Of a stretch of 64,000 bases of DNA, positions 1 through 64,000 are shown in pieces (the stretch's first letter is position 1; every line of letters begins with the position of its first letter). The DNA is from an uncultured Mycobacteriaceae bacterium (GTDB lineage Bacteria; Actinomycetota; Actinomycetes; Mycobacteriales; Mycobacteriaceae), in NCBI GenBank assembly GCA_902826815.1, contig CADEGF010000028.1:1-64000 (forward strand), written 5' to 3'. The position numbers and the translations under genes are program-made. The notes under the pieces are model-generated. The model was not told where the DNA came from, ran no database searches, and was given only the letters and a program-made list of their open reading frames with translations.

Positions 1-711
1 CGCGCAGTGTTGGTCACGGGTGCGACCGGCGGAATCGGTGCGGCCACCGTCCGCCGTCTGGTCGGACAGGGCGCGACGGTCTACGCAGGCGGTCGCGACA
101 CCGGCGGGCTCGCCAGGCTCGCCGATGAGACCGGCGCGCATCCGGTGCGGTTCGACCTTGCGTCTGAAGACGAGATCCATGCCGCCGTTTCGGGGCTCGA
201 GCTGTGGGGTGTGGTGAACTGCGGCGGCTTCGGTGGGGAGATCGCGACGCCGCAGGACACCGACATCGCGGTGTTCGACAGAGTCATCACCGTCAATGCG
301 CGGGGAAGCCTGCTCGTCATCAAGCATGTCACCCCTGGGTTGATCGAGCGCGGCCGCGGCGGTTCGATCGTCAACGTCTCGAGCCAGGCGAGTCTTGTTG
401 CCCTGCCGGGCCATATTTCGTACGGATCGTCGAAGGCTGCGGTGGACAACATCACCCGGGTGAGCGCGCTCGAGCTGGGCAAGCACAACATCCGGGTGAA
501 CAGTGTCAACCCGACCGTGGTCATGACCGACATGTCCGCGTTCTATTGGGACCGACCTGACGTCGGGCCCGCGTTCCTGGCGCAGATGCCGCTCGGTCGC
601 TGGGCCACCGAGGACGAGATCGCGGGTCCGATCGTCTTCCTGCTGAGTGATGACGCCGCCATGATCACCGGAGTCTCTCTACCTGTCGACGGTGGGTACA
701 CCTGCCGCTGA
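1..711 (+). CDS. Short-chain dehydrogenase/reductase (5' end outside window)
   Basis: NAD(P)-dependent oxidoreductase of the classical SDR family, closest in feel to the carbonyl/L-xylulose reductase (DCXR-like) group. The dinucleotide-binding motif TGATGGIG lies at the very start of the visible protein and the catalytic YGSSK motif near residue 140. The usual NNAG is replaced by NCGG. The C-terminus has the common SDR ending with VDGG. The frame is open to base 1. A GTG at 7 would start the protein only four residues before the glycine motif, shorter than usual, so I think the true start is upstream and the gene is partial. The substrate cannot be told from sequence. Confidence 0.85.
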   Translation, partial: RAVLVTGATGGIGAATVRRLVGQGATVYAGGRDTGGLARLADETGAHPVRFDLASEDEIHAAVSGLELWGVVNCGGFGGEIATPQDTDIAVFDRVITVNARGSLLVIKHVTPGLIERGRGGSIVNVSSQASLVALPGHISYGSSKAAVDNITRVSALELGKHNIRVNSVNPTVVMTDMSAFYWDRPDVGPAFLAQMPLGRWATEDEIAGPIVFLLSDDAAMITGVSLPVDGGYTCR

Positions 712-730
712 CGTCGGTAGCCTTGACTTC

Positions 731-1405
731 ATGAACCGTCGGCGGATGGTGACGTATGCGCTGGCAGCCCTGACCATCGCGGTCTCAGCCGCCTGCACGA
801 ACGCCATCACGGGCACGGCGACCTGGCCGGGCGCCAAGCTGGAGCAAACCATCTTGACCGCCGACGACTTCCCAAAGGGCGTGCAGTACGACCGCATCGT
901 CGATAAGCCGGGCCAACCCGATGGCGAAGGCGGGCCACCGGCGATGCTGTCGCAGCCAGAAGGCTGCTCCGACGGGCTGACGCGCGTCATCGCCGCTTCG
1001 GCCGAACGGGGCGCGGGCAGTGCGGCGAAGTACAGCGTCGCCTACGACGGCGCGCGCATCGTGATGACCGTGCTGACGTGGAACCTGGATCTGGACAAGC
1101 TCGCAGCAACGGCCGAGCGCTGCGCGGCGTACCAGACCTTCTTCGACCCGTCGTCGGAAGGCATTCCGATGACCACCACCAAACTGCAGACATCGCGACC
1201 CGACGCGCTGGTTTACGAGCAGACGATGGATCTAAACGGCGCGAAGAGCAGTGTGTTCTTTTCCTTCGAAAACGTCGACAGGATGGCGGTGTTCGGAATC
1301 GCTTTTCCCACACCGAATCCGACGATCGCCGTCAAAGCGTCGCTGCCGCAGACGTTTCTGGACGCCCACGGCAAACAGGCCGAGCGGCTGCTGCCGACCG
1401 GCTGA
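731..1405 (+). CDS. Putative secreted lipoprotein, mycobacterial family
   Basis: Uncharacterised exported protein of about 224 residues. From the ATG at 731 it begins with MNRRR, a hydrophobic stretch and a cysteine at about residue 22 (VSAAC), a plausible though not canonical lipobox. The mature part has the look of the small mycobacterial lipoproteins of the DUF5642/LpqN kind, with the phrase 'LTADDFPKGVQY' and two further cysteines. The frame is open upstream to 692, but a start there would place about 13 residues before the signal sequence, so I chose 731. It follows the SDR gene by 19 bases. No enzymatic motif is visible; function unknown. Confidence 0.7.
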   Translation: MNRRRMVTYALAALTIAVSAACTNAITGTATWPGAKLEQTILTADDFPKGVQYDRIVDKPGQPDGEGGPPAMLSQPEGCSDGLTRVIAASAERGAGSAAKYSVAYDGARIVMTVLTWNLDLDKLAATAERCAAYQTFFDPSSEGIPMTTTKLQTSRPDALVYEQTMDLNGAKSSVFFSFENVDRMAVFGIAFPTPNPTIAVKASLPQTFLDAHGKQAERLLPTG

Positions 1406-1468
1406 ATGACTAGTTAGGACCCGCGCAAAAACCGCCCGCCGATCAGTGGGGGGTTGTAGCGTGTCCGA

Positions 1469-2032
1469 ATGCCTTCGACGATGGTTACCGTCGACGGTTT
1501 CCCCATTCCTGTCGATATCGCCGGCCCGGACAAGGGGTCCGTCGTTGTGCTGCTCGGTGCCGCGCAGCAGACTGCGTCGGCGTATGACGCCGTGTGCCAA
1601 CGGCTGCACACCGCGTCGCTGCGGACCATTGTGGTCGGCCCGGATCCGCGGCTGACCGCCAAGTCGGTCGTCGGCATCATGGACATGCTCGATGTGCAGT
1701 GGGGGCTGTTGGTCGGCGACCGGATCGGCGGCGAGCTGGCGTGGGAACTGGCCGCCACCCGGCTGGACCGCTTCATCGGCCTTGTGGTGATCGACCGCGG
1801 CCACCCACGGGTCGAAGACCAGTCCGGCGTGATCCGCGACGAGCACTGCCCGCCGGTGGAGATGAACACCACCGCACTGGTCAGCACGCCAGCGGCGCGG
1901 GCGGTGGCGCGGGCCAGTCAGCGCTTCGTGTACGGCGACTTCCGGCTGGTCGAACTGCTCGGGCGACGCAACGCCCAGGAGTCAACGGCGCAGCTGGCCG
2001 CCGAGATCGTGTTGCGCACCAGCACGTGGTGA
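1469..2032 (+). CDS. Degenerate alpha/beta-hydrolase-fold protein
   Basis: A 187-residue protein with the strand/helix pattern of the N-terminal half of an alpha/beta hydrolase. The nucleophile elbow, normally G-x-S-x-G-G, reads GDRIGG at about residue 83, so arginine sits where serine should be. The usual HG oxyanion motif is LLGAAQQ. The protein ends before a cap and catalytic histidine would appear. It is therefore probably not a hydrolase, and may be a binding protein or a decaying paralogue. It converges on the osmolyte synthetase gene, with seven bases between the two stop codons. Confidence 0.6.
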   Translation: MPSTMVTVDGFPIPVDIAGPDKGSVVVLLGAAQQTASAYDAVCQRLHTASLRTIVVGPDPRLTAKSVVGIMDMLDVQWGLLVGDRIGGELAWELAATRLDRFIGLVVIDRGHPRVEDQSGVIRDEHCPPVEMNTTALVSTPAARAVARASQRFVYGDFRLVELLGRRNAQESTAQLAAEIVLRTSTW

Positions 2033-2039
2033 CAGCCCG

Positions 2040-3812
2040 TCAGTCGGGCGCCTGGTCGGGCGTCCACGGCTGAGGCAGACCCGGGGTGGTCGGGAACAGA
2101 TAGTCGATGAAGGCGGCGGCAGTCGGCTGCGGCTCATGGTTGGCCAGTCCCGGGCGCTCGTTGGCCTCGATGAACACGTAATCATCCTTGGTGACATCCG
2201 GTACCAGCAGGTCGATGCCCGTGACAGGGATGCCGATCGCGTGGGCTGCCGTGACGGCGACGTGGCACAGCTCAACATTCACCTCGGCGGTCACGTCGTG
2301 AATCGTGCCGCCCTGATGCAGGTTCGCGGTGCGCCGCACCCTCAGCCGCGTCCCCTCGGGCAACACGTCATCGAACGACCAGCCGGCCTCTGCCACCGTC
2401 GCCTCGGTCACCGCGTCGATGGGGATGCGTGACTCGCCTCCGGTGGCGGCCGCCCGGCGCCTGCTCTGTGCCTCGATCAGCTCACGCACGGTGTGGTGTC
2501 CGGTGCCCGCGATCTCGGCGGGCTTGCGCACGGCGGCTGCGACGACCTTGCCGTCGATCACCACCAGCCGCAGATCGTCGCCGTCGGCTCGCTGCTCGAT
2601 GAGCACTTCGGGATTGTGTTCGCGCGCGCGAGCGAGGGCGCTGTCGAGTTCGTCGGGCCCGTCGACGCCGACTGTGATGCCCTTGCCCTGTTCGCCCCGT
2701 GTCGGTTTGACGACCACATCGCCGACCTCGGCGAGGAATTCGTGGTCACCCTCGGTGAAGGTCGCCAGGCGCCCCCTCGGCACCTTGATACCCGCATCGC
2801 CGACGATGCGCCGGGTTTGCCGTTTGTCGTCGCACCGACTCATGGCCACTGCGGAAGTGAACTCGGACAACGACTCTCGGGTCACCACGGAACGGCCGCC
2901 GTAGGACAGCCGCATCTCACCCGCCCCGGCGTCGAGCACCTCGACCCAGATGCCGCGGCGCATCGCTTCATCGGCGAGGATGCGCGCGTACGGATTCAGA
3001 TCATCGACCGTCTCGGGGGGATGGGTGAACAGCGGCTCATTGATCGCGTTCTTGCGCTTGACGGCCATCACCGGAACCCGTTGGAACCCCAGCTTCTCGT
3101 ACAACCCGATGGCGGCCGTGTTGTCGTGCGCGACAGACAGGTCCAAGTACGACCGTCCGCGGTCGCGGTAGATCGCGCCGAGCGCGCGGGTCAATGCCGC
3201 ACCGACGCCGGGCAGGCTCGTCGTCGGATCGACAGCCAGCGTCCACAGGCTCGAGCCGTGCTCGGGGTCGGAGAACAGCAGGCGGTGGTCGACGCCGGTG
3301 ACGGTGCCCACCACCGAGCCGTCGTCGTCACGCACCGCGATGAGATAGTCGACCGGTTCACGGTTCCGGTGGTTCTCCCAGATCACGTCGGTCGGCGCGG
3401 GCACCATTCCGCAGCGCACGTAGACGTGGTTGATCGCGTCGGCTTCGGCTTCGTCCCGCAGAGCGCGCACGGTGAAGCCCGTCGACAGTGGCAGTTCCTC
3501 GTCGTCATCGGAGAACCGCAGCCGGTAGGTGTGGCTGGGGTCGATGAACAACTCCGCGGGCGCCTTGGCCACCAGGACGTGCGGTTCGCGGGCGTAGATG
3601 CAGATGTCTCGCCTGCCGTGCGTCTCTCCTCGCAGCACCTCGGCGAGCTTTTCGGCATCGGCGAAGGTCTGGCCGAAAATCAATCGGCCCCAGCCGAGTT
3701 CGAGGACGACGTCGTCGGCCATCTTGTCGACGAGGTGCTGGGGCGAGGCGTCGTGCAAGCCGAGGGTGATGGCCTCGGGATGGTCATCGGCGGTCGATTG
3801 ACTTGAGGTCAT
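2040..3812 (-). CDS. ngs: N-acetylglutaminylglutamine synthetase (GNAT + ATP-grasp fusion)
   Basis: Second gene of the operon making the osmolyte N-acetylglutaminylglutamine amide (NAGGN). About 590 residues: an N-terminal region, a GNAT acetyltransferase domain (about 120-255, with TLAVDPTTSLPGVGAAL as the acetyl-CoA-binding region) and an ATP-grasp ligase domain (about 320-580, with VVKPTRGEQGKGI and the metal-binding IEANERPG near the end). Such fusions (described in Sinorhizobium meliloti and Pseudomonas aeruginosa) acetylate glutamine and join it to a second glutamine. I chose the ATG at 3812 rather than the longer frame from 3872 because it overlaps the upstream stop as ATGA, pointing to translational coupling. 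Expected to be cytoplasmic and induced by osmotic stress, although no such signal is visible. Confidence 0.85.
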   Translation of the reverse strand: MTSSQSTADDHPEAITLGLHDASPQHLVDKMADDVVLELGWGRLIFGQTFADAEKLAEVLRGETHGRRDICIYAREPHVLVAKAPAELFIDPSHTYRLRFSDDDEELPLSTGFTVRALRDEAEADAINHVYVRCGMVPAPTDVIWENHRNREPVDYLIAVRDDDGSVVGTVTGVDHRLLFSDPEHGSSLWTLAVDPTTSLPGVGAALTRALGAIYRDRGRSYLDLSVAHDNTAAIGLYEKLGFQRVPVMAVKRKNAINEPLFTHPPETVDDLNPYARILADEAMRRGIWVEVLDAGAGEMRLSYGGRSVVTRESLSEFTSAVAMSRCDDKRQTRRIVGDAGIKVPRGRLATFTEGDHEFLAEVGDVVVKPTRGEQGKGITVGVDGPDELDSALARAREHNPEVLIEQRADGDDLRLVVIDGKVVAAAVRKPAEIAGTGHHTVRELIEAQSRRRAAATGGESRIPIDAVTEATVAEAGWSFDDVLPEGTRLRVRRTANLHQGGTIHDVTAEVNVELCHVAVTAAHAIGIPVTGIDLLVPDVTKDDYVFIEANERPGLANHEPQPTAAAFIDYLFPTTPGLPQPWTPDQAPD

Positions 3813-5614
3813 GCCGCCGATCCCGAGATCCCGTGCTTCTGCAGCCACAGTTCGAGCAGCGCGATCTGCCACAGTTTGTTGCCGCGCAGCGGGGTGAGCC
3901 TGCCGTTGGGGTCGGCCAGCAGGGCGTCGACCGCCTCCTGGCGGAACAGGCCGCGCTCCTTGGCGACCGGTGCATACAGCGCATCCCGCACCAGATCGAG
4001 GTACGGGCCCTCGAGGTGGGTGAGCGCTGGCACCGGGAAGTAGCCCTTGGGACGGTCGATCACCTCGGCGGGGATGACCCTGCGAGCGGCTTCCTTGAGC
4101 ACGCCTTTGCCGCCCTGCGCGGTCTTGAGATTCGGCGGGCAGGTGGCGGCCAGCTCGACGAGTTCGTGGTCGAGGAACGGCACTCGCCCCTCTAAGCCCC
4201 AGGCCATGGTCATGTTGTCTACCCGCTTGACGGGGTCGTCAACCAGCATGACGGTGGTGTCGAGCCGCAGTGCGCGGTCGACACCGGACTGCGCGCCTTC
4301 GCGGGCGAAATGCTCGGTGACGAACCGGCCGCTCGGATCGTTGTCGGCGATGTAGTTGGCCGCCGCGAGTTCTCGCACGCTCGCCGAGTCGCGGTCGAAG
4401 AACGCGCCCCGATAGGCGGCCACCGAACCGTCAAGGGAAGCGGCCGCGGGCTCGCCCATCGGGGGATACCAGTGGTAGCCCGCGAACACCTCGTCGGCGC
4501 CCTGGCCGGACTGCACCACCTTGACGTGTTTGGCGACTTCCTGGCTGAGCAGATAGAAGGCCACGCAGTCGTGGCTGACCATCGGTTCGCTCATGGCGCC
4601 GATCGCGCCGTCGAGAGCGGGCAGCATTCGGTCGGTGCCGATGCGGATCTGGTGATGGTCGGTGTCGAACCGGTCCGCCATGATGTCCGACCACTTGAAT
4701 TCGTCGCCCTCGACGTCGCCAACGGATTCGAAGCCGATCGAGAACGTCGACAGATGCTTCTGACCCGCCTCGGCAAGCAGGCCGACGATCAGGCTGGAGT
4801 CGACGCCCCCCGACAACAGGCAGCCCACCGGGACGTCGGCCACCATCCGGCGGTCGACCGCGACCCGTAGAGACTCGAGAACAGCGTCTTCCCAGTCTTT
4901 TTCGGACCAGTCTTTACGGTCGTCGCGCCGGCTGAAGTCGGGCGCCCAGTACGTGGTGGTGGTGCGACGGCCGTCGGGCTCGATCGCGATCAGCGTCGCG
5001 GGCGGAATCTTGGAGACGCCGCGCAGGATCGTGTGCGGCGGCGGCACCACAGAGTGGAAGGTGAGGTAGTGGTGCAGCGCGACGGGGTCGATGCGGGTGT
5101 CGATGCCGCCGCCGGCCAGCAGGGCGGGCAGTGACGAGGCGAACCGAACGCGGTTGGCGTCCTCGGTGATGTAGAGCGGCTTGATGCCGAGCCGGTCGCG
5201 TCCCAGCAGAACCCGTCCGCTGTCGCGCTCGACGATCGCGAACGCGAACATGCCGTACAGCCGGTCCACGAAGCGGTCGCCCCAGTGGTGGTAGGCCTTC
5301 AGCAGCACCTCGGTGTCGCTGTGGGAGAAGAACCGGTAGCCGTGCTCGGCCAGCTCGCGGCGCAGGCTCTTGTAGTTGTAGATGCACCCGTTCCACGCGA
5401 TGGCGAGGCCGAGGTCGCTGTCGATCATCGGCTGGGCGCCCGCCTCGGACAGATCGATGATCTTCAGGCGGCGATGGCCCAGCGCTACTCGGCCCTGCGA
5501 CCACGTACCCGCCGCATCGGGACCTCGAGGGGCCAATGCCTGCGCCATGGCCGATACCGCCGCAAGATCGGGCGTTCGGCCGTCGAGTCGCACCTCGCCG
5601 GTGGCTCCGCACAT
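3809..5614 (-). CDS. asnO: N-acetylglutaminylglutamine amidotransferase (asparagine-synthetase type)
   Basis: Class II glutamine amidotransferase, 601 residues, fused to an asparagine-synthetase ATP-pyrophosphatase domain. The ATG at 5614 places the catalytic cysteine at residue 2 (MCGATGE), exposed once Met is removed; the longer frame starts with a TTG one codon earlier and can be rejected. LSGGVDSS at about 265 is the PPi loop, and the glutaminase part carries RGPDAAG and WNGCIYN. Coupling by ATGA overlap to a GNAT/ATP-grasp ligase identifies it as the NAGGN-forming paralogue rather than AsnB: it amidates the terminal carboxylate of the dipeptide. The M42-family peptidase that often forms a trio with these two genes is not next to them here. 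Confidence 0.87.
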   Translation of the reverse strand: MCGATGEVRLDGRTPDLAAVSAMAQALAPRGPDAAGTWSQGRVALGHRRLKIIDLSEAGAQPMIDSDLGLAIAWNGCIYNYKSLRRELAEHGYRFFSHSDTEVLLKAYHHWGDRFVDRLYGMFAFAIVERDSGRVLLGRDRLGIKPLYITEDANRVRFASSLPALLAGGGIDTRIDPVALHHYLTFHSVVPPPHTILRGVSKIPPATLIAIEPDGRRTTTTYWAPDFSRRDDRKDWSEKDWEDAVLESLRVAVDRRMVADVPVGCLLSGGVDSSLIVGLLAEAGQKHLSTFSIGFESVGDVEGDEFKWSDIMADRFDTDHHQIRIGTDRMLPALDGAIGAMSEPMVSHDCVAFYLLSQEVAKHVKVVQSGQGADEVFAGYHWYPPMGEPAAASLDGSVAAYRGAFFDRDSASVRELAAANYIADNDPSGRFVTEHFAREGAQSGVDRALRLDTTVMLVDDPVKRVDNMTMAWGLEGRVPFLDHELVELAATCPPNLKTAQGGKGVLKEAARRVIPAEVIDRPKGYFPVPALTHLEGPYLDLVRDALYAPVAKERGLFRQEAVDALLADPNGRLTPLRGNKLWQIALLELWLQKHGISGSAA

Positions 5615-5626
5615 CAATTCGACCCT

Positions 5627-5649
5627 ACCCGGTGGGGCTCCACCCGGTG
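5627..5649. repeat. Direct repeat ACCCGGTG upstream of asnO
   Basis: Two identical 8-mers, ACCCGGTG, at 5627-5634 and 5642-5649, set 15 bases apart, lie 13 to 35 bases upstream of the asnO start codon in the short gap to the neighbouring permease gene. They could be a regulator site for the osmolyte operon. No promoter hexamers are clear here, and a short GC-rich repeat can arise by chance. Confidence 0.3.
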
Positions 5650-5665
5650 TGTCGGGGCAGAACGG

Positions 5666-7234
5666 CTAGGACACGCCTTCCAGCTCCCCGGTCTCGTCGA
5701 CCTGCTTGATCGGACCGGTGAACCAGTTCTTCACCGACACGTGCCAGTAGATCCACAGCAGGATCAGCACGCCACCCACCAGCAACGGGGTGTAGTTGAC
5801 GAACTTCCACTCGAAGCTCGGGTCCCACGGCATGCCGCCCAGAGAGGTCGGGAACATCGCGATGATCGAGGTGATGATGATCTCGATTATTGCGACGGGC
5901 GCCATCCATTTGTGGTGGCCGCGCAGATTCCATCTCCCGGTCGGGAAGGAGTCACCGGCCTTCCACCGGTAGTAGATGGGCACGGCGAAGCACAGATACA
6001 GGCCGACGACTCCGATCGAGACCACCGCGAAGAACGCGATCGGGACCGGCGCGCCGTTGATATCGACCTCGACCAGAGCGGGCAGGGTGATGGCTGCGGC
6101 GAGCACCGCGGTGATCATCACTCCGTTGGCGGGAATCCTCTTCGCGCTCAGCGCCGACCACAACTGGTGACCCGGCACTGCGCGGTCGCGGCTGAACGCG
6201 AACAGCATCCGCGATGCGCTGGTCTGACACGCCGTCGTGCAGAAGAACTGTCCGGCCGTAGAGATGAACAGGACGATCGCGACCCACTTTGAGTCCATCG
6301 CCTGGTTGAAGATGGTGACCACCGCGCCGCCGCCCGCCGAAACCTCGTCGGAGTCCTGCACCGCGAAGAGGAATGTCAACAGCAGGATCCAGCCACCGAT
6401 CGCCGAGTAGAAGATCGACCGCCAGATGCCCTTGGCCGCGCCATCGGCCGCACTCTTGGTCTCCTCGGACAGGTGTGCTGATGCGTCGTAGCCGGTGATC
6501 GTGTACTGGGTCAGGATCGCAGCGATCGGCAGGCAGAAGAAAAGGAAGGCAATGCTCGAGGTCGAGCCGCCGAACATGCCGCTGTTGTTGATGGTCTTGG
6601 CGAAGACGTCGCCGAAACTGGCATGCTGCTCGGGAATCAGCCACAGGATCAGGATCACCGCCGCTGCACCTGCCACATGCCACCACACCGAGATGTTGTT
6701 GATGACGGCCAGCAGATGGCTGGAGAAGATGTTGATGACCGCGGAGATCACCAGGATGACGACGAACAGCACGAACGTCCGGGTGAGGCTGTAGCCGTTG
6801 AGCCAGGCCTCACTGAACGTGCCTAGCGTCAGGTCAAGGAACGTCGCGCAGCCGTATGCGACCGACGCCAGGATCGCGATCAGGCCGATCAGGTTGAGCC
6901 AGCCGGTGTAGAAGCCGGCCTTTGGGCCGCCGAGTTTTGCTGCCCACCAATAGATTCCGCCCGACGTGGGAAATGCCGACACCAACTCGGACATGCACAG
7001 CCCGATGACAAGGATGAAGATCGAGACGAGGGGCCAGCCCCAGGCGATCGCCGCAGGGCCTCCGTTGTTCCAGCCGAGGCCGAATGAGGTGAAGCAGCCC
7101 GCCAGGATCGAGATGATCGAGAACGAGATCGCGAAGTTGGAAAAGCCCGACCATGATCGGTGCAGTTCCTGGGTATAGCCGAGGCTGGCTAAATGCTTCT
7201 CGTCATCGGACAGTTGTTCGTGGCCCTCTGGCAC
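5666..7234 (-). CDS. APC-family amino acid/GABA-type permease
   Basis: Inner-membrane secondary transporter of about 522 residues with some twelve hydrophobic segments, of the amino acid-polyamine-organocation superfamily, nearest the eukaryotic-like BAT/GABA permease branch. Typical phrases are SFSIISIL, FPTSGGIYWW and ITGYDASAHLSEET. The start is the GTG at 7234: AAGGAG lies seven bases before it and the protein then begins VPEGHEQLSDDEKHLASLGY, as in homologues. The longer frame from 7393 would run through the promoter region. It diverges from the ethanolamine-type permease gene and probably imports an amine or amino acid for the catabolic cluster to the right. Confidence 0.8.
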   Translation of the reverse strand: MPEGHEQLSDDEKHLASLGYTQELHRSWSGFSNFAISFSIISILAGCFTSFGLGWNNGGPAAIAWGWPLVSIFILVIGLCMSELVSAFPTSGGIYWWAAKLGGPKAGFYTGWLNLIGLIAILASVAYGCATFLDLTLGTFSEAWLNGYSLTRTFVLFVVILVISAVINIFSSHLLAVINNISVWWHVAGAAAVILILWLIPEQHASFGDVFAKTINNSGMFGGSTSSIAFLFFCLPIAAILTQYTITGYDASAHLSEETKSAADGAAKGIWRSIFYSAIGGWILLLTFLFAVQDSDEVSAGGGAVVTIFNQAMDSKWVAIVLFISTAGQFFCTTACQTSASRMLFAFSRDRAVPGHQLWSALSAKRIPANGVMITAVLAAAITLPALVEVDINGAPVPIAFFAVVSIGVVGLYLCFAVPIYYRWKAGDSFPTGRWNLRGHHKWMAPVAIIEIIITSIIAMFPTSLGGMPWDPSFEWKFVNYTPLLVGGVLILLWIYWHVSVKNWFTGPIKQVDETGELEGVS

Positions 7235-7277
7235 GGCAATTCTCCTTCGTGGGGTGGGGACAGAACTCGCATTGAGC

Positions 7278-7306
7278 ACAATAAGGCGCCAAAGGTCTGT
7301 TGTCCT
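7278..7306 (-). promoter_or_regulatory. Predicted SigA-type promoter of the minus-strand permease
   Basis: Read on the minus strand, AGGACA (7306-7301) is followed after 17 bases by TATTGT (7283-7278), the same -10 hexamer as the divergent promoter. Transcription would start near 7271 and leave a leader of about 37 bases carrying AAGGAG. Its -35 box and spacer lie under the inverted repeat at 7288-7315. Confidence 0.5.
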
Positions 7307-7315
7307 ACCTTTGGC
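7288..7315. promoter_or_regulatory. Inverted repeat GCCAAAGGT-N10-ACCTTTGGC (putative operator)
   Basis: Perfect 9-base arms separated by ten bases. It covers the -35 and spacer of the predicted minus-strand permease promoter, a repressor-like placement. Part of the right arm recurs in front of glnA4: CCTACCTTT is found at 7304-7312 and again at 13403-13411. The regulator is unknown; the two GntR proteins of the cluster are the obvious candidates. Confidence 0.5.
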
Positions 7316-7348
7316 CATGACGACTGCGTAAATCTTCACGTTAGATCG

Positions 7349-7377
7349 TTGACCTGGCATCCGTCCGGGTTTATTGT
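7349..7377 (+). promoter_or_regulatory. Predicted SigA-type promoter of the ethanolamine-type permease
   Basis: TTGACC (7349-7354), a 17-base spacer and TATTGT (7372-7377) form a near-consensus housekeeping promoter. The expected start of transcription, around 7384, falls inside the palindrome at 7380-7396, leaving a leader of about 48 bases before the ATG at 7432. Confidence 0.6.
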
Positions 7378-7379
7378 CA

Positions 7380-7396
7380 AAGTTGTCTGACAACTT
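7380..7396. promoter_or_regulatory. Perfect 17-bp palindrome AAGTTGTC-T-GACAACTT (putative GntR operator)
   Basis: Eight-base perfect arms around one central base. The core TTGTCTGACAA resembles FadR-subfamily GntR operators (T-n-G-T-n3-A-C-n-A). It lies at the predicted +1 of the rightward permease promoter, where a bound repressor would block transcription. Candidate regulators are the GntR proteins at 12643 and 17682; the latter is of the FadR/FCD type that usually binds such sites. Confidence 0.6.
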
Positions 7397-7431
7397 GTGC
7401 TCTGCAGCCAGCCGGAAGCCGAGGAGGAGCG

Positions 7432-9006
7432 ATGGCGGAGAACACTCGAGCCGTGGGTTCGGTCACCTATCGGGAGGCCGGTGAAGGGTATTTCGAGAAG
7501 CGGAAATTGCGGCGTCATGCCGCCTTCTGGTCACTGTGGGCTCTCGGCGTCGGCGCCGTGATCTCCGGTGACTTCTACGGCTGGAATCTCGGTCTCGATG
7601 CGGGCGGCTTCGGCGGCCTGCTCATCGCCGGGATCGTCATCACGATCATGTATTACGGGCTGTGCTTCTCCATCGCGGAGATGTCGCCCGCACTGCCACA
7701 CACCGGTGGGGCTTACTCGTTCTCCCGGTCGGCGATGGGTCCATGGGGCGGGTTCATCACCGGTCTCGCCGAGAACATGGAGTACGTGATCACCCCGGCG
7801 GTTGTCGTCGGTGCGATGGGATTCCTATCCCATGACATCGTTTTCGACCTGACCGGAGCCGACGGATGGTGGAACAGCCCGGTGCTGTGGTGGGCCGTCT
7901 ACTACATCATTTTCGTCGGCATCAACGTCCTGGGTATCGAGATCACCATGCGGTTCACCGTGATCATCACGGTCGCGGCGCTCGCGGTCCTGGCGTTCTT
8001 CTTCGTCTCCGTCATCTTCAGTGGGAAGTTCGACGCCGCCCTGCTCACCAACATTCCGCCGGAGGAGGGTCAGAGCAGCTTCCTGCCGAAGGGCATCGCC
8101 GGAATCTTCCCGGCTCTGCCGTTCGCGATCTGGTTCTACCTCGCGATCGAGGAACTGCCGTTGGCCGCCGAGGAATCCCACGATCCGAAGCGTGACATAC
8201 CCCGCGCGACAATCTGGGGACTCACGACGCTGATGGTGTTCGCCATCGGCATCCTGTTCCTGAACACCGGCATCGGTGGCGGCGCCGCAGCGATCGGAAC
8301 GTCGGCGACGCCGTTCTTCGACGGGTTCAAGGCGGTATTCGGCGAGGGTGCGGGGGCTTCGCTGCTCGGTATCCTCGCGTTGGTCGGGCTGATCGCCAGC
8401 TTCTTCACGATCATCTACGCCTACGGCCGCAACACGTACTCGCTATCGCGCGCAGGCTATTTCCCGCAGAGCCTGTCGATCACCCACCCGACCCGCAACA
8501 CGCCGTATGTCGCGCTCATCGCCGGCGCGGTGATCGGCTACGCCCTGTCGCTCGTCATCTATTTCGCCGGACAGAGCGAGAGCGCGGTCGCGGGCAAGAT
8601 CGTCGGCGCACTGCTGTACATGGCCGTGTTCGGCGCGGTGATCTCGTACTTCATGCAATGCCTGGCGTTCATCGTGCTGCGCAACAAGCTGCCGAACATC
8701 GAGCGGCCGTACCGCAGCCCCGTGGGTATCTGGGGTGCGGCCATCGCAGGCGCCATCGCGTTGGTCGCCCTGGTGTCGCTGTTCCTCAACGAGGACTACC
8801 GGCCTGGCGTCTACGGGACGGCGGTCTACTTCGTGATCGGCATCGTCTATTTCGCGGTTCGTGGACGGCACAAGCTGGTGCTGTCGCCGGAAGAAGAATT
8901 CGCGATGTCGCATGGACAGCACGGAGCGAACCTGCAGGAAGAGGGCTACGGAACGGTTTCCGTCAGCGAGATCGCCGGTGACGAACCGTCGACACGGACA
9001 CCCTGA
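7432..9006 (+). CDS. Ethanolamine permease-like APC transporter
   Basis: Inner-membrane APC-superfamily transporter of 524 residues with about twelve hydrophobic segments, most like the ethanolamine permease (Eat) group: GVGAVISGDFYGWNLGL in the first segment, PHTGGAYSFSRSAMGPWGGF and then LAENMEYV. The ATG at 7432 follows a strong AGGAGGAG. A SigA-like promoter with a palindromic operator lies just upstream and a hairpin terminator follows the stop. The location beside a gamma-glutamyl amine pathway (glnA4, PuuD-like, aldC, SDR) supports import of ethanolamine or a similar short amino alcohol, though substrate choice cannot be read from sequence. Confidence 0.82.
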   Translation: MAENTRAVGSVTYREAGEGYFEKRKLRRHAAFWSLWALGVGAVISGDFYGWNLGLDAGGFGGLLIAGIVITIMYYGLCFSIAEMSPALPHTGGAYSFSRSAMGPWGGFITGLAENMEYVITPAVVVGAMGFLSHDIVFDLTGADGWWNSPVLWWAVYYIIFVGINVLGIEITMRFTVIITVAALAVLAFFFVSVIFSGKFDAALLTNIPPEEGQSSFLPKGIAGIFPALPFAIWFYLAIEELPLAAEESHDPKRDIPRATIWGLTTLMVFAIGILFLNTGIGGGAAAIGTSATPFFDGFKAVFGEGAGASLLGILALVGLIASFFTIIYAYGRNTYSLSRAGYFPQSLSITHPTRNTPYVALIAGAVIGYALSLVIYFAGQSESAVAGKIVGALLYMAVFGAVISYFMQCLAFIVLRNKLPNIERPYRSPVGIWGAAIAGAIALVALVSLFLNEDYRPGVYGTAVYFVIGIVYFAVRGRHKLVLSPEEEFAMSHGQHGANLQEEGYGTVSVSEIAGDEPSTRTP

Positions 9007-9015
9007 TGTGACGGG

Positions 9016-9046
9016 GCGGGGAGGATCACCGCCCAATCCTCCCCGC
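9016..9046 (+). terminator. Strong hairpin after the permease gene
   Basis: An 11-base perfect stem (GCGGGGAGGAT / ATCCTCCCCGC) with a nine-base loop begins ten bases after the permease stop. There is no U-tract, as is common for actinobacterial terminators. It separates the permease transcript from the kinase gene at 9101. Confidence 0.6.
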
Positions 9047-9100
9047 ACACCGTAACTTTCGAGCTTTCACCTGGTCCACCAGCATCAGCGAGGGGGCGCC

Positions 9101-10573
9101 GTGTCTCTGGTCCTGGGAGTCGATGTCGGCTCGCAGAGCATCCAAGCCGTGATCATCGATGAAGACGGCGTCGTGGTGTCCGCCGGTTCGGCGCCGCTGA
9201 CCATGGTGCACGAGCACGACGGCTGGGCCGACCAGAACCCCTACGCGTACTGCGCTGCCCTGTGCGACGCGGTGCATGCGGCAACCCAAGGCGTACAGGC
9301 GGATCGGGTCGTTGCGATGGGACTCGGCAGCCAGGTGGACGGCGTGGTGGCCTGCGATGCCGATGGCACGCCATTGCGCGGGGCGATCATCTGGCTGGAT
9401 AAGCGGGCGACCAAACAGTGCGATCAGCTGGTGACCGCCGTGGGCGCCGATTCACTTGCCGAGCGCACCGGACTGGTGGCCGACGCGTCACACAGTGCGC
9501 CGAAGATGATGTGGATCCGGGAGAATGAACCACAGGTATGGCATGACACCGCAATGCTTGCTCCCGTCGGATCGTATGTGCTCCATCATCTCTCGGGTTC
9601 GCACGCCCAGGACGCCGCCAATGCGTCATCGACGATGGTGTACGACGTCGCCAAGGGGGATTTCGACGCCGAGTTGTGTGGTGCGGCCGGCCTCGACCCG
9701 GCGATGCTGCCTGTGGTGCGGCCGTCCACTGACATCGTCGGGACCCTGCGGCCGGGCGTGGCAGCCGAACTCGGGCTTCCCGCAACATGCGCAGTGGTCG
9801 TCGGCACGGGTGACGAGCACGCGGCATCCGTAGGAGCGGGTGCCATCGAGGCCGGGGTTGTCGTCGACGTCACCGGCACCGCGGAACCGGTGACGACGGT
9901 CGCTGCCGAACCTGTCCGCGATCCGCTCGGCGTCGTGGAGACGCACGGCCACGCGGTACCAGGGTCGTGGCTGATCGAGAACCCGGGTTTTGTCAGCGGC
10001 GGCAGTACGCTCTGGCTCGCCGAAGGACTGCTCGGCATACCGCAGGCCGAGATCTTCACGCGGGCAAGGCAGGCGCCGCCTGCCAGTGACGGGGTGTTGT
10101 TCCTGCCTGCGCTGTCCGGGTCGACCGCACCGCGTTGGAACGATGCGATGCGCGGTGCATTTCTGGGGTTGGCGATGAATCACACCTCGGCACACGCGGC
10201 CCGCGCGGTTCTCGAAGGATGCGCGTACGCACTGCGCGACATCGTCGACCGGCTCGATTCGCTGGGTCTCGGCCACGGCGAGGTCCGGATCGTCGGCGGC
10301 GGCGCGCGCGACGACCTATGGGCCTCGATCAAGGCCGATGTGCTCGGCAGGCCGATGCGCCGCGTCCGCACCCAAGAGGCCACCGCGGTCGGCGCGGCGA
10401 TGGTCGCGGGCGTCGGGGCTGGGTTGTTCGCCGACTTTGCGGCGGCATCGGTTGCTGTGCAATTGGATCCGGATGTGATCGAACCCGATGCCGCGAGACA
10501 ATCGCAGTACGCCGAGGGCTATGGCCGCTACCGTGCGGTGTTCGACGCCGTCGAGTCAGCGTTGGCGCCATGA
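9101..10573 (+). CDS. FGGY-family carbohydrate kinase
   Basis: ATP-dependent kinase of the xylulokinase/glycerol-kinase family, 490 residues. It shows the N-terminal phosphate loop LGVDVGSQSIQA, the catalytic aspartate in GTGDEHAASVGAG at about 240 and the adenosine-binding VGGGARDDLW at about 400. The GTG start at 9101 follows AGGGGG. The substrate is unknown: with a glycerol-1-phosphate-dehydrogenase-like protein (ATGA overlap) and a TIM-barrel protein next, a polyol or sugar alcohol phosphorylated at a terminal hydroxyl is plausible. Known mycobacterial FGGY kinases act on glycerol, tetritols and pentuloses; nothing here selects among them. Confidence 0.85.
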   Translation: MSLVLGVDVGSQSIQAVIIDEDGVVVSAGSAPLTMVHEHDGWADQNPYAYCAALCDAVHAATQGVQADRVVAMGLGSQVDGVVACDADGTPLRGAIIWLDKRATKQCDQLVTAVGADSLAERTGLVADASHSAPKMMWIRENEPQVWHDTAMLAPVGSYVLHHLSGSHAQDAANASSTMVYDVAKGDFDAELCGAAGLDPAMLPVVRPSTDIVGTLRPGVAAELGLPATCAVVVGTGDEHAASVGAGAIEAGVVVDVTGTAEPVTTVAAEPVRDPLGVVETHGHAVPGSWLIENPGFVSGGSTLWLAEGLLGIPQAEIFTRARQAPPASDGVLFLPALSGSTAPRWNDAMRGAFLGLAMNHTSAHAARAVLEGCAYALRDIVDRLDSLGLGHGEVRIVGGGARDDLWASIKADVLGRPMRRVRTQEATAVGAAMVAGVGAGLFADFAAASVAVQLDPDVIEPDAARQSQYAEGYGRYRAVFDAVESALAP

Positions 10574-11916
10574 CGATCCCCGACCCCAACGCCATCCTCA
10601 CGGAACTCCGCGAGAAGGGTCATCAAGACCTGCCCGACGTCGACATCCGCGTCGGCGCCTCGATTCTGGACAGCGCGATCACCGATGCCTGCGCGCGGCC
10701 GGGAATGCCTGCTCCACTGATCATCAGCGACGGCGGTCCCTACCAAACGTCTGACGGACCCGTGGTCGACCGCCTCGCCAAGAAGCTCGGCTGCCCCGTG
10801 ATCCAGTTAGGCACCGGCGTGGTGCGGGCTGACGAGGAAACCGTCGAGTGCGCGGTGGCCGAGGTAGCCACTGCGCGAATGATGATCTCGGTGGGCGCAG
10901 GCACGCTCACCGACATCGCGAAGGTCACCGCTCAACGAACCGGTAGCCGCCACGTCGCGGTCCAAACTGCCTGCAGTATCAACGGTTTCATCGCCGACCG
11001 CAGCGTGCTGATCATCGCGGGTGCGAAACGCACAGTTGTCTCGCGATGGCCGGACATGCTCGTCGCCGACTCCGATCTGATCGGCGCGGCGCCACCCGGA
11101 CTGAACCTCGCAGGTGTCGGCGACCTGTCCACGGTGCCCAACGCGGTAGCGGAGTGGGCACTTGCGGCGGGCCTCGGACACGGTCCCGCGTACGACGCCG
11201 CCGTCATCGAACAGGTGCTCGCCGCGATGCCCGCGCTTCCGACGCTGGCGCAGGCAGCCCGCGACGCCGAGCCTGCAGGGCTGGCCGACCTGGCCCGGCT
11301 CCTCGCGGGAAGCGGACTGTCGATGGGAATTGTCGGCTCGACCGCCCCTGCTTCTGGCACCGAACATGCGGTGTCGCACCTGCTGGAGATGGCGCTGTCG
11401 CAACGGCAGGGCCCTGCCGCACCGCACGGTATGCAGGTGACGGTCGCGACCCGGCTCGCGCTGCGGGTTTGGCAGCTCGTCGATCGCACGATCTCGTCGG
11501 CGACGGCGCAGGTGCGGGTGCCCGACGAGTCTTCTAGCCGGGACGCGGTCGCGCTCGCGTTCGCCGAACTCGGCGCGAAGACGGTCGAGGAGTGCTGGAC
11601 CGGCTACTCGAAGAAACGCAGCTGGCTGCTCGAGCACCTGGCCGACGTCGAGGCGATGGTCGCCGACTGGGAAGGGTTCAAGCAGACGGTGGCGCTTCCG
11701 ACCCCTGAGCAGTTCGACGAAGTCAGCCACGCGAGCGGACTGCCTACGCGGGCACGGGATCTCGGCTCAGGGTACGACGAGCGACTGCTGTTCTGGGCGC
11801 TGCGTAACTGCAATCTGCTCAGGGAACGGATCTCGATCGTCGACCTCGCCGATCTCCTCGGCGTCTGGTCGGACGATGCGGCGCGGTCGATCGTGGCCGA
11901 CGCCGAGAACGGATGA
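10570..11916 (+). CDS. sn-Glycerol-1-phosphate dehydrogenase-like (AraM/EgsA family) protein
   Basis: NAD(P)-dependent metal alcohol dehydrogenase, 448 residues, of the glycerol-1-phosphate dehydrogenase branch. Visible are the nucleotide-binding SVGAGTLTDIAK, the phrase QTACSINGF, and likely Zn ligands in HAVSHLLEM and PHGMQV. The start at 10570 overlaps the kinase stop as ATGA, so the two proteins are probably made together; the open frame extends upstream, but that part is out of frame with the kinase gene and is noise. A likely role is oxidation of the kinase product, a polyol phosphate, to a keto-phosphate. The genuine G1P/DHAP reaction is possible but unproven. Confidence 0.78.
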   Translation: MTIPDPNAILTELREKGHQDLPDVDIRVGASILDSAITDACARPGMPAPLIISDGGPYQTSDGPVVDRLAKKLGCPVIQLGTGVVRADEETVECAVAEVATARMMISVGAGTLTDIAKVTAQRTGSRHVAVQTACSINGFIADRSVLIIAGAKRTVVSRWPDMLVADSDLIGAAPPGLNLAGVGDLSTVPNAVAEWALAAGLGHGPAYDAAVIEQVLAAMPALPTLAQAARDAEPAGLADLARLLAGSGLSMGIVGSTAPASGTEHAVSHLLEMALSQRQGPAAPHGMQVTVATRLALRVWQLVDRTISSATAQVRVPDESSSRDAVALAFAELGAKTVEECWTGYSKKRSWLLEHLADVEAMVADWEGFKQTVALPTPEQFDEVSHASGLPTRARDLGSGYDERLLFWALRNCNLLRERISIVDLADLLGVWSDDAARSIVADAENG

Positions 11917-11940
11917 CTAGATAAAGGAGGCTCATCAACT

Positions 11941-12633
11941 GTGGCTGAATTTGTATTCATGCTCACTCACGGCGACCGGACCGTCGACAACGCCGTGGAG
12001 ATAATGCCGACTTTGGCGGGCACTGGACTGCATTACGTCGGGTTCAAGGACGTGGGCGCGGATCGTGCCCGCCAATGTGAGCTGGTTGGGCTCGCCCACG
12101 ATGCCGGCTTCGAGGTGATGCTCGAGGTGGTGTCCACCAGCGAGGAGGCCGAGATGTCATCGCTGCGTTCGGCGGCAGAGGCCGGCTTCGACTGGGTGCT
12201 CGGCGGCACCCACGGCGCCGAGACGGCAGGCATGCTGCCCGACGGGGTGCGGTACTGCCCGTTCCCCGGCCGCGTCGTGGACCACCCAAGCGTGCTGCTC
12301 GGCACGGTCGACGAGATCGCTGCCGACGCGGAGCGGCTCACCGCACTCGATCACGTCGGCGGTCTCGATCTGCTGGCGTACCGCCATCCGACTGCCGATC
12401 AGCTCGAGCTGATACGCGCCGTTACGGCCGCCTCCAACGGTCCGGTGATCGTCGCGGGCTCGATCGCCAGCATCGAGCGCGCCGTGGCCGTCGGTGAGGC
12501 GGGCGCGTGGGGTTACACGATCGGCAGCGCGATCTTCGACGGTCTGCTGCCGGGGGCGCCGTCGATCGCAGACCAGGTTCGGCGGGTCATCTCCGAGACC
12601 GTGTCGGCCGAGGCGCCCCACGGAACAACGTAG
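11941..12633 (+). CDS. Predicted TIM-barrel enzyme, unassigned
   Basis: A 230-residue protein with the repeating strand-helix pattern of a phosphate-binding TIM barrel; it ends with GPVIVAGSIAS and GAWGYTIGSAIF, which look like the two glycine-rich phosphate loops of HisA/ribulose-phosphate-binding barrels. An acidic/glycine motif (FDWVLGGTHGAE) and histidines are present, but I cannot match a named family. The GTG start at 11941 follows a very strong AAAGGAGG. It is the third gene of the kinase-dehydrogenase unit and could be an isomerase or aldolase acting on the keto-phosphate; this is inference from position. Confidence 0.6.
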   Translation: MAEFVFMLTHGDRTVDNAVEIMPTLAGTGLHYVGFKDVGADRARQCELVGLAHDAGFEVMLEVVSTSEEAEMSSLRSAAEAGFDWVLGGTHGAETAGMLPDGVRYCPFPGRVVDHPSVLLGTVDEIAADAERLTALDHVGGLDLLAYRHPTADQLELIRAVTAASNGPVIVAGSIASIERAVAVGEAGAWGYTIGSAIFDGLLPGAPSIADQVRRVISETVSAEAPHGTT

Positions 12634-12642
12634 GCTCGTGTG

Positions 12643-13383
12643 ATGCCCGGGCAGACGTTGCTCGCCGACCGGCTGCGCGACGAGCTGCTGGAAGAGATCA
12701 CCAGCTCGCATATGGCGCCAGGGACCAAGCTGCCGACCGAGGGTGAACTGTCGAAGCGATTCGGCGTGTCGCGGGCGACGGTGCGCGAAGCCGTGCGGGG
12801 CCTGGTCGAGGCGGGATATGTCATCCGGCGCAGGGGATCTGGCAGCTATGTCGCCGAGCGGCGGCGGATGCCCCACGGGCTGGATTCGACGTTGAGTTAC
12901 CTCGCGATGATCGAATCCGCAGGAGCGCACGCCGGTATGCGGGTTCTCGACGCCGCCTATGAGCAGTCCTCCGAGATCGACGGCGGATTGCAGCTCGGCA
13001 GAGGCGAGAAGATCCTCGCCGTCGAGCGCGTCCGGACCGCCGACGACCAGCCGGTCATCTACTCACGTGACCGCATACCCGCACGACTGCTGCCCGACGA
13101 CCTCGATCTGCACAGCCTCGACCCCTCCCTGTTCGCACTGCTGCGTTCCGTAGGCCATGCCGCCGACCACGCGACCGCGACGCTGCGCGCCGTCGCCAGC
13201 ACCAATTGCACGGCAAAGGTCTTGGGGGTCCGTCGCGGGAAGCCCCTGCTCTACATCGAAGAGATCGACTACAACCGGGACGGGACGCCGGTGATGTTGT
13301 CGCGCGAGTGGCACGTGTCCGAAGCTTTCGACGTCCGGATCAACCGACGGGCCCAGCGGCCGCCGAACTTCTCAGAGCGCTAG
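12643..13383 (+). CDS. GntR-family regulator, HutC/UTRA type
   Basis: DNA-binding transcription factor of about 246 residues: an N-terminal winged helix (residues 5-75, LPTEGELSKRFGVSRATVREAVR) and a UTRA effector-binding domain (about 95-240, YSRDRIPARLLPDDL). UTRA proteins usually repress until a pathway metabolite binds. It sits between the kinase/dehydrogenase/TIM-barrel unit and the glnA4 group and may control either or both. The ATG at 12643 is chosen over the adjacent GTG at 12640 because TAGG lies eight bases upstream of it. Confidence 0.85.
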   Translation: MPGQTLLADRLRDELLEEITSSHMAPGTKLPTEGELSKRFGVSRATVREAVRGLVEAGYVIRRRGSGSYVAERRRMPHGLDSTLSYLAMIESAGAHAGMRVLDAAYEQSSEIDGGLQLGRGEKILAVERVRTADDQPVIYSRDRIPARLLPDDLDLHSLDPSLFALLRSVGHAADHATATLRAVASTNCTAKVLGVRRGKPLLYIEEIDYNRDGTPVMLSREWHVSEAFDVRINRRAQRPPNFSER

Positions 13384-13385
13384 CG

Positions 13386-13411
13386 GTCTAATGGTCTGAT
13401 GACCTACCTTT
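13386..13411. promoter_or_regulatory. Putative regulator site in front of glnA4
   Basis: The 42 bases between the GntR gene and glnA4 hold a direct repeat GGTCTAAT/GGTCTGAT (13386-13401), an inverted repeat GGTC-TGAT-GACC (13393-13404) and the 9-mer CCTACCTTT (13403-13411), also found in the divergent permease operator. The pattern suits a GntR-type site, but the gap is too short to be sure that a separate promoter exists here. Confidence 0.4.
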
Positions 13412-13425
13412 AGGGGGTGACTGGA

Positions 13426-14775
13426 ATGCTGGCGCAAACCGAGTTGGAATCCTTGATCGCCGCTGGCGACATCGACACCGTGATCGTCGCATTCTGCGAT
13501 ATGCAGGGCCGGCTGATCGGTAAGCGCGTCGCGGCGCGGCTGTGGGTTGAAGACGTTGCCGCCCACGGGGCCGAGTGCTGCAACTATCTGCTCGCCGTCG
13601 ACGTCGACATGAACACCGTCGACGGCTATGCGATTTCAAGCTGGGAGACCGGGTACGGCGACATGGTGATGACGCCGGACTTCTCCACCCTGCGCCTGGT
13701 GCCGTGGCTGCCCGCCACCGCGCTGGTGATGGCCGACCTTTCGTGGACGGACGGCAGGCCGGTGGTCCAGGCGCCGCGCAGCATCCTGAACAGGCAGATC
13801 GACCGGCTGGCCGACAAGGGCTTGGTGCCCTACGTCGGCACCGAACTCGAATTCATCGTGTTCGACGACAGCTACCGGCAGGCGTGGGGGGCGGGATACC
13901 GCAACCTGACGCCTGCGACCGACTACAACGTCGACTACGCGATGCACGCGTCCACCCGGATGGAGCCGCTGCTTCGCGACATCAGGCTCGGCATGGACGG
14001 TGCGGGCATGTACTGCGAGGGCGTCAAGGGCGAGTGCAACCTGGGGCAGCAGGAGATCGCCTTCCGCTACGACCACGCGCGCGTCACCTGCGACAACCAC
14101 ACGATCTACAAGAACGGCGCGAAAGAGATCGCAGACAAGCACGGCAAGAGCATTTCGTTCATGGCGAAATACGATGAGCGCGAAGGCAACAGCTGCCATA
14201 TCCACATCTCGTTGCGCGGCGACGACGGCAGCGCGGTGTTCGCCGACTCGGATGCTCCCGACGGGATGTCGCCGATGTTCCGCAGTTTCATCGCAGGCCA
14301 GCTTGCGACGCTGCGCGACTTCACACTGTTCTACGCCCCTAACATCAACTCCTACAAACGATTCGTGGAGGGCAGTTTCGCCCCGACCGCTGTCGCGTGG
14401 GGGATGGACAACCGGACGTGCGCGCTGCGGATCGTCGGGCACGGTCATGGGATGCGGATGGAGAACCGCGCGCCGGGCGGTGACGTGAACCAGTATCTCG
14501 CGGTGTCGGCACTGATCGCGGGCGGCCTTTACGGAATCGAGAACGAGCTGGAGCTGCCGGAAGCGTTGGTGGGTAACGCCTATACCAGTGGTGCAGAACA
14601 CCTTCCGACGACATTGACCGAAGCCGCCGATCTTCTCGACAAGTCGAAGATCGCGCGCGAACAGTTCGGCGACGAGGTGATCGACCACTATCTGAACTAC
14701 GCGGCCGTCGAGCTGAAGGCGTTCAACTCCACGGTCACCGACTGGGAAAGGGTGCGCGGATTTGAGCGTCTTTAG
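13426..14775 (+). CDS. glnA4: Glutamine synthetase-like gamma-glutamylamine ligase
   Basis: ATP-dependent ligase of the GlnA fold, 449 residues, matching the GlnA4 type (Rv2860c of M. tuberculosis by context). Characteristic stretches are EGVKGECNLGQQEIAF (metal and substrate loop), GNSCHIHISL and NINSYKRFVEGSFAP. The gene order glnA4, amidotransferase, aldC, SDR is the same as Rv2860c-Rv2857c. In Streptomyces coelicolor GlnA4 attaches ethanolamine to glutamate, and with an ethanolamine-type permease nearby the same reaction is the best guess; polyamines are the alternative. The ATG at 13426 has AGGGGG eight bases upstream, whereas the GTG at 13417 overlaps it. Confidence 0.85.
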   Translation: MLAQTELESLIAAGDIDTVIVAFCDMQGRLIGKRVAARLWVEDVAAHGAECCNYLLAVDVDMNTVDGYAISSWETGYGDMVMTPDFSTLRLVPWLPATALVMADLSWTDGRPVVQAPRSILNRQIDRLADKGLVPYVGTELEFIVFDDSYRQAWGAGYRNLTPATDYNVDYAMHASTRMEPLLRDIRLGMDGAGMYCEGVKGECNLGQQEIAFRYDHARVTCDNHTIYKNGAKEIADKHGKSISFMAKYDEREGNSCHIHISLRGDDGSAVFADSDAPDGMSPMFRSFIAGQLATLRDFTLFYAPNINSYKRFVEGSFAPTAVAWGMDNRTCALRIVGHGHGMRMENRAPGGDVNQYLAVSALIAGGLYGIENELELPEALVGNAYTSGAEHLPTTLTEAADLLDKSKIAREQFGDEVIDHYLNYAAVELKAFNSTVTDWERVRGFERL

Positions 14776-15502
14776 ACCCGTACTCGGGATGACCACATAC
14801 CTGCAGCAGGCGCAGACCGGTGTGTGGGATGTCCACGCGAGCTTTCTGCCCGCCATTTATATGGAGGGCGTCAACCTCGCGGGCGGCACCGTGGTGCTGC
14901 TGCCGCCGCAGCCTCAAGACGCAGCGGACCGGGTGCTCGACGGGCTCGACGGGCTGATCATCACCGGCGGACCCGATTTGGATCCGGCCGCTTACGGGCA
15001 ACAGCGTCACCCCAAGACCGACGAACCCGTCGATGCCAGTCGCGCACGCGACGCGTGGGAGTACGCCCTGGTGGGCGGTGCGATCAGGCGCGGCATTCCG
15101 GTGCTCGGAATCTGCCGTGGCGCACAGGTGATCAACGTCGTCATGGGTGGCACGCTGCACCAGCACCTGCCTGACGTACTCGGTCACCCCAATCACCAGC
15201 AGGGCAACGCCGTGTTCTCCACGTCGTCGGTGCGCACCGTGGCGGGGACCAGGCTGGCGGCGCTGATCGGTGAGACTTCGGATGCGCAGTGCTACCACCA
15301 CCAGGCCATCGATCGGCTCGGCGACGGGCTGATCGTCAGCGCACAGGATGACGAGGGCGTGATCGAGGGCATCGAAATACCAGGGGCGAACTTCGTTCTC
15401 GCGGTGCAGTGGCATCCGGAGGAACGACTCGACGATCTTCGCCTGTTCTCCGCAGTGGTGAACGCCGCTGCGCAATATGCAACCCGAAAGGTGAACGCGT
15501 GA
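14762..15502 (+). CDS. PuuD-like gamma-glutamyl hydrolase (class I glutamine amidotransferase fold)
   Basis: A 246-residue hydrolase, the Rv2859c counterpart. The catalytic triad is visible: cysteine in GICRGAQ at about 118, and histidine and glutamate in QWHPEER near the end. ITGGPDLDP precedes the nucleophile. The TTG at 14762 keeps the conserved N-terminal strand RPVLGMTTY, which the next ATG (14789) would cut away, so I prefer TTG, with a 14-base overlap with glnA4. By analogy with E. coli PuuD it should cleave the gamma-glutamyl group from the oxidised product and return glutamate. Confidence 0.82.
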   Translation: MSVFRPVLGMTTYLQQAQTGVWDVHASFLPAIYMEGVNLAGGTVVLLPPQPQDAADRVLDGLDGLIITGGPDLDPAAYGQQRHPKTDEPVDASRARDAWEYALVGGAIRRGIPVLGICRGAQVINVVMGGTLHQHLPDVLGHPNHQQGNAVFSTSSVRTVAGTRLAALIGETSDAQCYHHQAIDRLGDGLIVSAQDDEGVIEGIEIPGANFVLAVQWHPEERLDDLRLFSAVVNAAAQYATRKVNA

Positions 15503-16893
15503 CCGTGGGCGTGAGGAGCAATACAGCGGGAGTTTCTACTCTGATCAATCCCGCAACCGAAGAGGAGTTGCGGCAGGTCGAGCAGACCACCGCGGAGGCG
15601 GTCGACGATGCGGTGGCCCGAGCCAGGGTCGCCCAACGGGAGTGGGCAAGTCGCGCACCCGCGGACAAGGCCGCCGCACTGCGCGCGTATGCCGCCGTCG
15701 TCGATGCGCACATCGACGAGTTGGCCGCATTGGAGGTGGCCAACTCGGGCCATCCGATCGGCAACGCCGAATGGGAGGCCGGCCACGTCCGCGACGTGCT
15801 GCAGTTCTACTCCGCGAGCCCGGAGCGGCTGTCGGGCAAGCAGATTCCCGTTGCGGGCGGATTCGACGTCACCTTCAACGAGCCGATAGGCGTTGTCGGT
15901 GTCATCACGCCGTGGAACTTCCCGATGACGATCGCGTCGTGGGGCTTCGTGCCCGCACTCGCCGCGGGTAATGCGGTGCTGGTGAAGCCCGCCGAGTGGA
16001 CACCGCTGACGACCATCCGCCTCGGCGAACTCGCCGTTGAGGCCGGGATCCCCGAGGATCTGTTCCAGGTGCTTCCCGGCAAGGGCTCGGTGGTCGGGGA
16101 CCGGTTCGTCACCCATCCGGGTATCGGCAAGATCGTCTTCACCGGATCCACCGAGGTCGGTATCGGTGTGATGGCCGGTGCCGCCAAGCACATCAAACGG
16201 GTGACGCTGGAACTCGGCGGCAAGAGCGCCAACATCGTCTTCGACGACTGCGATCTCGAGCGGGCCGCGGCCACCGCGCCGTACGGCGTCTTCGACAACG
16301 CCGGTCAGGACTGCTGTTCCCGCAGCCGGATCCTGGTGCAGCGCAGCGTCTATGACCGCTTCATGGAACTACTCGAGCCCGCGGTCAAGGGTGTCGTGGT
16401 CGGCGACCCGAGCGCAAAGGAAACCGAGATGGGACCGCTCGTTTCGAAGACGCACTGGAACAGCGTCGCCTCCTTCGTGCCCGACGACGCACCGGTGGCG
16501 TTCCGCGGCGACGCGCCAACGGGGCCGGGCTACTGGTACCCGCCGACGGTGCTGACCCCGCAGCGCACGGACCGGACCGTGACCGAGGAGATCTTCGGTC
16601 CGGTGGTCACCGTATTGCCGTTCGAGGACGAAGCCGACGCGATCGAATTGGCCAACGACACCCCTTACGGCCTTTCGGGATCGATCTGGACCGACAACCT
16701 GTCACGGGCGATCCGGGTGTCGCGGGCCGTGGAAACGGGCAACCTGTCGGTCAATTCGCACTCGTCGGTCCGATACAACACGCCGTTCGGCGGCTTCAAG
16801 CAGTCGGGTCTCGGCCGCGAGCTCGGAGCCGACGCCCCACTGCACTTCACCGAAACCAAGAACGTCTTCTTCGCGATAAACGAGAGAGACTAG
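15499..16893 (+). CDS. aldC: NAD(P)-dependent aldehyde dehydrogenase
   Basis: A 464-residue aldehyde dehydrogenase, the Rv2858c (aldC) counterpart. The Rossmann/active-site features are TPWNFPM, FTGSTEVG, ELGGKSANIVF with the general base glutamate, and the nucleophilic cysteine in GQDCCSRSR at about 270. The GTG start at 15499 overlaps the upstream stop as GTGA and is preceded by AAAGGTG. In the proposed route it oxidises a gamma-glutamylated aldehyde to the acid. Confidence 0.88.
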   Translation: MTVGVRSNTAGVSTLINPATEEELRQVEQTTAEAVDDAVARARVAQREWASRAPADKAAALRAYAAVVDAHIDELAALEVANSGHPIGNAEWEAGHVRDVLQFYSASPERLSGKQIPVAGGFDVTFNEPIGVVGVITPWNFPMTIASWGFVPALAAGNAVLVKPAEWTPLTTIRLGELAVEAGIPEDLFQVLPGKGSVVGDRFVTHPGIGKIVFTGSTEVGIGVMAGAAKHIKRVTLELGGKSANIVFDDCDLERAAATAPYGVFDNAGQDCCSRSRILVQRSVYDRFMELLEPAVKGVVVGDPSAKETEMGPLVSKTHWNSVASFVPDDAPVAFRGDAPTGPGYWYPPTVLTPQRTDRTVTEEIFGPVVTVLPFEDEADAIELANDTPYGLSGSIWTDNLSRAIRVSRAVETGNLSVNSHSSVRYNTPFGGFKQSGLGRELGADAPLHFTETKNVFFAINERD

Positions 16894-16896
16894 GTC

Positions 16897-17679
16897 ATGA
16901 ACAAGACAGATCTGACCCAGCGACTGGCCGACAAGGTCGCCGTCATCACCGGTGGCGCAAGCGGCATCGGCCTGGCGACCGCCAAGCGGATGCGGGCGGA
17001 GGGCGCCACCATAGTGATCGGCGATATCGACCCGGCCACAGGTAAGGCCGCCGCCGACGAACTCGAGGGCTTGTTCGTGCCCGTCGACGTCGCCGATCAG
17101 GCGGCCGTCGACACGCTCTTCGACAGCGCCGCAAAGACATACGGCTCGGTCGACATCGCGTTCAACAACGCCGGTATCTCACCGCCCGAGGACGATCTCA
17201 TCGAGAACACCGACCTCGACGCATGGCAACGTGTCCAGGACATCAACCTCAAGTCGGTGTTTCTGTGCTGCAAGGCCGCGCTGCGGCATATGGTCCCTGC
17301 GCAGAAGGGCTCGATCATCAACACCGCGTCGTTCGTCGCCGTGATGGGATCGGCGACGTCGCAGATCTCCTACACCGCGTCCAAGGGCGGCGTGCTTGCG
17401 ATGTCGCGGGAGCTCGGCGTGCAGTTCGCGCGGCAGGGCATCAGGGTCAACTCGCTATGCCCCGGGCCCGTGAACACGCCTCTGCTGCAGGAGCTTTTCG
17501 CCAAGGACCCCGAGAGGGCCGCGCGCAGGCTGGTGCACGTGCCGCTGGGCCGGTTCGCCGAGCCCGAGGAAATGGCCGCGGCGGTGGCGTTCCTCGCAAG
17601 CGACGACGCATCGTTCATCACCGGCTCCTCCTTCTTGGTCGACGGCGGCATCAGCTCGGCCTACGTCACTCCGCTGTAG
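16897..17679 (+). CDS. SDR-family alcohol dehydrogenase (Rv2857c-like)
   Basis: Classical short-chain dehydrogenase of 260 residues: TGGASGIG cofactor loop, NNAG, and the catalytic YTASK motif with serine in NTASFVAV. Annotated in relatives as a 3-oxoacyl-ACP reductase, but its constant position in the glnA4 operon suggests that it oxidises the hydroxyl of a gamma-glutamyl amino alcohol to the aldehyde used by AldC. It starts three bases after the aldC stop. Confidence 0.85.
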   Translation: MNKTDLTQRLADKVAVITGGASGIGLATAKRMRAEGATIVIGDIDPATGKAAADELEGLFVPVDVADQAAVDTLFDSAAKTYGSVDIAFNNAGISPPEDDLIENTDLDAWQRVQDINLKSVFLCCKAALRHMVPAQKGSIINTASFVAVMGSATSQISYTASKGGVLAMSRELGVQFARQGIRVNSLCPGPVNTPLLQELFAKDPERAARRLVHVPLGRFAEPEEMAAAVAFLASDDASFITGSSFLVDGGISSAYVTPL

Positions 17680-17681
17680 AC

Positions 17682-18404
17682 ATGACCGTCGACCCCGACG
17701 TTCCGCTCGCAGGCGAAGCTCTGCTTCGCCCGGTGCGCCCGGGGAATGCCTTCGAGGACACCGTCGGACGGCTATTGCAGACGATCCGGCTCGGCGTGCT
17801 GCAGCCCGGTGAGTCATTGCCTCCTGAGCGGGAACTGGCCGCCCGCCTCGGGGTCAGTCGCGATACCGTGCGGGAAGCGATCAAGTCGTTGGCCGATGCC
17901 GGCTACCTGGTGTCGCGGCGCGGTCGGTACGGCGGCACATTCCTGGCCGAGTCGCTCCCGACACATACCGGGGCCCAGCCGAGGGTGACGCGCGCCGAGA
18001 TCGACGACGCGCTGCGACTGCGGGAGGTTCTCGAGGTCGGTGCCGCGCGGATGGCGGCGAGCCAGACGTTGACCGCCGCCGAGCGAGAAGTGCTGTGGGC
18101 GAGGATGACCGATGTGCGCGGCGCGCCGGCAGGCGACTACCGGCGGTTGGACTCGCGGTTCCATTTGGCCCTGGCCGAGGCCGCCGGTTCCCCGTCTCTC
18201 GTCACCCTCGTTGCCGAGAACCGGATGCGGCTCAACGGGCTTCTCGACCAGATCCCGCTGCTGCCGCGCAACATCGCGCATTCCGACGAGCAGCACGAGG
18301 CCGTCGTGATGGCCATCCTCGCCGGGGATTGCGACGGTGCCGCCGCCGCGATGATGGCTCACGTCGCTGGGTCGGCGGCACTTCTGCACGGCTTCCTCGA
18401 CTGA
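17682..18404 (+). CDS. GntR-family regulator, FadR/FCD type
   Basis: Transcription regulator of 240 residues: winged helix (about 22-88, LPPERELAARLGVSRDTVREAI) followed by an all-helical FCD ligand domain with the metal-binding pattern D..H (RLDSRFHLALAEAAGS) and later histidines (NIAHSDEQHEAVV). It begins two bases after the SDR stop, as last gene of the glnA4 operon, so it is probably a local feedback regulator. FadR-type operators look like the palindrome at 7380-7396, making this protein a good candidate for controlling the permease promoter as well. Confidence 0.87.
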   Translation: MTVDPDVPLAGEALLRPVRPGNAFEDTVGRLLQTIRLGVLQPGESLPPERELAARLGVSRDTVREAIKSLADAGYLVSRRGRYGGTFLAESLPTHTGAQPRVTRAEIDDALRLREVLEVGAARMAASQTLTAAEREVLWARMTDVRGAPAGDYRRLDSRFHLALAEAAGSPSLVTLVAENRMRLNGLLDQIPLLPRNIAHSDEQHEAVVMAILAGDCDGAAAAMMAHVAGSAALLHGFLD

Positions 18405-18529
18405 CTACCTATTTACATCGACTGCGCAATATAGGGAATTCCTCCCGATGGCCCGCGCGCGTCCATCGTCGAATCTGATCTGGCAGTTGCAGAACGCCGT
18501 GTTCCGCGACATCGACAGAAGGAACACGC

Positions 18530-19096
18530 ATGAATACGCAGACGCTCGCGACGAAACTCGGCGGCGCCGCCGTCGTCGGCACCGCTCTTGGACTGACCGT
18601 CGGCATCGGTTTTGCCGCCGCCGCGCCCAGCCAAACCGACGGCGCCATGCTCTACATCTGTCAGGACATCGGAACTCCCAGCATGTACCGGATTTCGGTA
18701 AAGGGCACCTATCCGATGGATTCGGCCGACGCAACCGGCTACCTGATCCACATGAACGAGGGCGCCCAGCCAGGCGGGTTGATCGTCGAACTCAAGGCCG
18801 ACGACGAAGGTAACAACGACCGCCTCATCGGCGACGGCTTCTACCCGACCACTGCGACGACGAGTGAAGGCTATCTGCGGTCGGTCCCGGGCGGGCTGGA
18901 ATACCGCCGCGAAATGGCTGTTCCCCGGCCGAATTTCAACGAAGACTACGCCCAGCCCGGATCCGACGACGACACCGACGAGGTATACGCCGTCGTCACG
19001 TTCCGCGACGGCGACGGCGGCCTACGTCCGGCCGTCACCCAGTCGATCACTCGCAACTTCGAAGTCTCCGGAATCTGCGACAGCTGCTGCCGCTAG
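18530..19096 (+). CDS. Small secreted protein with C-terminal CDxCC motif (paralogue 1)
   Basis: Unrecognised exported protein of 188 residues. It has a Sec-type signal peptide (hydrophobic residues about 12-32, likely cleavage after AAAA near residue 33). The acidic mature domain begins with a conserved LYICQD and ends with CDSCCR, giving four cysteines. AAGGA lies in front of the ATG. The next gene is its paralogue: the two share MNT-TLA at the start, YP/FPM..ADA.GYL.H, GGLEY.RE and the cysteine-rich tail. It could be a cell-wall or secreted protein stabilised by disulphides; no catalytic motif is visible. Confidence 0.7.
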   Translation: MNTQTLATKLGGAAVVGTALGLTVGIGFAAAAPSQTDGAMLYICQDIGTPSMYRISVKGTYPMDSADATGYLIHMNEGAQPGGLIVELKADDEGNNDRLIGDGFYPTTATTSEGYLRSVPGGLEYRREMAVPRPNFNEDYAQPGSDDDTDEVYAVVTFRDGDGGLRPAVTQSITRNFEVSGICDSCCR

Positions 19097-19132
19097 CCCT
19101 GTCGCAATGTGACCCACAGAAAGGAACTGATC

Positions 19133-19705
19133 ATGAACACAAGAACATTGGCGTCGGTGCTGACCGGCGCGGCCGCCGTCACCACCATCGCACTGACGGT
19201 TGCAGCAGCGCCGGCAGCGGCGGCACCAAAACCGAGCGGTGCCACAGTTTTCCTGTGCCCCGACTTCGGAAAGCCGGGCTACTATCGGACGACGGTCAGG
19301 GGTGTGTTCCCGATGTCGCAAGCCGACGCCGTCGGCTATCTCGTCCACATCGACGACAATCCGTCGAAGCCGGGCGGGATGGTGTATTACCTGCAGGCCG
19401 ACGACGGCCACGGTCATGAAGGCGACGAAAGCCTCGTCTACCTCAACGTCCCGCACGCCCAACCCGACGGCGCCGGCTTTCTTCGAGCCGGACCGGGGGG
19501 CCTGGAGTACCAACGCGAATTCCTGGTTCCCACCTACTCACTCAACGAGGACAACAGCCAATTCGGCTGGATGCCGGAGGAACACGACGAGATCTACGCT
19601 GCTGCGAAGTTCGTCGACGCAGATGGCGGTTCGAGAACTCAAATCAGCCAACAGATCACGAAGGAGTTCTCTGCGGACGGAGTCTGCGACGGGTGCTGCT
19701 CGTAG
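19133..19705 (+). CDS. Small secreted protein with C-terminal CDxCC motif (paralogue 2)
   Basis: Tandem partner of the preceding gene, 190 residues. The signal peptide runs to about residue 31 (AAAAPKPSG), followed by VFLCPD, GVFPMSQADAVGYLVH, GGLEYQREF and the C-terminal CDGCCS. The start is the ATG at 19133, with AAAGGA eight bases upstream; the longer frame from 19109 lacks a signal sequence at the right place. A strong hairpin follows the stop, so the pair is probably one transcription unit. Function unknown. Confidence 0.7.
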   Translation: MNTRTLASVLTGAAAVTTIALTVAAAPAAAAPKPSGATVFLCPDFGKPGYYRTTVRGVFPMSQADAVGYLVHIDDNPSKPGGMVYYLQADDGHGHEGDESLVYLNVPHAQPDGAGFLRAGPGGLEYQREFLVPTYSLNEDNSQFGWMPEEHDEIYAAAKFVDADGGSRTQISQQITKEFSADGVCDGCCS

Positions 19706-19713
19706 TCACTGAT

Positions 19714-19742
19714 GCCAGGCGGGTCGTAAGCGCCCGCCTGGC
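19714..19742 (+). terminator. Hairpin after the secreted-protein pair
   Basis: A perfect 10-base stem (GCCAGGCGGG / CCCGCCTGGC) with a nine-base loop starts eight bases after the stop codon. No U-tract follows. Confidence 0.6.
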
Positions 19743-20228
19743 AGGGGGCTTCTGTTCGCAGCGGTCGATTGCCTCGCGGGCGATTCGCGACCAGCGCAAA
19801 CCGGCGTTGATTTTCGCGCGATGCGTTCCCTGATCACCGTCACCCTTGTCGGCGTCGCTGGGCTTTTGGTGGGGCTTCGCGAGGAGTTCCTGCACAACAC
19901 CCCGATCGTCGCCGGCCTCGCGCTGGGCGTCCGCGTACCGCGAGAGTATGGGCTGTGTAGGAAAAGACGCCGCTGACGTACGTAGCCCATACAGTCGCGG
20001 TCGGTCGCGGTCGGTCGCCCCGAGGTAGCCGACGGTCGCGACCATCGCCGCCGGGCCCGTCAGCGTGGCGATCTTCTTGTGCGTGTTCGTGCGTTCTCCA
20101 CTGTTCGAGGGCCCCTGCGGCCCGTTCTTTGACGGTGCAACCGTGCCCGGCGAGGTTTCGGCAAGCCTGTCGCGATTATGAAATCCGCTGTTCAGGCGGC
20201 TCTAAGCCGCCATGCTGTACGGGTGGCG
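19743..20228. other. Gene-poor stretch upstream of the SARP regulator
   Basis: No convincing gene. It holds a 9-base inverted repeat (GTATGGGCT at 19946-19954, AGCCCATAC at 19984-19992), two tandem copies of TCGCGGTCGG (19995-20014) and a short stem-loop GGCGGCT-CTA-AGCCGCC (20195-20211) just before the regulator. Tandem repeats with a 10-11-base period are typical SARP-binding sites, so the 10-mer pair may be autoregulatory. A reading frame from 19821 (about 50 codons, hydrophobic start) has no other support. Confidence 0.4.
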
Positions 20229-23105
20229 GTGGAGTTTCGGATACTCGGCGGCGTCGAGGCATTGGCTGACGGAGAGCGACTCGACATCGGCGCTGCCAGG
20301 CAGCGCTGTGTTCTGGGGGCCCTGCTGATTGACGTGAACCGCGCCGTGCCGACCGACCAACTGATCGACCGGATCTGGTCCGATGCGTTGCCGCACCGCG
20401 CTCGAAACTCGCTCGCCGGCTATCTGTCCCGGCTTCGGCAGGTAATCGCATTCGATGGCGTGGAGATTACCCGCCGGTCGAGCGGCTATGTGCTGAGTAC
20501 CGATCCGCTGTCGATCGACCTTCATTGTTTCCGCGAGCTGACCGCCAAGGCTCGTGCTGCGACGGATCCGATCGAGTCGGACGACCTATTCGAAAAGGCG
20601 CTGGCGATGTGGCGGGGAACTCCGTTCGCGTCGCTCGACACTGCGTGGATGAACGACGTTCGCACCGTACTGGAGGCCGAGCGGCTCGCGGTGATCCTCG
20701 ACCGCAACGACGCGGCCCTGCGAGCCGATCGACACGGCGCGTTGCTGCCGCAGCTGACGGCGATGTCCGCCGATCATCCACTCGACGAGCGGCTTGCCGG
20801 GCAGTTGATGCTCGCCCAATTCCGTTGTGGCCGACAGGCCGACGCAGTCGAGACATTTCGTGCGATGCGCGAGCGACTCGTCGAGGAACTGGGCACCGAC
20901 CCCGGCCCGCCGCTCCGCCAGGTGCACCAGCAGATCCTCGATGGTGATCCCGGACATCAGGTTGCGCCACCCACGTCACACGTTTCGGTCACCGCTCGGC
21001 CGCGCATCGGGTTACCGCGGCGCGCCACGAGCTTCGTCGCACGCGAGGACGACATCGCGAGCGTCGCTGCTGCGCTTGGTGACAGCCCACTCGTAACGTT
21101 GACCGGCGTCGGTGGCGTCGGAAAGACACGCCTGGCCCTCGAGGTCGCGAGCCGCATAGAGCGTCGCTTCGACGACGGCGTGTGCTTCTGCGAACTCGCG
21201 CCGCTCGACGACGGTTCGGCCGTCGGCCACGCAATCGCGGCGGCGCTGAGACTGCAGCAACAGCAGGGGCTCGGCATCGAGGCCTCCGTCATCGAGTTTC
21301 TGCGGATGCACAAGATGTTGTTGCTCGTGGACAACTGCGAGCATGTCCTACCGGCAGCGGCGCGGCTGGTCGACCAGATCGTTCGGCATTGTCCGGATGT
21401 CGTGGTACTGGCCACGAGTCGGGAAGGACTCGGTGTGGAGGGCGAGCGGATCCTGCCGGTTCCTCCGTTGCCGGTCGAGGACGCAACGGCGTTGTTCGCG
21501 GAGCGAGCCAAGGCGGGCAGGCCCGATTTCGACCTCGACAAAGAGCCGGTCGGAGCCGTTGCCGAGATCTGTCGACGTCTCGACGGCCTGCCGCTGGCGA
21601 TCGAACTGGCCGCCGCGCGAATGCGGGCGATGGGCAGCCTCGATGTGGCGCGTCGGCTGGACGGGCTTCGGCTGCTCAGCGGCGGAACCCGCGACGCACC
21701 CGCACGACAACAGAGCCTCGCCGCGACAATCGACTGGTCGTATCGCCTGCTCACCGACGCCGAACAGGCGATGTTCATCCGCCTGTCGCTATTCGCAGGC
21801 GGCTTCGATCTCGAGGCCGCGCACAGGGTGTGCGGCGCAGACGGGGAGACGGATGACGACACGCTGGAACGGTTGACCGGACTGCTCGACAAGTCGATGG
21901 TGAAGATGCGGACCGGCACCGTTCGATCGCGATACTTCTTGCTTGAGACGCTGCGGGCATACGGGCGTGATCGGTTGCGGGAGAACGGTATTGCTGATGA
22001 ATTGATATCCCGGCATGCGGAGTACTACACAGACCTTGCCGAGCGAGCCGCGATCGGCATGCACGGCCCGCAGGAGGGGGCCTGGGTCGACCGGATGCTG
22101 CCCGATTACGACAACCTGCGCGTCGCCTTCGAGCACGTCGTTGCCGATGGCGACATCGGCAACGCACTTCGACTGGTCACCTCGCTGTCCGAATACGTCC
22201 ATCTGCGAATCGGTTACGAGTCGTCCGGCTGGGCGGAGCGGACGGTCGAATTGGCCGAGCCCGACCACCCGCTCTTCGCCGCCGCCGTCGGTTTCGCCGC
22301 CAGGGGAGCATGGAACAAGGGCCAGTTCGAGCGGGCGCGTTCGTTGGCGAGCATGGCGCGCGGGCATGTCCCGGGCCGCGGCAACGGCCGCATTGCATAT
22401 CCCGGCGATGTGCTTGCAGACCTCGCTCTATACCAGGGTGACGCGGAGGCGGCGCTGACACACTACGAGGGGGAAAGGACGCGCGCCCGCGCCGACGACG
22501 ACCCGATCCGATTGGTCTGGACGCTGTTCTATGTGGCGATATGCCACGCCGCACTGCGGGCCCCTGAAGACGGCATGGCCGCCGCGGAGGAGGCCGTCGC
22601 GATATCCGATACGACGGCCAATCCCACCGCCCGGTCGATGGCGCGCTACGCGCTCGGCCTGGTGCTGAAAAAGTCAGCGCCCGACCGAGCGCTGGCCTTG
22701 TTCGACGAGGCGGCTGACCTTGCCGCGTCCGTGCAGAATTTCTGGTGGCATGGCATCGCGCTCATGGAGGCCGCGGCCACCCGTGCCGTGCACGGCGAAA
22801 TCGCAACGGCGGCCTACGCTCTCATCGATGTCGTCGACCATTGGGATCGGGTGGGAGACTGGAGCCAGCAGTGGCTCAACCTCCGTTATGTGACGCGGTT
22901 CCTCGCGCGGGTCGGCGCCGACGATGAGGCGCGCGCACTGCATCACGCGCTCGCCGCCGAAGGCAAGGGTTCTCCGCTCACCGACGACCAAATCGCCCGT
23001 CTCGGCGCCCACGACGGCAAGAGCCCGACCGGGCCGGAAGCGATCGCCCTGGCTCGCTCGGCGCTGACAACCCACGCATGTCGCGACCTAGGAAATGCAC
23101 CCTGA
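20229..23105 (+). CDS. SARP-type regulator with NB-ARC ATPase and TPR-like repeats
   Basis: Large AfsR-like transcription activator, about 958 residues. Order: OmpR-type winged helix (1-90), bacterial transcriptional activator domain BTAD (about 95-240), an NB-ARC/STAND ATPase with Walker A GVGGVGKT at about 290 and LLLVDNCEH as Walker B, then a long helical repeat region. ATP turnover in such proteins controls oligomerisation and DNA binding. The GTG at 20229 begins with VEFRILGG, the usual SARP start; the frame is open to an ATG at 20178, but that would read through a stem-loop. Likely targets are the neighbouring secreted-protein or methyltransferase genes. Confidence 0.8.
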   Translation: MEFRILGGVEALADGERLDIGAARQRCVLGALLIDVNRAVPTDQLIDRIWSDALPHRARNSLAGYLSRLRQVIAFDGVEITRRSSGYVLSTDPLSIDLHCFRELTAKARAATDPIESDDLFEKALAMWRGTPFASLDTAWMNDVRTVLEAERLAVILDRNDAALRADRHGALLPQLTAMSADHPLDERLAGQLMLAQFRCGRQADAVETFRAMRERLVEELGTDPGPPLRQVHQQILDGDPGHQVAPPTSHVSVTARPRIGLPRRATSFVAREDDIASVAAALGDSPLVTLTGVGGVGKTRLALEVASRIERRFDDGVCFCELAPLDDGSAVGHAIAAALRLQQQQGLGIEASVIEFLRMHKMLLLVDNCEHVLPAAARLVDQIVRHCPDVVVLATSREGLGVEGERILPVPPLPVEDATALFAERAKAGRPDFDLDKEPVGAVAEICRRLDGLPLAIELAAARMRAMGSLDVARRLDGLRLLSGGTRDAPARQQSLAATIDWSYRLLTDAEQAMFIRLSLFAGGFDLEAAHRVCGADGETDDDTLERLTGLLDKSMVKMRTGTVRSRYFLLETLRAYGRDRLRENGIADELISRHAEYYTDLAERAAIGMHGPQEGAWVDRMLPDYDNLRVAFEHVVADGDIGNALRLVTSLSEYVHLRIGYESSGWAERTVELAEPDHPLFAAAVGFAARGAWNKGQFERARSLASMARGHVPGRGNGRIAYPGDVLADLALYQGDAEAALTHYEGERTRARADDDPIRLVWTLFYVAICHAALRAPEDGMAAAEEAVAISDTTANPTARSMARYALGLVLKKSAPDRALALFDEAADLAASVQNFWWHGIALMEAAATRAVHGEIATAAYALIDVVDHWDRVGDWSQQWLNLRYVTRFLARVGADDEARALHHALAAEGKGSPLTDDQIARLGAHDGKSPTGPEAIALARSALTTHACRDLGNAP

Positions 23106-23189
23106 ACAGCGTATTTCATATTCGGCTAACGGTTGCTCAACGCGGCAGGCGCAAAGTTTCAGCATCATCGAGTTGAAGGAGGAATGGAA

Positions 23190-24029
23190 ATGACCACCAG
23201 GATTGACGCCGACCGCGAACTCAAGGCCAAGCACCGCGCGCTGTGGGCATCCGGCGACTATCCGGCCGTCGCGGCCGAGCTGATTCCCGCATTCGGCCCC
23301 GAGCTCGTCCGCGCGTGCGGCATGAAGGTAGGCGACCGCGTCCTCGACATCGCCGCCGGATCGGGTAATGCCGCGATCCCCGCCGCGGAGACCGGCGCGA
23401 TGGTCACGGCCAGTGACCTCACACCGGAGCTCTTCGACGCGGGACGGCGCATCGCCGCCGCGCGCGGTGTCGAGCTGGAATGGGTGGAGGCCGATGCCGA
23501 GGCGCTGCCGTTCGCCGACGACAGCTATGACGTCGTGTTGTCTTCTGTCGGTGTGATGTTCGCACCGCACCACCAAGCGGCCGCCGACGAGCTGATCCGA
23601 GTCTGCCGGCCCGGCGGAACCATCGGATTGATCAACTGGACGCCGCAGGGCTTCATCGGCAACCTGTTCAAGACGATGAAGCCGTACGCGCCGCCGCCAC
23701 CTCCCGGTGCCAGCCCGGCGCCGTTGTGGGGCGACGAGGACCACGTCCGCGAGTTGTTCGGCGACCGGGTGAGCGGCCTCGAGCTGCGACGCCAGGAGAT
23801 CGTGATCGACTACAGCCCGACGCCCGAGGAGTTCCGGGAGTACTGGAAGCGAAACTACGGCCCGACGATAGCGGCGTACAAATTCAACGTCGATGACGCC
23901 GAACGGGTTGCGGCCCTTGACCGCGACTTCCTGGCGTTGCTCACGGAGTGGAATCGCTCAACCGGGCCGGGTAAGACGGCCTACCACGCCGAATATCTGC
24001 TCGTCACCGGAAAAAAGCGCGAGCGGTAG
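23190..24029 (+). CDS. SAM-dependent methyltransferase (class I)
   Basis: Small-molecule methyltransferase of 279 residues with the SAM-binding motif I VLDIAAGSGNAAIPAA at about residue 48, an acidic loop (ASDLTPE), motif II DDSYDVVLSSVG and the post-motif RPGGTIGL. The start is the ATG at 23190 because AAGGAGG lies seven bases upstream; the ATG at 23184 would sit only one base after it. The gene follows the SARP regulator and ends in a strong palindrome. The acceptor substrate is unknown. Confidence 0.82.
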   Translation: MTTRIDADRELKAKHRALWASGDYPAVAAELIPAFGPELVRACGMKVGDRVLDIAAGSGNAAIPAAETGAMVTASDLTPELFDAGRRIAAARGVELEWVEADAEALPFADDSYDVVLSSVGVMFAPHHQAAADELIRVCRPGGTIGLINWTPQGFIGNLFKTMKPYAPPPPPGASPAPLWGDEDHVRELFGDRVSGLELRRQEIVIDYSPTPEEFREYWKRNYGPTIAAYKFNVDDAERVAALDRDFLALLTEWNRSTGPGKTAYHAEYLLVTGKKRER

Positions 24030-24046
24030 GGCATCCGACCGCGGTG

Positions 24047-24075
24047 ATCCAGCCGCCGGCCGGCGGCGGCTGGAT
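24047..24075 (+). terminator. Perfect 12-bp hairpin between methyltransferase and arsR
   Basis: Arms ATCCAGCCGCCG and CGGCGGCTGGAT with a five-base centre, 17 bases after the methyltransferase stop. Best read as a terminator without U-tract. It also argues against the long arsR start at 24044, which would put the hairpin inside the coding region. Confidence 0.6.
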
Positions 24076-24100
24076 TACATTGTCAACAGTGGAGAAGCCC

Positions 24101-24418
24101 GTGAAAGAGCTGCTGGTCGAGCGTGCGTCGTCGGCATTGGCCGATGTCGACACCGTCGGCTGGACCGTGCGCTTCGATCTGCTGTCGGATCCCAACCGGC
24201 TGGAGATCCTGCTGTGCCTACACCGGGCACCAGGGATCTGCGTCGGGGATCTGGCCGCGGCGCTCGGACGCTCTGAAAACGCGGTATCCCAAGCGCTTCG
24301 GGTGCTTCGGCAGCAGGGCTGGGTAACGTCCACCCGCGCGGGCCGGGAGGTCAGCTATCGACTCGAGGACGAGATCGTCCACGAGCTGCTGCACCGCATC
24401 GGCGCTCAGCACGGCTGA
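24101..24418 (+). CDS. ArsR/SmtB-family regulator
   Basis: Winged-helix repressor of about 105 residues (LLSDPNRLEILLCLHRAPGICVGDLAAALGRSENAVSQALRVLR region at 22-65). The ICVGDL phrase is at the place where arsenic/cadmium sensors carry the ELCVCDL metal site, but only one cysteine remains, so metal sensing at that site is doubtful; the C-terminus has HELLHRIGAQH, a possible alternative histidine site. GTG 24101 has GGAG six bases upstream. It lies one remnant gene away from the KmtR-like sensor. Confidence 0.75.
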   Translation: MKELLVERASSALADVDTVGWTVRFDLLSDPNRLEILLCLHRAPGICVGDLAAALGRSENAVSQALRVLRQQGWVTSTRAGREVSYRLEDEIVHELLHRIGAQHG

Positions 24419-24429
24419 CCGCCTGCCAC

Positions 24430-24633
24430 GTGGCGCTCTACCTGCTGCCGCGGCGTCATCCGGTGCTTGTGGCACGCCAACTCGCCAGCATCGGCGAGAT
24501 TGCCGCTGGCCGACTGACTTTCGGGCTTCTCGCACGCCATGAATGTCTGGTGCGGGTTCGGAACCAGGCGCACGACCACAAGGCCGCGGTCAGCGCTGTT
24601 GCCAAGGTCCGGGCACTACTGACGGCAGGCTGA
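24430..24633 (+). pseudogene. Remnant of a luciferase-like flavin oxidoreductase
   Basis: The first 32 codons (LPRRHPVLVARQLASIGEIAAGRLTFG) match the highly conserved early part of LLM-class F420/flavin-dependent oxidoreductases, but the frame then leaves the family and stops after 67 codons. There is no full-length family member around it. I take it as a fragment; the rest of the frame is unrecognised. Confidence 0.45.
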
Positions 24634-24664
24634 CTGCGCTATTATCTGCGTATGAATGCGGATA
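24618..24664 (+). promoter_or_regulatory. Putative leaderless kmtR promoter with overlapping inverted repeat
   Basis: ACTGAC (24618-24623), 16 bases, TATTAT (24640-24645), then the ATG at 24652, six bases after the -10. No Shine-Dalgarno is visible, so a leaderless mRNA is likely. TATCTGCG (24643-24650) and TGCGGATA (24657-24664) form an imperfect inverted repeat across the -10 and start codon. It fits YATCTG-N10-CRGATR, as do the sites before cbiM and sod. Confidence 0.5.
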
Positions 24665-25032
24665 GTGGCGAACGCGCGCGGCTGCCTGATGACCAGGTGA
24701 CGCTTGTCGTCGAGATCTTCCGCATGCTGGCCGATGCCACTCGTGTGCACGTGCTGTGGCTGCTGGCCGATCGCGAGCTGTCCGTCAACGAGCTCGCCGA
24801 AGAGATCGGAAAACCCGCGCCGTCGGTGTCGCAGCACCTGGCGAAGCTGCGGATGGCGCGTCTGGTCCGCACCCGCAGGGCGGGCACGACGATCTACTAC
24901 AGCCTGGAGAACGACCACGTCCGACGGCTGGTCGTCGATGCCGTCTTCAACGCCGAGCACGCGGGCCCAGGGGTGCCGCGTCATCACCGTGACTCCCGCG
25001 ACCTGCACATCGTGGAGCAGGACAGTTCGTGA
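24652..25032 (+). CDS. kmtR: KmtR-like nickel/cobalt-sensing ArsR repressor
   Basis: ArsR/SmtB-family sensor of 126 residues, strongly resembling KmtR (Rv0827c) as I remember it (ADATRVHVLWLLADRELSVNELAEEIGKP; VVDAVFNAEHAGPGVPRHH). His89, Glu102, His103, His111 and His112 correspond, shifted by one, to the KmtR residues His88, Glu101, His102, His110 and His111 reported to bind Ni/Co. In M. tuberculosis, metal binding releases KmtR from DNA and derepresses itself and a CDF exporter. Here it heads an operon with a His-rich peptide and precedes a Ni/Co importer, so the circuit may differ. Confidence 0.82.
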   Translation: MNADSGERARLPDDQVTLVVEIFRMLADATRVHVLWLLADRELSVNELAEEIGKPAPSVSQHLAKLRMARLVRTRRAGTTIYYSLENDHVRRLVVDAVFNAEHAGPGVPRHHRDSRDLHIVEQDSS

Positions 25033-25053
25033 ATCAACGAGAGAGGGATCGAT

Positions 25054-25257
25054 ATGACCGAACAGCACAGCCACGACGAGGCTCATGTGCACGAACACAG
25101 CCATGGTGGCGACACCCACTCCCACGCGCATAGCGCCCATGACCACGAGCACGTCCAGCACGAGCACTCGCACTCGCACGACGGCGGGGCCGAGCACACG
25201 CATGAGCACGTGCACCAGTCAGGGCTCGAGACGGAGCACGCGCACGCCCATTCGTAG
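25054..25257 (+). CDS. Histidine-rich metal-binding peptide
   Basis: A 67-residue protein with 23 histidines, mostly in HxH or HS/HE/HD pairs, the rest largely acidic or small; no hydrophobic core, so it is probably disordered until metal binds. It starts 21 bases after the kmtR stop behind GAGAGGGA, clearly in the same transcription unit. By analogy with Helicobacter Hpn and the His-rich tails of HypB or SlyD it could store or buffer Ni(II) or Co(II). A small gene of this composition would often be missed by annotation. Confidence 0.75.
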   Translation: MTEQHSHDEAHVHEHSHGGDTHSHAHSAHDHEHVQHEHSHSHDGGAEHTHEHVHQSGLETEHAHAHS

Positions 25258-25272
25258 GGTTAACAACCTCTC

Positions 25273-25294
25273 CATCTGAACAGCTAGACAGATG
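25273..25294. promoter_or_regulatory. 22-bp operator upstream of cbiM
   Basis: CATCTG-AACAGCTAGA-CAGATG, perfect 6-base arms with ten bases between. It matches the site before sod at 20 of 22 positions when that one is read on the minus strand, and its left half contains TGAACA, the usual ArsR/SmtB half-site. It overlaps a possible -35 (TAGACA, 25285-25290), paired after 16 bases with CATAAC (25307-25312). Confidence 0.7.
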
Positions 25295-25364
25295 AGAAGG
25301 TCGCGGCATAACCTGAGCTGTGCCCGGCACCGAGTTCTCCGCCTCCACTGTCAGCTTCTCCGCG

Positions 25365-26051
25365 ATGCACATGAGCGACGGCATCGTCAACGCCCCGACT
25401 TCTCTGGGCTTCGGCGTGCTCGCCATCGTCGCCCTGGCGGTCTGCGCGTGGCGCGCCCGCTCTGAGCTCGACGAGAGAACCGTCCCGTTGGCAGGCCTTG
25501 TCGCCGCATTCATCTTCGCGGTCCAGATGGTCAACTTTCCGATCCTGCCCGGCGTCAGCGGACACCTGCTGGGTGGCGCGTTGGCCGCGATCCTGGTCGG
25601 CCCGTTCACCGGCGCCCTGTGCGTGGCGATCGTGCTTGTCGTGCAGTCCCTGCTGTTCGCCGACGGCGGTGTGACGGCACTGGGCACGAACATCACGAAC
25701 ATGGCCCTCATCGGCGTCGCCGCGGGCTACTCGACAGCGGTGCTTCTCTATGCGGTCGCCCGACGTCGCCGCGGCGACGTGCCGGTAGCCGGACTCGGCG
25801 TCATCGCATTCATCGCGGCGGTGGTGGGAACAGTCTGCGCATCAATGGGATTCGTCATCGAGTACGCGCTCGGCGGGGCGGCGACGACGTCGCTGGGCAC
25901 AGTGGCGAGCTATATGCTCGGCACACACGTTCTGATCGGAATCGGTGAGGGTGTGATCACTGCGCTCACTGTCATGGCCGTGGCCAGGGCCCGGCCAGAT
26001 CTCGTCTATCTGTTACGGAGTTCACGCGTCGACGCGGAGGTGTCGGTATGA
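25365..26051 (+). CDS. cbiM: ECF-type Ni/Co transporter substrate-binding membrane protein
   Basis: Integral membrane S-component of an energy-coupling-factor Ni(II)/Co(II) importer, 228 residues, six or seven hydrophobic segments. I chose ATG 25365 because the protein then begins MHMSDGI: in CbiM/NikM the free N-terminus and His2 coordinate the metal, so the N-terminal extension from GTG 25320 would disable it. The conserved GHLLGGALAA follows at about 65, and GTNITNMALIG later. It overlaps the next gene by ATGA. In M. tuberculosis this location holds the unrelated NiCoT permease nicT. No cobalamin riboswitch is visible upstream. Confidence 0.87.
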   Translation: MHMSDGIVNAPTSLGFGVLAIVALAVCAWRARSELDERTVPLAGLVAAFIFAVQMVNFPILPGVSGHLLGGALAAILVGPFTGALCVAIVLVVQSLLFADGGVTALGTNITNMALIGVAAGYSTAVLLYAVARRRRGDVPVAGLGVIAFIAAVVGTVCASMGFVIEYALGGAATTSLGTVASYMLGTHVLIGIGEGVITALTVMAVARARPDLVYLLRSSRVDAEVSV

Positions 26052-26413
26052 CTGCCACTTCGTCGCAGCATCGCTGGCTGTTCTGGATCGGCTTCGCAGT
26101 CGTCACCTTGATCGTCGCGGGCGGCGTCTCCTACCTCGCGAGCCCCAGTCCGGACGGACTCGACTCGGTGACCCTGAAGGGTTGTCAAGTCGTCGATGTC
26201 AACGGAACGGAAGAACTACAGGGCAGCTGCATCGCGCAGCACGCCGACAACCACGCGATGTCCGGCTCGCCGCTCGCTGACTACGCGATCGGCGGCAAGG
26301 ACGGCACGGGTGGATTGGCAGGCATCGTCGGCGTTTTGGCGACCGTCGCGCTCGCAGGCGGTGCGTTCTGGCTGATCTCGCGGTCGAAGTCCAAATCGAC
26401 CGTTGGTGACTGA
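26048..26413 (+). CDS. PDGLE-domain accessory subunit of the Ni/Co ECF transporter
   Basis: A 121-residue protein with two membrane segments (about 10-30 and 90-110) and an external loop that starts with SPDGLDSV, the PDGLE-domain signature. It fills the place of CbiN/NikN between the S component and CbiQ and is thought to assist metal loading. Two cysteines in the loop (GCQVV, GSCIAQH) could form a disulphide. ATGA overlap with cbiM. Confidence 0.8.
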   Translation: MTATSSQHRWLFWIGFAVVTLIVAGGVSYLASPSPDGLDSVTLKGCQVVDVNGTEELQGSCIAQHADNHAMSGSPLADYAIGGKDGTGGLAGIVGVLATVALAGGAFWLISRSKSKSTVGD

Positions 26414-26415
26414 CC

Positions 26416-27189
26416 GTGGGTGCCGGTCACGCGCATCCGCTGTACCGTGACGGCGACTCACCGCTGCATCGCGCGCCCGCCGAGGTCAAGATCGTCTGCC
26501 TGGTCGTCTTCGTTCTCGCGGTCGTCGCGACGCCCCGTGATTTGTTCTGGCCCTTCGCGGTGTACGCCGCGATCATCCTGCTCGTCTGGCGAATCGCGCA
26601 GATTCCGCTGCGCTGGATTCTGCCGCGGATGCTGATCGAGGCTCCGTTTCTGATACTCGCTGTGCTGCTGCCGTTCTCGGAGGGGGGCGAGCGCGTACAG
26701 TTCGCCGGCATGCACCTTTCGGTAGCGGGGCTTTATGCGGCGTGGGGGATCGTCATCAAGGGCACGCTCGGTGTGGCGGCTTCGCTGACGGTGGCCGCCA
26801 CCACGTCGGCCAGGGAGCTCCCACTTGGGCTGAGCAGATTGGGTGTTCCTGCCGTGATCACGTCCATGCTGGTGCTGATGATCCGCTACATCGATGTGCT
26901 CACCGCGGAAGCGAGTCGCATGCGGATGGCCAGGATATCGCGCGGAGACTCACCGCGTGCAATCCATCAGGCCGGAGCGATCGCGAAAAGTGTTGGTGCG
27001 CTGTTCCTTCGGTCCTACGAGCGAGGCGAACGGGTGTACGTGGCGATGCTGTCCCGTGGCTTCGACGGCAGCGTGCCGGACCTCGCGATGGGCACAGATG
27101 GTCGCGCCGGAGCGCGGCAGTGGTCGGTGGCGATGCTGCCTGCGATCGCGGCGGTGACGGTCGCCGCGTCGGCCTGGATGATGCGATGA
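26416..27189 (+). CDS. cbiQ: ECF transporter transmembrane (T) component
   Basis: Membrane coupling subunit of 257 residues with about five or six hydrophobic segments. The two cytoplasmic coupling motifs are visible: the helix RYIDVLTAEASRMRMARISRG at about 155-175 and RSYERGERVYVAMLSRGF at about 197-214, which grip the ATPases. GTG start two bases after the previous stop; ATGA overlap with the ATPase gene. Confidence 0.88.
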   Translation: MGAGHAHPLYRDGDSPLHRAPAEVKIVCLVVFVLAVVATPRDLFWPFAVYAAIILLVWRIAQIPLRWILPRMLIEAPFLILAVLLPFSEGGERVQFAGMHLSVAGLYAAWGIVIKGTLGVAASLTVAATTSARELPLGLSRLGVPAVITSMLVLMIRYIDVLTAEASRMRMARISRGDSPRAIHQAGAIAKSVGALFLRSYERGERVYVAMLSRGFDGSVPDLAMGTDGRAGARQWSVAMLPAIAAVTVAASAWMMR

Positions 27190-27926
27190 AAACGCCGAAC
27201 GCAATCGACATCGAGGGTCTGCGACATGTCTATCCCGACGGACATGTCGCTCTCGCAGGCCTTGACCTGACGATCTCAGCGGGGGAGCGGGTGGCGGTGC
27301 TCGGCCCAAACGGTGCAGGCAAGACCACCCTGATGCTGCATCTCAACGGCGTGTTGTCGGCCACCTCGGGATCGGTCAAGATCAGCGGAATATCGGTGAA
27401 CCGCAAGACTCTTCGCGATATCAGGCCGCGCGTCGGCCTGGTTTTCCAGGATCCCGACGATCAGTTGTTCATGCCCACCGTGGCGCAGGACATCGCATTC
27501 GGCCCCGCGAACTTCGGCCTGAGGGGTGACGCGCTGGCCGAACGCGTGCGCAGGGCACTGGAAACCGTGTCGTTGACCGATCAGGCAGACCGCAGCCCCG
27601 CGCACCTCTCGGCCGGCCAGCGGCGCAGGGCAGCGCTCGCCACGGTGCTCGCGTGTGAGCCCGAGGTCCTTGTGCTCGACGAGCCGTCTGCCAACCTCGA
27701 TCCGTTGGCCCGGCGCGAGCTCGCCGAGACCTTGAGGGGCCTGGATGCCACCATGCTGATCGTCACCCACGACCTGCCGTACGCGGCGCAACTGTGTGAC
27801 CGAGCGGTTGTGATGGCCGAAGGCGTCGTCGTCGCCGACGGCCCGATCAACGAGATCCTCAACGACGCACCGCTGCTCGAGGCCAACCGACTTGAACTGC
27901 CTTGGGGTTTCGTCGCACCACGCTAG
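27186..27926 (+). CDS. cbiO: ECF transporter ATPase component
   Basis: ABC ATPase of 246 residues powering the Ni/Co importer. Walker [10 protein letters not shown] at about 39, Q-loop [10 protein letters not shown], signature HLSAGQRRR, Walker [11 protein letters not shown]-loop NLDP and switch histidine VTHDLP are all intact. The start at 27186 overlaps cbiQ as ATGA; the longer open frame from 26742 is noise. The stop TAG (27924-27926) and the TAG of the convergent sod gene share one CTAG palindrome. Confidence 0.9.
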
Positions 27927-28543
27927 AAGATCAGGCCCTGTGCCTTGCCGGTCGCAGCGTTGAACCGATCCTGCACGTCGACCCAGTTCACAACGTTCCA
28001 GAAGGCCTTGACGTAGTCGGCCTTCACATTCTTGTACTGCAAGTAGTAGGCGTGTTCCCACATGTCGACCTGGAGCAGCGGGATGATGCCGAGGGGCACG
28101 TTGGCCTGCTGGTCGTACAGCTGGAACGTGAGCAGACGCTGACCCATCGTGTCGTAGCCGAGTACGGCCCAGCCCGACCCCTGCAGTCCGTTCGCGGCGG
28201 CGGTGAACTGCGCCCGGAACTTGTCGAACGATCCGAACTGGTCGTCGATTGCGGCGGCCAGTTCTCCGGTCGGCTTGTCACCGCCGTTGGGGGACAGGTT
28301 CTTCCACCAGATCGAGTGGTTGACGTGACCGCCGAGGTGGAATGCCAGGTTCTTCTCGTTGAGGAAGATCGCGCCGTGGTCGCCGTTGGCGCGTGCCTCT
28401 TCCAGCTTGGCGATCGCGTCGTTGAGACCCTTCACGTACGTGGCGTGGTGCTTGCCGTGGTGGATCTCGTTGATCTGGCCGGATATGTGCGGTTCCAGCG
28501 CGCCGTAATCGTAGTCCAGGTCAGGCAGGGTGTACTCGGCCAT
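27923..28543 (-). CDS. sodA: Fe/Mn superoxide dismutase
   Basis: Converts superoxide to oxygen and hydrogen peroxide; 206 residues, the usual mycobacterial length. The four metal ligands are in [10 protein letters not shown] (about residue 28), [13 protein letters not shown] (about 76), and DMWEHAYY (Asp and His, about 160). No signal peptide, as in other mycobacterial SodA. ATG 28543 has GAGG upstream; the longer frame to 28597 would run into the operator. Metal choice (Fe or Mn) cannot be decided by eye. Its promoter carries nearly the same 22-bp operator as the Ni/Co importer, unexpected for a housekeeping SOD. Confidence 0.92.
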
Positions 28544-28594
28544 GAAGTTCCTCTCTGATCTTCCATTCGCGGTCTCTCTTCTGCAGCCTACAGA

Positions 28595-28616
28595 CATCTG
28601 TCCAACTGTTCAGATG
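28595..28616. promoter_or_regulatory. 22-bp operator upstream of the superoxide dismutase gene
   Basis: On the minus strand it reads CATCTG-AACAGTTGGA-CAGATG, differing from the cbiM site at only two of 22 positions; one further base on each side also pairs. It lies 52-73 bases upstream of the sod start codon. The core TGAACAGTTGGACA is close to the ArsR/SmtB consensus TGAACA-N2-TGTTCA. Confidence 0.7.
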
Positions 28617-28726
28617 TTGTGATAGCGTGAAATTGCGGGTTGGCCGCGCTCCGGGTCGATGCAGCAATCGGTTTCCGACTCCAGATGAGGCGGTAGCGGC
28701 GATGTGGCCGACCCGCGCCAAAAGCG

Positions 28727-29554
28727 CTACAGCCCCGCCTGTTCCAGCGCTTCGTCGAATACTTCCATCGCGTCTTTCGCGCTCTTACCCTCGCCGAGTG
28801 CCGCGGTGTAGACCGAATACAGTTCTGCGCCAACCCGAGCGAACTGTGTGTCCCAGTCGGCGGAATGACGCCGCCAGTAGCCCATCACGTCGAGTTGGTC
28901 CATCTCCCAGCGCAGTTCGCGGCGCAGGTACTTGCGCACAAGCCGTGCCTCGCTCGCCTCGCCTGCGAACCAGCAGTAGCCGGCGCTGTCGGCTCGGGCG
29001 TATGCCGCGACCCGCGCTGCAAGCGCACCGTTGGCCGTGCCGAACAGGGGGACCGTCTGCACATCCGGCCGATTCGGGAGGTAGCCGAGATCAGCCTGGT
29101 CGACCACCTCGACGATGGCGATGGTCGGAATCCGCGGTGCTTCCTCGATGATGCGGGCCAGCGCAGGCAAGCCCGCCATATCGGCGACGAGCAACTGCCA
29201 GACCGTCGTCCCCGGCGGCCGATACCACGAATTCGCATGGGCCAGAATGACCTTGTCACCGTCTGATACGTGGCTCGCCCAGCCGGTTCCGATGCCGTCT
29301 CCGTGCATGAGGATGTCGACGGTGATGCGTCCTTTGCGGCGATCGTCGTGTCGAACGGTGTAGGTCCGGCCCGGTGCGGCGTGACTTCCACCGAAGTAGA
29401 TCCCGACGGCGGTGTCGGCGCCATGCGGCAGATTCAACCGCGTCGTATCGGGCACGTCGAGCACCACTCGCGTGAAATGTGGGCTGACAGAACCGGACTC
29501 GACGACCGAGCCGACAGCATGATCGGGGATCAATGGCGGCGGGCGGGCGGCCAC
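28727..29554 (-). CDS. Siderophore-interacting FAD-dependent reductase (ViuB/SIP family)
   Basis: Cytoplasmic flavoprotein of 275 residues that reduces ferric siderophores. The FAD-binding motif RTYTVR is at about residue 64, followed by the pyrophosphate-binding HGDGIGTGWAS stretch, and the NAD(P)H-binding half ends with the conserved WFAGEAS...RKYLR and GYWR. It overlaps the end of mtr by 25 bases, so the two are likely cotranscribed. No IdeR box is apparent in the window near it. Confidence 0.83.
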   Translation of the reverse strand: MAARPPPLIPDHAVGSVVESGSVSPHFTRVVLDVPDTTRLNLPHGADTAVGIYFGGSHAAPGRTYTVRHDDRRKGRITVDILMHGDGIGTGWASHVSDGDKVILAHANSWYRPPGTTVWQLLVADMAGLPALARIIEEAPRIPTIAIVEVVDQADLGYLPNRPDVQTVPLFGTANGALAARVAAYARADSAGYCWFAGEASEARLVRKYLRRELRWEMDQLDVMGYWRRHSADWDTQFARVGAELYSVYTAALGEGKSAKDAMEVFDEALEQAGL

Positions 29555-30942
29555 GGCGGCTCACCGCACAGCGCGAGCAGTGCGTTCTCGATGACTTCCG
29601 GCAGGGCGGGATGGATCCAGTACTGGCCGCGGGCCATATCCTGGGCGCCCAGCCCGAAGCTCATCGCCTGAATGACCGGTTGGATCAACGACGACGCCTG
29701 ATGGCCCATGATGTGTGCGCCCAAGATCAACCCCGAGTCGTCGTCGACGATGATCTTGGCGATGCCTGTCGTGTCCTCCATCGCCCAGCCGTAGGCGACG
29801 TCGCCGAAGTCCTGCACCTTCGATCTGACATTAAAGCCCTTTGCGCGGGCCTGGTTTTCGGTGAGTCCCACCATCGCGATCTGCGGATCGGTGAAGACCG
29901 CGGAAGGCACATACCGGTGATCGGTCGCCTTGAGGGACTGTGTGTCGTCCCAGTCCAGCAACAGGTTCTCCCGGACCGTGCGGGACTCGTGATTGGCCAC
30001 GTGCTTGAGTTGGTAGTCCGAGCTCACATCGCCCAGTGCGTAGATTCCGCGGGCAGTGGTGCGTTGGTACTCGTCGACGACGATGCTGCCGTCGCGGACA
30101 TCGACGCCCGCCTGTTCCGCATTCAGCAGATCTGCGTTCGGAATCCGGCCTGTCGCAACGAGAATGGTGTCGCCTTGCAGTGTCGCGCCGTTGTCCATCG
30201 TCAGCCTGATTCCGTCGGCGTCCTGACTGGCACCTGTGACGTTGCAGTGGTTGTGGATCTCCCACTTCTTCGACGCGATGTCGGTGAACCGCTCGCAGAG
30301 CGTGTCGTCGCACTGGCGCAGCAGCGTTCCGCCGCGGATGACGAGAGAGACCCGGCTGCCCAGCGCCGAGAACACGTGGGCGAATTCGGCGGCGATGAAC
30401 CCGCCGCCGACGATGACGAGGTGCTTGGGGAGTTCGCCGATCCGCATGATGTTGTCGCTGGTGTAGTACTCGACACCGCATTCCCTGATCGCGTCGGGCA
30501 CATTCGCGCGGGCACCTGCGGCAATGACGACCTGATCGGCGGTGAACTCGTCACCGGCCTCGGTGCGCAGCGTATGGCGACCGTCGGGCTGCGGCCTGCC
30601 GAATCGGGTGTGGGTGTCGTAAACGGTGACGTGCGGTGACGAGCGGCGGTAGTTCTCGCCGCCCATCGCTATCGGGTCGATGCGGCCGAACACTCGCGAG
30701 ACGATGTCGTTCCAACGGACGTTGTCGAGCGTCGCGTCGACACCGAAGCGCGCTGCATCCCTGATGGTTTGGGCCACCTCGGCCGCGTAGACGAACATCT
30801 TGGTCGGGATGCAGCCGACGTTGAGGCACGTCCCGCCGAATGTGCCCTGTTCGCATATCGCAACGCGCTTGTCGGCATACCGGTCGTCGAGGATCGAGTT
30901 TCCCGAGCCGGTGCCGATGATCGCGAGGTCGAAATGTTCCAT
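29530..30942 (-). CDS. mtr: Mycothione reductase
   Basis: NADPH-dependent flavoenzyme of about 470 residues that reduces the disulphide of mycothiol, the actinobacterial thiol buffer. FAD loop GTGSGN, redox-active disulphide GGTCLNVGCIPTK at about 35-47, NADPH loop VGGGFIAAEF, second FAD motif ALGDVS and the C-terminal HPALPEVIENAL interface with the catalytic histidine. The ATG at 30942 gives MEHFDLAIIG as in M. tuberculosis Mtr; an ATG at 30951 would add three residues and overlap the upstream stop as ATGA, so it cannot be excluded. Confidence 0.93.
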   Translation of the reverse strand: MEHFDLAIIGTGSGNSILDDRYADKRVAICEQGTFGGTCLNVGCIPTKMFVYAAEVAQTIRDAARFGVDATLDNVRWNDIVSRVFGRIDPIAMGGENYRRSSPHVTVYDTHTRFGRPQPDGRHTLRTEAGDEFTADQVVIAAGARANVPDAIRECGVEYYTSDNIMRIGELPKHLVIVGGGFIAAEFAHVFSALGSRVSLVIRGGTLLRQCDDTLCERFTDIASKKWEIHNHCNVTGASQDADGIRLTMDNGATLQGDTILVATGRIPNADLLNAEQAGVDVRDGSIVVDEYQRTTARGIYALGDVSSDYQLKHVANHESRTVRENLLLDWDDTQSLKATDHRYVPSAVFTDPQIAMVGLTENQARAKGFNVRSKVQDFGDVAYGWAMEDTTGIAKIIVDDDSGLILGAHIMGHQASSLIQPVIQAMSFGLGAQDMARGQYWIHPALPEVIENALLALCGEPPWPPARRH

Positions 30943-30947
30943 TCGGG

Positions 30948-31964
30948 TCATCCTTGTTCGGATTGTGCTGCGGTGCCTGCCGATTGTGACCATTCGGCAT
31001 ACCAGTCCAGCCAGTGGGCTAATTCGCGGAACGCTGCGGCGCGGGGCTCGGCCAGCGACAGGAACACGTCATGCTTGGCGTCGACGATCGGCACGATGGT
31101 GGTCCGGTTGCCGATGCAGCCGGCCCACCGCGCGATCTGTTTGACATCGAGTACCGCGTCGCCGCGCTGAATGATCTCGGGGTCGGGTACCTCGCGCACG
31201 CTGTGATCCGAGCGCAGGATCAGGTTCGGTACGCCGACGTCGAGACCGCGGTGCAGGCGGGCTTGACCGCGCCGGATCGCGTTGATCCAGCCGAACGTCA
31301 CAGGAAAGCCGCCGACCGGCTTCCAGTTCAGGTCGTAGTCGAACTCGCCGTGGTAGTCGCGGTGCAACGAGGTGCCGTAACCGCCCTCGGTCGGCGGCCG
31401 GGCCACCAGCTTCTTGCGGAAGCGCGATATCGCACCGATCGCCGCGGTGCCGACGGTGCGCAGGACCGCGGGTCCCTGGAGGTCCAGCCATGGGCTGTTC
31501 AGCACCAGGCCGTTGACGTTCCTTGCGGCGGTGGGGCCGCGGCGCCGCATCCGGTCCAGCCACAGCGACACGATGAGGCCGCCCGCGGAATGGCCGTACA
31601 TCAGCACCTTCGCCCCGCCGGTGGAGGCGACGATGATGTCGAGCGCGCGTTCCAGCTCGGCGTCGTAGCGCGATAGGTCGGTGGTGAAATGCGGTGTCTG
31701 GCCCTCTCGCCAGGACCGGCCGCACTTGTGCAGGTCGAGTGCGTAGAAGGCGAAGCCGCGGTCGATGAAGGCGTCGGCGACCTCGGTGTGGAAGAAGTAG
31801 TCGGTGAACCCGTGCACCAGTAACACGGCGTGCTTGGCGGGTCGGTCCCGCTCGCCGGTGCGAACCAGAGTGCTCACCAGGGCGCCTTCGCCGTCCGGAT
31901 CGAATCCAAGGGCAAGGGTTTGCTGCCAGTAGCCGGGTAGAACATCGGGCTCCCAGGCGCTCAC
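30948..31964 (-). CDS. Alpha/beta hydrolase, lysophospholipase-like
   Basis: Predicted serine hydrolase of about 338 residues, counterpart of Rv2854. LVHGFTDYFFH forms the oxyanion site, YGHSAGG at about 142 is the nucleophile elbow, and the acid/histidine come from LILRSDHS and DAKHDVFLS. GTG 31964 is preceded by AAGGTGG five bases upstream; the frame is open for another 100 codons but that part crosses repeat-rich DNA and has no domain. Cytoplasmic; the natural lipid substrate is not known. Confidence 0.8.
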   Translation of the reverse strand: MSAWEPDVLPGYWQQTLALGFDPDGEGALVSTLVRTGERDRPAKHAVLLVHGFTDYFFHTEVADAFIDRGFAFYALDLHKCGRSWREGQTPHFTTDLSRYDAELERALDIIVASTGGAKVLMYGHSAGGLIVSLWLDRMRRRGPTAARNVNGLVLNSPWLDLQGPAVLRTVGTAAIGAISRFRKKLVARPPTEGGYGTSLHRDYHGEFDYDLNWKPVGGFPVTFGWINAIRRGQARLHRGLDVGVPNLILRSDHSVREVPDPEIIQRGDAVLDVKQIARWAGCIGNRTTIVPIVDAKHDVFLSLAEPRAAAFRELAHWLDWYAEWSQSAGTAAQSEQG

Positions 31965-32073
31965 GTCAGCCACCTTAACCGCGGGCAGGTGGGCCGGTCG
32001 GCGCCCACGCCCGCGGGATAACCTGGGAATCGTGTTCGCCACGGTGTTGCCTCTATGACTTCCGAAGGCGAGC

Positions 32074-32156
32074 GCGAGTGAGGATCGCAGCGAAGCACCC
32101 GAAGACGATCGCGAGTGAGGATCGCAGCGAGGCACGAGCGAGGACCGGAGCGAGCG
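32074..32156. repeat. Direct repeats in the lysophospholipase-gnat intergenic region
   Basis: The 20-mer GCGAGTGAGGATCGCAGCGA occurs exactly at 32074-32093 and 32111-32130, 37 bases apart, and a diverged third copy (GCGAGGACCGGAGCGAGCG) follows from about 32138. Such GAGGAnCGnAGCGA units are, from memory, common between mycobacterial genes. They lie between two divergent genes; no promoter is obvious within them. Confidence 0.7.
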
Positions 32157-32226
32157 GGCGTCGAGGCAACAACAGAGGACCGGTGGGCCCACGCCCGCAG
32201 GGCAGGGGACGAGTGGGAGGCGAGCA

Positions 32227-32688
32227 ATGACCATTGCCTCGCGCCGTGCCTGGGCCAAGGATCTTGACACCGCCACGCTCTACGAGCTGCTCAAGCTGCG
32301 GGTCGAGGTGTTCGTCGTGGAGCAGGCAACGCCGTACCCGGAGCTCGACGGGCGCGACCTGCTTGCCGAGACCCGCCATTTCTGGCTGGAGGGCGCCGAC
32401 GGCGACGTGATCTGCACGCTGCGGTTGATGGAAGAGCACACCGGTGGCGAGAAGGGATTCCGCATCGGGCGGGTCTGCACGAAGCGCACCGCGCGCGGGC
32501 ACGGCCACGCGAATCGGTTGCTGCAGGCGGCGCTGGCCGAAGTGGGAGACTTCGCGTGCCGCATCGACGCCCAGACCTACCTGGAAGCCATGTACTCCAA
32601 CCACGGCTTCCTCCGCGATGGCGACGAGTTCCTCGAGGACGGGATTCCGCACGTGCCGATGCTGCGCGGTGGAAGCGAGCAACCGTGA
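32227..32688 (+). CDS. GNAT-family acetyltransferase (ElaA-like)
   Basis: A 153-residue acetyltransferase of the ElaA branch, counterpart of Rv2851c. [25 protein letters not shown] is the typical ElaA opening, and [22 protein letters not shown] (about 82-103) is the acetyl-CoA pyrophosphate loop with R-x-x-G-x-G. GAGG upstream of the ATG. It overlaps the chelatase gene as GTGA, and so belongs to the cobalamin operon transcriptionally; its substrate is unknown. Confidence 0.85.
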
Positions 32689-34529
32689 CGCCGGGCTATC
32701 CGTTCAGCGCCATCGTCGGTCACGACCGGCTGCGGCTGGCACTGGTGCTGTGCGCGGTGCGACCCGAGATCGGCGGGGTGCTGATCCGCGGTGAGAAGGG
32801 CACAGCGAAGTCCACGGCGGTGCGCGGGCTTGCGCAGGTGCTCTCGGCGGTCGATTCGGATTCGGCGCTCGTCGAGTTGCCGATCGGGGCGACCGAGGAC
32901 CGGGTCGTCGGTTCGCTGGATCTGCAACGAGTGCTGCGCGACGGGGAGCACGCCTTCTCGCCGGGTCTGCTTGCCCGTGCGCACGGCGGCGTGCTGTACG
33001 TCGACGAGGTCAACCTGCTGCACGATCACCTTGTCGACGTGTTGCTCGACGCCGCCGCGATGGGTCGGGTGCACATCGAGCGCGACGGCGTATCGCACAG
33101 TCACGACGCCAGATTCGTGCTGATCGGCACCATGAACCCGGAGGAGGGCGAACTGCGCCCGCAGCTGCTCGACCGGTTCGGACTCACCGTCGATGTGCAC
33201 GCGTCGCGTGACGTCGATGTGCGCGCCGATGTCATCCGCGCGCGGATGGCGTTCGAGGCCGATCCTGCCGGGTTCGCCGCGAAATACGCCGACCGCGACA
33301 CCGAGCTGGCGGGCCGCATCGCAGACGCCCGCCGGGCCGTCGGCGATGTCGACTTGCCGGACAACGAGCTGCGCCGAATCGCCGCGCTGTGTGCGGCTTT
33401 CGACGTCGACGGAATGCGCGCCGACCTGGTGGTCGCGCGCACCGCGGTGGCGCACGCGGCGTGGCGAGGATCGTCGACGGTCGCCGAGGAGGACATCCGG
33501 GTCGCCGCGGAACTGGCGCTGCCGCATCGGCGCAGGCGCGACCCGTTCGACGATCCCGGGTTGGACCCTGCGCAGCTCGACGACGCGATGGCGCAGTCGC
33601 AGGAGCAGGCCGGCGAGCCCGATCCTGAGCCGGAGCCTGATCCGCCGAACGGGGGAGGGGCTTCGGCTTCCGATTCGGATCATTCGCCGCCGCAGGCTAA
33701 TTCGTCGACGTCGTCGTCGAAGACGCGGCCGAGTGCCGCGGCGTCGGGTGTCTTCCGAACCCGCACGCTGGTGGTTCCCGGTGTAGGGGAGGGAGCGCCA
33801 GGTCGACGGTCGCGTGCGCGAAACCGCACGGGAACGACGGTGTCGTCGACGTCGGAACCCGACGAGGGACACGGCGTGCACGTCTTCGCGACGCTGCTGG
33901 CGGCCGCACGCAGACAGCAGCGGCCCGGTCGTCCCCGCCCGGAGCCCGACGATGTCCGGCGAGCGATTCGCGAAGGCCGCGAAGGGAACCTGGTGATATT
34001 CGTCGTCGACGCGTCAGGCTCGATGGCGGCACGCGACCGGATGTCGGCGGTCAGCGGCGCAACCCTTTCCCTGCTGCGCGACGCCTATCAGCGCCGCGAC
34101 AAGGTCGCGGTGATCACGTTCCGCGGGCAGAACGCCGCGGTGCTGCTACCGCCGACGTCGTCGGTGCACATCGCAGGGCGCAGGCTGGCGCGGTTCGACA
34201 CCGGCGGGAAAACACCGCTGGCGCAGGGGCTGCTGGCCGCACGAGACGTAGTCGTGCGGGAGAAGGCGCGTGACCGTGCCCGACGCTGCCTCGTGGTCGT
34301 CCTCACCGACGGACGCGCTACAGGTGGTCCGGATCCGCTCGGACGGGCCAGGATCGCCGCCGCGCGGCTGGTCGCCGAAGGCGCGGCCGCCGTCGTCGTC
34401 GACTGCGAAACATCCTTCGTACGGCTCGGTTTGGCCGAGGAGCTGGCGCGCCAGTTGGGTGCGCCCGCGGTTCGGCTTTCGCAGCTGCGAGCCGAGAACC
34501 TCACCGCCGTGGTCCGCACCGCCGCGTAA
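32685..34529 (+). CDS. ChlI-ChlD fusion AAA+/VWA metal-chelatase subunit
   Basis: A 614-residue fusion, counterpart of Rv2850c. The N-terminal AAA+ half has Walker [10 protein letters not shown] at about 36, Walker [14 protein letters not shown] and the arginine-finger region [10 protein letters not shown] Pro/Ser-rich acidic linker (about 300-390) joins it to a VWA domain with the MIDAS motif DASGS at about 440. Such proteins drive metal insertion into tetrapyrroles with a large CobN/ChlH subunit. Mycobacteria make no chlorophyll, and the operon contains cobO and cobB, so it is probably the motor of a CobN-type cobaltochelatase rather than magnesium chelatase. Confidence 0.85.
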
Positions 34530-34539
34530 GGAGGACCAG

Positions 34540-35154
34540 ATGCCTCAGGGTCAACCGCTCACCGTCCCCGACGACGGGTTGACGACTCGCGCCAGGCGCA
34601 ATGCACCCCTGTTGGCCGTGCACACGGGCGCGGGCAAGGGTAAGTCGACGGCTGCGTTCGGAATGGCGCTGCGCGCGTGGAACCAGGGTTTTGATGTCGC
34701 CGTGTTCCAGTTCGTCAAGAGCGCGAAGTGGAAAGTGGGGGAGGAGGCGGCCTTTCGCGAGCTCGGCAGGGTGCATGAGGAGCACGGCGTCGGCGGACCG
34801 GTCGAGTGGCACAAGATGGGGTCCGGCTGGTCGTGGTCGCGCAAGGAGGGCACCGACGTCGACCATGCCACAGCCGCCGCCGACGGCTGGACGGAGATCG
34901 CAACGCGATTGGCCGAGGAGCGCCACGACTTCTATGTTCTCGACGAGTTCACCTACCCGCTGAAGTGGGGCTGGATCGACACCGACGAGGTGATCGCGAC
35001 TCTCGCAGCGCGGCCCGGCATGCAGCACGTCGTGATCACCGGCCGCGACGCGCCACAGCCGCTGGTGGACGCCGCCGACCTGGTCACCGAGATGACCAAG
35101 GTGAAGCACCCGATGGACGCGGGCCGCAAGGGCCAGAAGGGTATCGAGTGGTGA
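34540..35154 (+). CDS. cobO: Cob(I)yrinic acid a,c-diamide adenosyltransferase
   Basis: P-loop adenosyltransferase of 204 residues that attaches the 5'-deoxyadenosyl group from ATP to reduced corrinoid. Walker A HTGAGKGKSTAAFG at about 28, the phrase FYVLDEFTYPLKWGW, and VITGRDAP are characteristic of CobO/BtuR. ATG 34540 follows AAGGAGG that overlaps the chelatase stop; the longer frame from 34270 is noise. Counterpart of Rv2849c. Confidence 0.93.
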   Translation: MPQGQPLTVPDDGLTTRARRNAPLLAVHTGAGKGKSTAAFGMALRAWNQGFDVAVFQFVKSAKWKVGEEAAFRELGRVHEEHGVGGPVEWHKMGSGWSWSRKEGTDVDHATAAADGWTEIATRLAEERHDFYVLDEFTYPLKWGWIDTDEVIATLAARPGMQHVVITGRDAPQPLVDAADLVTEMTKVKHPMDAGRKGQKGIEW

Positions 35155-35179
35155 GCTTTTTTCTCGCGAGCTGGGCCCT

Positions 35180-35241
35180 CGCGAGCAGACGCAAAAGTGC
35201 CACTTTCCGCGGCGTGTCGGGTGTTTTTGCGTCTGCTCGCG
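35180..35241. repeat. Palindromic repeat element between cobO and cobB
   Basis: Perfect 17-base arms; the core is GCGAGCAGACGCAAAA (35181-35196) and TTTTGCGTCTGCTCGC (35225-35240), enclosing 28 bases. It fills most of the only real gap in the cobalamin operon. I recall the same GCGAGCAGACGCAAAA phrase from other mycobacterial intergenic regions, so it is probably a dispersed REP-like element; it could also act as a hairpin that tunes cobB expression. Confidence 0.75.
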
Positions 35242-35257
35242 CGGGAACGGGAGGCAC

Positions 35258-36637
35258 ATGAGCGGCGTGACGACGGCTGTGGTGATCGCCGCTCCGGCGT
35301 CGGGCAGCGGAAAGACCACTGTGGCAACGGGTTTGATCGGTGCACTGCGACAGGCCGGCCACCGGGTGGCGCCGTTCAAGGTCGGCCCGGACTACATCGA
35401 CCCCGGTTATCACACGCTCGCGGCGGGCAGGCCCGGCCGCAACCTCGACCCGGTGCTGGTCGGGGAGGACCTCGTCGGCCCGCTGTACCGGCACGGCAGC
35501 GACGGGTGCGACATCGCCGTCGTCGAAGGAGTGATGGGCCTTTTCGACGGACGCATCGACGGCGCGATGGCCGGACCAGCGGTGGGTTCGACCGCACACG
35601 TGGCCACTCTGCTCGGCGCGCCGGTGATCCTGGTCGTCGACGCCAAGGGGCAGAGCCACAGCATGGCGGCGCTGCTGCACGGCTTTTCGACGTTCGACGA
35701 CTCCACCCGGATCGCAGGGGTGATCCTCAACCGGGTCGGCTCGCCGCGGCACGCCGAAGTGCTGCGGCAGGCCTGCGAGCACGCGGGCATACCCGTACTG
35801 GGAGTGCTTCCGCGACTCGACCAGCTGAGCGTCCCGTCACGGCATCTCGGCCTGGTCACCGCCGTCGAGCACGGTGAACGCGCCCGCGACGCGGTCGATG
35901 CGATGACCGCCCTCGTCGCGTCGCATGTCGACCTGGCAGCCGTCGTCACCGCAGCGGGCGGATGCGTCGCCGCGAAACCGTGGAGTGCCGAGCACGCCAT
36001 CGCTTTTCGCGCGGACGATCCCGTTACCGTGGCCCTGGCCGCCGGACAGGCGTTCAGCTTCTCTTACGCGGAGCACGTCGAACTGCTGCGCGCGGCAGGC
36101 GCCGACGTCGTCGAGTTCGACCCGCTGACCGAGCGGCTTCCCCCCGATACCGCTGCGGTTGTGCTGCCTGGCGGGTTCCCCGAGGAGTTCGGCGCCGAAC
36201 TTTCGGCCAATGAAGGCCTTCGACACCGGATCGCCGAGCTGGCCGCGGGTGGCGCGCCAGTGCACGCTGAATGTGGCGGGTTGGCCTATCTGGTCGACGA
36301 ACTCGACGGACACCCGATGTGCGGTGTGCTCGCGGGCAAGGCTCGTTTCACTGAGAAGCTCACGATCGGCTACCGCGATGCCGTCGCACCTGAGGCCTCG
36401 TCGCTGTATGAGGAGGGGGAGCGCGCTGTCGGCCACGAATTCCACCGCACCGCGGTCACGTTCACCGACAGCTACCAGTCCGCCTGGGTGTTCCGCGGCC
36501 GCGACGCGCCCATCGCCCGCGACGGCGCCGTGCATGCCGGTGTGCATGCGAGCTATCTGCACACCCATCCGGCGGGACACCCGCATGCGGTGACACGCTT
36601 CGTCGCCGCCGCCGCTACCTCTAGGCTCGCCGGATGA
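35258..36637 (+). CDS. cobB: Cobyrinic/hydrogenobyrinic acid a,c-diamide synthase
   Basis: ATP- and glutamine-dependent amidase, 459 residues, counterpart of Rv2848c. The N-terminal dethiobiotin-synthase-like ATP domain has APASGSGKTT and FKVGPDYIDPGYH; the C-terminal glutaminase domain has LPGGFPEEF and the nucleophile cysteine in HAECGGLAYL at about 340. ATG 35258 lies three bases after GGGAGG. It acts on the a- and c-side chains of the corrin ring and overlaps the next gene as ATGA. Confidence 0.93.
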   Translation: MSGVTTAVVIAAPASGSGKTTVATGLIGALRQAGHRVAPFKVGPDYIDPGYHTLAAGRPGRNLDPVLVGEDLVGPLYRHGSDGCDIAVVEGVMGLFDGRIDGAMAGPAVGSTAHVATLLGAPVILVVDAKGQSHSMAALLHGFSTFDDSTRIAGVILNRVGSPRHAEVLRQACEHAGIPVLGVLPRLDQLSVPSRHLGLVTAVEHGERARDAVDAMTALVASHVDLAAVVTAAGGCVAAKPWSAEHAIAFRADDPVTVALAAGQAFSFSYAEHVELLRAAGADVVEFDPLTERLPPDTAAVVLPGGFPEEFGAELSANEGLRHRIAELAAGGAPVHAECGGLAYLVDELDGHPMCGVLAGKARFTEKLTIGYRDAVAPEASSLYEEGERAVGHEFHRTAVTFTDSYQSAWVFRGRDAPIARDGAVHAGVHASYLHTHPAGHPHAVTRFVAAAATSRLAG

Positions 36638-37830
36638 CCGATAACGCCTACCTCGCAGGCCTGCGACTGACGGGCAAGAAGGTCGTAGTCGTCGGCGGGG
36701 GCACGGTCGCGCAGCGCCGCCTCCCGTTACTGGTCGCCACCGGCGCGCAGGTACACGTCATCTCCAGGTCCGCGACACCATCCGTCGAGGCGATGAACGG
36801 AATCACGTTGACGTTGAGACCTTTTGAAGAACGGGACCTCGACGGCGCGTGGTACGTCATCGCCGCCACCGATGATCCGGACGTCAACGCGGCAGTGGCG
36901 GACGAGGCCGAACGTCGCCGGATTTTCTGCGTCCGCGCCGACGCGGGAACCGAAGGCTCCGCGGTCACGCCCGCGACGTTCGAGTACGAAGGCCTCACCG
37001 TCGGCGTGCTGGCAGGCGGGGAGCACAGGCGCTCGGCGGCCATCCGGTCTGCCATCCACGAGGCCTTCCAGCAGGGCCTGATCACCGCCGAAGCGCCAGG
37101 CGTCGTGCACGGCGGGGTGGCGCTGGTCGGCGGTGGCCCCGGTGATCCCGAGCTGATCACGGTGCGGGGCAGGCGTCTGCTCGCCAACGCCGATGTGGTG
37201 GTCGCCGATCGGCTGGCGCCGCCGGAACTGCTGGCCGAACTGCCCCCGCACGTCGAGGTCATCGACGCCGCGAAGATCCCGTACGGCCGGGCGATGGCGC
37301 AGGAGGCGATCAATGCCGTGCTCATCGAGCGGGCCAAGGAAGGCAAGTTCGTCGTCCGGCTCAAGGGCGGGGACCCGTTTGTCTTCGCGCGCGGATACGA
37401 GGAAGTGATCGCTCTCGCCGATGCCGGCATTCCGGTCACCGTCGTGCCGGGTGTGACAAGTGCCATAGCAGTTCCTGCGATGGCGGGCGTTCCGGTCACT
37501 CATCGGGCGATAACGCATGAGTTCGTGGTGGTCAGCGGCCATGTTGCGCCGGGGCACCCCGAATCGTTAGTGAATTGGGATGCGCTGGCCGCGATGTCAG
37601 GCACCATCGTGTTGCTGATGGCTGTCGAGCGGGTCGAACAATTCGCCAAGGTGCTGCTGGATGGCGGCCGACCTGCGGATACGCCGGTTCTGGTGGTGCA
37701 ACAGGGCACGACATCCGCACAGCGAACGTTGCGGACCACGCTGCGCGACGCGCCCGATGACATCCGGGCCGAGGGTGTGAGACCCCCCGCAATCATCGTG
37801 ATCGGCCCTGTTGCGGCCTTCGGCGGATAA
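36634..37830 (+). CDS. cysG: Siroheme/precorrin-2 synthase: CysG-type dehydrogenase + SUMT fusion
   Basis: A 398-residue bifunctional protein, counterpart of Rv2847c. Residues 1-150: NAD-dependent precorrin-2 dehydrogenase/ferrochelatase-like domain (VVVVGGGTVAQRRL). Residues 155-398: uroporphyrinogen III C-methyltransferase (VGGGPGDPELITVRG, VRLKGGDPFVFARG, VPGVTSAIAVPA). It makes precorrin-2, the branch point to siroheme and cobalamin. The central CysG extension is shorter than in enterobacterial CysG. Last gene of the cobalamin group, coupled to cobB by ATGA. Confidence 0.9.
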   Translation: MTDNAYLAGLRLTGKKVVVVGGGTVAQRRLPLLVATGAQVHVISRSATPSVEAMNGITLTLRPFEERDLDGAWYVIAATDDPDVNAAVADEAERRRIFCVRADAGTEGSAVTPATFEYEGLTVGVLAGGEHRRSAAIRSAIHEAFQQGLITAEAPGVVHGGVALVGGGPGDPELITVRGRRLLANADVVVADRLAPPELLAELPPHVEVIDAAKIPYGRAMAQEAINAVLIERAKEGKFVVRLKGGDPFVFARGYEEVIALADAGIPVTVVPGVTSAIAVPAMAGVPVTHRAITHEFVVVSGHVAPGHPESLVNWDALAAMSGTIVLLMAVERVEQFAKVLLDGGRPADTPVLVVQQGTTSAQRTLRTTLRDAPDDIRAEGVRPPAIIVIGPVAAFGG

Positions 37831-37863
37831 AGGGATCTTAAGATTACTGTAAGGTAACCCGCT

Positions 37864-39444
37864 ATGACGGCTCTCAATGATGCAGAGCGCGCCGCCATCC
37901 GACGTGACGCTCGAGGCGCCTCCGCCCGGGCGCTACCGGAGCAGGTGAAACCCTCCGCGGCAGCGAAAACCGGCAGGTACCCGGCCTGGATGCCCTCTCG
38001 GCGCTTCATCGCCGCGGTCATCGCGATCGGCGGCATGCAGCTGCTGGCAACCATGGACAGCACGGTCGCGATCGTTGCGCTTCCTAAGATCCAGGACGAG
38101 CTGAGCCTCTCCGACGCCGGCCGCAGCTGGGTCATCACGGCTTATGTGCTGACCTTCGGCGGCCTGATGCTGCTTGGCGGACGCCTCGGCGACGTCATCG
38201 GTCGTAAGCGCACCTTCATCGTCGGCGTCGCGCTGTTCACCATCGCCTCGATCCTGTGCGGCATCGCATGGGACGAGACGACGTTGGTCATCGCCCGCCT
38301 GCTGCAGGGTGTCGGGTCGGCGATCGCCTCACCGACCGGTCTTGCGCTGGTAGCCACCACCTTCCCCAAGGGGCCCGCCCGCAATGCCGCGACCGCCGTA
38401 TTCGGTGCGATGACGGCCATCGGTTCGGTGATGGGACTTGTCGTCGGCGGCGCGCTGACCGAGGTGTCCTGGCGATGGGCGTTCCTCGTCAACGTGCCTG
38501 TCGGCATCGTGATGATCTACCTGGCCCGCACCAGCCTGCGCGAGACGCACAAGGAGCGGATGAAGCTCGACGCGACAGGTGCCATCCTGGCCACCCTCGG
38601 CTGCACCGCAGCGGTGTTCGGCTTCTCCATGGGACCCGAGAAGGGTTGGCTCACGCCGGTCACCCTCGGCTCGATCGCGGCAGCGGGCGTCTTCTTCATC
38701 GCGTTCGTCATCGCCGAGCGCAGCGCCCAGAACCCCGTCGTACCGTTCGAGTTGTTCAAGGACCGCAACCGGCTGGCGACCTTCGTCGCGATCTTCCTTG
38801 CGGGCGGTGTGCTGTTCACACTGACCGTGACCATCGGGCTGTATGTGCAGGACATCCTCGGATACAGCGCGCTTCGGGCCGGCATCGGCTTCATCCCGTT
38901 CGTCCTCGCGATGGGCGTCGGCCTTGCCGTGTCGTCACAGCTGGTGTCCGTGTTCTCGCCGCGCGTGCTGACGATCGCAGGCGGTGTGCTTGTGCTCGGC
39001 GCCATGCTGTACGGCTCCACCCTGAACGCAGGCATCCCGTACTTCCCGAACCTCGTCGCGCCGATCACGATCGGCGGCGTCGGGATCGGCTTGATCGTCG
39101 TCCCGTTGACCCTCTCGGCGATCGCCGGTGTCGGCTTCGACCAGATCGGCCCGGTCTCGGCGATCGCGCTGATGCTGCAGAACCTCGGCGGACCGCTTGT
39201 GCTCGCCATCATCCAGGCCGTGATCACGTCGCGGACGCTGTATCTGGGCGGCACCACCGGACCGGTGAAGAACATGGACTCCTTCCAGATGCACGCGCTT
39301 GACCAGGGCTACGCGTACGGCCTGCTGTGGGTCGCCGCGGTGGCCGTTGCGGTCGGTGCGGTGGCGCTGTTCATCGGCTACACCGCCGAACAGGTCGGGC
39401 ATGCGCAGGAAGTCAAGGACGCGATCGATCAGGGCGACCTCTAA
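37864..39444 (+). CDS. efpA: MFS multidrug efflux protein EfpA (copy 1)
   Basis: Drug:H+ antiporter of the DHA2 (14-segment QacA-like) group, 526 residues. After a hydrophilic N-terminal tail of about 45 residues come FIAAVIAIGGMQLLATMDSTVAIVALP (motif D1), the LGGRLGDVIGRKR loop (motif A) and PTGLALVATTFP. Orthologue of M. tuberculosis EfpA (Rv2846c), implicated in isoniazid and other drug tolerance. AAGGT precedes the ATG. A very similar second copy follows at once, which M. tuberculosis lacks. Confidence 0.9.
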   Translation: MTALNDAERAAIRRDARGASARALPEQVKPSAAAKTGRYPAWMPSRRFIAAVIAIGGMQLLATMDSTVAIVALPKIQDELSLSDAGRSWVITAYVLTFGGLMLLGGRLGDVIGRKRTFIVGVALFTIASILCGIAWDETTLVIARLLQGVGSAIASPTGLALVATTFPKGPARNAATAVFGAMTAIGSVMGLVVGGALTEVSWRWAFLVNVPVGIVMIYLARTSLRETHKERMKLDATGAILATLGCTAAVFGFSMGPEKGWLTPVTLGSIAAAGVFFIAFVIAERSAQNPVVPFELFKDRNRLATFVAIFLAGGVLFTLTVTIGLYVQDILGYSALRAGIGFIPFVLAMGVGLAVSSQLVSVFSPRVLTIAGGVLVLGAMLYGSTLNAGIPYFPNLVAPITIGGVGIGLIVVPLTLSAIAGVGFDQIGPVSAIALMLQNLGGPLVLAIIQAVITSRTLYLGGTTGPVKNMDSFQMHALDQGYAYGLLWVAAVAVAVGAVALFIGYTAEQVGHAQEVKDAIDQGDL

Positions 39445-39519
39445 GCGATTTGGGGCGCGCTCGCGTGCGCGCAGCGTCGGTAAGCGCGCCGAACCGGCCT
39501 CTGGGTAGGCTGGCAACTC

Positions 39520-41064
39520 ATGTCTTCGGCGGGGGGTTCCAGCGGGTCGACGGACCACTCCGCACAGCGTCTGACAACGCATGTGTTAGGAATCGCGATC
39601 TTCGCGATCACCGGCATGCAGTTGATGTCGACGCTCGACGGAACCATCGTGATCGTCGCGCTGCCCCGGCTGCAGGCCGAACTCGACCTTTCCGACGCAG
39701 GCAAGAGCTGGGTCATCACCGCCTACGTGCTCACCTTCGGCGGCCTGTTGTTGATCGGCGGCCGCGTCGGCGACGCCATCGGTCACAAGCGCGCGTTCCT
39801 CTCCGGTGTCGGCGTCTTCACGATCGCATCGCTGGTGTGCGGGCTGGCCACCGACGGCCTCACCCTGATCATTGCCAGGGCGGTGCAGGGCACCGGCGCT
39901 GCCGTCGCCGCGCCGACCGGGCTGGCTCTTATCGCGACGACGTATGCCGTCGGACACGCCCGAAACCGCGCGTTCGCTGTCTCGGCCGCCATGCAGGCCT
40001 CGGGGTCGGTGCTTGGCCTGGTGCTTGGCGGCGCGCTGACCGTCGTCTCGTGGCGGCTGGCGTTCCTGATCAACATCCCGATCGGCATCGTCATCGTCTG
40101 GATCGCGGCCACCAGGCTCTCCGAGACCACCCACGAGAGGCTGAAACTCGACGTCACCGGTGCGTCGCTGGCGACGCTGGCGTGCACTTCGGCGGTGCTG
40201 GTGTTCACCCAGGGCCCGTCGCGCGGCTGGATCGACCCGTGGGTGATCGGCGCTGGCGTCGCCGCGGTGGTGTTCCTTGCCGCATTCCTGCTCGTCGAGC
40301 GAACCGCCGAGCACCCGATCGTTCCGTTCTCGGTGTTCGACAACCGCAGTCGCGTCATGACGTTCGTGTCGTTGTTCATGGCGGGCGGTGTGATGCTGAC
40401 CGCGACCGTGATCATCGGGCTGTATGTCCAAGACGTGATGGGGTATTCGGCACTGCGGGCCGGTGTCGCCTTCCTGCCGTTCGCGGGAGCCTTCGGGTTG
40501 GGCACCCTGCTGGCGACACACGTGGCACCGCGGATCGCTCCGCGGTGGCTGATCATCGGATGCGGTGTGCTGGTGCTCGCGGCGATGTTGTACGGCTCGA
40601 CACTTGACCGGTCAATTTCGTATTTCCCCGACTTCGTCGCGCTGATCGTGGTGGGCGGCTTCGGAATTGGCGTGATCTCGGTGGTGCTGCCGCTCTGTGC
40701 GGTTGCCGGCGTCGGGCCTCGCGAGATCGGGCCGGTGTCGGCGATCCAGCTGATGGTCTACAACCTCGGCGGGCCACTTGTGCTCGTGGTGATCCAGGCG
40801 GTGCAGACGTCGCGCACCCTCTACCTCGGTGGCACGACGGGGCCGGTCGCCGATATGACCTCAAGCCAGCTCGACGCGCTGGACGCCGGCTACACTTATT
40901 CGCTGCTGTGGGTCGCGGGCATCGCGGTCGTTGTCGGCGCCGCGGCGCTCGGGATCGGTTTCACCGCCCGCCAGATTGCCGCCGCCCAGCACACCCGCGA
41001 GGCGTTCGAGGCGGGCGAGCTGGAGGAAGACGTGGAGGATGACCTGGAAGAAGACTCGGTGTAG
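39520..41064 (+). CDS. MFS efflux protein, EfpA paralogue (copy 2)
   Basis: A 514-residue DHA2 transporter, tandem duplicate of the preceding gene: the same MQLMSTLDGTIVIVALP, GKSWVITAYVLTFGG, LGGTTGPV and 14-segment layout, but a shorter N-terminal tail and an acidic C-terminal tail (ELEEDVEDDLEED). Divergence is spread along the length, so the duplication is not recent. It probably extends or changes the substrate range. Start ATG 39520. Confidence 0.87.
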   Translation: MSSAGGSSGSTDHSAQRLTTHVLGIAIFAITGMQLMSTLDGTIVIVALPRLQAELDLSDAGKSWVITAYVLTFGGLLLIGGRVGDAIGHKRAFLSGVGVFTIASLVCGLATDGLTLIIARAVQGTGAAVAAPTGLALIATTYAVGHARNRAFAVSAAMQASGSVLGLVLGGALTVVSWRLAFLINIPIGIVIVWIAATRLSETTHERLKLDVTGASLATLACTSAVLVFTQGPSRGWIDPWVIGAGVAAVVFLAAFLLVERTAEHPIVPFSVFDNRSRVMTFVSLFMAGGVMLTATVIIGLYVQDVMGYSALRAGVAFLPFAGAFGLGTLLATHVAPRIAPRWLIIGCGVLVLAAMLYGSTLDRSISYFPDFVALIVVGGFGIGVISVVLPLCAVAGVGPREIGPVSAIQLMVYNLGGPLVLVVIQAVQTSRTLYLGGTTGPVADMTSSQLDALDAGYTYSLLWVAGIAVVVGAAALGIGFTARQIAAAQHTREAFEAGELEEDVEDDLEEDSV

Positions 41065-41104
41065 AAGCCCGATTTCGTAGCCGTGCGCGTGTCACACTTT
41101 CGGC

Positions 41105-42439
41105 GTGAGCGTAGGACGCGTCAAATACGCACGCAACGGCGACATCCGGCTCGCCTACCGAGAGATGGGCGACGGCGACATCCCCGTCGTGCTGGTTCCC
41201 GGTTGGGTCAGCAATGTCGACCTCTACGACGACCCCACCACTCTTTACGCCGGCATCGCCGAGCGACTCAGCCGACACGTGCGGCTGATCCTCTGGGACA
41301 AGCGAGGCACGGGCCTGTCGGATCCGGTGTCCCACGTGCCGCCCATCGATGAGCGGATGGACGACCTGCGCGCGGTCCTTGACGCCGCCGACGTCGAATT
41401 CCCGGCGCTGGTAGGCGTTTCCGAGGGCGGTCCGATGAGCCTCGTCTTCGCCGCGACGTACCCGGAACGGGTGCGGTCGCTGTTGCTCGTCGGCACCACC
41501 GCCCGGTTTTCCCAGGACCTGCCCAACCGGCCATGGGGCTTCACACCCGAACAGATGGACGCGGTCTTCGAGGACATCGAAAACCACTGGGGCGAAGGGG
41601 CTATGGCGGAGTGGTTCTTCGGACCGATCGCCGAGGTGCCCGGTGTCCGCGACATGTTCGGTAGGGAGCAGCGGGCCTGTGCGAGCCCCATGATGGCGAA
41701 GTTGATGTGGCAGGCGGTCAGGGATATCGATGTCCGCGGTGTGCTCGGCAGCGTCCGCACACCGACGATGGTGCTTGCCCGCAGGGGTGACCGCATCGCG
41801 CCGTTCGAGGCCGCACAGGAGCTGGCTGCCAAGATTCCGAATGCGGAGCTTCGCGAGCTGCCGCCGGGCGAGCACTACGCGACCGATCTCCTCGAGCTGC
41901 TTCCTCAGGCGACGCTGGAATTCGTTGGCCAGCAGGCAGACGCGATGCCTGCAGAGCGTGTGCTGAGCACTGTGTTGTTCACCGACATCGTCGGCTCGAC
42001 GGAAATGCTGGCCGCTGAAGGGGACGACCATTGGCGCCGACATCTCGACGATCACGACCGTCTCGTCGACACCGTGCTGGCGCGGTACGGCGGCCGTCGC
42101 GCCAAACACACCGGCGACGGGATCTTCGCCTTGTTCGACGGCCCGACAAAGGCGGCCCGGTGCGGGCTGGACCTGGTTCCTGCGCTGGCCACCCACGGCA
42201 TCCCGATCCGGGCCGGCGTGCACATCGGAGAGTGCGAGAAGCGCGGCGACGAGTGGAGCGGGATGGCGGTGCACGTCGGCGCGCGGATCGGTGCGATGGC
42301 CGGTGCGGGGGAGGTCTTCACCAGCCGCACCGTTCGTGACCTCTCGGTCGGGTCCGGACTTGTCTTCGAAGGACTCGGAGCGCACCGGCTCAAGGGCCTG
42401 CCCGAGGACACCGAGGTGTTCCGCGTCAAGGTCGCTTGA
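41105..42439 (+). CDS. Alpha/beta-hydrolase-adenylate cyclase fusion (Rv1900c-like)
   Basis: A 444-residue signalling protein: hydrolase-fold domain (about 10-275, nucleophile elbow VGVSEGGP) and a class III nucleotide cyclase domain (about 285-444). FTDIVGSTE gives the first metal aspartate and KHTGDGIFALF the second. At the transition-state position, where most cyclases have N-x3-R, the sequence reads VHVGARI, so histidine replaces asparagine. The family includes Rv1900c (LipJ), a weakly active adenylate cyclase. The hydrolase part may sense a lipid or small molecule. GTG start 41105. Confidence 0.85.
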   Translation: MSVGRVKYARNGDIRLAYREMGDGDIPVVLVPGWVSNVDLYDDPTTLYAGIAERLSRHVRLILWDKRGTGLSDPVSHVPPIDERMDDLRAVLDAADVEFPALVGVSEGGPMSLVFAATYPERVRSLLLVGTTARFSQDLPNRPWGFTPEQMDAVFEDIENHWGEGAMAEWFFGPIAEVPGVRDMFGREQRACASPMMAKLMWQAVRDIDVRGVLGSVRTPTMVLARRGDRIAPFEAAQELAAKIPNAELRELPPGEHYATDLLELLPQATLEFVGQQADAMPAERVLSTVLFTDIVGSTEMLAAEGDDHWRRHLDDHDRLVDTVLARYGGRRAKHTGDGIFALFDGPTKAARCGLDLVPALATHGIPIRAGVHIGECEKRGDEWSGMAVHVGARIGAMAGAGEVFTSRTVRDLSVGSGLVFEGLGAHRLKGLPEDTEVFRVKVA

Positions 42440-42462
42440 AGCGCTCACTAAGCTAGCGGGCT

Positions 42463-44208
42463 GTGATCACCCGCATGTCCGAGCTGTTCCTGCGCACGCT
42501 GCGCGACGACCCCGCCGACGCCGAGGTTCCCAGCCATAAACTGCTGATCCGCGCAGGCTACGTGCGCCCTGTCGGACCCGGGCTGTACAGCTGGCAGCCC
42601 CTGGGTCTGCGGGTGCTCCGCAACGTCGAGCGTGTCGTGCGCGAAGAGATGAACGCGATCGGCGGGCAGGAGATCCTGTTTCCCGCGCTGCTTCCGCGCG
42701 CCCCCTACGAGACCACGAACCGGTGGACCGAGTACGGCGACACCCTCTTCCGACTGAAGGACCGTCGCAAGAACGACTACCTGCTCGGCCCCACTCACGA
42801 GGAGCTCTTCACGCTGACGGTGAAGGGGGAGTACAGCAGCTACAAGGACTTCCCGGTGCTGCTGTACCAGATCCAGACGAAGTATCGCGACGAGGCGCGA
42901 CCGCGTGCGGGCATCCTGCGCGGCCGTGAGTTCGTCATGAAGGACTCGTACTCTTTCGACGTCGACGACGAAGGTCTCCGGGCGGTCTATCACCGGCACC
43001 GCGACGCCTACCAGCGCATCTTCGGCACGTTGGGGGTTCGCTACGTCATCGTCTCCGCCGTTTCGGGTGCGATGGGCGGCAGCGCCTCGGAGGAGTTTCT
43101 CGCCGAGAGCGAGGTCGGCGAGGACACCTTCGTGCGCTGCCTGGAGTCCGGGTACGCCGCGAACGTCGAGGCGATCGTGACCGCGGCGCCCGAGGCGCTG
43201 CCGATCGAGGGCCTGCCGGAGGCCAAGGTGTTCGAAACCCCGGACACTCCGACCATCGCCACGCTGGTCGACTGGGCCAACACCGTTGACCTCGGGCGCG
43301 AGATCGGCGCCGCCGACACTCTCAAGAACGTCCTACTCAAAACTCGTCAGCCCGGCGGCGAATGGGAGCTGCTCGCCATCGGCGTTCCTGGCGACCGTGA
43401 GGTCGACGAGAAGCGCCTCGGTGCGGCGCTCGACCCCGCCGAGTACGCACTGCTCGACGATGCCGACTTCGCCAAGAACCCCTTCCTGGTGAAGGGCTAT
43501 GTGGGTCCGAAGGCGTTGCAGGACAACGGTGTTCGATATCTGGTCGATCCGCGAATCGTCGAAGGAACGGCGTGGATCACGGGTGCGGATGCCCCCAACA
43601 AGCACGTCGTCGGCCTGGTGATGGGACGTGACTTCACCGCCGACGGCACCATCGAGGCCGCCGATGTCCGCGACGGCGACCCGTCCCCGGACGGCGCCGG
43701 TGCGCTGGTGTCGGCACGTGGCATCGAGATCGGCCACATCTTCCAGCTGGGCCGCAAGTACACCGAAGCCTTCGCCGTCGATGTGCTGGCCGAGGACGGT
43801 AAGCCGGTTCGGCCGACCATGGGGTCCTACGGCATCGGGGTGTCCCGGCTGGTGGCCGTGATCGCCGAACAGCATCACGACGAGCTGGGCCTTCGCTGGC
43901 CGTCGTCGGTGTCGCCGTTCGACGTCCACGTCGTCATCGCCAACAAGGACGACGCAGCGCGCGCAGGTGCCGGTGAGCTGGCCGATGAACTGGACCGGCT
44001 CGGTGTCGAGGTGCTGCTCGACGATCGGAAAGCGTCACCCGGCGTGAAGTTCAAGGACGCCGAACTGCTCGGGATGCCGTGGATCGTGGTGGTGGGCCGC
44101 GGCTGGGCCGACGGGGTCGTCGAGCTGCGCAACCGGTTCAGCAGTGACTCGCGCGAGGTTGCTGTCGACGGTGCGGCCGTTGCGATCGCCGCGGCACTCG
44201 CCGGCTGA
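42463..44208 (+). CDS. proS: Prolyl-tRNA synthetase (bacterial type)
   Basis: Charges tRNA-Pro; 581 residues, class II synthetase with the YbaK-like editing insertion (about 235-385) that clears Ala-tRNA-Pro. Motif 2 is [20 protein letters not shown] and motif 3 [11 protein letters not shown]; the anticodon-binding domain starts around 475. GTG 42463 ([16 protein letters not shown]) matches the M. tuberculosis Rv2845c start. Essential housekeeping gene. Confidence 0.96.
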
Positions 44209-44676
44209 CTACTCGGATCCGCCGGGGAAGGCCACGGTGACCGGCCGCACGCCGAGCACCTTGCTCCAGCGCGCGGCGGTAACGGCCGTCTGTGTCAGCG
44301 CCTTGACCGCGAAGGTGCGCTCCTCGGTGGTCGTCGCCTGTTCCAGCACCGCCCGCCAAGCCACGGCGGAGTCCTCTTCCATCCGCACCGCGAGGTTCGC
44401 CGCATCGGTCGGGTTGTCCACCTGTGTCGGCACCTGATAGCCGGCTGCAGGCAGCGGCGGCTCCACGCCGCGCCCCTTGAGCATCTCGATCGCGGCTTCG
44501 CGACGTTCGCGGTGTTCCCTCATCGCCGTCGCCACCAGGTCGTTGTCTTCTGGGGTGGAATGCGCCGACACGAGCCCGTAGCCGTAGATCGCGCCGTGTT
44601 CGGTGGTAAGGGCGTCGAACAGCGCCGCGGCATCGGCATCGGGGGGCCGGGCCGGCGTGGGTTCGGCCGATGTCAC
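44209..44676 (-). CDS. DUF4439 ferritin-like protein
   Basis: A 155-residue helical protein, counterpart of Rv2844. It has a ferritin-like helical pattern with [10 protein letters not shown] near residue 30 and [15 protein letters not shown] near 55, whose Glu/His residues could bind a metal pair, though function is not established. Its start overlaps the stop of the preceding lipoprotein gene as ATGA, and its stop abuts that of proS in convergent orientation. Confidence 0.8.
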
Positions 44677-45185
44677 GGTGCTCCGCCCCTGGACGCGAGC
44701 GCCACCGTGTAGGCCGCCGTGCAGGACGCGGCGATCGAGCCGAGCAGCCCGGCGCGGTATCCGGACATCCTGACCGCCAACTGACCCGCGCTCTCGGCCG
44801 ACTTCTTCAATGCGGCGACGACGTCCTTGGTGGTCGGCGCGCTGGCCTGCGCGGCGGCGGTGGCACTTGTCGTCGTCGTCACCGAGGTCGACGTGGCAGG
44901 CTCGCCCGTCAATCGGGCGATCTCATTGGACAGCGCTTCTGCGTGCTTGGACCGGTCCGACGACACGGCGGCCAGCGCGGGTCGCTGCGGCGGTTTCGCG
45001 GCGTCGGCGGCATCACTGGCGAGCTGACTGTCGCTGTGGGCCATATCGAGCTGCGTGGTGAGGTCGGCGAGCTCCGGCGGCGGCGACGGCTTGCCGCATG
45101 CGACGCCGGTGGCGCCCACCGCCGCAAGGGCCGCCGCCCCGACCAGCAAGCGCCGCCTGCTGACGACGGGGAGGGCACTCGGCAC
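44673..45185 (-). CDS. Tat/lipoprotein-type exported protein (Rv2843-like)
   Basis: A 170-residue exported protein. The signal has twin arginines ([16 protein letters not shown]) and a lipobox-like GVAC at about residue 30, suggesting a lipid-anchored protein; the mature part is helical and Ala/Thr-rich. GTG 45185 has AGGATGG four bases upstream, while the longer frame from 45302 would overlap the rimP promoter region. Coupled to the DUF4439 gene, so the two probably work together in the envelope. Confidence 0.72.
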
Positions 45186-45314
45186 AGCGCCATCCTGCCA
45201 TTGCCGAAATCGGCGCTGTGCATTCGCTGGGCGCCGCAGCGAGATTGCAGTTCGCCTGCAGTTCACTGGCGTATCGTTGGCCCGGTCGGAACAATTCAAC
45301 ATGAGGAGCTCGCC

Positions 45315-45872
45315 GTGGCATCGGATCCGCAGCTGCGGACTGCGAAATTGCCTTCGCAGAAGCAGGTGATCGAGCTACTCGACGGTGAGTTCGCGCGCGC
45401 AGGATACGAAATCGAAGACGTCGTCATCGACGCCGCCGCGCGCCCGCCGCGCATCACCGTGATTGCTGACGGCGACGACGGGCTCGATCTCGATTCGATC
45501 GCCACCCTCTCGCGGTCTGCATCCGAAAAGCTCGACGCGGTGGACTCGGCGAATTCCGGAACGCCCTACGTCCTCGAGGTGACATCGCCGGGTGTGGACC
45601 GGCCGCTCACCGAGCAGAAGCATTTCCGGCGAGCGCGCGGCCGCAAGGTCGAGTTGACGCTGACCGACGGATCACAGTTGACCGGACGGCTTGGCGAGAC
45701 CCGGGACGATACGGTCAGTGTGGTGGTGCCCGAAGGGCGAAGGGGGGACTACTCGGTCCGCGACTTGCCACTCAGCGAGATCGACAAAGCCGTTGTCCAG
45801 GTGGAGTTTTCACCACCGAACCAGCGTGAGCTCGAGCTGGCCGGCCAAACGGGTAAGGGGGCTGGAGCATGA
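45315..45872 (+). CDS. rimP: Ribosome maturation factor RimP
   Basis: A 185-residue 30S assembly factor, counterpart of Rv2842c. N-terminal alpha/beta domain with [23 protein letters not shown], the RimP hallmark, then an SH3-like C-terminal barrel ([15 protein letters not shown]). GTG 45315 follows GAGGAG eight bases upstream. ATGA overlap with nusA begins the classical rimP-nusA-ylxR-infB-rbfA operon. Confidence 0.93.
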
Positions 45873-46912
45873 ATATCGACATGGCTGCACTGCACGCCAT
45901 CGAGGCCGACAAGGGCATCACGGTGGATGTCGTCGTCGAGACCATCAAGTCCGCGTTGCTCACCGCCTATCGCCACACCGAGGGCCATGAAGCCGACGCG
46001 CGTATCGAGATCGATCGCAAGACCGGTGTGGTGCAGGTGCTGGCGCGCGAAACCGACGAAGACGGCAACGTCCTCAACGAATGGGATGACACCCCAGAGG
46101 GATTCGGCCGGATTGCGGCCACCACTGCGCGCCAGGTGATCCTGCAGCGGCTGCGCGATGCCGAGAACGAGAAGAACTACGGCGAGTTCTCCACCCGCGA
46201 GGGGGAGATCGTCGGTGGTGTCATCCAGCGTGACAGCCGCGCCAACGCCCGGGGCCTCGTCGTCGTCCGGATGGGTAGCGAGACGAAGGGCTCCGAGGGC
46301 GTGATTCCGTCGGCCGAGCAGGTCCCAGGCGAGAGCTACGAACACGGCGACAGGCTGCGTTGCTACGTCGTCGGTGTCTCCCGCGGCGCCCGCGAACCGC
46401 TGATCACGTTGTCGCGCACGCACCCCAACCTGGTCCGCAAGCTGTTCTCGCTTGAGGTGCCCGAGATCGCCGACGGTTCCGTCGAGATCGTCGCGGTCGC
46501 GCGCGAGGCGGGACACCGGTCCAAGATCGCGGTGACGTCCCGCGCGCCCGGCCTCAACGCCAAGGGTGCATGCATCGGGCCGATGGGCCAGCGGGTGCGC
46601 AACGTGATGAGCGAGCTGTCCGGCGAGAAGATCGACATCATCGACTACGACGAGGACCCGGCCAAGTTCGTCGCCAACGCGCTGTCACCGGCCAAGGTGG
46701 TGTCCGTACAGGTCATCGACGAGGCCGGCCGCGCAGCGCGGGTGGTGGTGCCCGACTTCCAGCTGTCGCTGGCCATCGGCAAGGAGGGCCAGAACGCCCG
46801 TCTGGCCGCCCGGTTGACCGGTTGGCGGATCGACATCAGAAGCGACGCGGCCGCCCCGCCGGAGGCCTCGCCGAGTCCCGGCGCGACACACGGCGCTGTG
46901 CACGACCGATAG
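45869..46912 (+). CDS. nusA: Transcription termination/antitermination factor NusA
   Basis: A 347-residue RNA polymerase-associated factor, the same length as M. tuberculosis NusA. It has an N-terminal polymerase-binding domain, S1 domain (about 105-180), and two KH domains with [14 protein letters not shown] and [18 protein letters not shown]. The extra C-terminal acidic repeats of E. coli NusA are absent, as expected for actinobacteria. Confidence 0.95.
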
Positions 46913-46961
46913 CCGATTTCGGCCGGTTCGGTCCGCAGGAGCGCAGACGGTAGACTCAGGC

Positions 46962-47321
46962 GTGATCCAGCGCGAGACTTCGGCTTCGCCGCATCGAAGT
47001 ACGGATGGACCCGTACGGACGTGCGTCGGCTGCCGGAAGCGAGAGCTGGCCGTCGAACTGCTTCGGGTAGTTGCTGCGGGCGACGGGAATGGCAATTACG
47101 CCGTAACCGTTGACGCAGCGGGTAACCTGCCTGGGCGGGGCGCTTGGTTGCACCTTGACCAGCAGTGTTTGCGCGCAGCAATCCGACGGCGAGCATTCGC
47201 TCGAGCGTTGCGCATCACCGGCTCACCGGAAACATCCGCGGTGCTGGAGTACTTCGAATCATTCGAAGCGCCTCAACACCCGGCTACAGAACAGGCAGCG
47301 AAGAACATGAGCACACCGTGA
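46962..47321 (+). CDS. ylxR: YlxR-family nucleoid/RNA-binding protein (DUF448)
   Basis: A 119-residue basic protein with the family signature [13 protein letters not shown] at about 18 and [13 protein letters not shown] at about 58. Counterpart of Rv2840c. YlxR proteins bind nucleic acids and have been reported to modulate RNase P and transcription. GTG start 46962; always between nusA and infB. Confidence 0.9.
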
Positions 47322-47401
47322 AGTCCAGACGATGACCATGCGTCATAGCTAAACCCGAGGCGCGGCCCTACCACCGCTGTCGCCTCTAAGACAGGAGAGA
47401 A

Positions 47402-50110
47402 GTGGCAGGCAAGGCCCGCGTACACGAGTTGGCTAAGGAACTCGGTGTAACCAGCAAGGAAGTACTCGCCCGACTGAGCGAACAGGGCGAATTCGTTAAA
47501 TCCGCATCCTCCACGGTGGAGGCCCCCGTCGCGCGCAGGCTGCGCGAATCCCTCGGCGGACCGAAGCCCGCGGCGGAGAAGGCAAAGGCCGACGGCAATG
47601 GCGCGCCCGCCAAGAAGGCGCCCGCCAAGGCAGCACCCGCGCCGGAGGCGGCGCCGGCAGCAGCCAAGCCGGCAGCTCCGGCAGCCCCTGCGGCTCCGGC
47701 ACCCGCCGAGCCCGAGCCAGAGGCGCCCGCACCCGCCGCGCCGGCGGCCGCACCCGCAGACGCGCCCGCGCGTCCCGGCCCGACCCCCGGTCCCAGGCCG
47801 GCAACGCCTGGCCCCAAGCCCGCACCGCGTACTCCGCGCGTCGGCAACAACCCGTTCTCGTCGGCGCAGCCGGTCGAGCGGGCCATTCCACGGCCACAGG
47901 CCCCCCGGCCCGGCGCCCCGCGTCCCGGCGGCGGCCCACGTCCCGGCGCTTCGCCAGGCAATATGCCGCCGCGTCCGGCCGGCGGCGCCCGGCCACGTCC
48001 AGGCGGTGGCCCTCGGCCAGCGGCGGGTGGTCGCGGTCCCGGCGGCGGTGCAGGCGGCGGAGGTCGTCCCGGCGGCGGTGGCGGCAACTACCGCACCGGT
48101 GGACCCGGCGGCGGTGGCGGTGCCCCGGCAGGCGGTGGCGGCGGCTACCGCGGTCGTCCCGGTGGCGGCGGTCGTCCCGGTCAGCGCGGCGGCGCAGCGG
48201 GTGCGTTCGGCCGTCCCGGCGGCGCACCAAAGCGCGGCCGTAAGTCGAAGAGGGCGAAACGCGCCGAGTACGAGAACATGCAGGCACCGGTCGTCGGTGG
48301 CGTGCGGTTGCCGCACGGCAACGGCGAGACCATCCGACTGGCCCGCGGCGCATCGCTTTCGGATTTCGCCGAGAAGATCGACGCCAACCCGGCCGCGTTG
48401 GTGCAGGCGCTGTTCAACCTCGGCGAGATGGTCACCGCTACCCAGTCGGTCGGCGATGACACGCTGGAGCTGCTCGGCAGCGAGATGAACTACAAGGTTC
48501 AGGTCGTGTCGCCCGAGGACGAGGACCGCGAGCTGCTCGAGTCCTTCGACCTCACCTACGGCGAGGACGAGGGCGACGAGTCCGATCTGGAGAGCCGCCC
48601 ACCGGTGGTCACCGTGATGGGTCACGTCGACCACGGCAAGACCCGACTGCTCGACACCATCCGCCAGGCCAACGTCCGCGAGGAGGAGGCCGGCGGCATC
48701 ACCCAGCACATCGGCGCCTACCAGGTCGCGGTCGATTTCGACGGCGGCGAGCGGCTGATCACCTTCATCGACACCCCTGGTCACGAGGCGTTCACCGCCA
48801 TGCGTGCCCGCGGCGCCAAGGCGACCGACATCGCGATCCTCGTCGTCGCGGCCGACGACGGCGTCATGCCGCAGACGGTGGAGGCCATCAACCACGCACA
48901 GGCGGCCGAGGTGCCGATCGTGGTTGCGGTCAACAAGATCGACAAGGAAGGTGCCGATCCGTCGAAGATCCGCGGCCAGCTGACCGAATACGGTCTGGTG
49001 CCAGAGGAGTTCGGCGGCGACACCATGTTCGTCGACATCTCCGCCAAGCAGGGCACCAACATCGCGGCGCTGGAGGAAGCGGTTCTGCTGACCGCCGACG
49101 CCGCCCTCGATCTGCGGGCCAACCCCGAGATGGAGGCCCAGGGTGTCGCGATCGAGGCGCACCTGGACCGCGGTCGCGGACCGGTGGCCACCGTGCTTAT
49201 CTCGCGCGGCACGCTGAAGGTCGGCGACTCGATCGTCGCAGGGGACGCCTACGGCCGCGTCCGCCGCATGGTCGACGAGCACGGCGAGGACGTGGAGGCG
49301 GCGCTGCCGTCGCGGCCGGTGCAGGTCATCGGCTTCACGTCGGTCCCTGGTGCCGGTGACAACCTGCTCGTCGTCGACGAGGACCGCATCGCGCGGCAGA
49401 TCGCCGACCGTCGCAGTGCGCGCAAGCGCAACGCGTTGGCCGCGCGCAGCCGCAAGCGGATCAGCCTCGAGGACCTGGATTCGGCGCTGAAGGAAACCAG
49501 CCAGCTGAACCTGATCCTGAAGGGCGACAACGCAGGCACCGTCGAGGCGCTCGAGGAGGCCCTGCTTGGCATCCAGATCGACGACGAGGTGGAGCTGCGC
49601 GTCATCGACCGCGGCGTCGGCGGCGTCACTGAGACCAACGTCAACCTGGCGTCGGCGTCGGATGCGGTGATCATCGGCTTCAACGTCCGTGCCGAGGGCA
49701 AGGCCACCGAGCTGGCCAACCGCGACGGCGTCGAGATCCGCTACTACTCGGTGATCTACCAGGCCATCGATGAGATCGAGAGCGCGCTGAAGGGCATGCT
49801 CAAGCCGATCTACGAGGAGAAGGAGCTGGGCCGCGCCGAGATCCGGGCGATCTTCCGGTCGTCCAAGGTCGGCAACATCGCCGGCTGCCTCGTCACCTCC
49901 GGTGTCATCCGCCGCAACTCCAAGGCGCGGCTGCTGCGCGACAGCGTCGTGGTCGCCGAGACCATGACCGTGTCCTCGCTGCGGCGAGAGAAGGACGACG
50001 TCACCGAGGTCCGCGACGGTTACGAGTGTGGTTTGACGCTGACGTACTCCGACATCAAGGAAGGCGACGTCATCGAGACCTACGAGCTCGTCGAGAAGGA
50101 ACGGACGTGA
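47402..50110 (+). CDS. infB: Translation initiation factor IF-2
   Basis: GTPase that places fMet-tRNA on the 30S subunit; 902 residues. Residues 1-50 are the first IF2-N domain ([19 protein letters not shown]). About 60-285 is an Ala/Pro- then Gly/Arg/Pro-rich linker of very low complexity; the second IF2-N motif follows. The G domain has GHVDHGKT (G1), DTPGHEAF (G3) and NKIDKEGA (G4). GTG start 47402 behind GGAGA. Confidence 0.97.
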
Positions 50111-50143
50111 TGAGCCGCCAGGCGAAGAACAGAGCGCCTGGGT

Positions 50144-51623
<1,480 letters not shown>

Positions 51624-51640
51624 CGGCCGCCAGCGGCACC

Positions 51641-52975
51641 TTGGCTGACCCCGGCCAGAATCTTCCGGTCGCTCCCGCGACCGGCCGCCGCATCGCCGGG
51701 TTGGCGCTGCCCGCGCTCGGGGTGCTGGCCGCCGAACCCATCTACCTGCTTTTCGACCTGGCGATCGTCGGGCGGCTCGGCGCTGTCACCCTGGCAGGCC
51801 TCGCCATCGGCGGGCTGATTCTGAGCACGTTGAGTTCGCAGATGACATTCCTGTCCTACGGCACCACGGCGCGCTCGGCGCGTCTCTTCGGCGCGGGAAA
51901 CCGTCCGGCCGCGGTCCGTGAAGGGGTGCAGGCCAGCTGGCTCGCCGTCGGGATCGGCGTGTTGGTCATCGCTGTGTTCCAGATCGTGGCGGTACCACTG
52001 GTTTCTGTGCTTGCGGCGGGCGGCGACATCGCTTCGGCTGCCCTGCCGTGGGTGCGGATCGCGATATTCGGCGTGCCGGCAATCCTGATCTCGGCGGCAG
52101 GCAACGGCTGGATGCGCGGCGTGCAGGACACCATGAGACCGCTGCGCTACGTCGTCTTCGGGTTCGCCGTGTCGGCGGTGCTGTGCCCGCTGCTCGTGTA
52201 CGGCTTGCTCGGCATGCCGCGTCTGGAACTCGCCGGCTCGGCCATCGCCAACCTCGTCGGCCAATGGCTGGCGGCGCTGCTGTTCTGTCGCGCCCTTCTG
52301 GTCGAGCGGGTTCCGCTGCGAATCGAGCCGAAAGTGCTTCGCGCACAGGTGGTGATGGGTCGCGACCTCTTACTGCGGACGCTTGCGTTTCAGGCCTGCT
52401 TCGTCTCGGCCGGAGCCGTCGCCGCCCGCTTCGGTGCGGCTGCGGTCGCTGCCCACCAGGTGGTGCTGCAGTTGTGGAGTTTCCTTGCGCTGGTGCTGGA
52501 CTCGCTTGCGATCGCGGCGCAGTCGCTGGTGGGTGCCGCGCTCGGAGCAGGCGAATTGGCGCACGCCAAGTCGGTCGCATGGCGGGTGACCATCTTCTCC
52601 GCCCTCGCCTCCGCGGTGCTGGCCGGTGTCTTCGCCGTCGGCGCGTCGGTGTTTCCGACCGTGTTCACCGATGACCGCTCCGTACTCGACGCCATCGGGG
52701 TGCCATGGTGGTTCATGGTCGCCCAATTGCCTGTCGCCGGAATCGTTTTCGCCCTCGACGGGGTGCTGCTCGGCGCGGGGGACGCGAAGTTCATGCGCAA
52801 CGCGACGTTGGTCAGCGCGCTCGTCGGCTTCCTGCCGCTGATCTGGCTGTCGCTGATCTTCGGTTGGGGCCTGCTCGGCATCTGGTCGGGCCTGAGCACC
52901 TTCATGGTGCTGCGGCTCGTCTTCGTCGGCTGGCGCGCCTTCTCCGGTCGCTGGCTGGTGCCGGGAACGGCTTAG
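51641..52975 (+). CDS. dinF: MATE-family transporter DinF
   Basis: Integral membrane antiporter of 444 residues with about twelve hydrophobic segments, counterpart of Rv2836c. Two similar halves: the first with LALPALGVLAAEPIYLLFDLAIVG, the second with RDLLLRTLAFQACFVSAGAVAARFG and AIAAQSLVGAALGAG. The TTG at 51641 is 17 bases after cnpB; no better start keeps the first segment. Substrates of mycobacterial DinF are not known. Confidence 0.85.
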   Translation: MADPGQNLPVAPATGRRIAGLALPALGVLAAEPIYLLFDLAIVGRLGAVTLAGLAIGGLILSTLSSQMTFLSYGTTARSARLFGAGNRPAAVREGVQASWLAVGIGVLVIAVFQIVAVPLVSVLAAGGDIASAALPWVRIAIFGVPAILISAAGNGWMRGVQDTMRPLRYVVFGFAVSAVLCPLLVYGLLGMPRLELAGSAIANLVGQWLAALLFCRALLVERVPLRIEPKVLRAQVVMGRDLLLRTLAFQACFVSAGAVAARFGAAAVAAHQVVLQLWSFLALVLDSLAIAAQSLVGAALGAGELAHAKSVAWRVTIFSALASAVLAGVFAVGASVFPTVFTDDRSVLDAIGVPWWFMVAQLPVAGIVFALDGVLLGAGDAKFMRNATLVSALVGFLPLIWLSLIFGWGLLGIWSGLSTFMVLRLVFVGWRAFSGRWLVPGTA

Positions 52976-53091
52976 ATGCTGTTTGCGGGATCGCGTGTCG
53001 GCTCTGTCGGCTGGGTCACAGGTGAGAACAGGAACACTGCGAGTCGTAGAAACTCTTATTCTCCTGACGCGCAATGGGCTTCGAGACTCGG

Positions 53092-53436
53092 TTACAGCGG
53101 CGCCATCTGTCGCGGTGGGTCGATCACCACATTGGGCGGTCCGGTGAGGGTGCGGCGGCAAGCGCAACGTCCTCTGTGGAAACTGACGCTCCGAGGGCCA
53201 CTGCGGCGACAGCGCCGCCGGTGCGACAGGTGCAGGCACCTCAACGGTCGGTTGCGGAGATGGCTGTGGATCGCTCATGGCCGGCATCACTGGCGGCGGT
53301 GCCGGGCTCTCGCTGGTCTGAACCAGCGCCACGGCGGCGGTGTCGGGCGACTGCAGCCACACCGTCGTCAGTCCAACCGCGGCGATCAGCGCCGCGGCGA
53401 ACAGCGCGGCAGGAAGCTTCGAACTTAGGGTGTGCC
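53092..53436 (-). pseudogene. Possible decayed small membrane protein gene
   Basis: No intact gene lies between dinF and the oxidoreductase, but the minus strand encodes a membrane segment KLPAALFAAALIAAVGLTTVWLQ (53405-53350 region) and a Pro-rich tail. The frame has a stop just upstream and no ATG/GTG before the hydrophobic segment. A plausible C-terminus (TGPPNVVIDPPRQMAPL, stop at 53094-53092) is in a different frame. This suggests a frameshifted, dying gene for a proline-rich anchored protein; a chance frame is not excluded. Confidence 0.3.
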
Positions 53437-54477
53437 AAGTACCACTGTCGTGGTCGCCGGATTACGGGCAGGAGCTGGATTTGGAGAATCGTCACGGACG
53501 GCATCGGTTTGTCCCTCGATCGTGATAGGCCGAGGCGCGCGGTCCAAGGTGAGGTCGGTCAGGCCCTTGGACGGTGACGACGAGCTTGCCGCGAGCATGG
53601 CGGGTCTCGGTCTTCTCAACGCCGTCAGTGCTTCGGCGAACGGGTAGACGTGCTCGAGGACCAACACGATGCGCCCAGCGGTGATGTCGTCGACCAAGGC
53701 CGCCTTCTCACCAGCGGTCTCGGCACGGTGCATGAACTGCTTCACCCGGATGCCGCGCTCAGACGGGCAGGTGTCGCCCGACACGGTGATCACCCGACCG
53801 CCGTCGCGCACGACGCTCTGGGCGGAAGGGGCGGTACCCGGCTGGATGGCCAGGGCGGCGTCGACGCCACCGGGCGTCCACGCTCGCACCTGATCGGGCC
53901 ATTGGCCATCGCGGTAGTCGACGGCGCGCTCCGCGCCCATCGCTCGGAGATGGTCGTGGTTGGGCGCGGACGCCGATCCGACCACGCGTGCGCCGCGCTG
54001 CGCGGCCATCTGCATCACCAGGGAGCCGATGGCGCCGGACGCGCCGGCCACGTAAAGGGTTTCACCGGGTTTCAGGTCGAGGGCGTGGATGCTCTCCAAC
54101 GCGGTGCCGCCGGCTACGGGTATGCCGGCTGCAGTGGTGAAGTCGAGTCCGTCGGGCATCAGGCTGATGCCTGCTTGTTCGACCACCGCAGACTCGGCCC
54201 AGGTGCCGCCCTTGGGGTGCATGGCAGTGGACACCATCACCCGTGAGCCGACCTCGATGCCGATCACATCGGGTCCGACCGCAGCGACGACGCCCGCACC
54301 CTCGATGCCGATCACGTAGGGGAACGGTCCGTTCGGGGAGATGAAGTAGCGGTCGTGGATACCGACCCCGAAGGCCTCCATGGTCACCGCCACTTGGCCG
54401 ACCTCCGCCTCGGGAGCGGGGATGTCGGCCAGCCTCACGGTCTGGGAGTCGGCATCGATCCTGACAAAGGCCTGCAT
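53425..54477 (-). CDS. Zinc-type alcohol dehydrogenase/quinone oxidoreductase with frameshifted C-terminus
   Basis: Medium-chain (MDR) NADPH oxidoreductase of the quinone-oxidoreductase branch, no zinc ligands; 350 residues as written. VAGASGAIGSLVMQMA at about 148 binds the cofactor. Up to LEHVYPFAEALTAL the sequence follows the family, then becomes Ser/Pro-rich. In the next frame the expected family ending EKTETRHARGKLVVTV appears and runs to a stop at 53494-53492. One G seems to be missing near 53616 (TTGAGAAG for TTGGAGAAG). Either a real mutation or a sequencing error; the corrected protein would be about 328 residues. Confidence 0.75.
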   Translation of the reverse strand: MQAFVRIDADSQTVRLADIPAPEAEVGQVAVTMEAFGVGIHDRYFISPNGPFPYVIGIEGAGVVAAVGPDVIGIEVGSRVMVSTAMHPKGGTWAESAVVEQAGISLMPDGLDFTTAAGIPVAGGTALESIHALDLKPGETLYVAGASGAIGSLVMQMAAQRGARVVGSASAPNHDHLRAMGAERAVDYRDGQWPDQVRAWTPGGVDAALAIQPGTAPSAQSVVRDGGRVITVSGDTCPSERGIRVKQFMHRAETAGEKAALVDDITAGRIVLVLEHVYPFAEALTALRRPRPAMLAASSSSPSKGLTDLTLDRAPRPITIEGQTDAVRDDSPNPAPARNPATTTVVLGTP

Positions 54478-54703
54478 ACGGTCAAGCTACCGGCGGGTCG
54501 GCGCATCGGGACAGTCTCATCGGTCGACGGGTCGCGAGTCCGACGAGATGCTGCAGTGGCAAGGGACAGAATCTGGGCGGAGATGAAACACGTTCGAGCT
54601 TTCGGAGGGTCGCGCAGCCGGCAATTGAGACGACGATGCGCTCTCCGGACAGTTTTCGCGAAGTCGGTTGTGGGCGCCGCCGGCGCACGGAAGGATCGAC
54701 GCG

Positions 54704-55159
54704 GTGAACAGGCTCGTCTATGGCGCCGCTGCGATGGCACTGGTGAGCCTGATCCAGATGCCGCAGGCAGCGGCAGAGCCTGAAACCGTCGGCACCGCCG
54801 TCAACGTGGTGATACACACATCGTTCGAGCAGACCGCCGATGCCGACCAATGTGTTGGGACCGGCGCCCTGGTCCCCGTCCGCCGAGGATCGTCGGTGGT
54901 CCTCCTGGAGGGATCGGTTTCGCCCGATGCACCCAAGGTGGCCGTCGGCCAGTTCTTCCGTTCCAGGCTCAACGATGGCGTGTGCCAGGTGCTGTACATA
55001 ACCAGTGCACCCGTCATGGGAAGCTTCAACGTTCAATTCGTCGGCCCTGGCGGCGAGCAGAGTTCAGTGTTCGGCCCGAACAGGTCCGAGCCCGTCACCG
55101 ACCAGCCGGGCATCCAGCAGGTGGTTCACATCGACCTGGGGTTCGAGCCGCAGCCCTAG
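54704..55159 (+). CDS. Small secreted protein
   Basis: A 151-residue exported protein: signal peptide RLVYGAAAMALVSLIQMPQAAA cleaved before EPET (about residue 25), then a beta-rich mature domain with two cysteines (DADQCVG, DGVCQV) that may pair. GTG 54704 follows AAGGA by eight bases. No family recognised, and no close relative in the window. It is divergent from the oxidoreductase and convergent with the methyltransferase. Confidence 0.7.
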   Translation: MNRLVYGAAAMALVSLIQMPQAAAEPETVGTAVNVVIHTSFEQTADADQCVGTGALVPVRRGSSVVLLEGSVSPDAPKVAVGQFFRSRLNDGVCQVLYITSAPVMGSFNVQFVGPGGEQSSVFGPNRSEPVTDQPGIQQVVHIDLGFEPQP

Positions 55160-55722
55160 CCGGCGACGCGCGCGATGACTCCCCAGCCGAACTCGGTGGT
55201 GCGCACATCAATATCGCTGAACCCGGCGGCGGAGAGGCGGGCGGGCAGGGTGGCCGGATCGACAGGGTTATAGGTGTCGCCCTCGTGATGCGCCGCGAGT
55301 TCCTCGCTGCCCAAACTGTCGCTGGCCACCAGCGGGGCACCCGGTTGCAGCACGCGGGCGATCTCGGAGAACAGCCGATCCTGCAGATCGATGGTCGGCA
55401 CGTGGTGCAGCATCGTGAAGCACGCCGCCCCGGAGAACCTGTCGTCGTCATAGGTGAGCGACGTCGCGTCGGCGTTGACGATCTCGACCGAAGGGAAGTC
55501 GGCGAAGCGATCGGTCAGCATGGCTGCCAGCTCGTCATCGATCTCGACCGACGTGAGCCGCGGCACCGCCCGGCTCAGTACGTCGGTGGTGGCGCCATAG
55601 CCCGGCCCGACCTCGAGCACATCGTCGCCGAGGTCGGTGTCGTTGAGCGCCCACGGCAGGATCACTTCCCGGATCGCCTGCCGCCACTCATCGCTGCCGC
55701 ACTTCTCGTGTGCTTTGTTCAC
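55156..55722 (-). CDS. SAM-dependent methyltransferase (class I)
   Basis: A 188-residue methyltransferase: VLEVGPGYGATTDVL (motif I, about 36), SVEIDDELA acidic loop, NADATSL, and FTMLHHVP at the end of strand 4. GTG 55722 begins MNKAHEKCGSDEW, the opening seen in many mycobacterial relatives; the open frame upstream is antisense or out of frame to echA16. 20 bases separate it from echA16, so they may be cotranscribed. Substrate unknown. Confidence 0.82.
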   Translation of the reverse strand: MNKAHEKCGSDEWRQAIREVILPWALNDTDLGDDVLEVGPGYGATTDVLSRAVPRLTSVEIDDELAAMLTDRFADFPSVEIVNADATSLTYDDDRFSGAACFTMLHHVPTIDLQDRLFSEIARVLQPGAPLVASDSLGSEELAAHHEGDTYNPVDPATLPARLSAAGFSDIDVRTTEFGWGVIARVAG

Positions 55723-55742
55723 ACCCGGCAGCCTATGCGCGG

Positions 55743-56504
55743 TCAGCGCACCTGCGCACGGCCCCGCTGGATGACGGCGTCCCGATTGGCGGCGATGTCG
55801 TCTCCGCTCGCGGTATTCATCCACCTCCGCGCTGATGCCGCCTCGATCCAGAGACCCTGGTCGGTCTGCGACTCGTCGATGCGGTGATAGGACGCCAGCA
55901 GCGCCTGCACGGCCTTGGGATTGTTGCCGACGATCGACGCGGCGATCCGCCGCGCCGCAGGTAGCAGCTCCTGGTGGGCGACCACCTCGGTGACCAGTCC
56001 GGCGCGCAGCGCGTCGGTGGCCGAAAGGTAGTCGCCGGTCAGGCTCATCCGGCGGGCCATGCCGACACCGACCTTCTGTGGCAGCCGCACCGACAGACCC
56101 CAGGTCGGCAGCAGCCCCACCCTGGCGTGGGTGTCGGCGAACCGGGCCAGTTCGGATGCGATCAGGACGTCGCAGTACAGCGCCAGCTCGAGCCCGCCGG
56201 TGACCGCGGCGCCGTTGATGGCGCCGATCACCGGTTTGGTCATCGGCGGCCACTTCGGCGAGATATCGGGCAGCTCGGTGGTGTCGCCGAGCTCCTTGAG
56301 GTCAAGGCCCGCGCAGAACACGGGGTCGGCGCCGGTCAGGATGACGACGTCGACGGCGTCGTCGGCCTCGGCATCGCGCAACGCGGCGAAGAACTGTTTA
56401 CGCAGCGCAGACGACAGCGCATTGCGCGATTGCGGGCGGTTCAGCGTCAGGGTGCGCACCCGGTCTGTGGTCTCGATGAGCAGGACGTCACCAGCGTTCG
56501 TCAT
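55743..56504 (-). CDS. echA16: Enoyl-CoA hydratase/isomerase family protein
   Basis: Crotonase-fold enzyme, 253 residues, counterpart of Rv2831 (echA16). The oxyanion-hole segments are CAGLDLKEL and NGAAVTGGLELAL, with a glutamate at the position of Glu144 of the rat enzyme. The second catalytic glutamate (Glu164) is missing: the segment reads FADTHARVGLLPTWG. It may therefore catalyse isomerisation or another acyl-CoA reaction rather than hydration. Confidence 0.88.
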   Translation of the reverse strand: MTNAGDVLLIETTDRVRTLTLNRPQSRNALSSALRKQFFAALRDAEADDAVDVVILTGADPVFCAGLDLKELGDTTELPDISPKWPPMTKPVIGAINGAAVTGGLELALYCDVLIASELARFADTHARVGLLPTWGLSVRLPQKVGVGMARRMSLTGDYLSATDALRAGLVTEVVAHQELLPAARRIAASIVGNNPKAVQALLASYHRIDESQTDQGLWIEAASARRWMNTASGDDIAANRDAVIQRGRAQVR

Positions 56505-56526
56505 GGCCTGAACCTATCGTGGACCC

Positions 56527-56817
56527 ATGTGCCGAAACATCACCGAGCTGCGCGGGCTGGAACCGGCCGCGACCGACGAGGAAGTCGAGGCCGCCGCGCG
56601 GCAATACGTCAGGAAGGTCAGCGGCGTGACGCGGCCGTCGGCGGCCAACGTCGATGCCTTCGAGGCCGCGGTCGCTGAGGTCACCGCCACGACCGCGCGG
56701 CTGCTGGCGTCCTTGCCGCCGCGAAAGCAGCCACCCAAGAGCGTTCCGCCGTTGCGGCGCCCCGAGGTGCGGGCCCGCATCGAGGCCCGAGCAGCCCAAG
56801 CCGCCGGCACGGGGTGA
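56527..56817 (+). CDS. DUF2277 family protein
   Basis: A 96-residue protein beginning MCRNITELRGLEP, the exact signature of DUF2277, followed by a helical region (EEVEAAARQYVRKVSGVTRPS) and a basic C-terminus. Cys2 is exposed near the N-terminus. Function unknown. GTGA overlap with the next gene. Confidence 0.8.
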   Translation: MCRNITELRGLEPAATDEEVEAAARQYVRKVSGVTRPSAANVDAFEAAVAEVTATTARLLASLPPRKQPPKSVPPLRRPEVRARIEARAAQAAGTG

Positions 56818-57377
56818 CCGCGAAGACGCTGACCCAGCCCGCGCTCAAGGAATGGAGCGCGGCGGTGCATGCGATGCTCGCCGGCCGCCAGACGGTGTTG
56901 TTGCGCAAAGGCGGGATCCACGAGAAGCGCTTCACCCTCGACTCGCCGCACTTCCTGTTCTTCCCGACGGTCGCCCACAGCCATGCGCAGCGGGTCCGGC
57001 CCGAGCATCGTGATCTGCTCGACCCGGCCGCCGATGACAGCACCGCGGGCGAGATCGTGCTGCGGGCGGGCGCGAAGGTCGTCGCCGCGATCGAGGTCAA
57101 TCGTTCAGAAGGGCTAAAAGACATTGCGCCGCTGCATATCTGGACCGCCGAATCGGTGCAGGCCGACCGGCTGGACTTCCGGCCGAAGCACCGGCTGACG
57201 GTGCTTGTCGTTCAGGTCAGCCCGCTGGCCGAACCGGAACGCCTACCTCGCCTGCCGGAGTACGCCGGCTGCACCAGCTGGGTACCGCTTCCGGTCAACC
57301 CGATGTGGTCGACGCCGGTGCACGACGATGCGACGCTGCGCGACATCGCATTACGCGTGCGCGCGTCAGTTGCGTGA
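56814..57377 (+). CDS. DUF1802 family protein
   Basis: A 187-residue protein with the DUF1802 pattern: LKEWSAAVHAMLAGRQTVLLRKGGIHE at the N-terminus, FFPTVAHSH in the middle and WVPLPVNPMWSTPVHDD near the end. No catalytic proposal. Translationally coupled to the DUF2277 gene and overlapping the convergent CocE gene by 12 bases. Confidence 0.8.
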   Translation: MTAKTLTQPALKEWSAAVHAMLAGRQTVLLRKGGIHEKRFTLDSPHFLFFPTVAHSHAQRVRPEHRDLLDPAADDSTAGEIVLRAGAKVVAAIEVNRSEGLKDIAPLHIWTAESVQADRLDFRPKHRLTVLVVQVSPLAEPERLPRLPEYAGCTSWVPLPVNPMWSTPVHDDATLRDIALRVRASVA

Positions 57378-59003
57378 CGGCAGCCGCCCCGCAGGCAGTC
57401 GCAGCCGCGACGCTCCCTCCCCGAGGTGCACGGTATGCGTGGCGGGTCGCAGCTGCCGTGCGGTGAGCAGGGGCTCGTCGGTGCCGAGATTGCGCGCGAA
57501 CCGGGGATGTGAGCCGCCTGCGACCAGCACCCTGATGCGCGAGCCCGCGCGAAACCGGTGTGCGACCGGGTCCAGTTCCAAGGTCACCACGCCGGAATCA
57601 GGTGTGCCACGGCGATATCCGTCGCTGACGTTGCGTGAACGTCCCTTGGCGTCGACCTCGCTGACCCGGACGAACAGGTCGTTGTGCGGGTTGTCGCACG
57701 AGTGGGAGAGTTCGAGGACGGGATTGCCGACGACGTAGAGGTCCTTCGACAGTGTGTCGCCGGTGAACGTCAGCACATCGGTGCGGCCCGCGAGCTTGTC
57801 ATCCTTGCGGTAGCCGCCATCGGGGGAGAGCAGCCGCCCACCGATGGTCGGCGTCGGGTCCATAGGGTCGTAGGTGAACGTCGACGCAGGCGCGGTGTCG
57901 GGTGGCACCGCATCACCGAGGCGTCCGCCCGGCTGCAGATGCCGCACCAGCTCGGGCATCGGCGGCGGCCACTCGTCGAGTTCGAGCCAACGGTCGTGGT
58001 TGACGCGGATGCGCACGCGGCTGCGTTCGTCGCCGCCGTTGCCGGCCAGGTGGGTGTCCAGCCAGGCCAGCGACTCGCGAAGCACGGTCGGCGCGCCCGT
58101 GGTCAGCATGTTCGCGTGGGTCCAGGTCCCGATGGTCATCGCAACAGGGACGTCGCGTTGGCGCAGCTGCGCGTACTGCTCGAGTGTCTGCTCGACGAAT
58201 ACGTCCTGCCAGCCGGTGAGCAGCAGCACGGGGACCGTCGCGCGCTCCAACGCGGCCCGCAGTTGAGTGCCCGTCCAGAACGGGTCGTCGTGATCGGGGT
58301 GTTCGAGCCAGGACTCGTACCACGGCGCGGCCCCGCCGAGCAGTCGCCTGCCCGCCTCGCCCGCAGGCAGGGCCGCCGTCGCGCGCGCGACCAGCCGCCT
58401 GGCCCGAACCATCCGCACGACGTTGCGGACCCGGCCCTTGTCCTCCTGGTGGGCCATCGAGTCGTTCCAGCCGAGGAAATCGTTGAGCCCGAACGACCCT
58501 GTGCCCCAGCGTGGCCCGCTGAGGTCATGCGGCCCGACGGTGATGATCGCGGCAGCCATCTCCGGCGGCGGGTCGGTCAGCAGCGCCCACTGCGTGAAGC
58601 CGAGATACGAAGCGCCCATGGTGGCGAAGGTTCCGGTGAACCACGGCTCGTCGCGAAGCCACGCCGCGGTGTCGGCGCCGTCGTCGATCTCGTGCACGAA
58701 GGGGCTGAAATCGCCGCCGGAACCGAACGTGCCGCGAACGCTCTGCACGACGACGTGGTAGCCGCGGGCCGCGTAGATGCTTCCGAACAGCACCGACACC
58801 GGATAGCCGCGACTGTAAGGCGTGCGAACCAGAAGTGTCCCCGCCGGATTCAGGGTGAGCGGCCGGTAGTGGTCGGCGAGCAGCTCGACGCCGTCGCGCA
58901 TCGGCACGCGCAGATCACGGGCAACGTCGTATTCACAGACGTGCGGCGGCAGGCCAAGCACGCGGCCAACCGTTCGACCGATGAGGTTCTTGGCATTAGT
59001 CAC
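57366..59003 (-). CDS. CocE/NonD-family serine hydrolase
   Basis: A 545-residue X-prolyl-dipeptidyl-aminopeptidase-type acyl hydrolase. The first domain has the N-terminal MRDGVELLADHYRP and nucleophile elbow GASYLGF at about 130; aspartate and histidine would come from the TGWQDVF and TWTHANM regions; a C-terminal jelly-roll domain (about 350-540) ends with LRLPAGRLPSRN. Family members cleave esters or amides such as cocaine or glutaryl-7-ACA; the natural substrate is unknown. Confidence 0.87.
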   Translation of the reverse strand: MTNAKNLIGRTVGRVLGLPPHVCEYDVARDLRVPMRDGVELLADHYRPLTLNPAGTLLVRTPYSRGYPVSVLFGSIYAARGYHVVVQSVRGTFGSGGDFSPFVHEIDDGADTAAWLRDEPWFTGTFATMGASYLGFTQWALLTDPPPEMAAAIITVGPHDLSGPRWGTGSFGLNDFLGWNDSMAHQEDKGRVRNVVRMVRARRLVARATAALPAGEAGRRLLGGAAPWYESWLEHPDHDDPFWTGTQLRAALERATVPVLLLTGWQDVFVEQTLEQYAQLRQRDVPVAMTIGTWTHANMLTTGAPTVLRESLAWLDTHLAGNGGDERSRVRIRVNHDRWLELDEWPPPMPELVRHLQPGGRLGDAVPPDTAPASTFTYDPMDPTPTIGGRLLSPDGGYRKDDKLAGRTDVLTFTGDTLSKDLYVVGNPVLELSHSCDNPHNDLFVRVSEVDAKGRSRNVSDGYRRGTPDSGVVTLELDPVAHRFRAGSRIRVLVAGGSHPRFARNLGTDEPLLTARQLRPATHTVHLGEGASRLRLPAGRLPSRN

Positions 59004-59013
59004 TGCATCCAGG

Positions 59014-59631
59014 CTACGCAGGAGGCGGGTCGCCCTTCTCGACCGCCTCGATGACCATGGCCATCAGCCAGTTGACGGCGTCGGAGGCAGTGGATCCGTC
59101 GACGCCCCACACCCCGACGAGTCGCTCATAGCTGGGGAGGTTCCACAGCACGTCCAAAAGCCCTGCGGTGACCCGTTGTTCGTCCGCGGTCAAGTGCGGC
59201 GCGGATGCGGTGACCGCTCGCAACAGCGCCTCGCGTCTGCGGGCGTCGACGCCGACGAAGGTCGGGTCACGGGGTGTGTCGACGGACTCGTGGACCGCGA
59301 ACCGCTGCAGCGACGCGAAGACGCGGGCGGTCACCTCGCCGAGATTGCCGAGGTCCACGTCTTCGTACGAGATACCTGCTTCGGACTCCAGGCGCTGCAT
59401 GACGGCGTCGTGAAGATGGCGTTCGGTGGGGAAGTGGCGATACACCGTGCGCTCACCGACGCCCGCACGCTCGGCGACGGATCGAAACGTCAGGTCTCGC
59501 CAGTTCCAGCTGTCGAATGCGTGCACGAGGTCGCTGCCCGCGGCGACGATGCGCTCGCGGGTCTGCGCGGCCTTCTCGGCCCGCGCACGGTTGTCGTACC
59601 GGCGCCGACTCTCTATTGACGATCCACTCAC
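59014..59631 (-). CDS. TetR-family regulator
   Basis: A 205-residue repressor: N-terminal helix-turn-helix (about 25-70, LTFRSVAERAGVGERTVYRHFPTERHL) and a variable ligand domain. GTG 59631. It diverges from the sulfotransferase gene, and an 18-bp near-perfect palindrome lies five bases upstream of its start, so it probably represses both itself and the sulfotransferase unit. Confidence 0.87.
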   Translation of the reverse strand: MSGSSIESRRRYDNRARAEKAAQTRERIVAAGSDLVHAFDSWNWRDLTFRSVAERAGVGERTVYRHFPTERHLHDAVMQRLESEAGISYEDVDLGNLGEVTARVFASLQRFAVHESVDTPRDPTFVGVDARRREALLRAVTASAPHLTADEQRVTAGLLDVLWNLPSYERLVGVWGVDGSTASDAVNWLMAMVIEAVEKGDPPPA

Positions 59632-59635
59632 AATG

Positions 59636-59653
59636 GTGACAGTGTACTGTCAC
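59636..59653. promoter_or_regulatory. Palindromic operator GTGACAGT-GT-ACTGTCAC
   Basis: Eight-base perfect arms with a two-base centre, in the 44-base gap between the divergent TetR and sulfotransferase genes. A classical TetR-type site, very probably bound by the adjacent regulator. Confidence 0.75.
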
Positions 59654-59675
59654 GAATTTCGGTTGGAGGTGCACT

Positions 59676-60818
59676 GTGGCATCACCGGGCGAGTTGATGG
59701 CCGCTGCCGTCGAGCGAACGGGGCTCGAGGACTTCGGCGACGACTCCTACCGCGAGGGTTTGGAGATCCTCGTCACGGCGCTGCGCGACGAGGCCAGGCT
59801 CAACGAGCGGGGCGAGGGTTTCATCTATGCGCGCATCGGCATGCACCTTCGGCAGCGGCTGCAGGTAGAGGACTGGTACCGCCGCCACCCCGAGATCGAC
59901 GACGTGCCGATCGACGCGCCGCTGTTCGGGCTCGGCCTGCCCCGAACCGGATCGACCGCGCTGTCCTTTCTGCTCGCCCAGGATCCACACGTGCGGTACC
60001 TGCGCAGCTGGGAGTCGAGTGAACCGTGCCCGCCGCCGTCCACGGTCGTCGGCGACGACCCGCGAATACCGCCGGAGCAGCGGACAGTTCTGGTGGGCAG
60101 CAGGAACCACGTACCTGCCGACATCCACGGCCCGATGGAGTGCCTCGACCTGATGGCGCTAGAATTCAAGTCCCAGATCTTCCAGGCCTTCGCCCAGATC
60201 CCGACGTACTCCGAATGGCTTGTCGACAAAGCCGATTACACCTCGACCTATCGTTACGAGCGGCGCGTCCTCAAGCTTCTGCAGTGGGGCGAGCCGAACC
60301 GCCCGTGGCGGCTGAAGTCGCCCGCGCATGTGTTGGCGCTGGACCATCTGGACCGCGTGTTCCCCGACGCCCGATTTGTGATGACGCACCGTGACCCGAC
60401 CGATGTGCTGCTGTCGGTCGCCGACGTATATGCCGACATCGCAGGCGGTTTCACCGACCACCTCGACCGGCGGTACCTCGGCGAGCTCAACGTCGGCCAC
60501 TGGTCGGTCGGCGTCGACAGGGCGGTGAAGTTCCGTGACGGCGGCGCCGACCACCGCTTCTTCGACATCGACTTCCGCGCCATGCCGGCCGACCCGATCG
60601 GCGAGGTACGCCGACTGTACGCATGGCTCGGCGAATCGGTCAGCGACGAATTCGAGGCGAGGATGCGTACCTGGTGGGCGCAGAACGCGGAGAGTCGCGA
60701 ACCGTACACGCACGCCGCTCCGGAGGCGTTCGGACTCGAGCTGGACGCGGTGCGGCCGCTGTTCGCCACCTACGTCGAGCATTCGCACCGCTGGCTCGCC
60801 AAGAACCCAAAGTCTTGA
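59676..60818 (+). CDS. Sulfotransferase family protein
   Basis: A 380-residue PAPS-dependent sulfotransferase. The 5'-phosphosulfate loop is GLPRTGSTALSFLL (about 88) and the 3'-phosphate-binding region RFVMTHRDPTDVLLSVADVY (about 232). GTG 59676 follows GGAGG. Mycobacteria have many such genes, some for sulfolipids and sulfated siderophore-like compounds; the acceptor here is unknown. It is followed 19 bases later by an uncharacterised protein, apparently in one operon. Confidence 0.87.
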   Translation: MASPGELMAAAVERTGLEDFGDDSYREGLEILVTALRDEARLNERGEGFIYARIGMHLRQRLQVEDWYRRHPEIDDVPIDAPLFGLGLPRTGSTALSFLLAQDPHVRYLRSWESSEPCPPPSTVVGDDPRIPPEQRTVLVGSRNHVPADIHGPMECLDLMALEFKSQIFQAFAQIPTYSEWLVDKADYTSTYRYERRVLKLLQWGEPNRPWRLKSPAHVLALDHLDRVFPDARFVMTHRDPTDVLLSVADVYADIAGGFTDHLDRRYLGELNVGHWSVGVDRAVKFRDGGADHRFFDIDFRAMPADPIGEVRRLYAWLGESVSDEFEARMRTWWAQNAESREPYTHAAPEAFGLELDAVRPLFATYVEHSHRWLAKNPKS

Positions 60819-60837
60819 AGGAGAAGTGAACGCACCC

Positions 60838-61905
60838 ATGGCAATCGACTTGACCGGCGGTATCGACCCCGCGCGCGAATTCATGTTCGCCGAGCGCCCC
60901 ACAGATCCCGAGATGCGGGATTCGGTGAGCTTCTGGGTCTTTGACGACGGCGGCCGCGTTGGGCTGCCCCGCGTGGGCGTCGAGGCGGTCGCGTCGAACT
61001 GGGACGAACACAGCATCCAGGTCAACGTCGCATTCCCCGACGGTCGCGTATACCGACTGCGCGACGAGGGTAAGAGCTGGCCCGTCGACGGTCCAGGTGG
61101 AAACCCGGCGGTGCTCGGCGGTGGCCCGCTGGCGTTCACGTGCGTGAAGCCCTTCGGGGTCTGGACGATGACGTTCGACGGGAAGGCCGTGCAGACGACG
61201 TCAGCCGATCTCGCCGCGGGTCGCAAGGACGGGCCGCTTGTCGATCTGCATTTCGACGTGGAGGCCACGATCGCGGTGCCGCCGTGGGTGCAGGGTGCAC
61301 TGCAGGCCGACGCCGCCTCGGCGCTGGAAACCTCCGTCGAGGGCGACCTGATGGGCGGCGACCGCTACGAACAACTTTTCCGGGCGACGGGCACCGTGCG
61401 CGTGGCAGGCGAGGAGCATGTCTTCACCGGGAGCGGGTTGCGGATCAGGCGGCAAGGTGTGCGCAGGCTGGAGGGATTCTGGGGGCACTGCTGGCAGTCC
61501 GCACTCTTCCCGAGCGGCCGGGCTTTCGGCTACATCGCCTATCCGCCGCGGCCCGACGGCCAACCGACCTTCAACGAGGGATACCTCTTCGATCCGGATA
61601 CGGGAGACGACCTGATCCCCGCGCGCGTTGTCGAGGCGCCGTGGCTGCGCCGCCTCGAGCCGAGAGGTGAGGACGTGTCGGTCGTGCTGGAGACCTCAGC
61701 CGGGATCGAGCGGATCGAAGGGGAGACGGTGTTGTCGACCCATGACATCACCGATCCCAGCGAGGTGCCCGCGGAGCTGCTCGTCAAGATGGCCAACTGG
61801 ACGTTCCCGGCGCTTCAGCAGGCAGGCGTGCGCTACCGGTGGGAGGGCGAACAGACCTACGGCATGCTCGAGCGCTCGAGTCCGATGGACAAGATCACTC
61901 GTTAG
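60838..61905 (+). CDS. Uncharacterised protein downstream of a sulfotransferase
   Basis: A 355-residue soluble protein, no signal or membrane segment, rich in beta-strand phrases (FWVFDDGGRVGLPRVG, VWTMTFDGKAVQ, YEQLFRATGTVRV, GFWGHCWQSALFPSGRAFGYIAYPP). The pattern of two linked beta-barrels recalls AttH/CrtC-like lipocalin-fold proteins, but I cannot place it. ATG 60838 is preceded by AAGGAG at a long distance (14 bases); a GTG at 60826 is the alternative. Probably works on the same lipid or steroid-like substrate as the sulfotransferase. Confidence 0.65.
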   Translation: MAIDLTGGIDPAREFMFAERPTDPEMRDSVSFWVFDDGGRVGLPRVGVEAVASNWDEHSIQVNVAFPDGRVYRLRDEGKSWPVDGPGGNPAVLGGGPLAFTCVKPFGVWTMTFDGKAVQTTSADLAAGRKDGPLVDLHFDVEATIAVPPWVQGALQADAASALETSVEGDLMGGDRYEQLFRATGTVRVAGEEHVFTGSGLRIRRQGVRRLEGFWGHCWQSALFPSGRAFGYIAYPPRPDGQPTFNEGYLFDPDTGDDLIPARVVEAPWLRRLEPRGEDVSVVLETSAGIERIEGETVLSTHDITDPSEVPAELLVKMANWTFPALQQAGVRYRWEGEQTYGMLERSSPMDKITR

Positions 61906-62497
61906 AGGCCTTGTCGAACTTGTAGTAAGGCGCGAGCTCGTGGGCGCGCTGCAGGTTGGTCTGCATGCAGTCGACGTCGTCGGGGGTGTAGGTGGGCGCG
62001 TAGAAGAGCGACTGCTGAATCAGCCCGTAGTCGGTCTTGAACGCGATCGCGCAGGTAATCCACCACCGGTTGTTCCAATCGGTCGGCTTCATCAACCAGA
62101 ACTGAGCCGCGCGGTGGCCGTCGATGTCGAGTTCGATGGCGTCGCCAGGCAGGCTCTCCTCGTAGGTGCGCCAGACGAAGGCCTCGACCGCCATCTGATA
62201 GTTCCCGGCGTCGTAATGGCAGCGCAGGCTGTCCTCGGGCTCGGGCGGTGTGAACGCAAGGCCGATGCGCTGGATGACGTCGAAGGGGATGTCGCGGCAC
62301 GGGTCGAACGGGTCGGCGTCGGTGAGGTCGATGACCGGCCACTTGATGGTCGTGGTCGCAATCGGCAGCGGCGCCGATGTCGAGCGCAGTTGCACCGGAT
62401 CGGGCGTTGGCACCGTCAGCGGTCCGCTCTGCATGACCAGAATCACCGCCGTCACCAGCGCGCCGAACGCCGCGAACAATCGGATCCTGGTGGCCAT
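61895..62497 (-). CDS. LppV-like exported protein (DUF3558)
   Basis: A 200-residue protein with an N-terminal hydrophobic segment (LFAAFGALVTAVILVMQSG) and the DUF3558 pattern DPFDPCRDIPFDVI...LRCHY...WWITCAIAF...DDVDCMQTNL with four cysteines. By position it corresponds to lppV (Rv2796c), but no lipobox cysteine is present, so it is probably a signal-anchored or secreted version. ATG 62497 follows GAGGGG. Confidence 0.78.
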   Translation of the reverse strand: MATRIRLFAAFGALVTAVILVMQSGPLTVPTPDPVQLRSTSAPLPIATTTIKWPVIDLTDADPFDPCRDIPFDVIQRIGLAFTPPEPEDSLRCHYDAGNYQMAVEAFVWRTYEESLPGDAIELDIDGHRAAQFWLMKPTDWNNRWWITCAIAFKTDYGLIQQSLFYAPTYTPDDVDCMQTNLQRAHELAPYYKFDKASNE

Positions 62498-62629
62498 GAA
62501 ATCCCCTCGCTGATCGCCGACCCCTGCGGGGACTATACAAGTCGACCCGAACGCACCGGAGCGGATAACGAGAACACGTTCTAGTTGTGGGTCGGGCCAC
62601 GCCGCCACGCGCAAGTAGGCTGGTCGGCT

Positions 62630-63574
62630 GTGGCGACACTTTGGGCGATCAGCGACCTGCATACGGGTCACACCGGAAACAAGCCGGTCACCGAGTCGAT
62701 CCACCCCTCGTCGCCTGACGACTGGCTGATCGTCGCCGGCGACGTCGCGGAGCGCACCGATGAGATCCGATGGGCGCTTGATCTGCTGCGCAAGCGGTTC
62801 GCCAAGGTCATCTGGGTGCCTGGCAACCACGAGCTGTGGACCACGACCAAGGACCCGATGCAGGTGTTCGGCCGTGCGCGCTACGACTACCTCGTCAACA
62901 TGTGCGACGAACTCGGGGTGGTCAGCCCCGAGCATCCCTTTCCGGTGTGGACCGATGCCGGAGGCCCGGCCACGATCGTGCCGATGTTCCTGCTCTATGA
63001 CTACACGTTCTTGCCAGAGGGCGCGGCGACGAAGGCCGAGGGCCTGGCCATCGCCAGGGAGAACAACGTGGTGGCCACCGACGAGTTCGTGCTCTCCAAT
63101 GAGCCGTACGCAACGAAGGATGCGTGGTGCCGCGAGCGGGTGGAGGTCACCCGCAAGCGGCTGGAGGACCTGGACTGGGTGACGCCGACGGTTCTGGTGA
63201 ACCACTTCCCGTTGGTGCGCGAACCCTGCGATGCGCTGTTCTATCCAGAGTTCTCGCTCTGGTGCGGAACCACCGCCACCGCCGACTGGCACACCCGGTA
63301 CAACGCGATCTGCTCGGTGTACGGACACCTGCACATTCCGCGAACCACGTGGTACGACGGCGTGCGCTTCGAAGAGGTATCCGTCGGCTATCCGCGTGAG
63401 TGGCGGCGCCGCAAGCCGTACCGCTGGCTGCGCCAGGTGCTGCCCGACCCGGAGTACCCGTCCGGATATCTCAACGAGTTCGGCGGCCATTTCGAGATCA
63501 CGCAGGAGATGCGGACCAGCGCGCAAAAGATCCAGGAGCGCATCGCCAACCGGCAGGCGACGCGGGCGAGATGA
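62630..63574 (+). CDS. pptH: Metallophosphatase, phosphopantetheinyl hydrolase-like
   Basis: A 314-residue calcineurin-like phosphoesterase, counterpart of Rv2795c (PptH), reported to remove phosphopantetheine from carrier proteins and so oppose PptT. Metal ligands: SDLHTGH, AGDVAERT, PGNHELW, VNHFP and YGHLHIP. GTG 62630 gives MATLWAISDLH; the longer frame adds 15 residues without homology. Coupled to pptT by ATGA. Confidence 0.9.
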   Translation: MATLWAISDLHTGHTGNKPVTESIHPSSPDDWLIVAGDVAERTDEIRWALDLLRKRFAKVIWVPGNHELWTTTKDPMQVFGRARYDYLVNMCDELGVVSPEHPFPVWTDAGGPATIVPMFLLYDYTFLPEGAATKAEGLAIARENNVVATDEFVLSNEPYATKDAWCRERVEVTRKRLEDLDWVTPTVLVNHFPLVREPCDALFYPEFSLWCGTTATADWHTRYNAICSVYGHLHIPRTTWYDGVRFEEVSVGYPREWRRRKPYRWLRQVLPDPEYPSGYLNEFGGHFEITQEMRTSAQKIQERIANRQATRAR

Positions 63575-64000
63575 CGCTGCTGTCTCGCGTGCTGCCGGAG
63601 ACGGTCTCTGCCGCCGAGTTGTACACCGACCCACCGGATCTGGCGCCGCTTCCCGAGGAGGAGCCGCTGATCGCGAAGTCGGTGGCCAAACGCCGCAACG
63701 AGTTCATCACGGTGCGGTACTGCGCGCGGCTGGCGCTCGAAGACCTCGGCGTGCCGCCGGTGCCGATCCTCAAGGGCGAAAAGGGCGAGCCGTGTTGGCC
63801 CGACGGCGTGGTGGGCAGCCTGACCCATACCGAGGGCTTTCGCGGCGCCGCGGTCGGCAGGCACGACGCGGTGCGGTCGGTCGGCATCGACGCCGAACCC
63901 CACGGCGTGCTTCCGGACGGGGTGCTCGACGCCATCAGCCTGCCCGCCGAGCGCGCCGAGATCAGCGCCCTTCCCGCGGGTCTGCATTGGGATCGAATCC
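63571..64000 (+). CDS. pptT: 4'-Phosphopantetheinyl transferase PptT (3' end outside window)
   Basis: Transfers phosphopantetheine from CoA to the acyl- and peptidyl-carrier proteins for mycolate, virulence lipid and siderophore synthesis; essential in M. tuberculosis (Rv2794c). The visible 143 residues include FITVRYCARLALEDLG, KGEKGEPCWPDGVVGSLTHTEGF and the Mg-binding VGIDAEPHGVLP. The gene begins within the pptH stop (ATGA) and runs past base 64000. Confidence 0.93.
   Translation, partial: MTLLSRVLPETVSAAELYTDPPDLAPLPEEEPLIAKSVAKRRNEFITVRYCARLALEDLGVPPVPILKGEKGEPCWPDGVVGSLTHTEGFRGAAVGRHDAVRSVGIDAEPHGVLPDGVLDAISLPAERAEISALPAGLHWDRI

Follow-up and report, generated by a model that had tools for sequence, protein, structure and literature searches.

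A predicted ArsR2 operator shared by nickel importer and superoxide dismutase genes suggests a nickel-controlled enzyme swap in environmental mycobacteria

In a contig of an uncultured Mycobacteriaceae bacterium (CADEGF010000028.1, positions 1 to 64,000; hereafter the window), two nearly identical 22-bp sites precede the nickel/cobalt importer gene cbiM and a superoxide dismutase gene, raising the question of which protein might read both and what signal it might convey. Comparison across 148 genomes of the genus points to an ArsR/SmtB-family regulator of about 105 residues, here given the working label ArsR2, as the prime candidate for the operator-binding protein.

The importer is encoded on the plus strand by cbiM, the S component of an ECF nickel/cobalt importer (25320-26051; NF004902 148.3 bits, below the cut-off of 219), a cbiN-like/PDGLE small membrane component (26048-26413; PF13190 PDGLE 90.6 bits, CbiN models below cut-off), the T component cbiQ (26416-27189; TIGR02454 132.6 bits, cut-off 111.8) and the ATPase cbiO (27186-27926; TIGR04521 231.7 bits, below the cut-off of 330); the PDGLE/CbiN-like subunit does not discriminate nickel from cobalt. 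The sodA-type Fe/Mn superoxide dismutase gene lies on the minus strand (27923-28543; PF00081 and PF02777). Upstream of cbiM, also on the plus strand, are the ArsR2 gene (24101-24418), a further ArsR regulator gene that we take to be KmtR-like (24652-25032) and a gene for a small His-rich protein of 67 residues (25054-25257), judged from its translation to be a possible Ni/Co-binding protein. The ArsR2 product contains a winged-helix ArsR domain that scores above curated cut-offs (NF033788 HTH_metalloreg 76.4 bits, cut-off 55; PF01022 38.1 bits, cut-off 22).

Predicted operator 1, before cbiM (25273-25294, plus strand; CATCTGAACAGCTAGACAGATG), has the core TGAACA-GC-TAGACA, and predicted operator 2, before sod (28595-28616, minus strand; CATCTGAACAGTTGGACAGATG), the core TGAACA-GT-TGGACA. 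They differ at two of 22 positions, which bears out the preliminary description of this DNA both in where it placed the pair and in the 20 of 22 identity that it gave. It had also proposed a genome search with the outer arms, YATCTG-N10-CRGATR; this pattern without mismatches, which in the window also matches 24643-24664, gave 15 strand matches at 10 places in the window's own genome (6.87 Mb in 141 contigs) and none in a backwards-read control. Looser searches carry background: with two mismatches the same pattern matched 31 times in the window against 18.6 expected (3 of 100 shuffles reach 31), and for CATCTGNNCANNNNNNCAGATG with two mismatches the own genome had 22+23 matches and its backwards control 12+7. 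Among further full-length matches in that genome, the best (C54:37468, locus L007) was set aside as it sits within a coding frame. A strict pattern derived from relatives, ATCTGWWCANNTRGACAKRT with at most one mismatch, recovered in the own genome just the two sites before cbiM and sod, and its backwards control had no match across all 148 genus genomes. A plasmid search returned a single record, a Nocardia farcinica sod-gene match covering 12% of the query.

By sequence reading, the TAGACA of operator 1 (25285-25290, plus strand) occupies the expected place of the -35 hexamer, with a putative -10, TAACCT, 18 bp further 3' (25309-25314, plus strand); because this -10 ends just five bases ahead of the cbiM GTG, the transcript is probably leaderless. 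A TANNNT lies 17 or 18 bp 3' of TRGACA in 43 of the 45 cbiM promoters. By eye, it recurs at like spacing at many NicT and sodA promoters; the -10 of the window's sodA is not at the usual spacing. ArsR/SmtB operators typically contain a TGAACA-type dyad, and all 45 cbiM sites have a TGWWCA-N2-TRGACA-like core whose right arm imperfectly matches TGTTCA, in support of the ArsR-type half-site that had been seen at the centre.

Across the genus, 74 of 76 genomes that have ArsR2 also carry the motif, against none of the 72 that lack it, as raw counts uncorrected for relatedness, and the pairing of ArsR2 with this predicted operator is well supported. The best 32 candidates or fewer per genome were scored for ArsR2 (16 in a second search), and the absences are affected by some incomplete assemblies. 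ArsR2 is found in 45 of 45 genomes with cbiM, a set that leaves out G012, G041 and G120 with distant CbiM matches only, and in 56 of 58 with sodN, the gene for the nickel superoxide dismutase (Ni-SOD). Among 104 motif places, 45 lie before cbiM, 24 before NicT-type importer genes (one of the 24 tested, NF052500 509.6 bits, cut-off 450), six before NikA-like genes (one of the six tested, with NikA the top family at a score under its cut-off), 21 before sodA and four at apparent dead sodA promoters; thus 100 are assigned to targets, those outside being G084 L166, G092 L185, G012 L189 and G040 L188. The site precedes cbiM in every one of the 45 genomes with a close CbiM, and the presence of the motif before both gene types in relatives upholds the earlier proposal of a shared operator. 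The ArsR2 gene ends at most 173 bp from the motif at 43 of the 104 places (13-173 bp at 23 of the 45 cbiM places and 7-110 bp at 20 further places), with importers of differing families behind. Of 80 ArsR2 loci in named genomes, 58 have a site with a PWM score of at least 20 within the examined stretch and 22 have none; Mycolicibacterium vaccae and M. aurum are among the species with both ArsR2 and the motif (loci L229 and L262). The preliminary description had not singled out this second ArsR gene, which tracks the motif almost perfectly.

The sod site goes together with a further gene. A sodN, which the preliminary description had guessed to lie elsewhere in the genome, is indeed there (G000:C4:112520; TIGR02753 130 bits, cut-off 90). 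Among genomes with both ArsR2 and sodA, a site precedes sodA in 30 of 33 with sodN (the exceptions being G062, G086 and G108) and in 0 of 19 without. Six of the 30 are weak, with PWM scores of 11-19.4 where 20,000 resampled promoters peak at 19.5; the cut-off of 10.4 came from resampling and was chosen after the scores were seen. On the sodA tree the sodN state changes three times and the operator state four times, and pairing on sodN gave two supported independent pairs, in which the operator went the same way 1.9 times on average and the opposite way 0 times; with only two such pairs, a tree-aware test has no power. The tree omits G024, G040 and G103, whose sodA is fragmented or truncated at contig ends and whose upstream sites are counted in the 30 of 33; gene pieces of G024 and G103 are likewise included among the 21 strict sodA places.

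Taken together, these observations suggest that nickel decides which of two enzymes removes superoxide in many environmental mycobacteria. We consider it likely that ArsR2 acts at operators with a TGAACA/TGTTCA-N2-TRGACA core, that with nickel bound it keeps both the importer and the Fe/Mn-SOD repressed, and that the Ni-SOD takes over. ArsR2 would bind operators that overlap the -35 region, both at sodA and at nickel importer genes; with ample nickel the protein, most likely nickel-bound, would shut off the importer and the Fe/Mn-SOD, and the sodN-encoded Ni-SOD would do the superoxide work; when nickel is scarce the importer and sodA would be released together. The genome comparisons support the operator, the target set, the co-distribution of the regulator and the restriction of the sodA site to genomes with sodN; we infer that ArsR2 binds, that its ligand is nickel, and that nickel acts as a co-repressor and not as an inducer. 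The last would be unusual, as ArsR-SmtB proteins mostly quit DNA upon binding metal, according to the cited part of PMC10961391. The target genes of ArsR2 would argue against such metal-induced derepression here. We found no prior report of an ArsR2-type nickel/SOD regulon in a literature search of open-licence papers.

The closest parallel in logic is Nur of Streptomyces coelicolor, by which nickel represses the Fe-SOD gene and a nickel importer and Ni-SOD is induced (cited sections of PMC3919588 and PMC7055735). By operator position, ArsR2 has the same kind of targets, a nickel importer and an Fe/Mn-SOD, in Ni-SOD genomes; it belongs to the ArsR family, whereas Nur is a FUR-family protein, so that ArsR2 would work like Nur without being a member. 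The two systems also differ at sodN: no motif with a PWM score of at least 8 lies at any of 31 sodN loci examined (58 sodN genomes), and an s-SodF-like RNA link from sodA to sodN was rejected because, in 12 genomes, the longest stretch on the 3' side of sodA that exactly complements the 5' side of sodN is 6-9 nt, not beyond chance (shuffled means 6.1-7.6). The Nur-like circuit proposed earlier is supported in its logic but not in its protein: no Nur paralogue is apparent in the own genome, where the only two FUR-family genes found we take, by reading, to be Zur/FurB-like and FurA-like, the latter beside katG.

A second parallel is SrnR/SrnQ of Streptomyces griseus, in which an ArsR-family protein is linked to nickel-dependent control of an Fe-SOD gene (cited part of PMC7055735). 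ArsR2 is not an SrnR orthologue: among known structures SrnR (7p6f, E=0.0031) falls far behind SmtB (2.9e-13) and NmtR. It also differs in that, at 43 places, a gap of 7-173 bp separates the end of ArsR2 from the site, with no room in it for a partner gene like SrnQ, and in that its targets include importers, of which we found no report for SrnR in the literature searched. Reportedly, the title of a 2003 paper on SrnR/SrnQ speaks of repression with nickel. KmtR and NmtR of Mycobacterium tuberculosis are, like ArsR2, ArsR/SmtB-family proteins, and sense Ni/Co (cited parts of PMC10961391 and PMC7055735), but control exporters (PMC7055735, same part) rather than importers and sodA. The candidate C-terminal ligand residues of ArsR2 have the spacing D-x3-H-x3-H-x5-H, against the D-x1-H-x10-H-x2-E of SmtB; in a table of 58 rows, in which one gene is repeated in some, D90, H94, H98 and H41 are present in all and H104 in 57. 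It is an evenly balanced proposition that ArsR2 is a stand-alone, partner-free sensor with reversed allostery, in which nickel at this C-terminal-helix motif creates the repressor, and hence a Nur-equivalent from another family with another operator.

The same output would result if nickel-free ArsR2 activated the importer and sodA and nickel removed it, as proposed for SrnR; this is unlikely, for the probable -35 hexamer lies inside the site, an arrangement commoner for repression, and ArsR2 is no orthologue of SrnR. Less probable again is that ArsR2 controls these promoters while sensing cobalt, zinc or a thiol/redox signal via Cys47, with an indirect link to sodN. CbiM-type importers can carry cobalt, C47 is kept in 51 of 58 rows, and both sodN and cbiM are absent from 12 ArsR2 genomes, from which it follows that the system does not need Ni-SOD; yet C47 is not invariant, the targets include NicT-type and NikA-like importers, the sodA site is seen only together with sodN among ArsR2 genomes, and hyp genes adjoin a distant homologue, which precedes hypA and a gene read as HypB-like (locus L313). 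Another distant homologue (L317) precedes a hydrogenase maturation protease gene, with a convergent gene read as CbiO-like. It is quite improbable that ArsR2, motif, sodN and importer were simply co-inherited in a clade whose true regulator is another gene: changes on the sodA tree are few and the ArsR2-motif counts lack tree correction, but at 43 of 104 places ArsR2 lies close to the motif, with varied importer families behind it, which speaks against this reading, as does an ArsR2-motif-cbiM unit in another genus (L311, a single ArsR2).

Control of all three sites by KmtR, the first candidate of the preliminary description, can be dismissed despite the adjacency of kmtR to cbiM here and the similar outer hexamers, as 62 of 110 KmtR genomes (of 148; E up to 1e-20) lack the motif, KmtR is missing from 26 of the 74 genomes with the motif, kmtR has a palindrome of its own, and it lies within the examined stretch at just four of 45 cbiM loci. 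Excluding seven weak KmtR matches, the counts are 60 of 103 and 31 of 74, and by distribution KmtR appears to be a bystander. The third site of the preliminary description (24643-24664, plus strand) does exist, over the kmtR start codon and with matching ends, but is a separate, kmtR-linked palindrome, possibly a KmtR auto-operator, outside the predicted ArsR2 regulon: at least 19 of 22 positions are identical to TATCTGCGTATGCATGCAGATA at all 30 loci of the 30 best KmtR matches, 25 of them in genomes that lack ArsR2 and the cbiM/sod motif, and its consensus agrees with that motif at 12 of 22 positions. Its conservation may be partly coding, as it overlaps the first codons.

A likely regulator, an operator and a target list can now be named for a nickel regulon of environmental mycobacteria. 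If the proposal is true, an ArsR protein would here have been turned convergently to the task that Nur performs in Streptomyces, and the system would offer a clear test of whether a metal can serve a protein of this family as co-repressor. A nickel-run superoxide dismutase swap would also fit the loss of sodA in many environmental mycobacteria, 24 of the 25 genomes without a sodA match having sodN.

At its left end the locus carries a second gene of the ArsR/SmtB family (24101-24418, plus strand), distinct from kmtR, which we term ArsR2 and which had not been singled out in the preliminary description; the short frame after it (24430-24633), judged by reading, looks like the remains of a flavin/F420-dependent oxidoreductase. 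Between ArsR2 and cbiM stand kmtR (24652-25032) and a gene for a small His-rich protein of 67 aa (25054-25257), a possible Ni/Co chaperone or buffer. Operator 1 (25273-25294, plus strand), cbiM, a cbiN-like PDGLE gene, cbiQ and cbiO come next, and the right end is occupied on the opposite strand by sod, of the sodA (Fe/Mn-SOD) type, with operator 2 (28595-28616, minus strand). The convergent cbiO and sod have overlapping stop codons (27923-27926), so each transcript may extend into the other. The same genome (G000) also has a second KmtR-like gene with 72% identity (contig C35:20958-21311).

The near-identical sites reported before cbiM and sod lie where stated and agree at 20 of 22 bases. Across the genome of 6.87 Mb, YATCTG-N10-CRGATR gives 15 strand matches, which fall at 10 places, against 0 for a backwards-read control; the top full-length match outside the window (C54:37468) is inside a coding frame. 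Relaxed versions give clear background matches; a strict pattern drawn from the sites of relatives recovers only operators 1 and 2. The third site, earlier assigned to the same motif, is another palindrome: one close to TATCTGCGTATGCATGCAGATA spans the kmtR start codon at all 30 loci examined (window 24643-24664; loci L321-L350), and it is possibly an auto-operator of KmtR on a leaderless gene.

Our sample comprised 148 genomes of the genus, the window's own included, of which 45 encode a CbiM of at least 73% identity, counted as close, and 3 further ones a distant CbiM only. A site precedes cbiM in all 45, with the consensus YATCTGWWCAGCTRGACAGRTR and nine positions identical throughout. Since each of these sites was chosen because it matched a template best, the independent control is the strict-pattern search, which with up to one mismatch finds 74 of the 148 genomes and, read backwards, none. 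In 43 of the 45 promoters TRGACA has a TANNNT 17 or 18 bp further on; at operator 1, TAGACA is followed after 18 bp by TAACCT and, five bases on, by the cbiM GTG, a layout that fits a leaderless cbiM transcript. With the window counted in each case, the fetched stretch upstream of cbiM includes ArsR2 in 33 of the 45, the distance from the end of ArsR2 forward to the site is at most 300 bp in 23, and kmtR lies within the fetched stretch in 4.

The motif occurs at 104 places in the genus set: before cbiM (45), NicT-type transporters (24; matches to one member that itself clears the cut-off set for NF052500, 'Nickel transporter NicT'), sodA (21; sodA itself being in pieces in genomes G103 and G024) and a NikA-like lipoprotein (6; the one member tested has NikA as best family, with a score below the cut-off). 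Four more (loci L174, L177, L178 and L187) belong to genomes with the Ni-SOD gene sodN and no sodA match, and their flanks align with relatives' sodA promoters, at L187 for roughly 1.45 kb as far as the operator and at the others for 38-101 bp. No clear sodA coding remnant was found at these four, whose operators are apparently fossils of SOD replacement. The last four places are unassigned.

KmtR, previously the first candidate regulator, shows no co-distribution with the motif among the 148 genomes: 48 of the 110 KmtR genomes have it and 62 lack it, and 26 motif genomes are without KmtR. ArsR2 (E up to 1e-15) is present in 76 of the 148, including all 74 with the motif, which is absent from all 72 genomes without ArsR2. 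The strict pattern is missing in two ArsR2 genomes, G054 and G095; in G054 a weaker site precedes sodA, adjoining a divergent second ArsR2 copy. Of 80 ArsR2 loci in named genomes, 58 carry, inside the fetched stretch, a site that scores 20 or more with a PWM derived from the cbiM sites; the other 22 do not.

As had been anticipated, the window's genome does encode a nickel SOD; adjoining it is a sequence that matches the sodN maturation protease weakly (25.6 bits, cut-off 63.25). sodN is present in 58 of the 148 genomes, this one included, and in 24 of the 25 without a sodA match; 56 of the 58 have ArsR2 (exceptions G005 and G026). ArsR2 and sodA occur together in 52 genomes, 33 with sodN and 19 without. 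A site precedes sodA in 30 of the 33, 21 by the strict pattern and 9 more by the PWM (cut-off 10.4, reached by one in 1000 resampled promoters), six of these 9 having low scores of 11-19.4. Such a site was found in none of the 19, the best PWM scores being -4.1 down to -22.3. Much of this count is explained by relatedness, since a sodA tree with 57 rows, among them paralogues and three ArsR2-less genomes, shows 3 changes of the sodN state and 4 of the operator state and yields 2 supported independent pairs for sodN. The three of the 33 that lack a site before sodA (G062, G086 and G108) have the SodN hook HCDLPCGVY, the nickel hook at L091-L094; most others read (L151:4488-4910; sodN loci L091-L120) have HCDLYCGVY or HCDLFCGVY.

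ArsR2-like proteins extend to 50 of 298 genomes of the order (15 of 76 genera), and D90, H94 and H98 are invariant in a 27-row alignment including those from outside the genus. Among ten outside loci (L311-L320, about 1.5 kb each side) the motif occurs at one, L311, followed by cbiM; its ArsR2, from another genus of the same family, is 74% identical. Beside distant homologues, the next genes at L313 are hypA (Pfam) and one for a HypB-like His-rich protein (by reading), while at L317 the next gene encodes a hydrogenase maturation protease and another, in convergent orientation, is CbiO-like by reading.

In the literature searched, mostly non-subscription, we found no report of an ArsR-controlled Ni importer and sodA regulon in mycobacteria. 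A 2003 study reportedly, going by its title, concerns SrnR/SrnQ and sodF in S. griseus. By an orthology test ArsR2 is not an SrnR orthologue. PMC7055735 has SrnR/SrnQ acting on sodF in that species; the literature consulted also included PMC10961391, PMC2667541, PMC10509353 and PMC4531530.

At the level of sequence, these comparisons establish the operator, its target classes and its co-distribution with ArsR2, and show that TRGACA overlaps a likely -35 element. We infer that ArsR2 would bind this operator and in doing so repress, with nickel as the probable signal sensed, favouring binding. The proposed output is that of Nur in S. coelicolor (PMC7055735, PMC3919588), although Nur belongs to the Fur family and ArsR2 does not. 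This direction is proposed because both kinds of target, importer and nickel-free SOD, would be wanted at low nickel.
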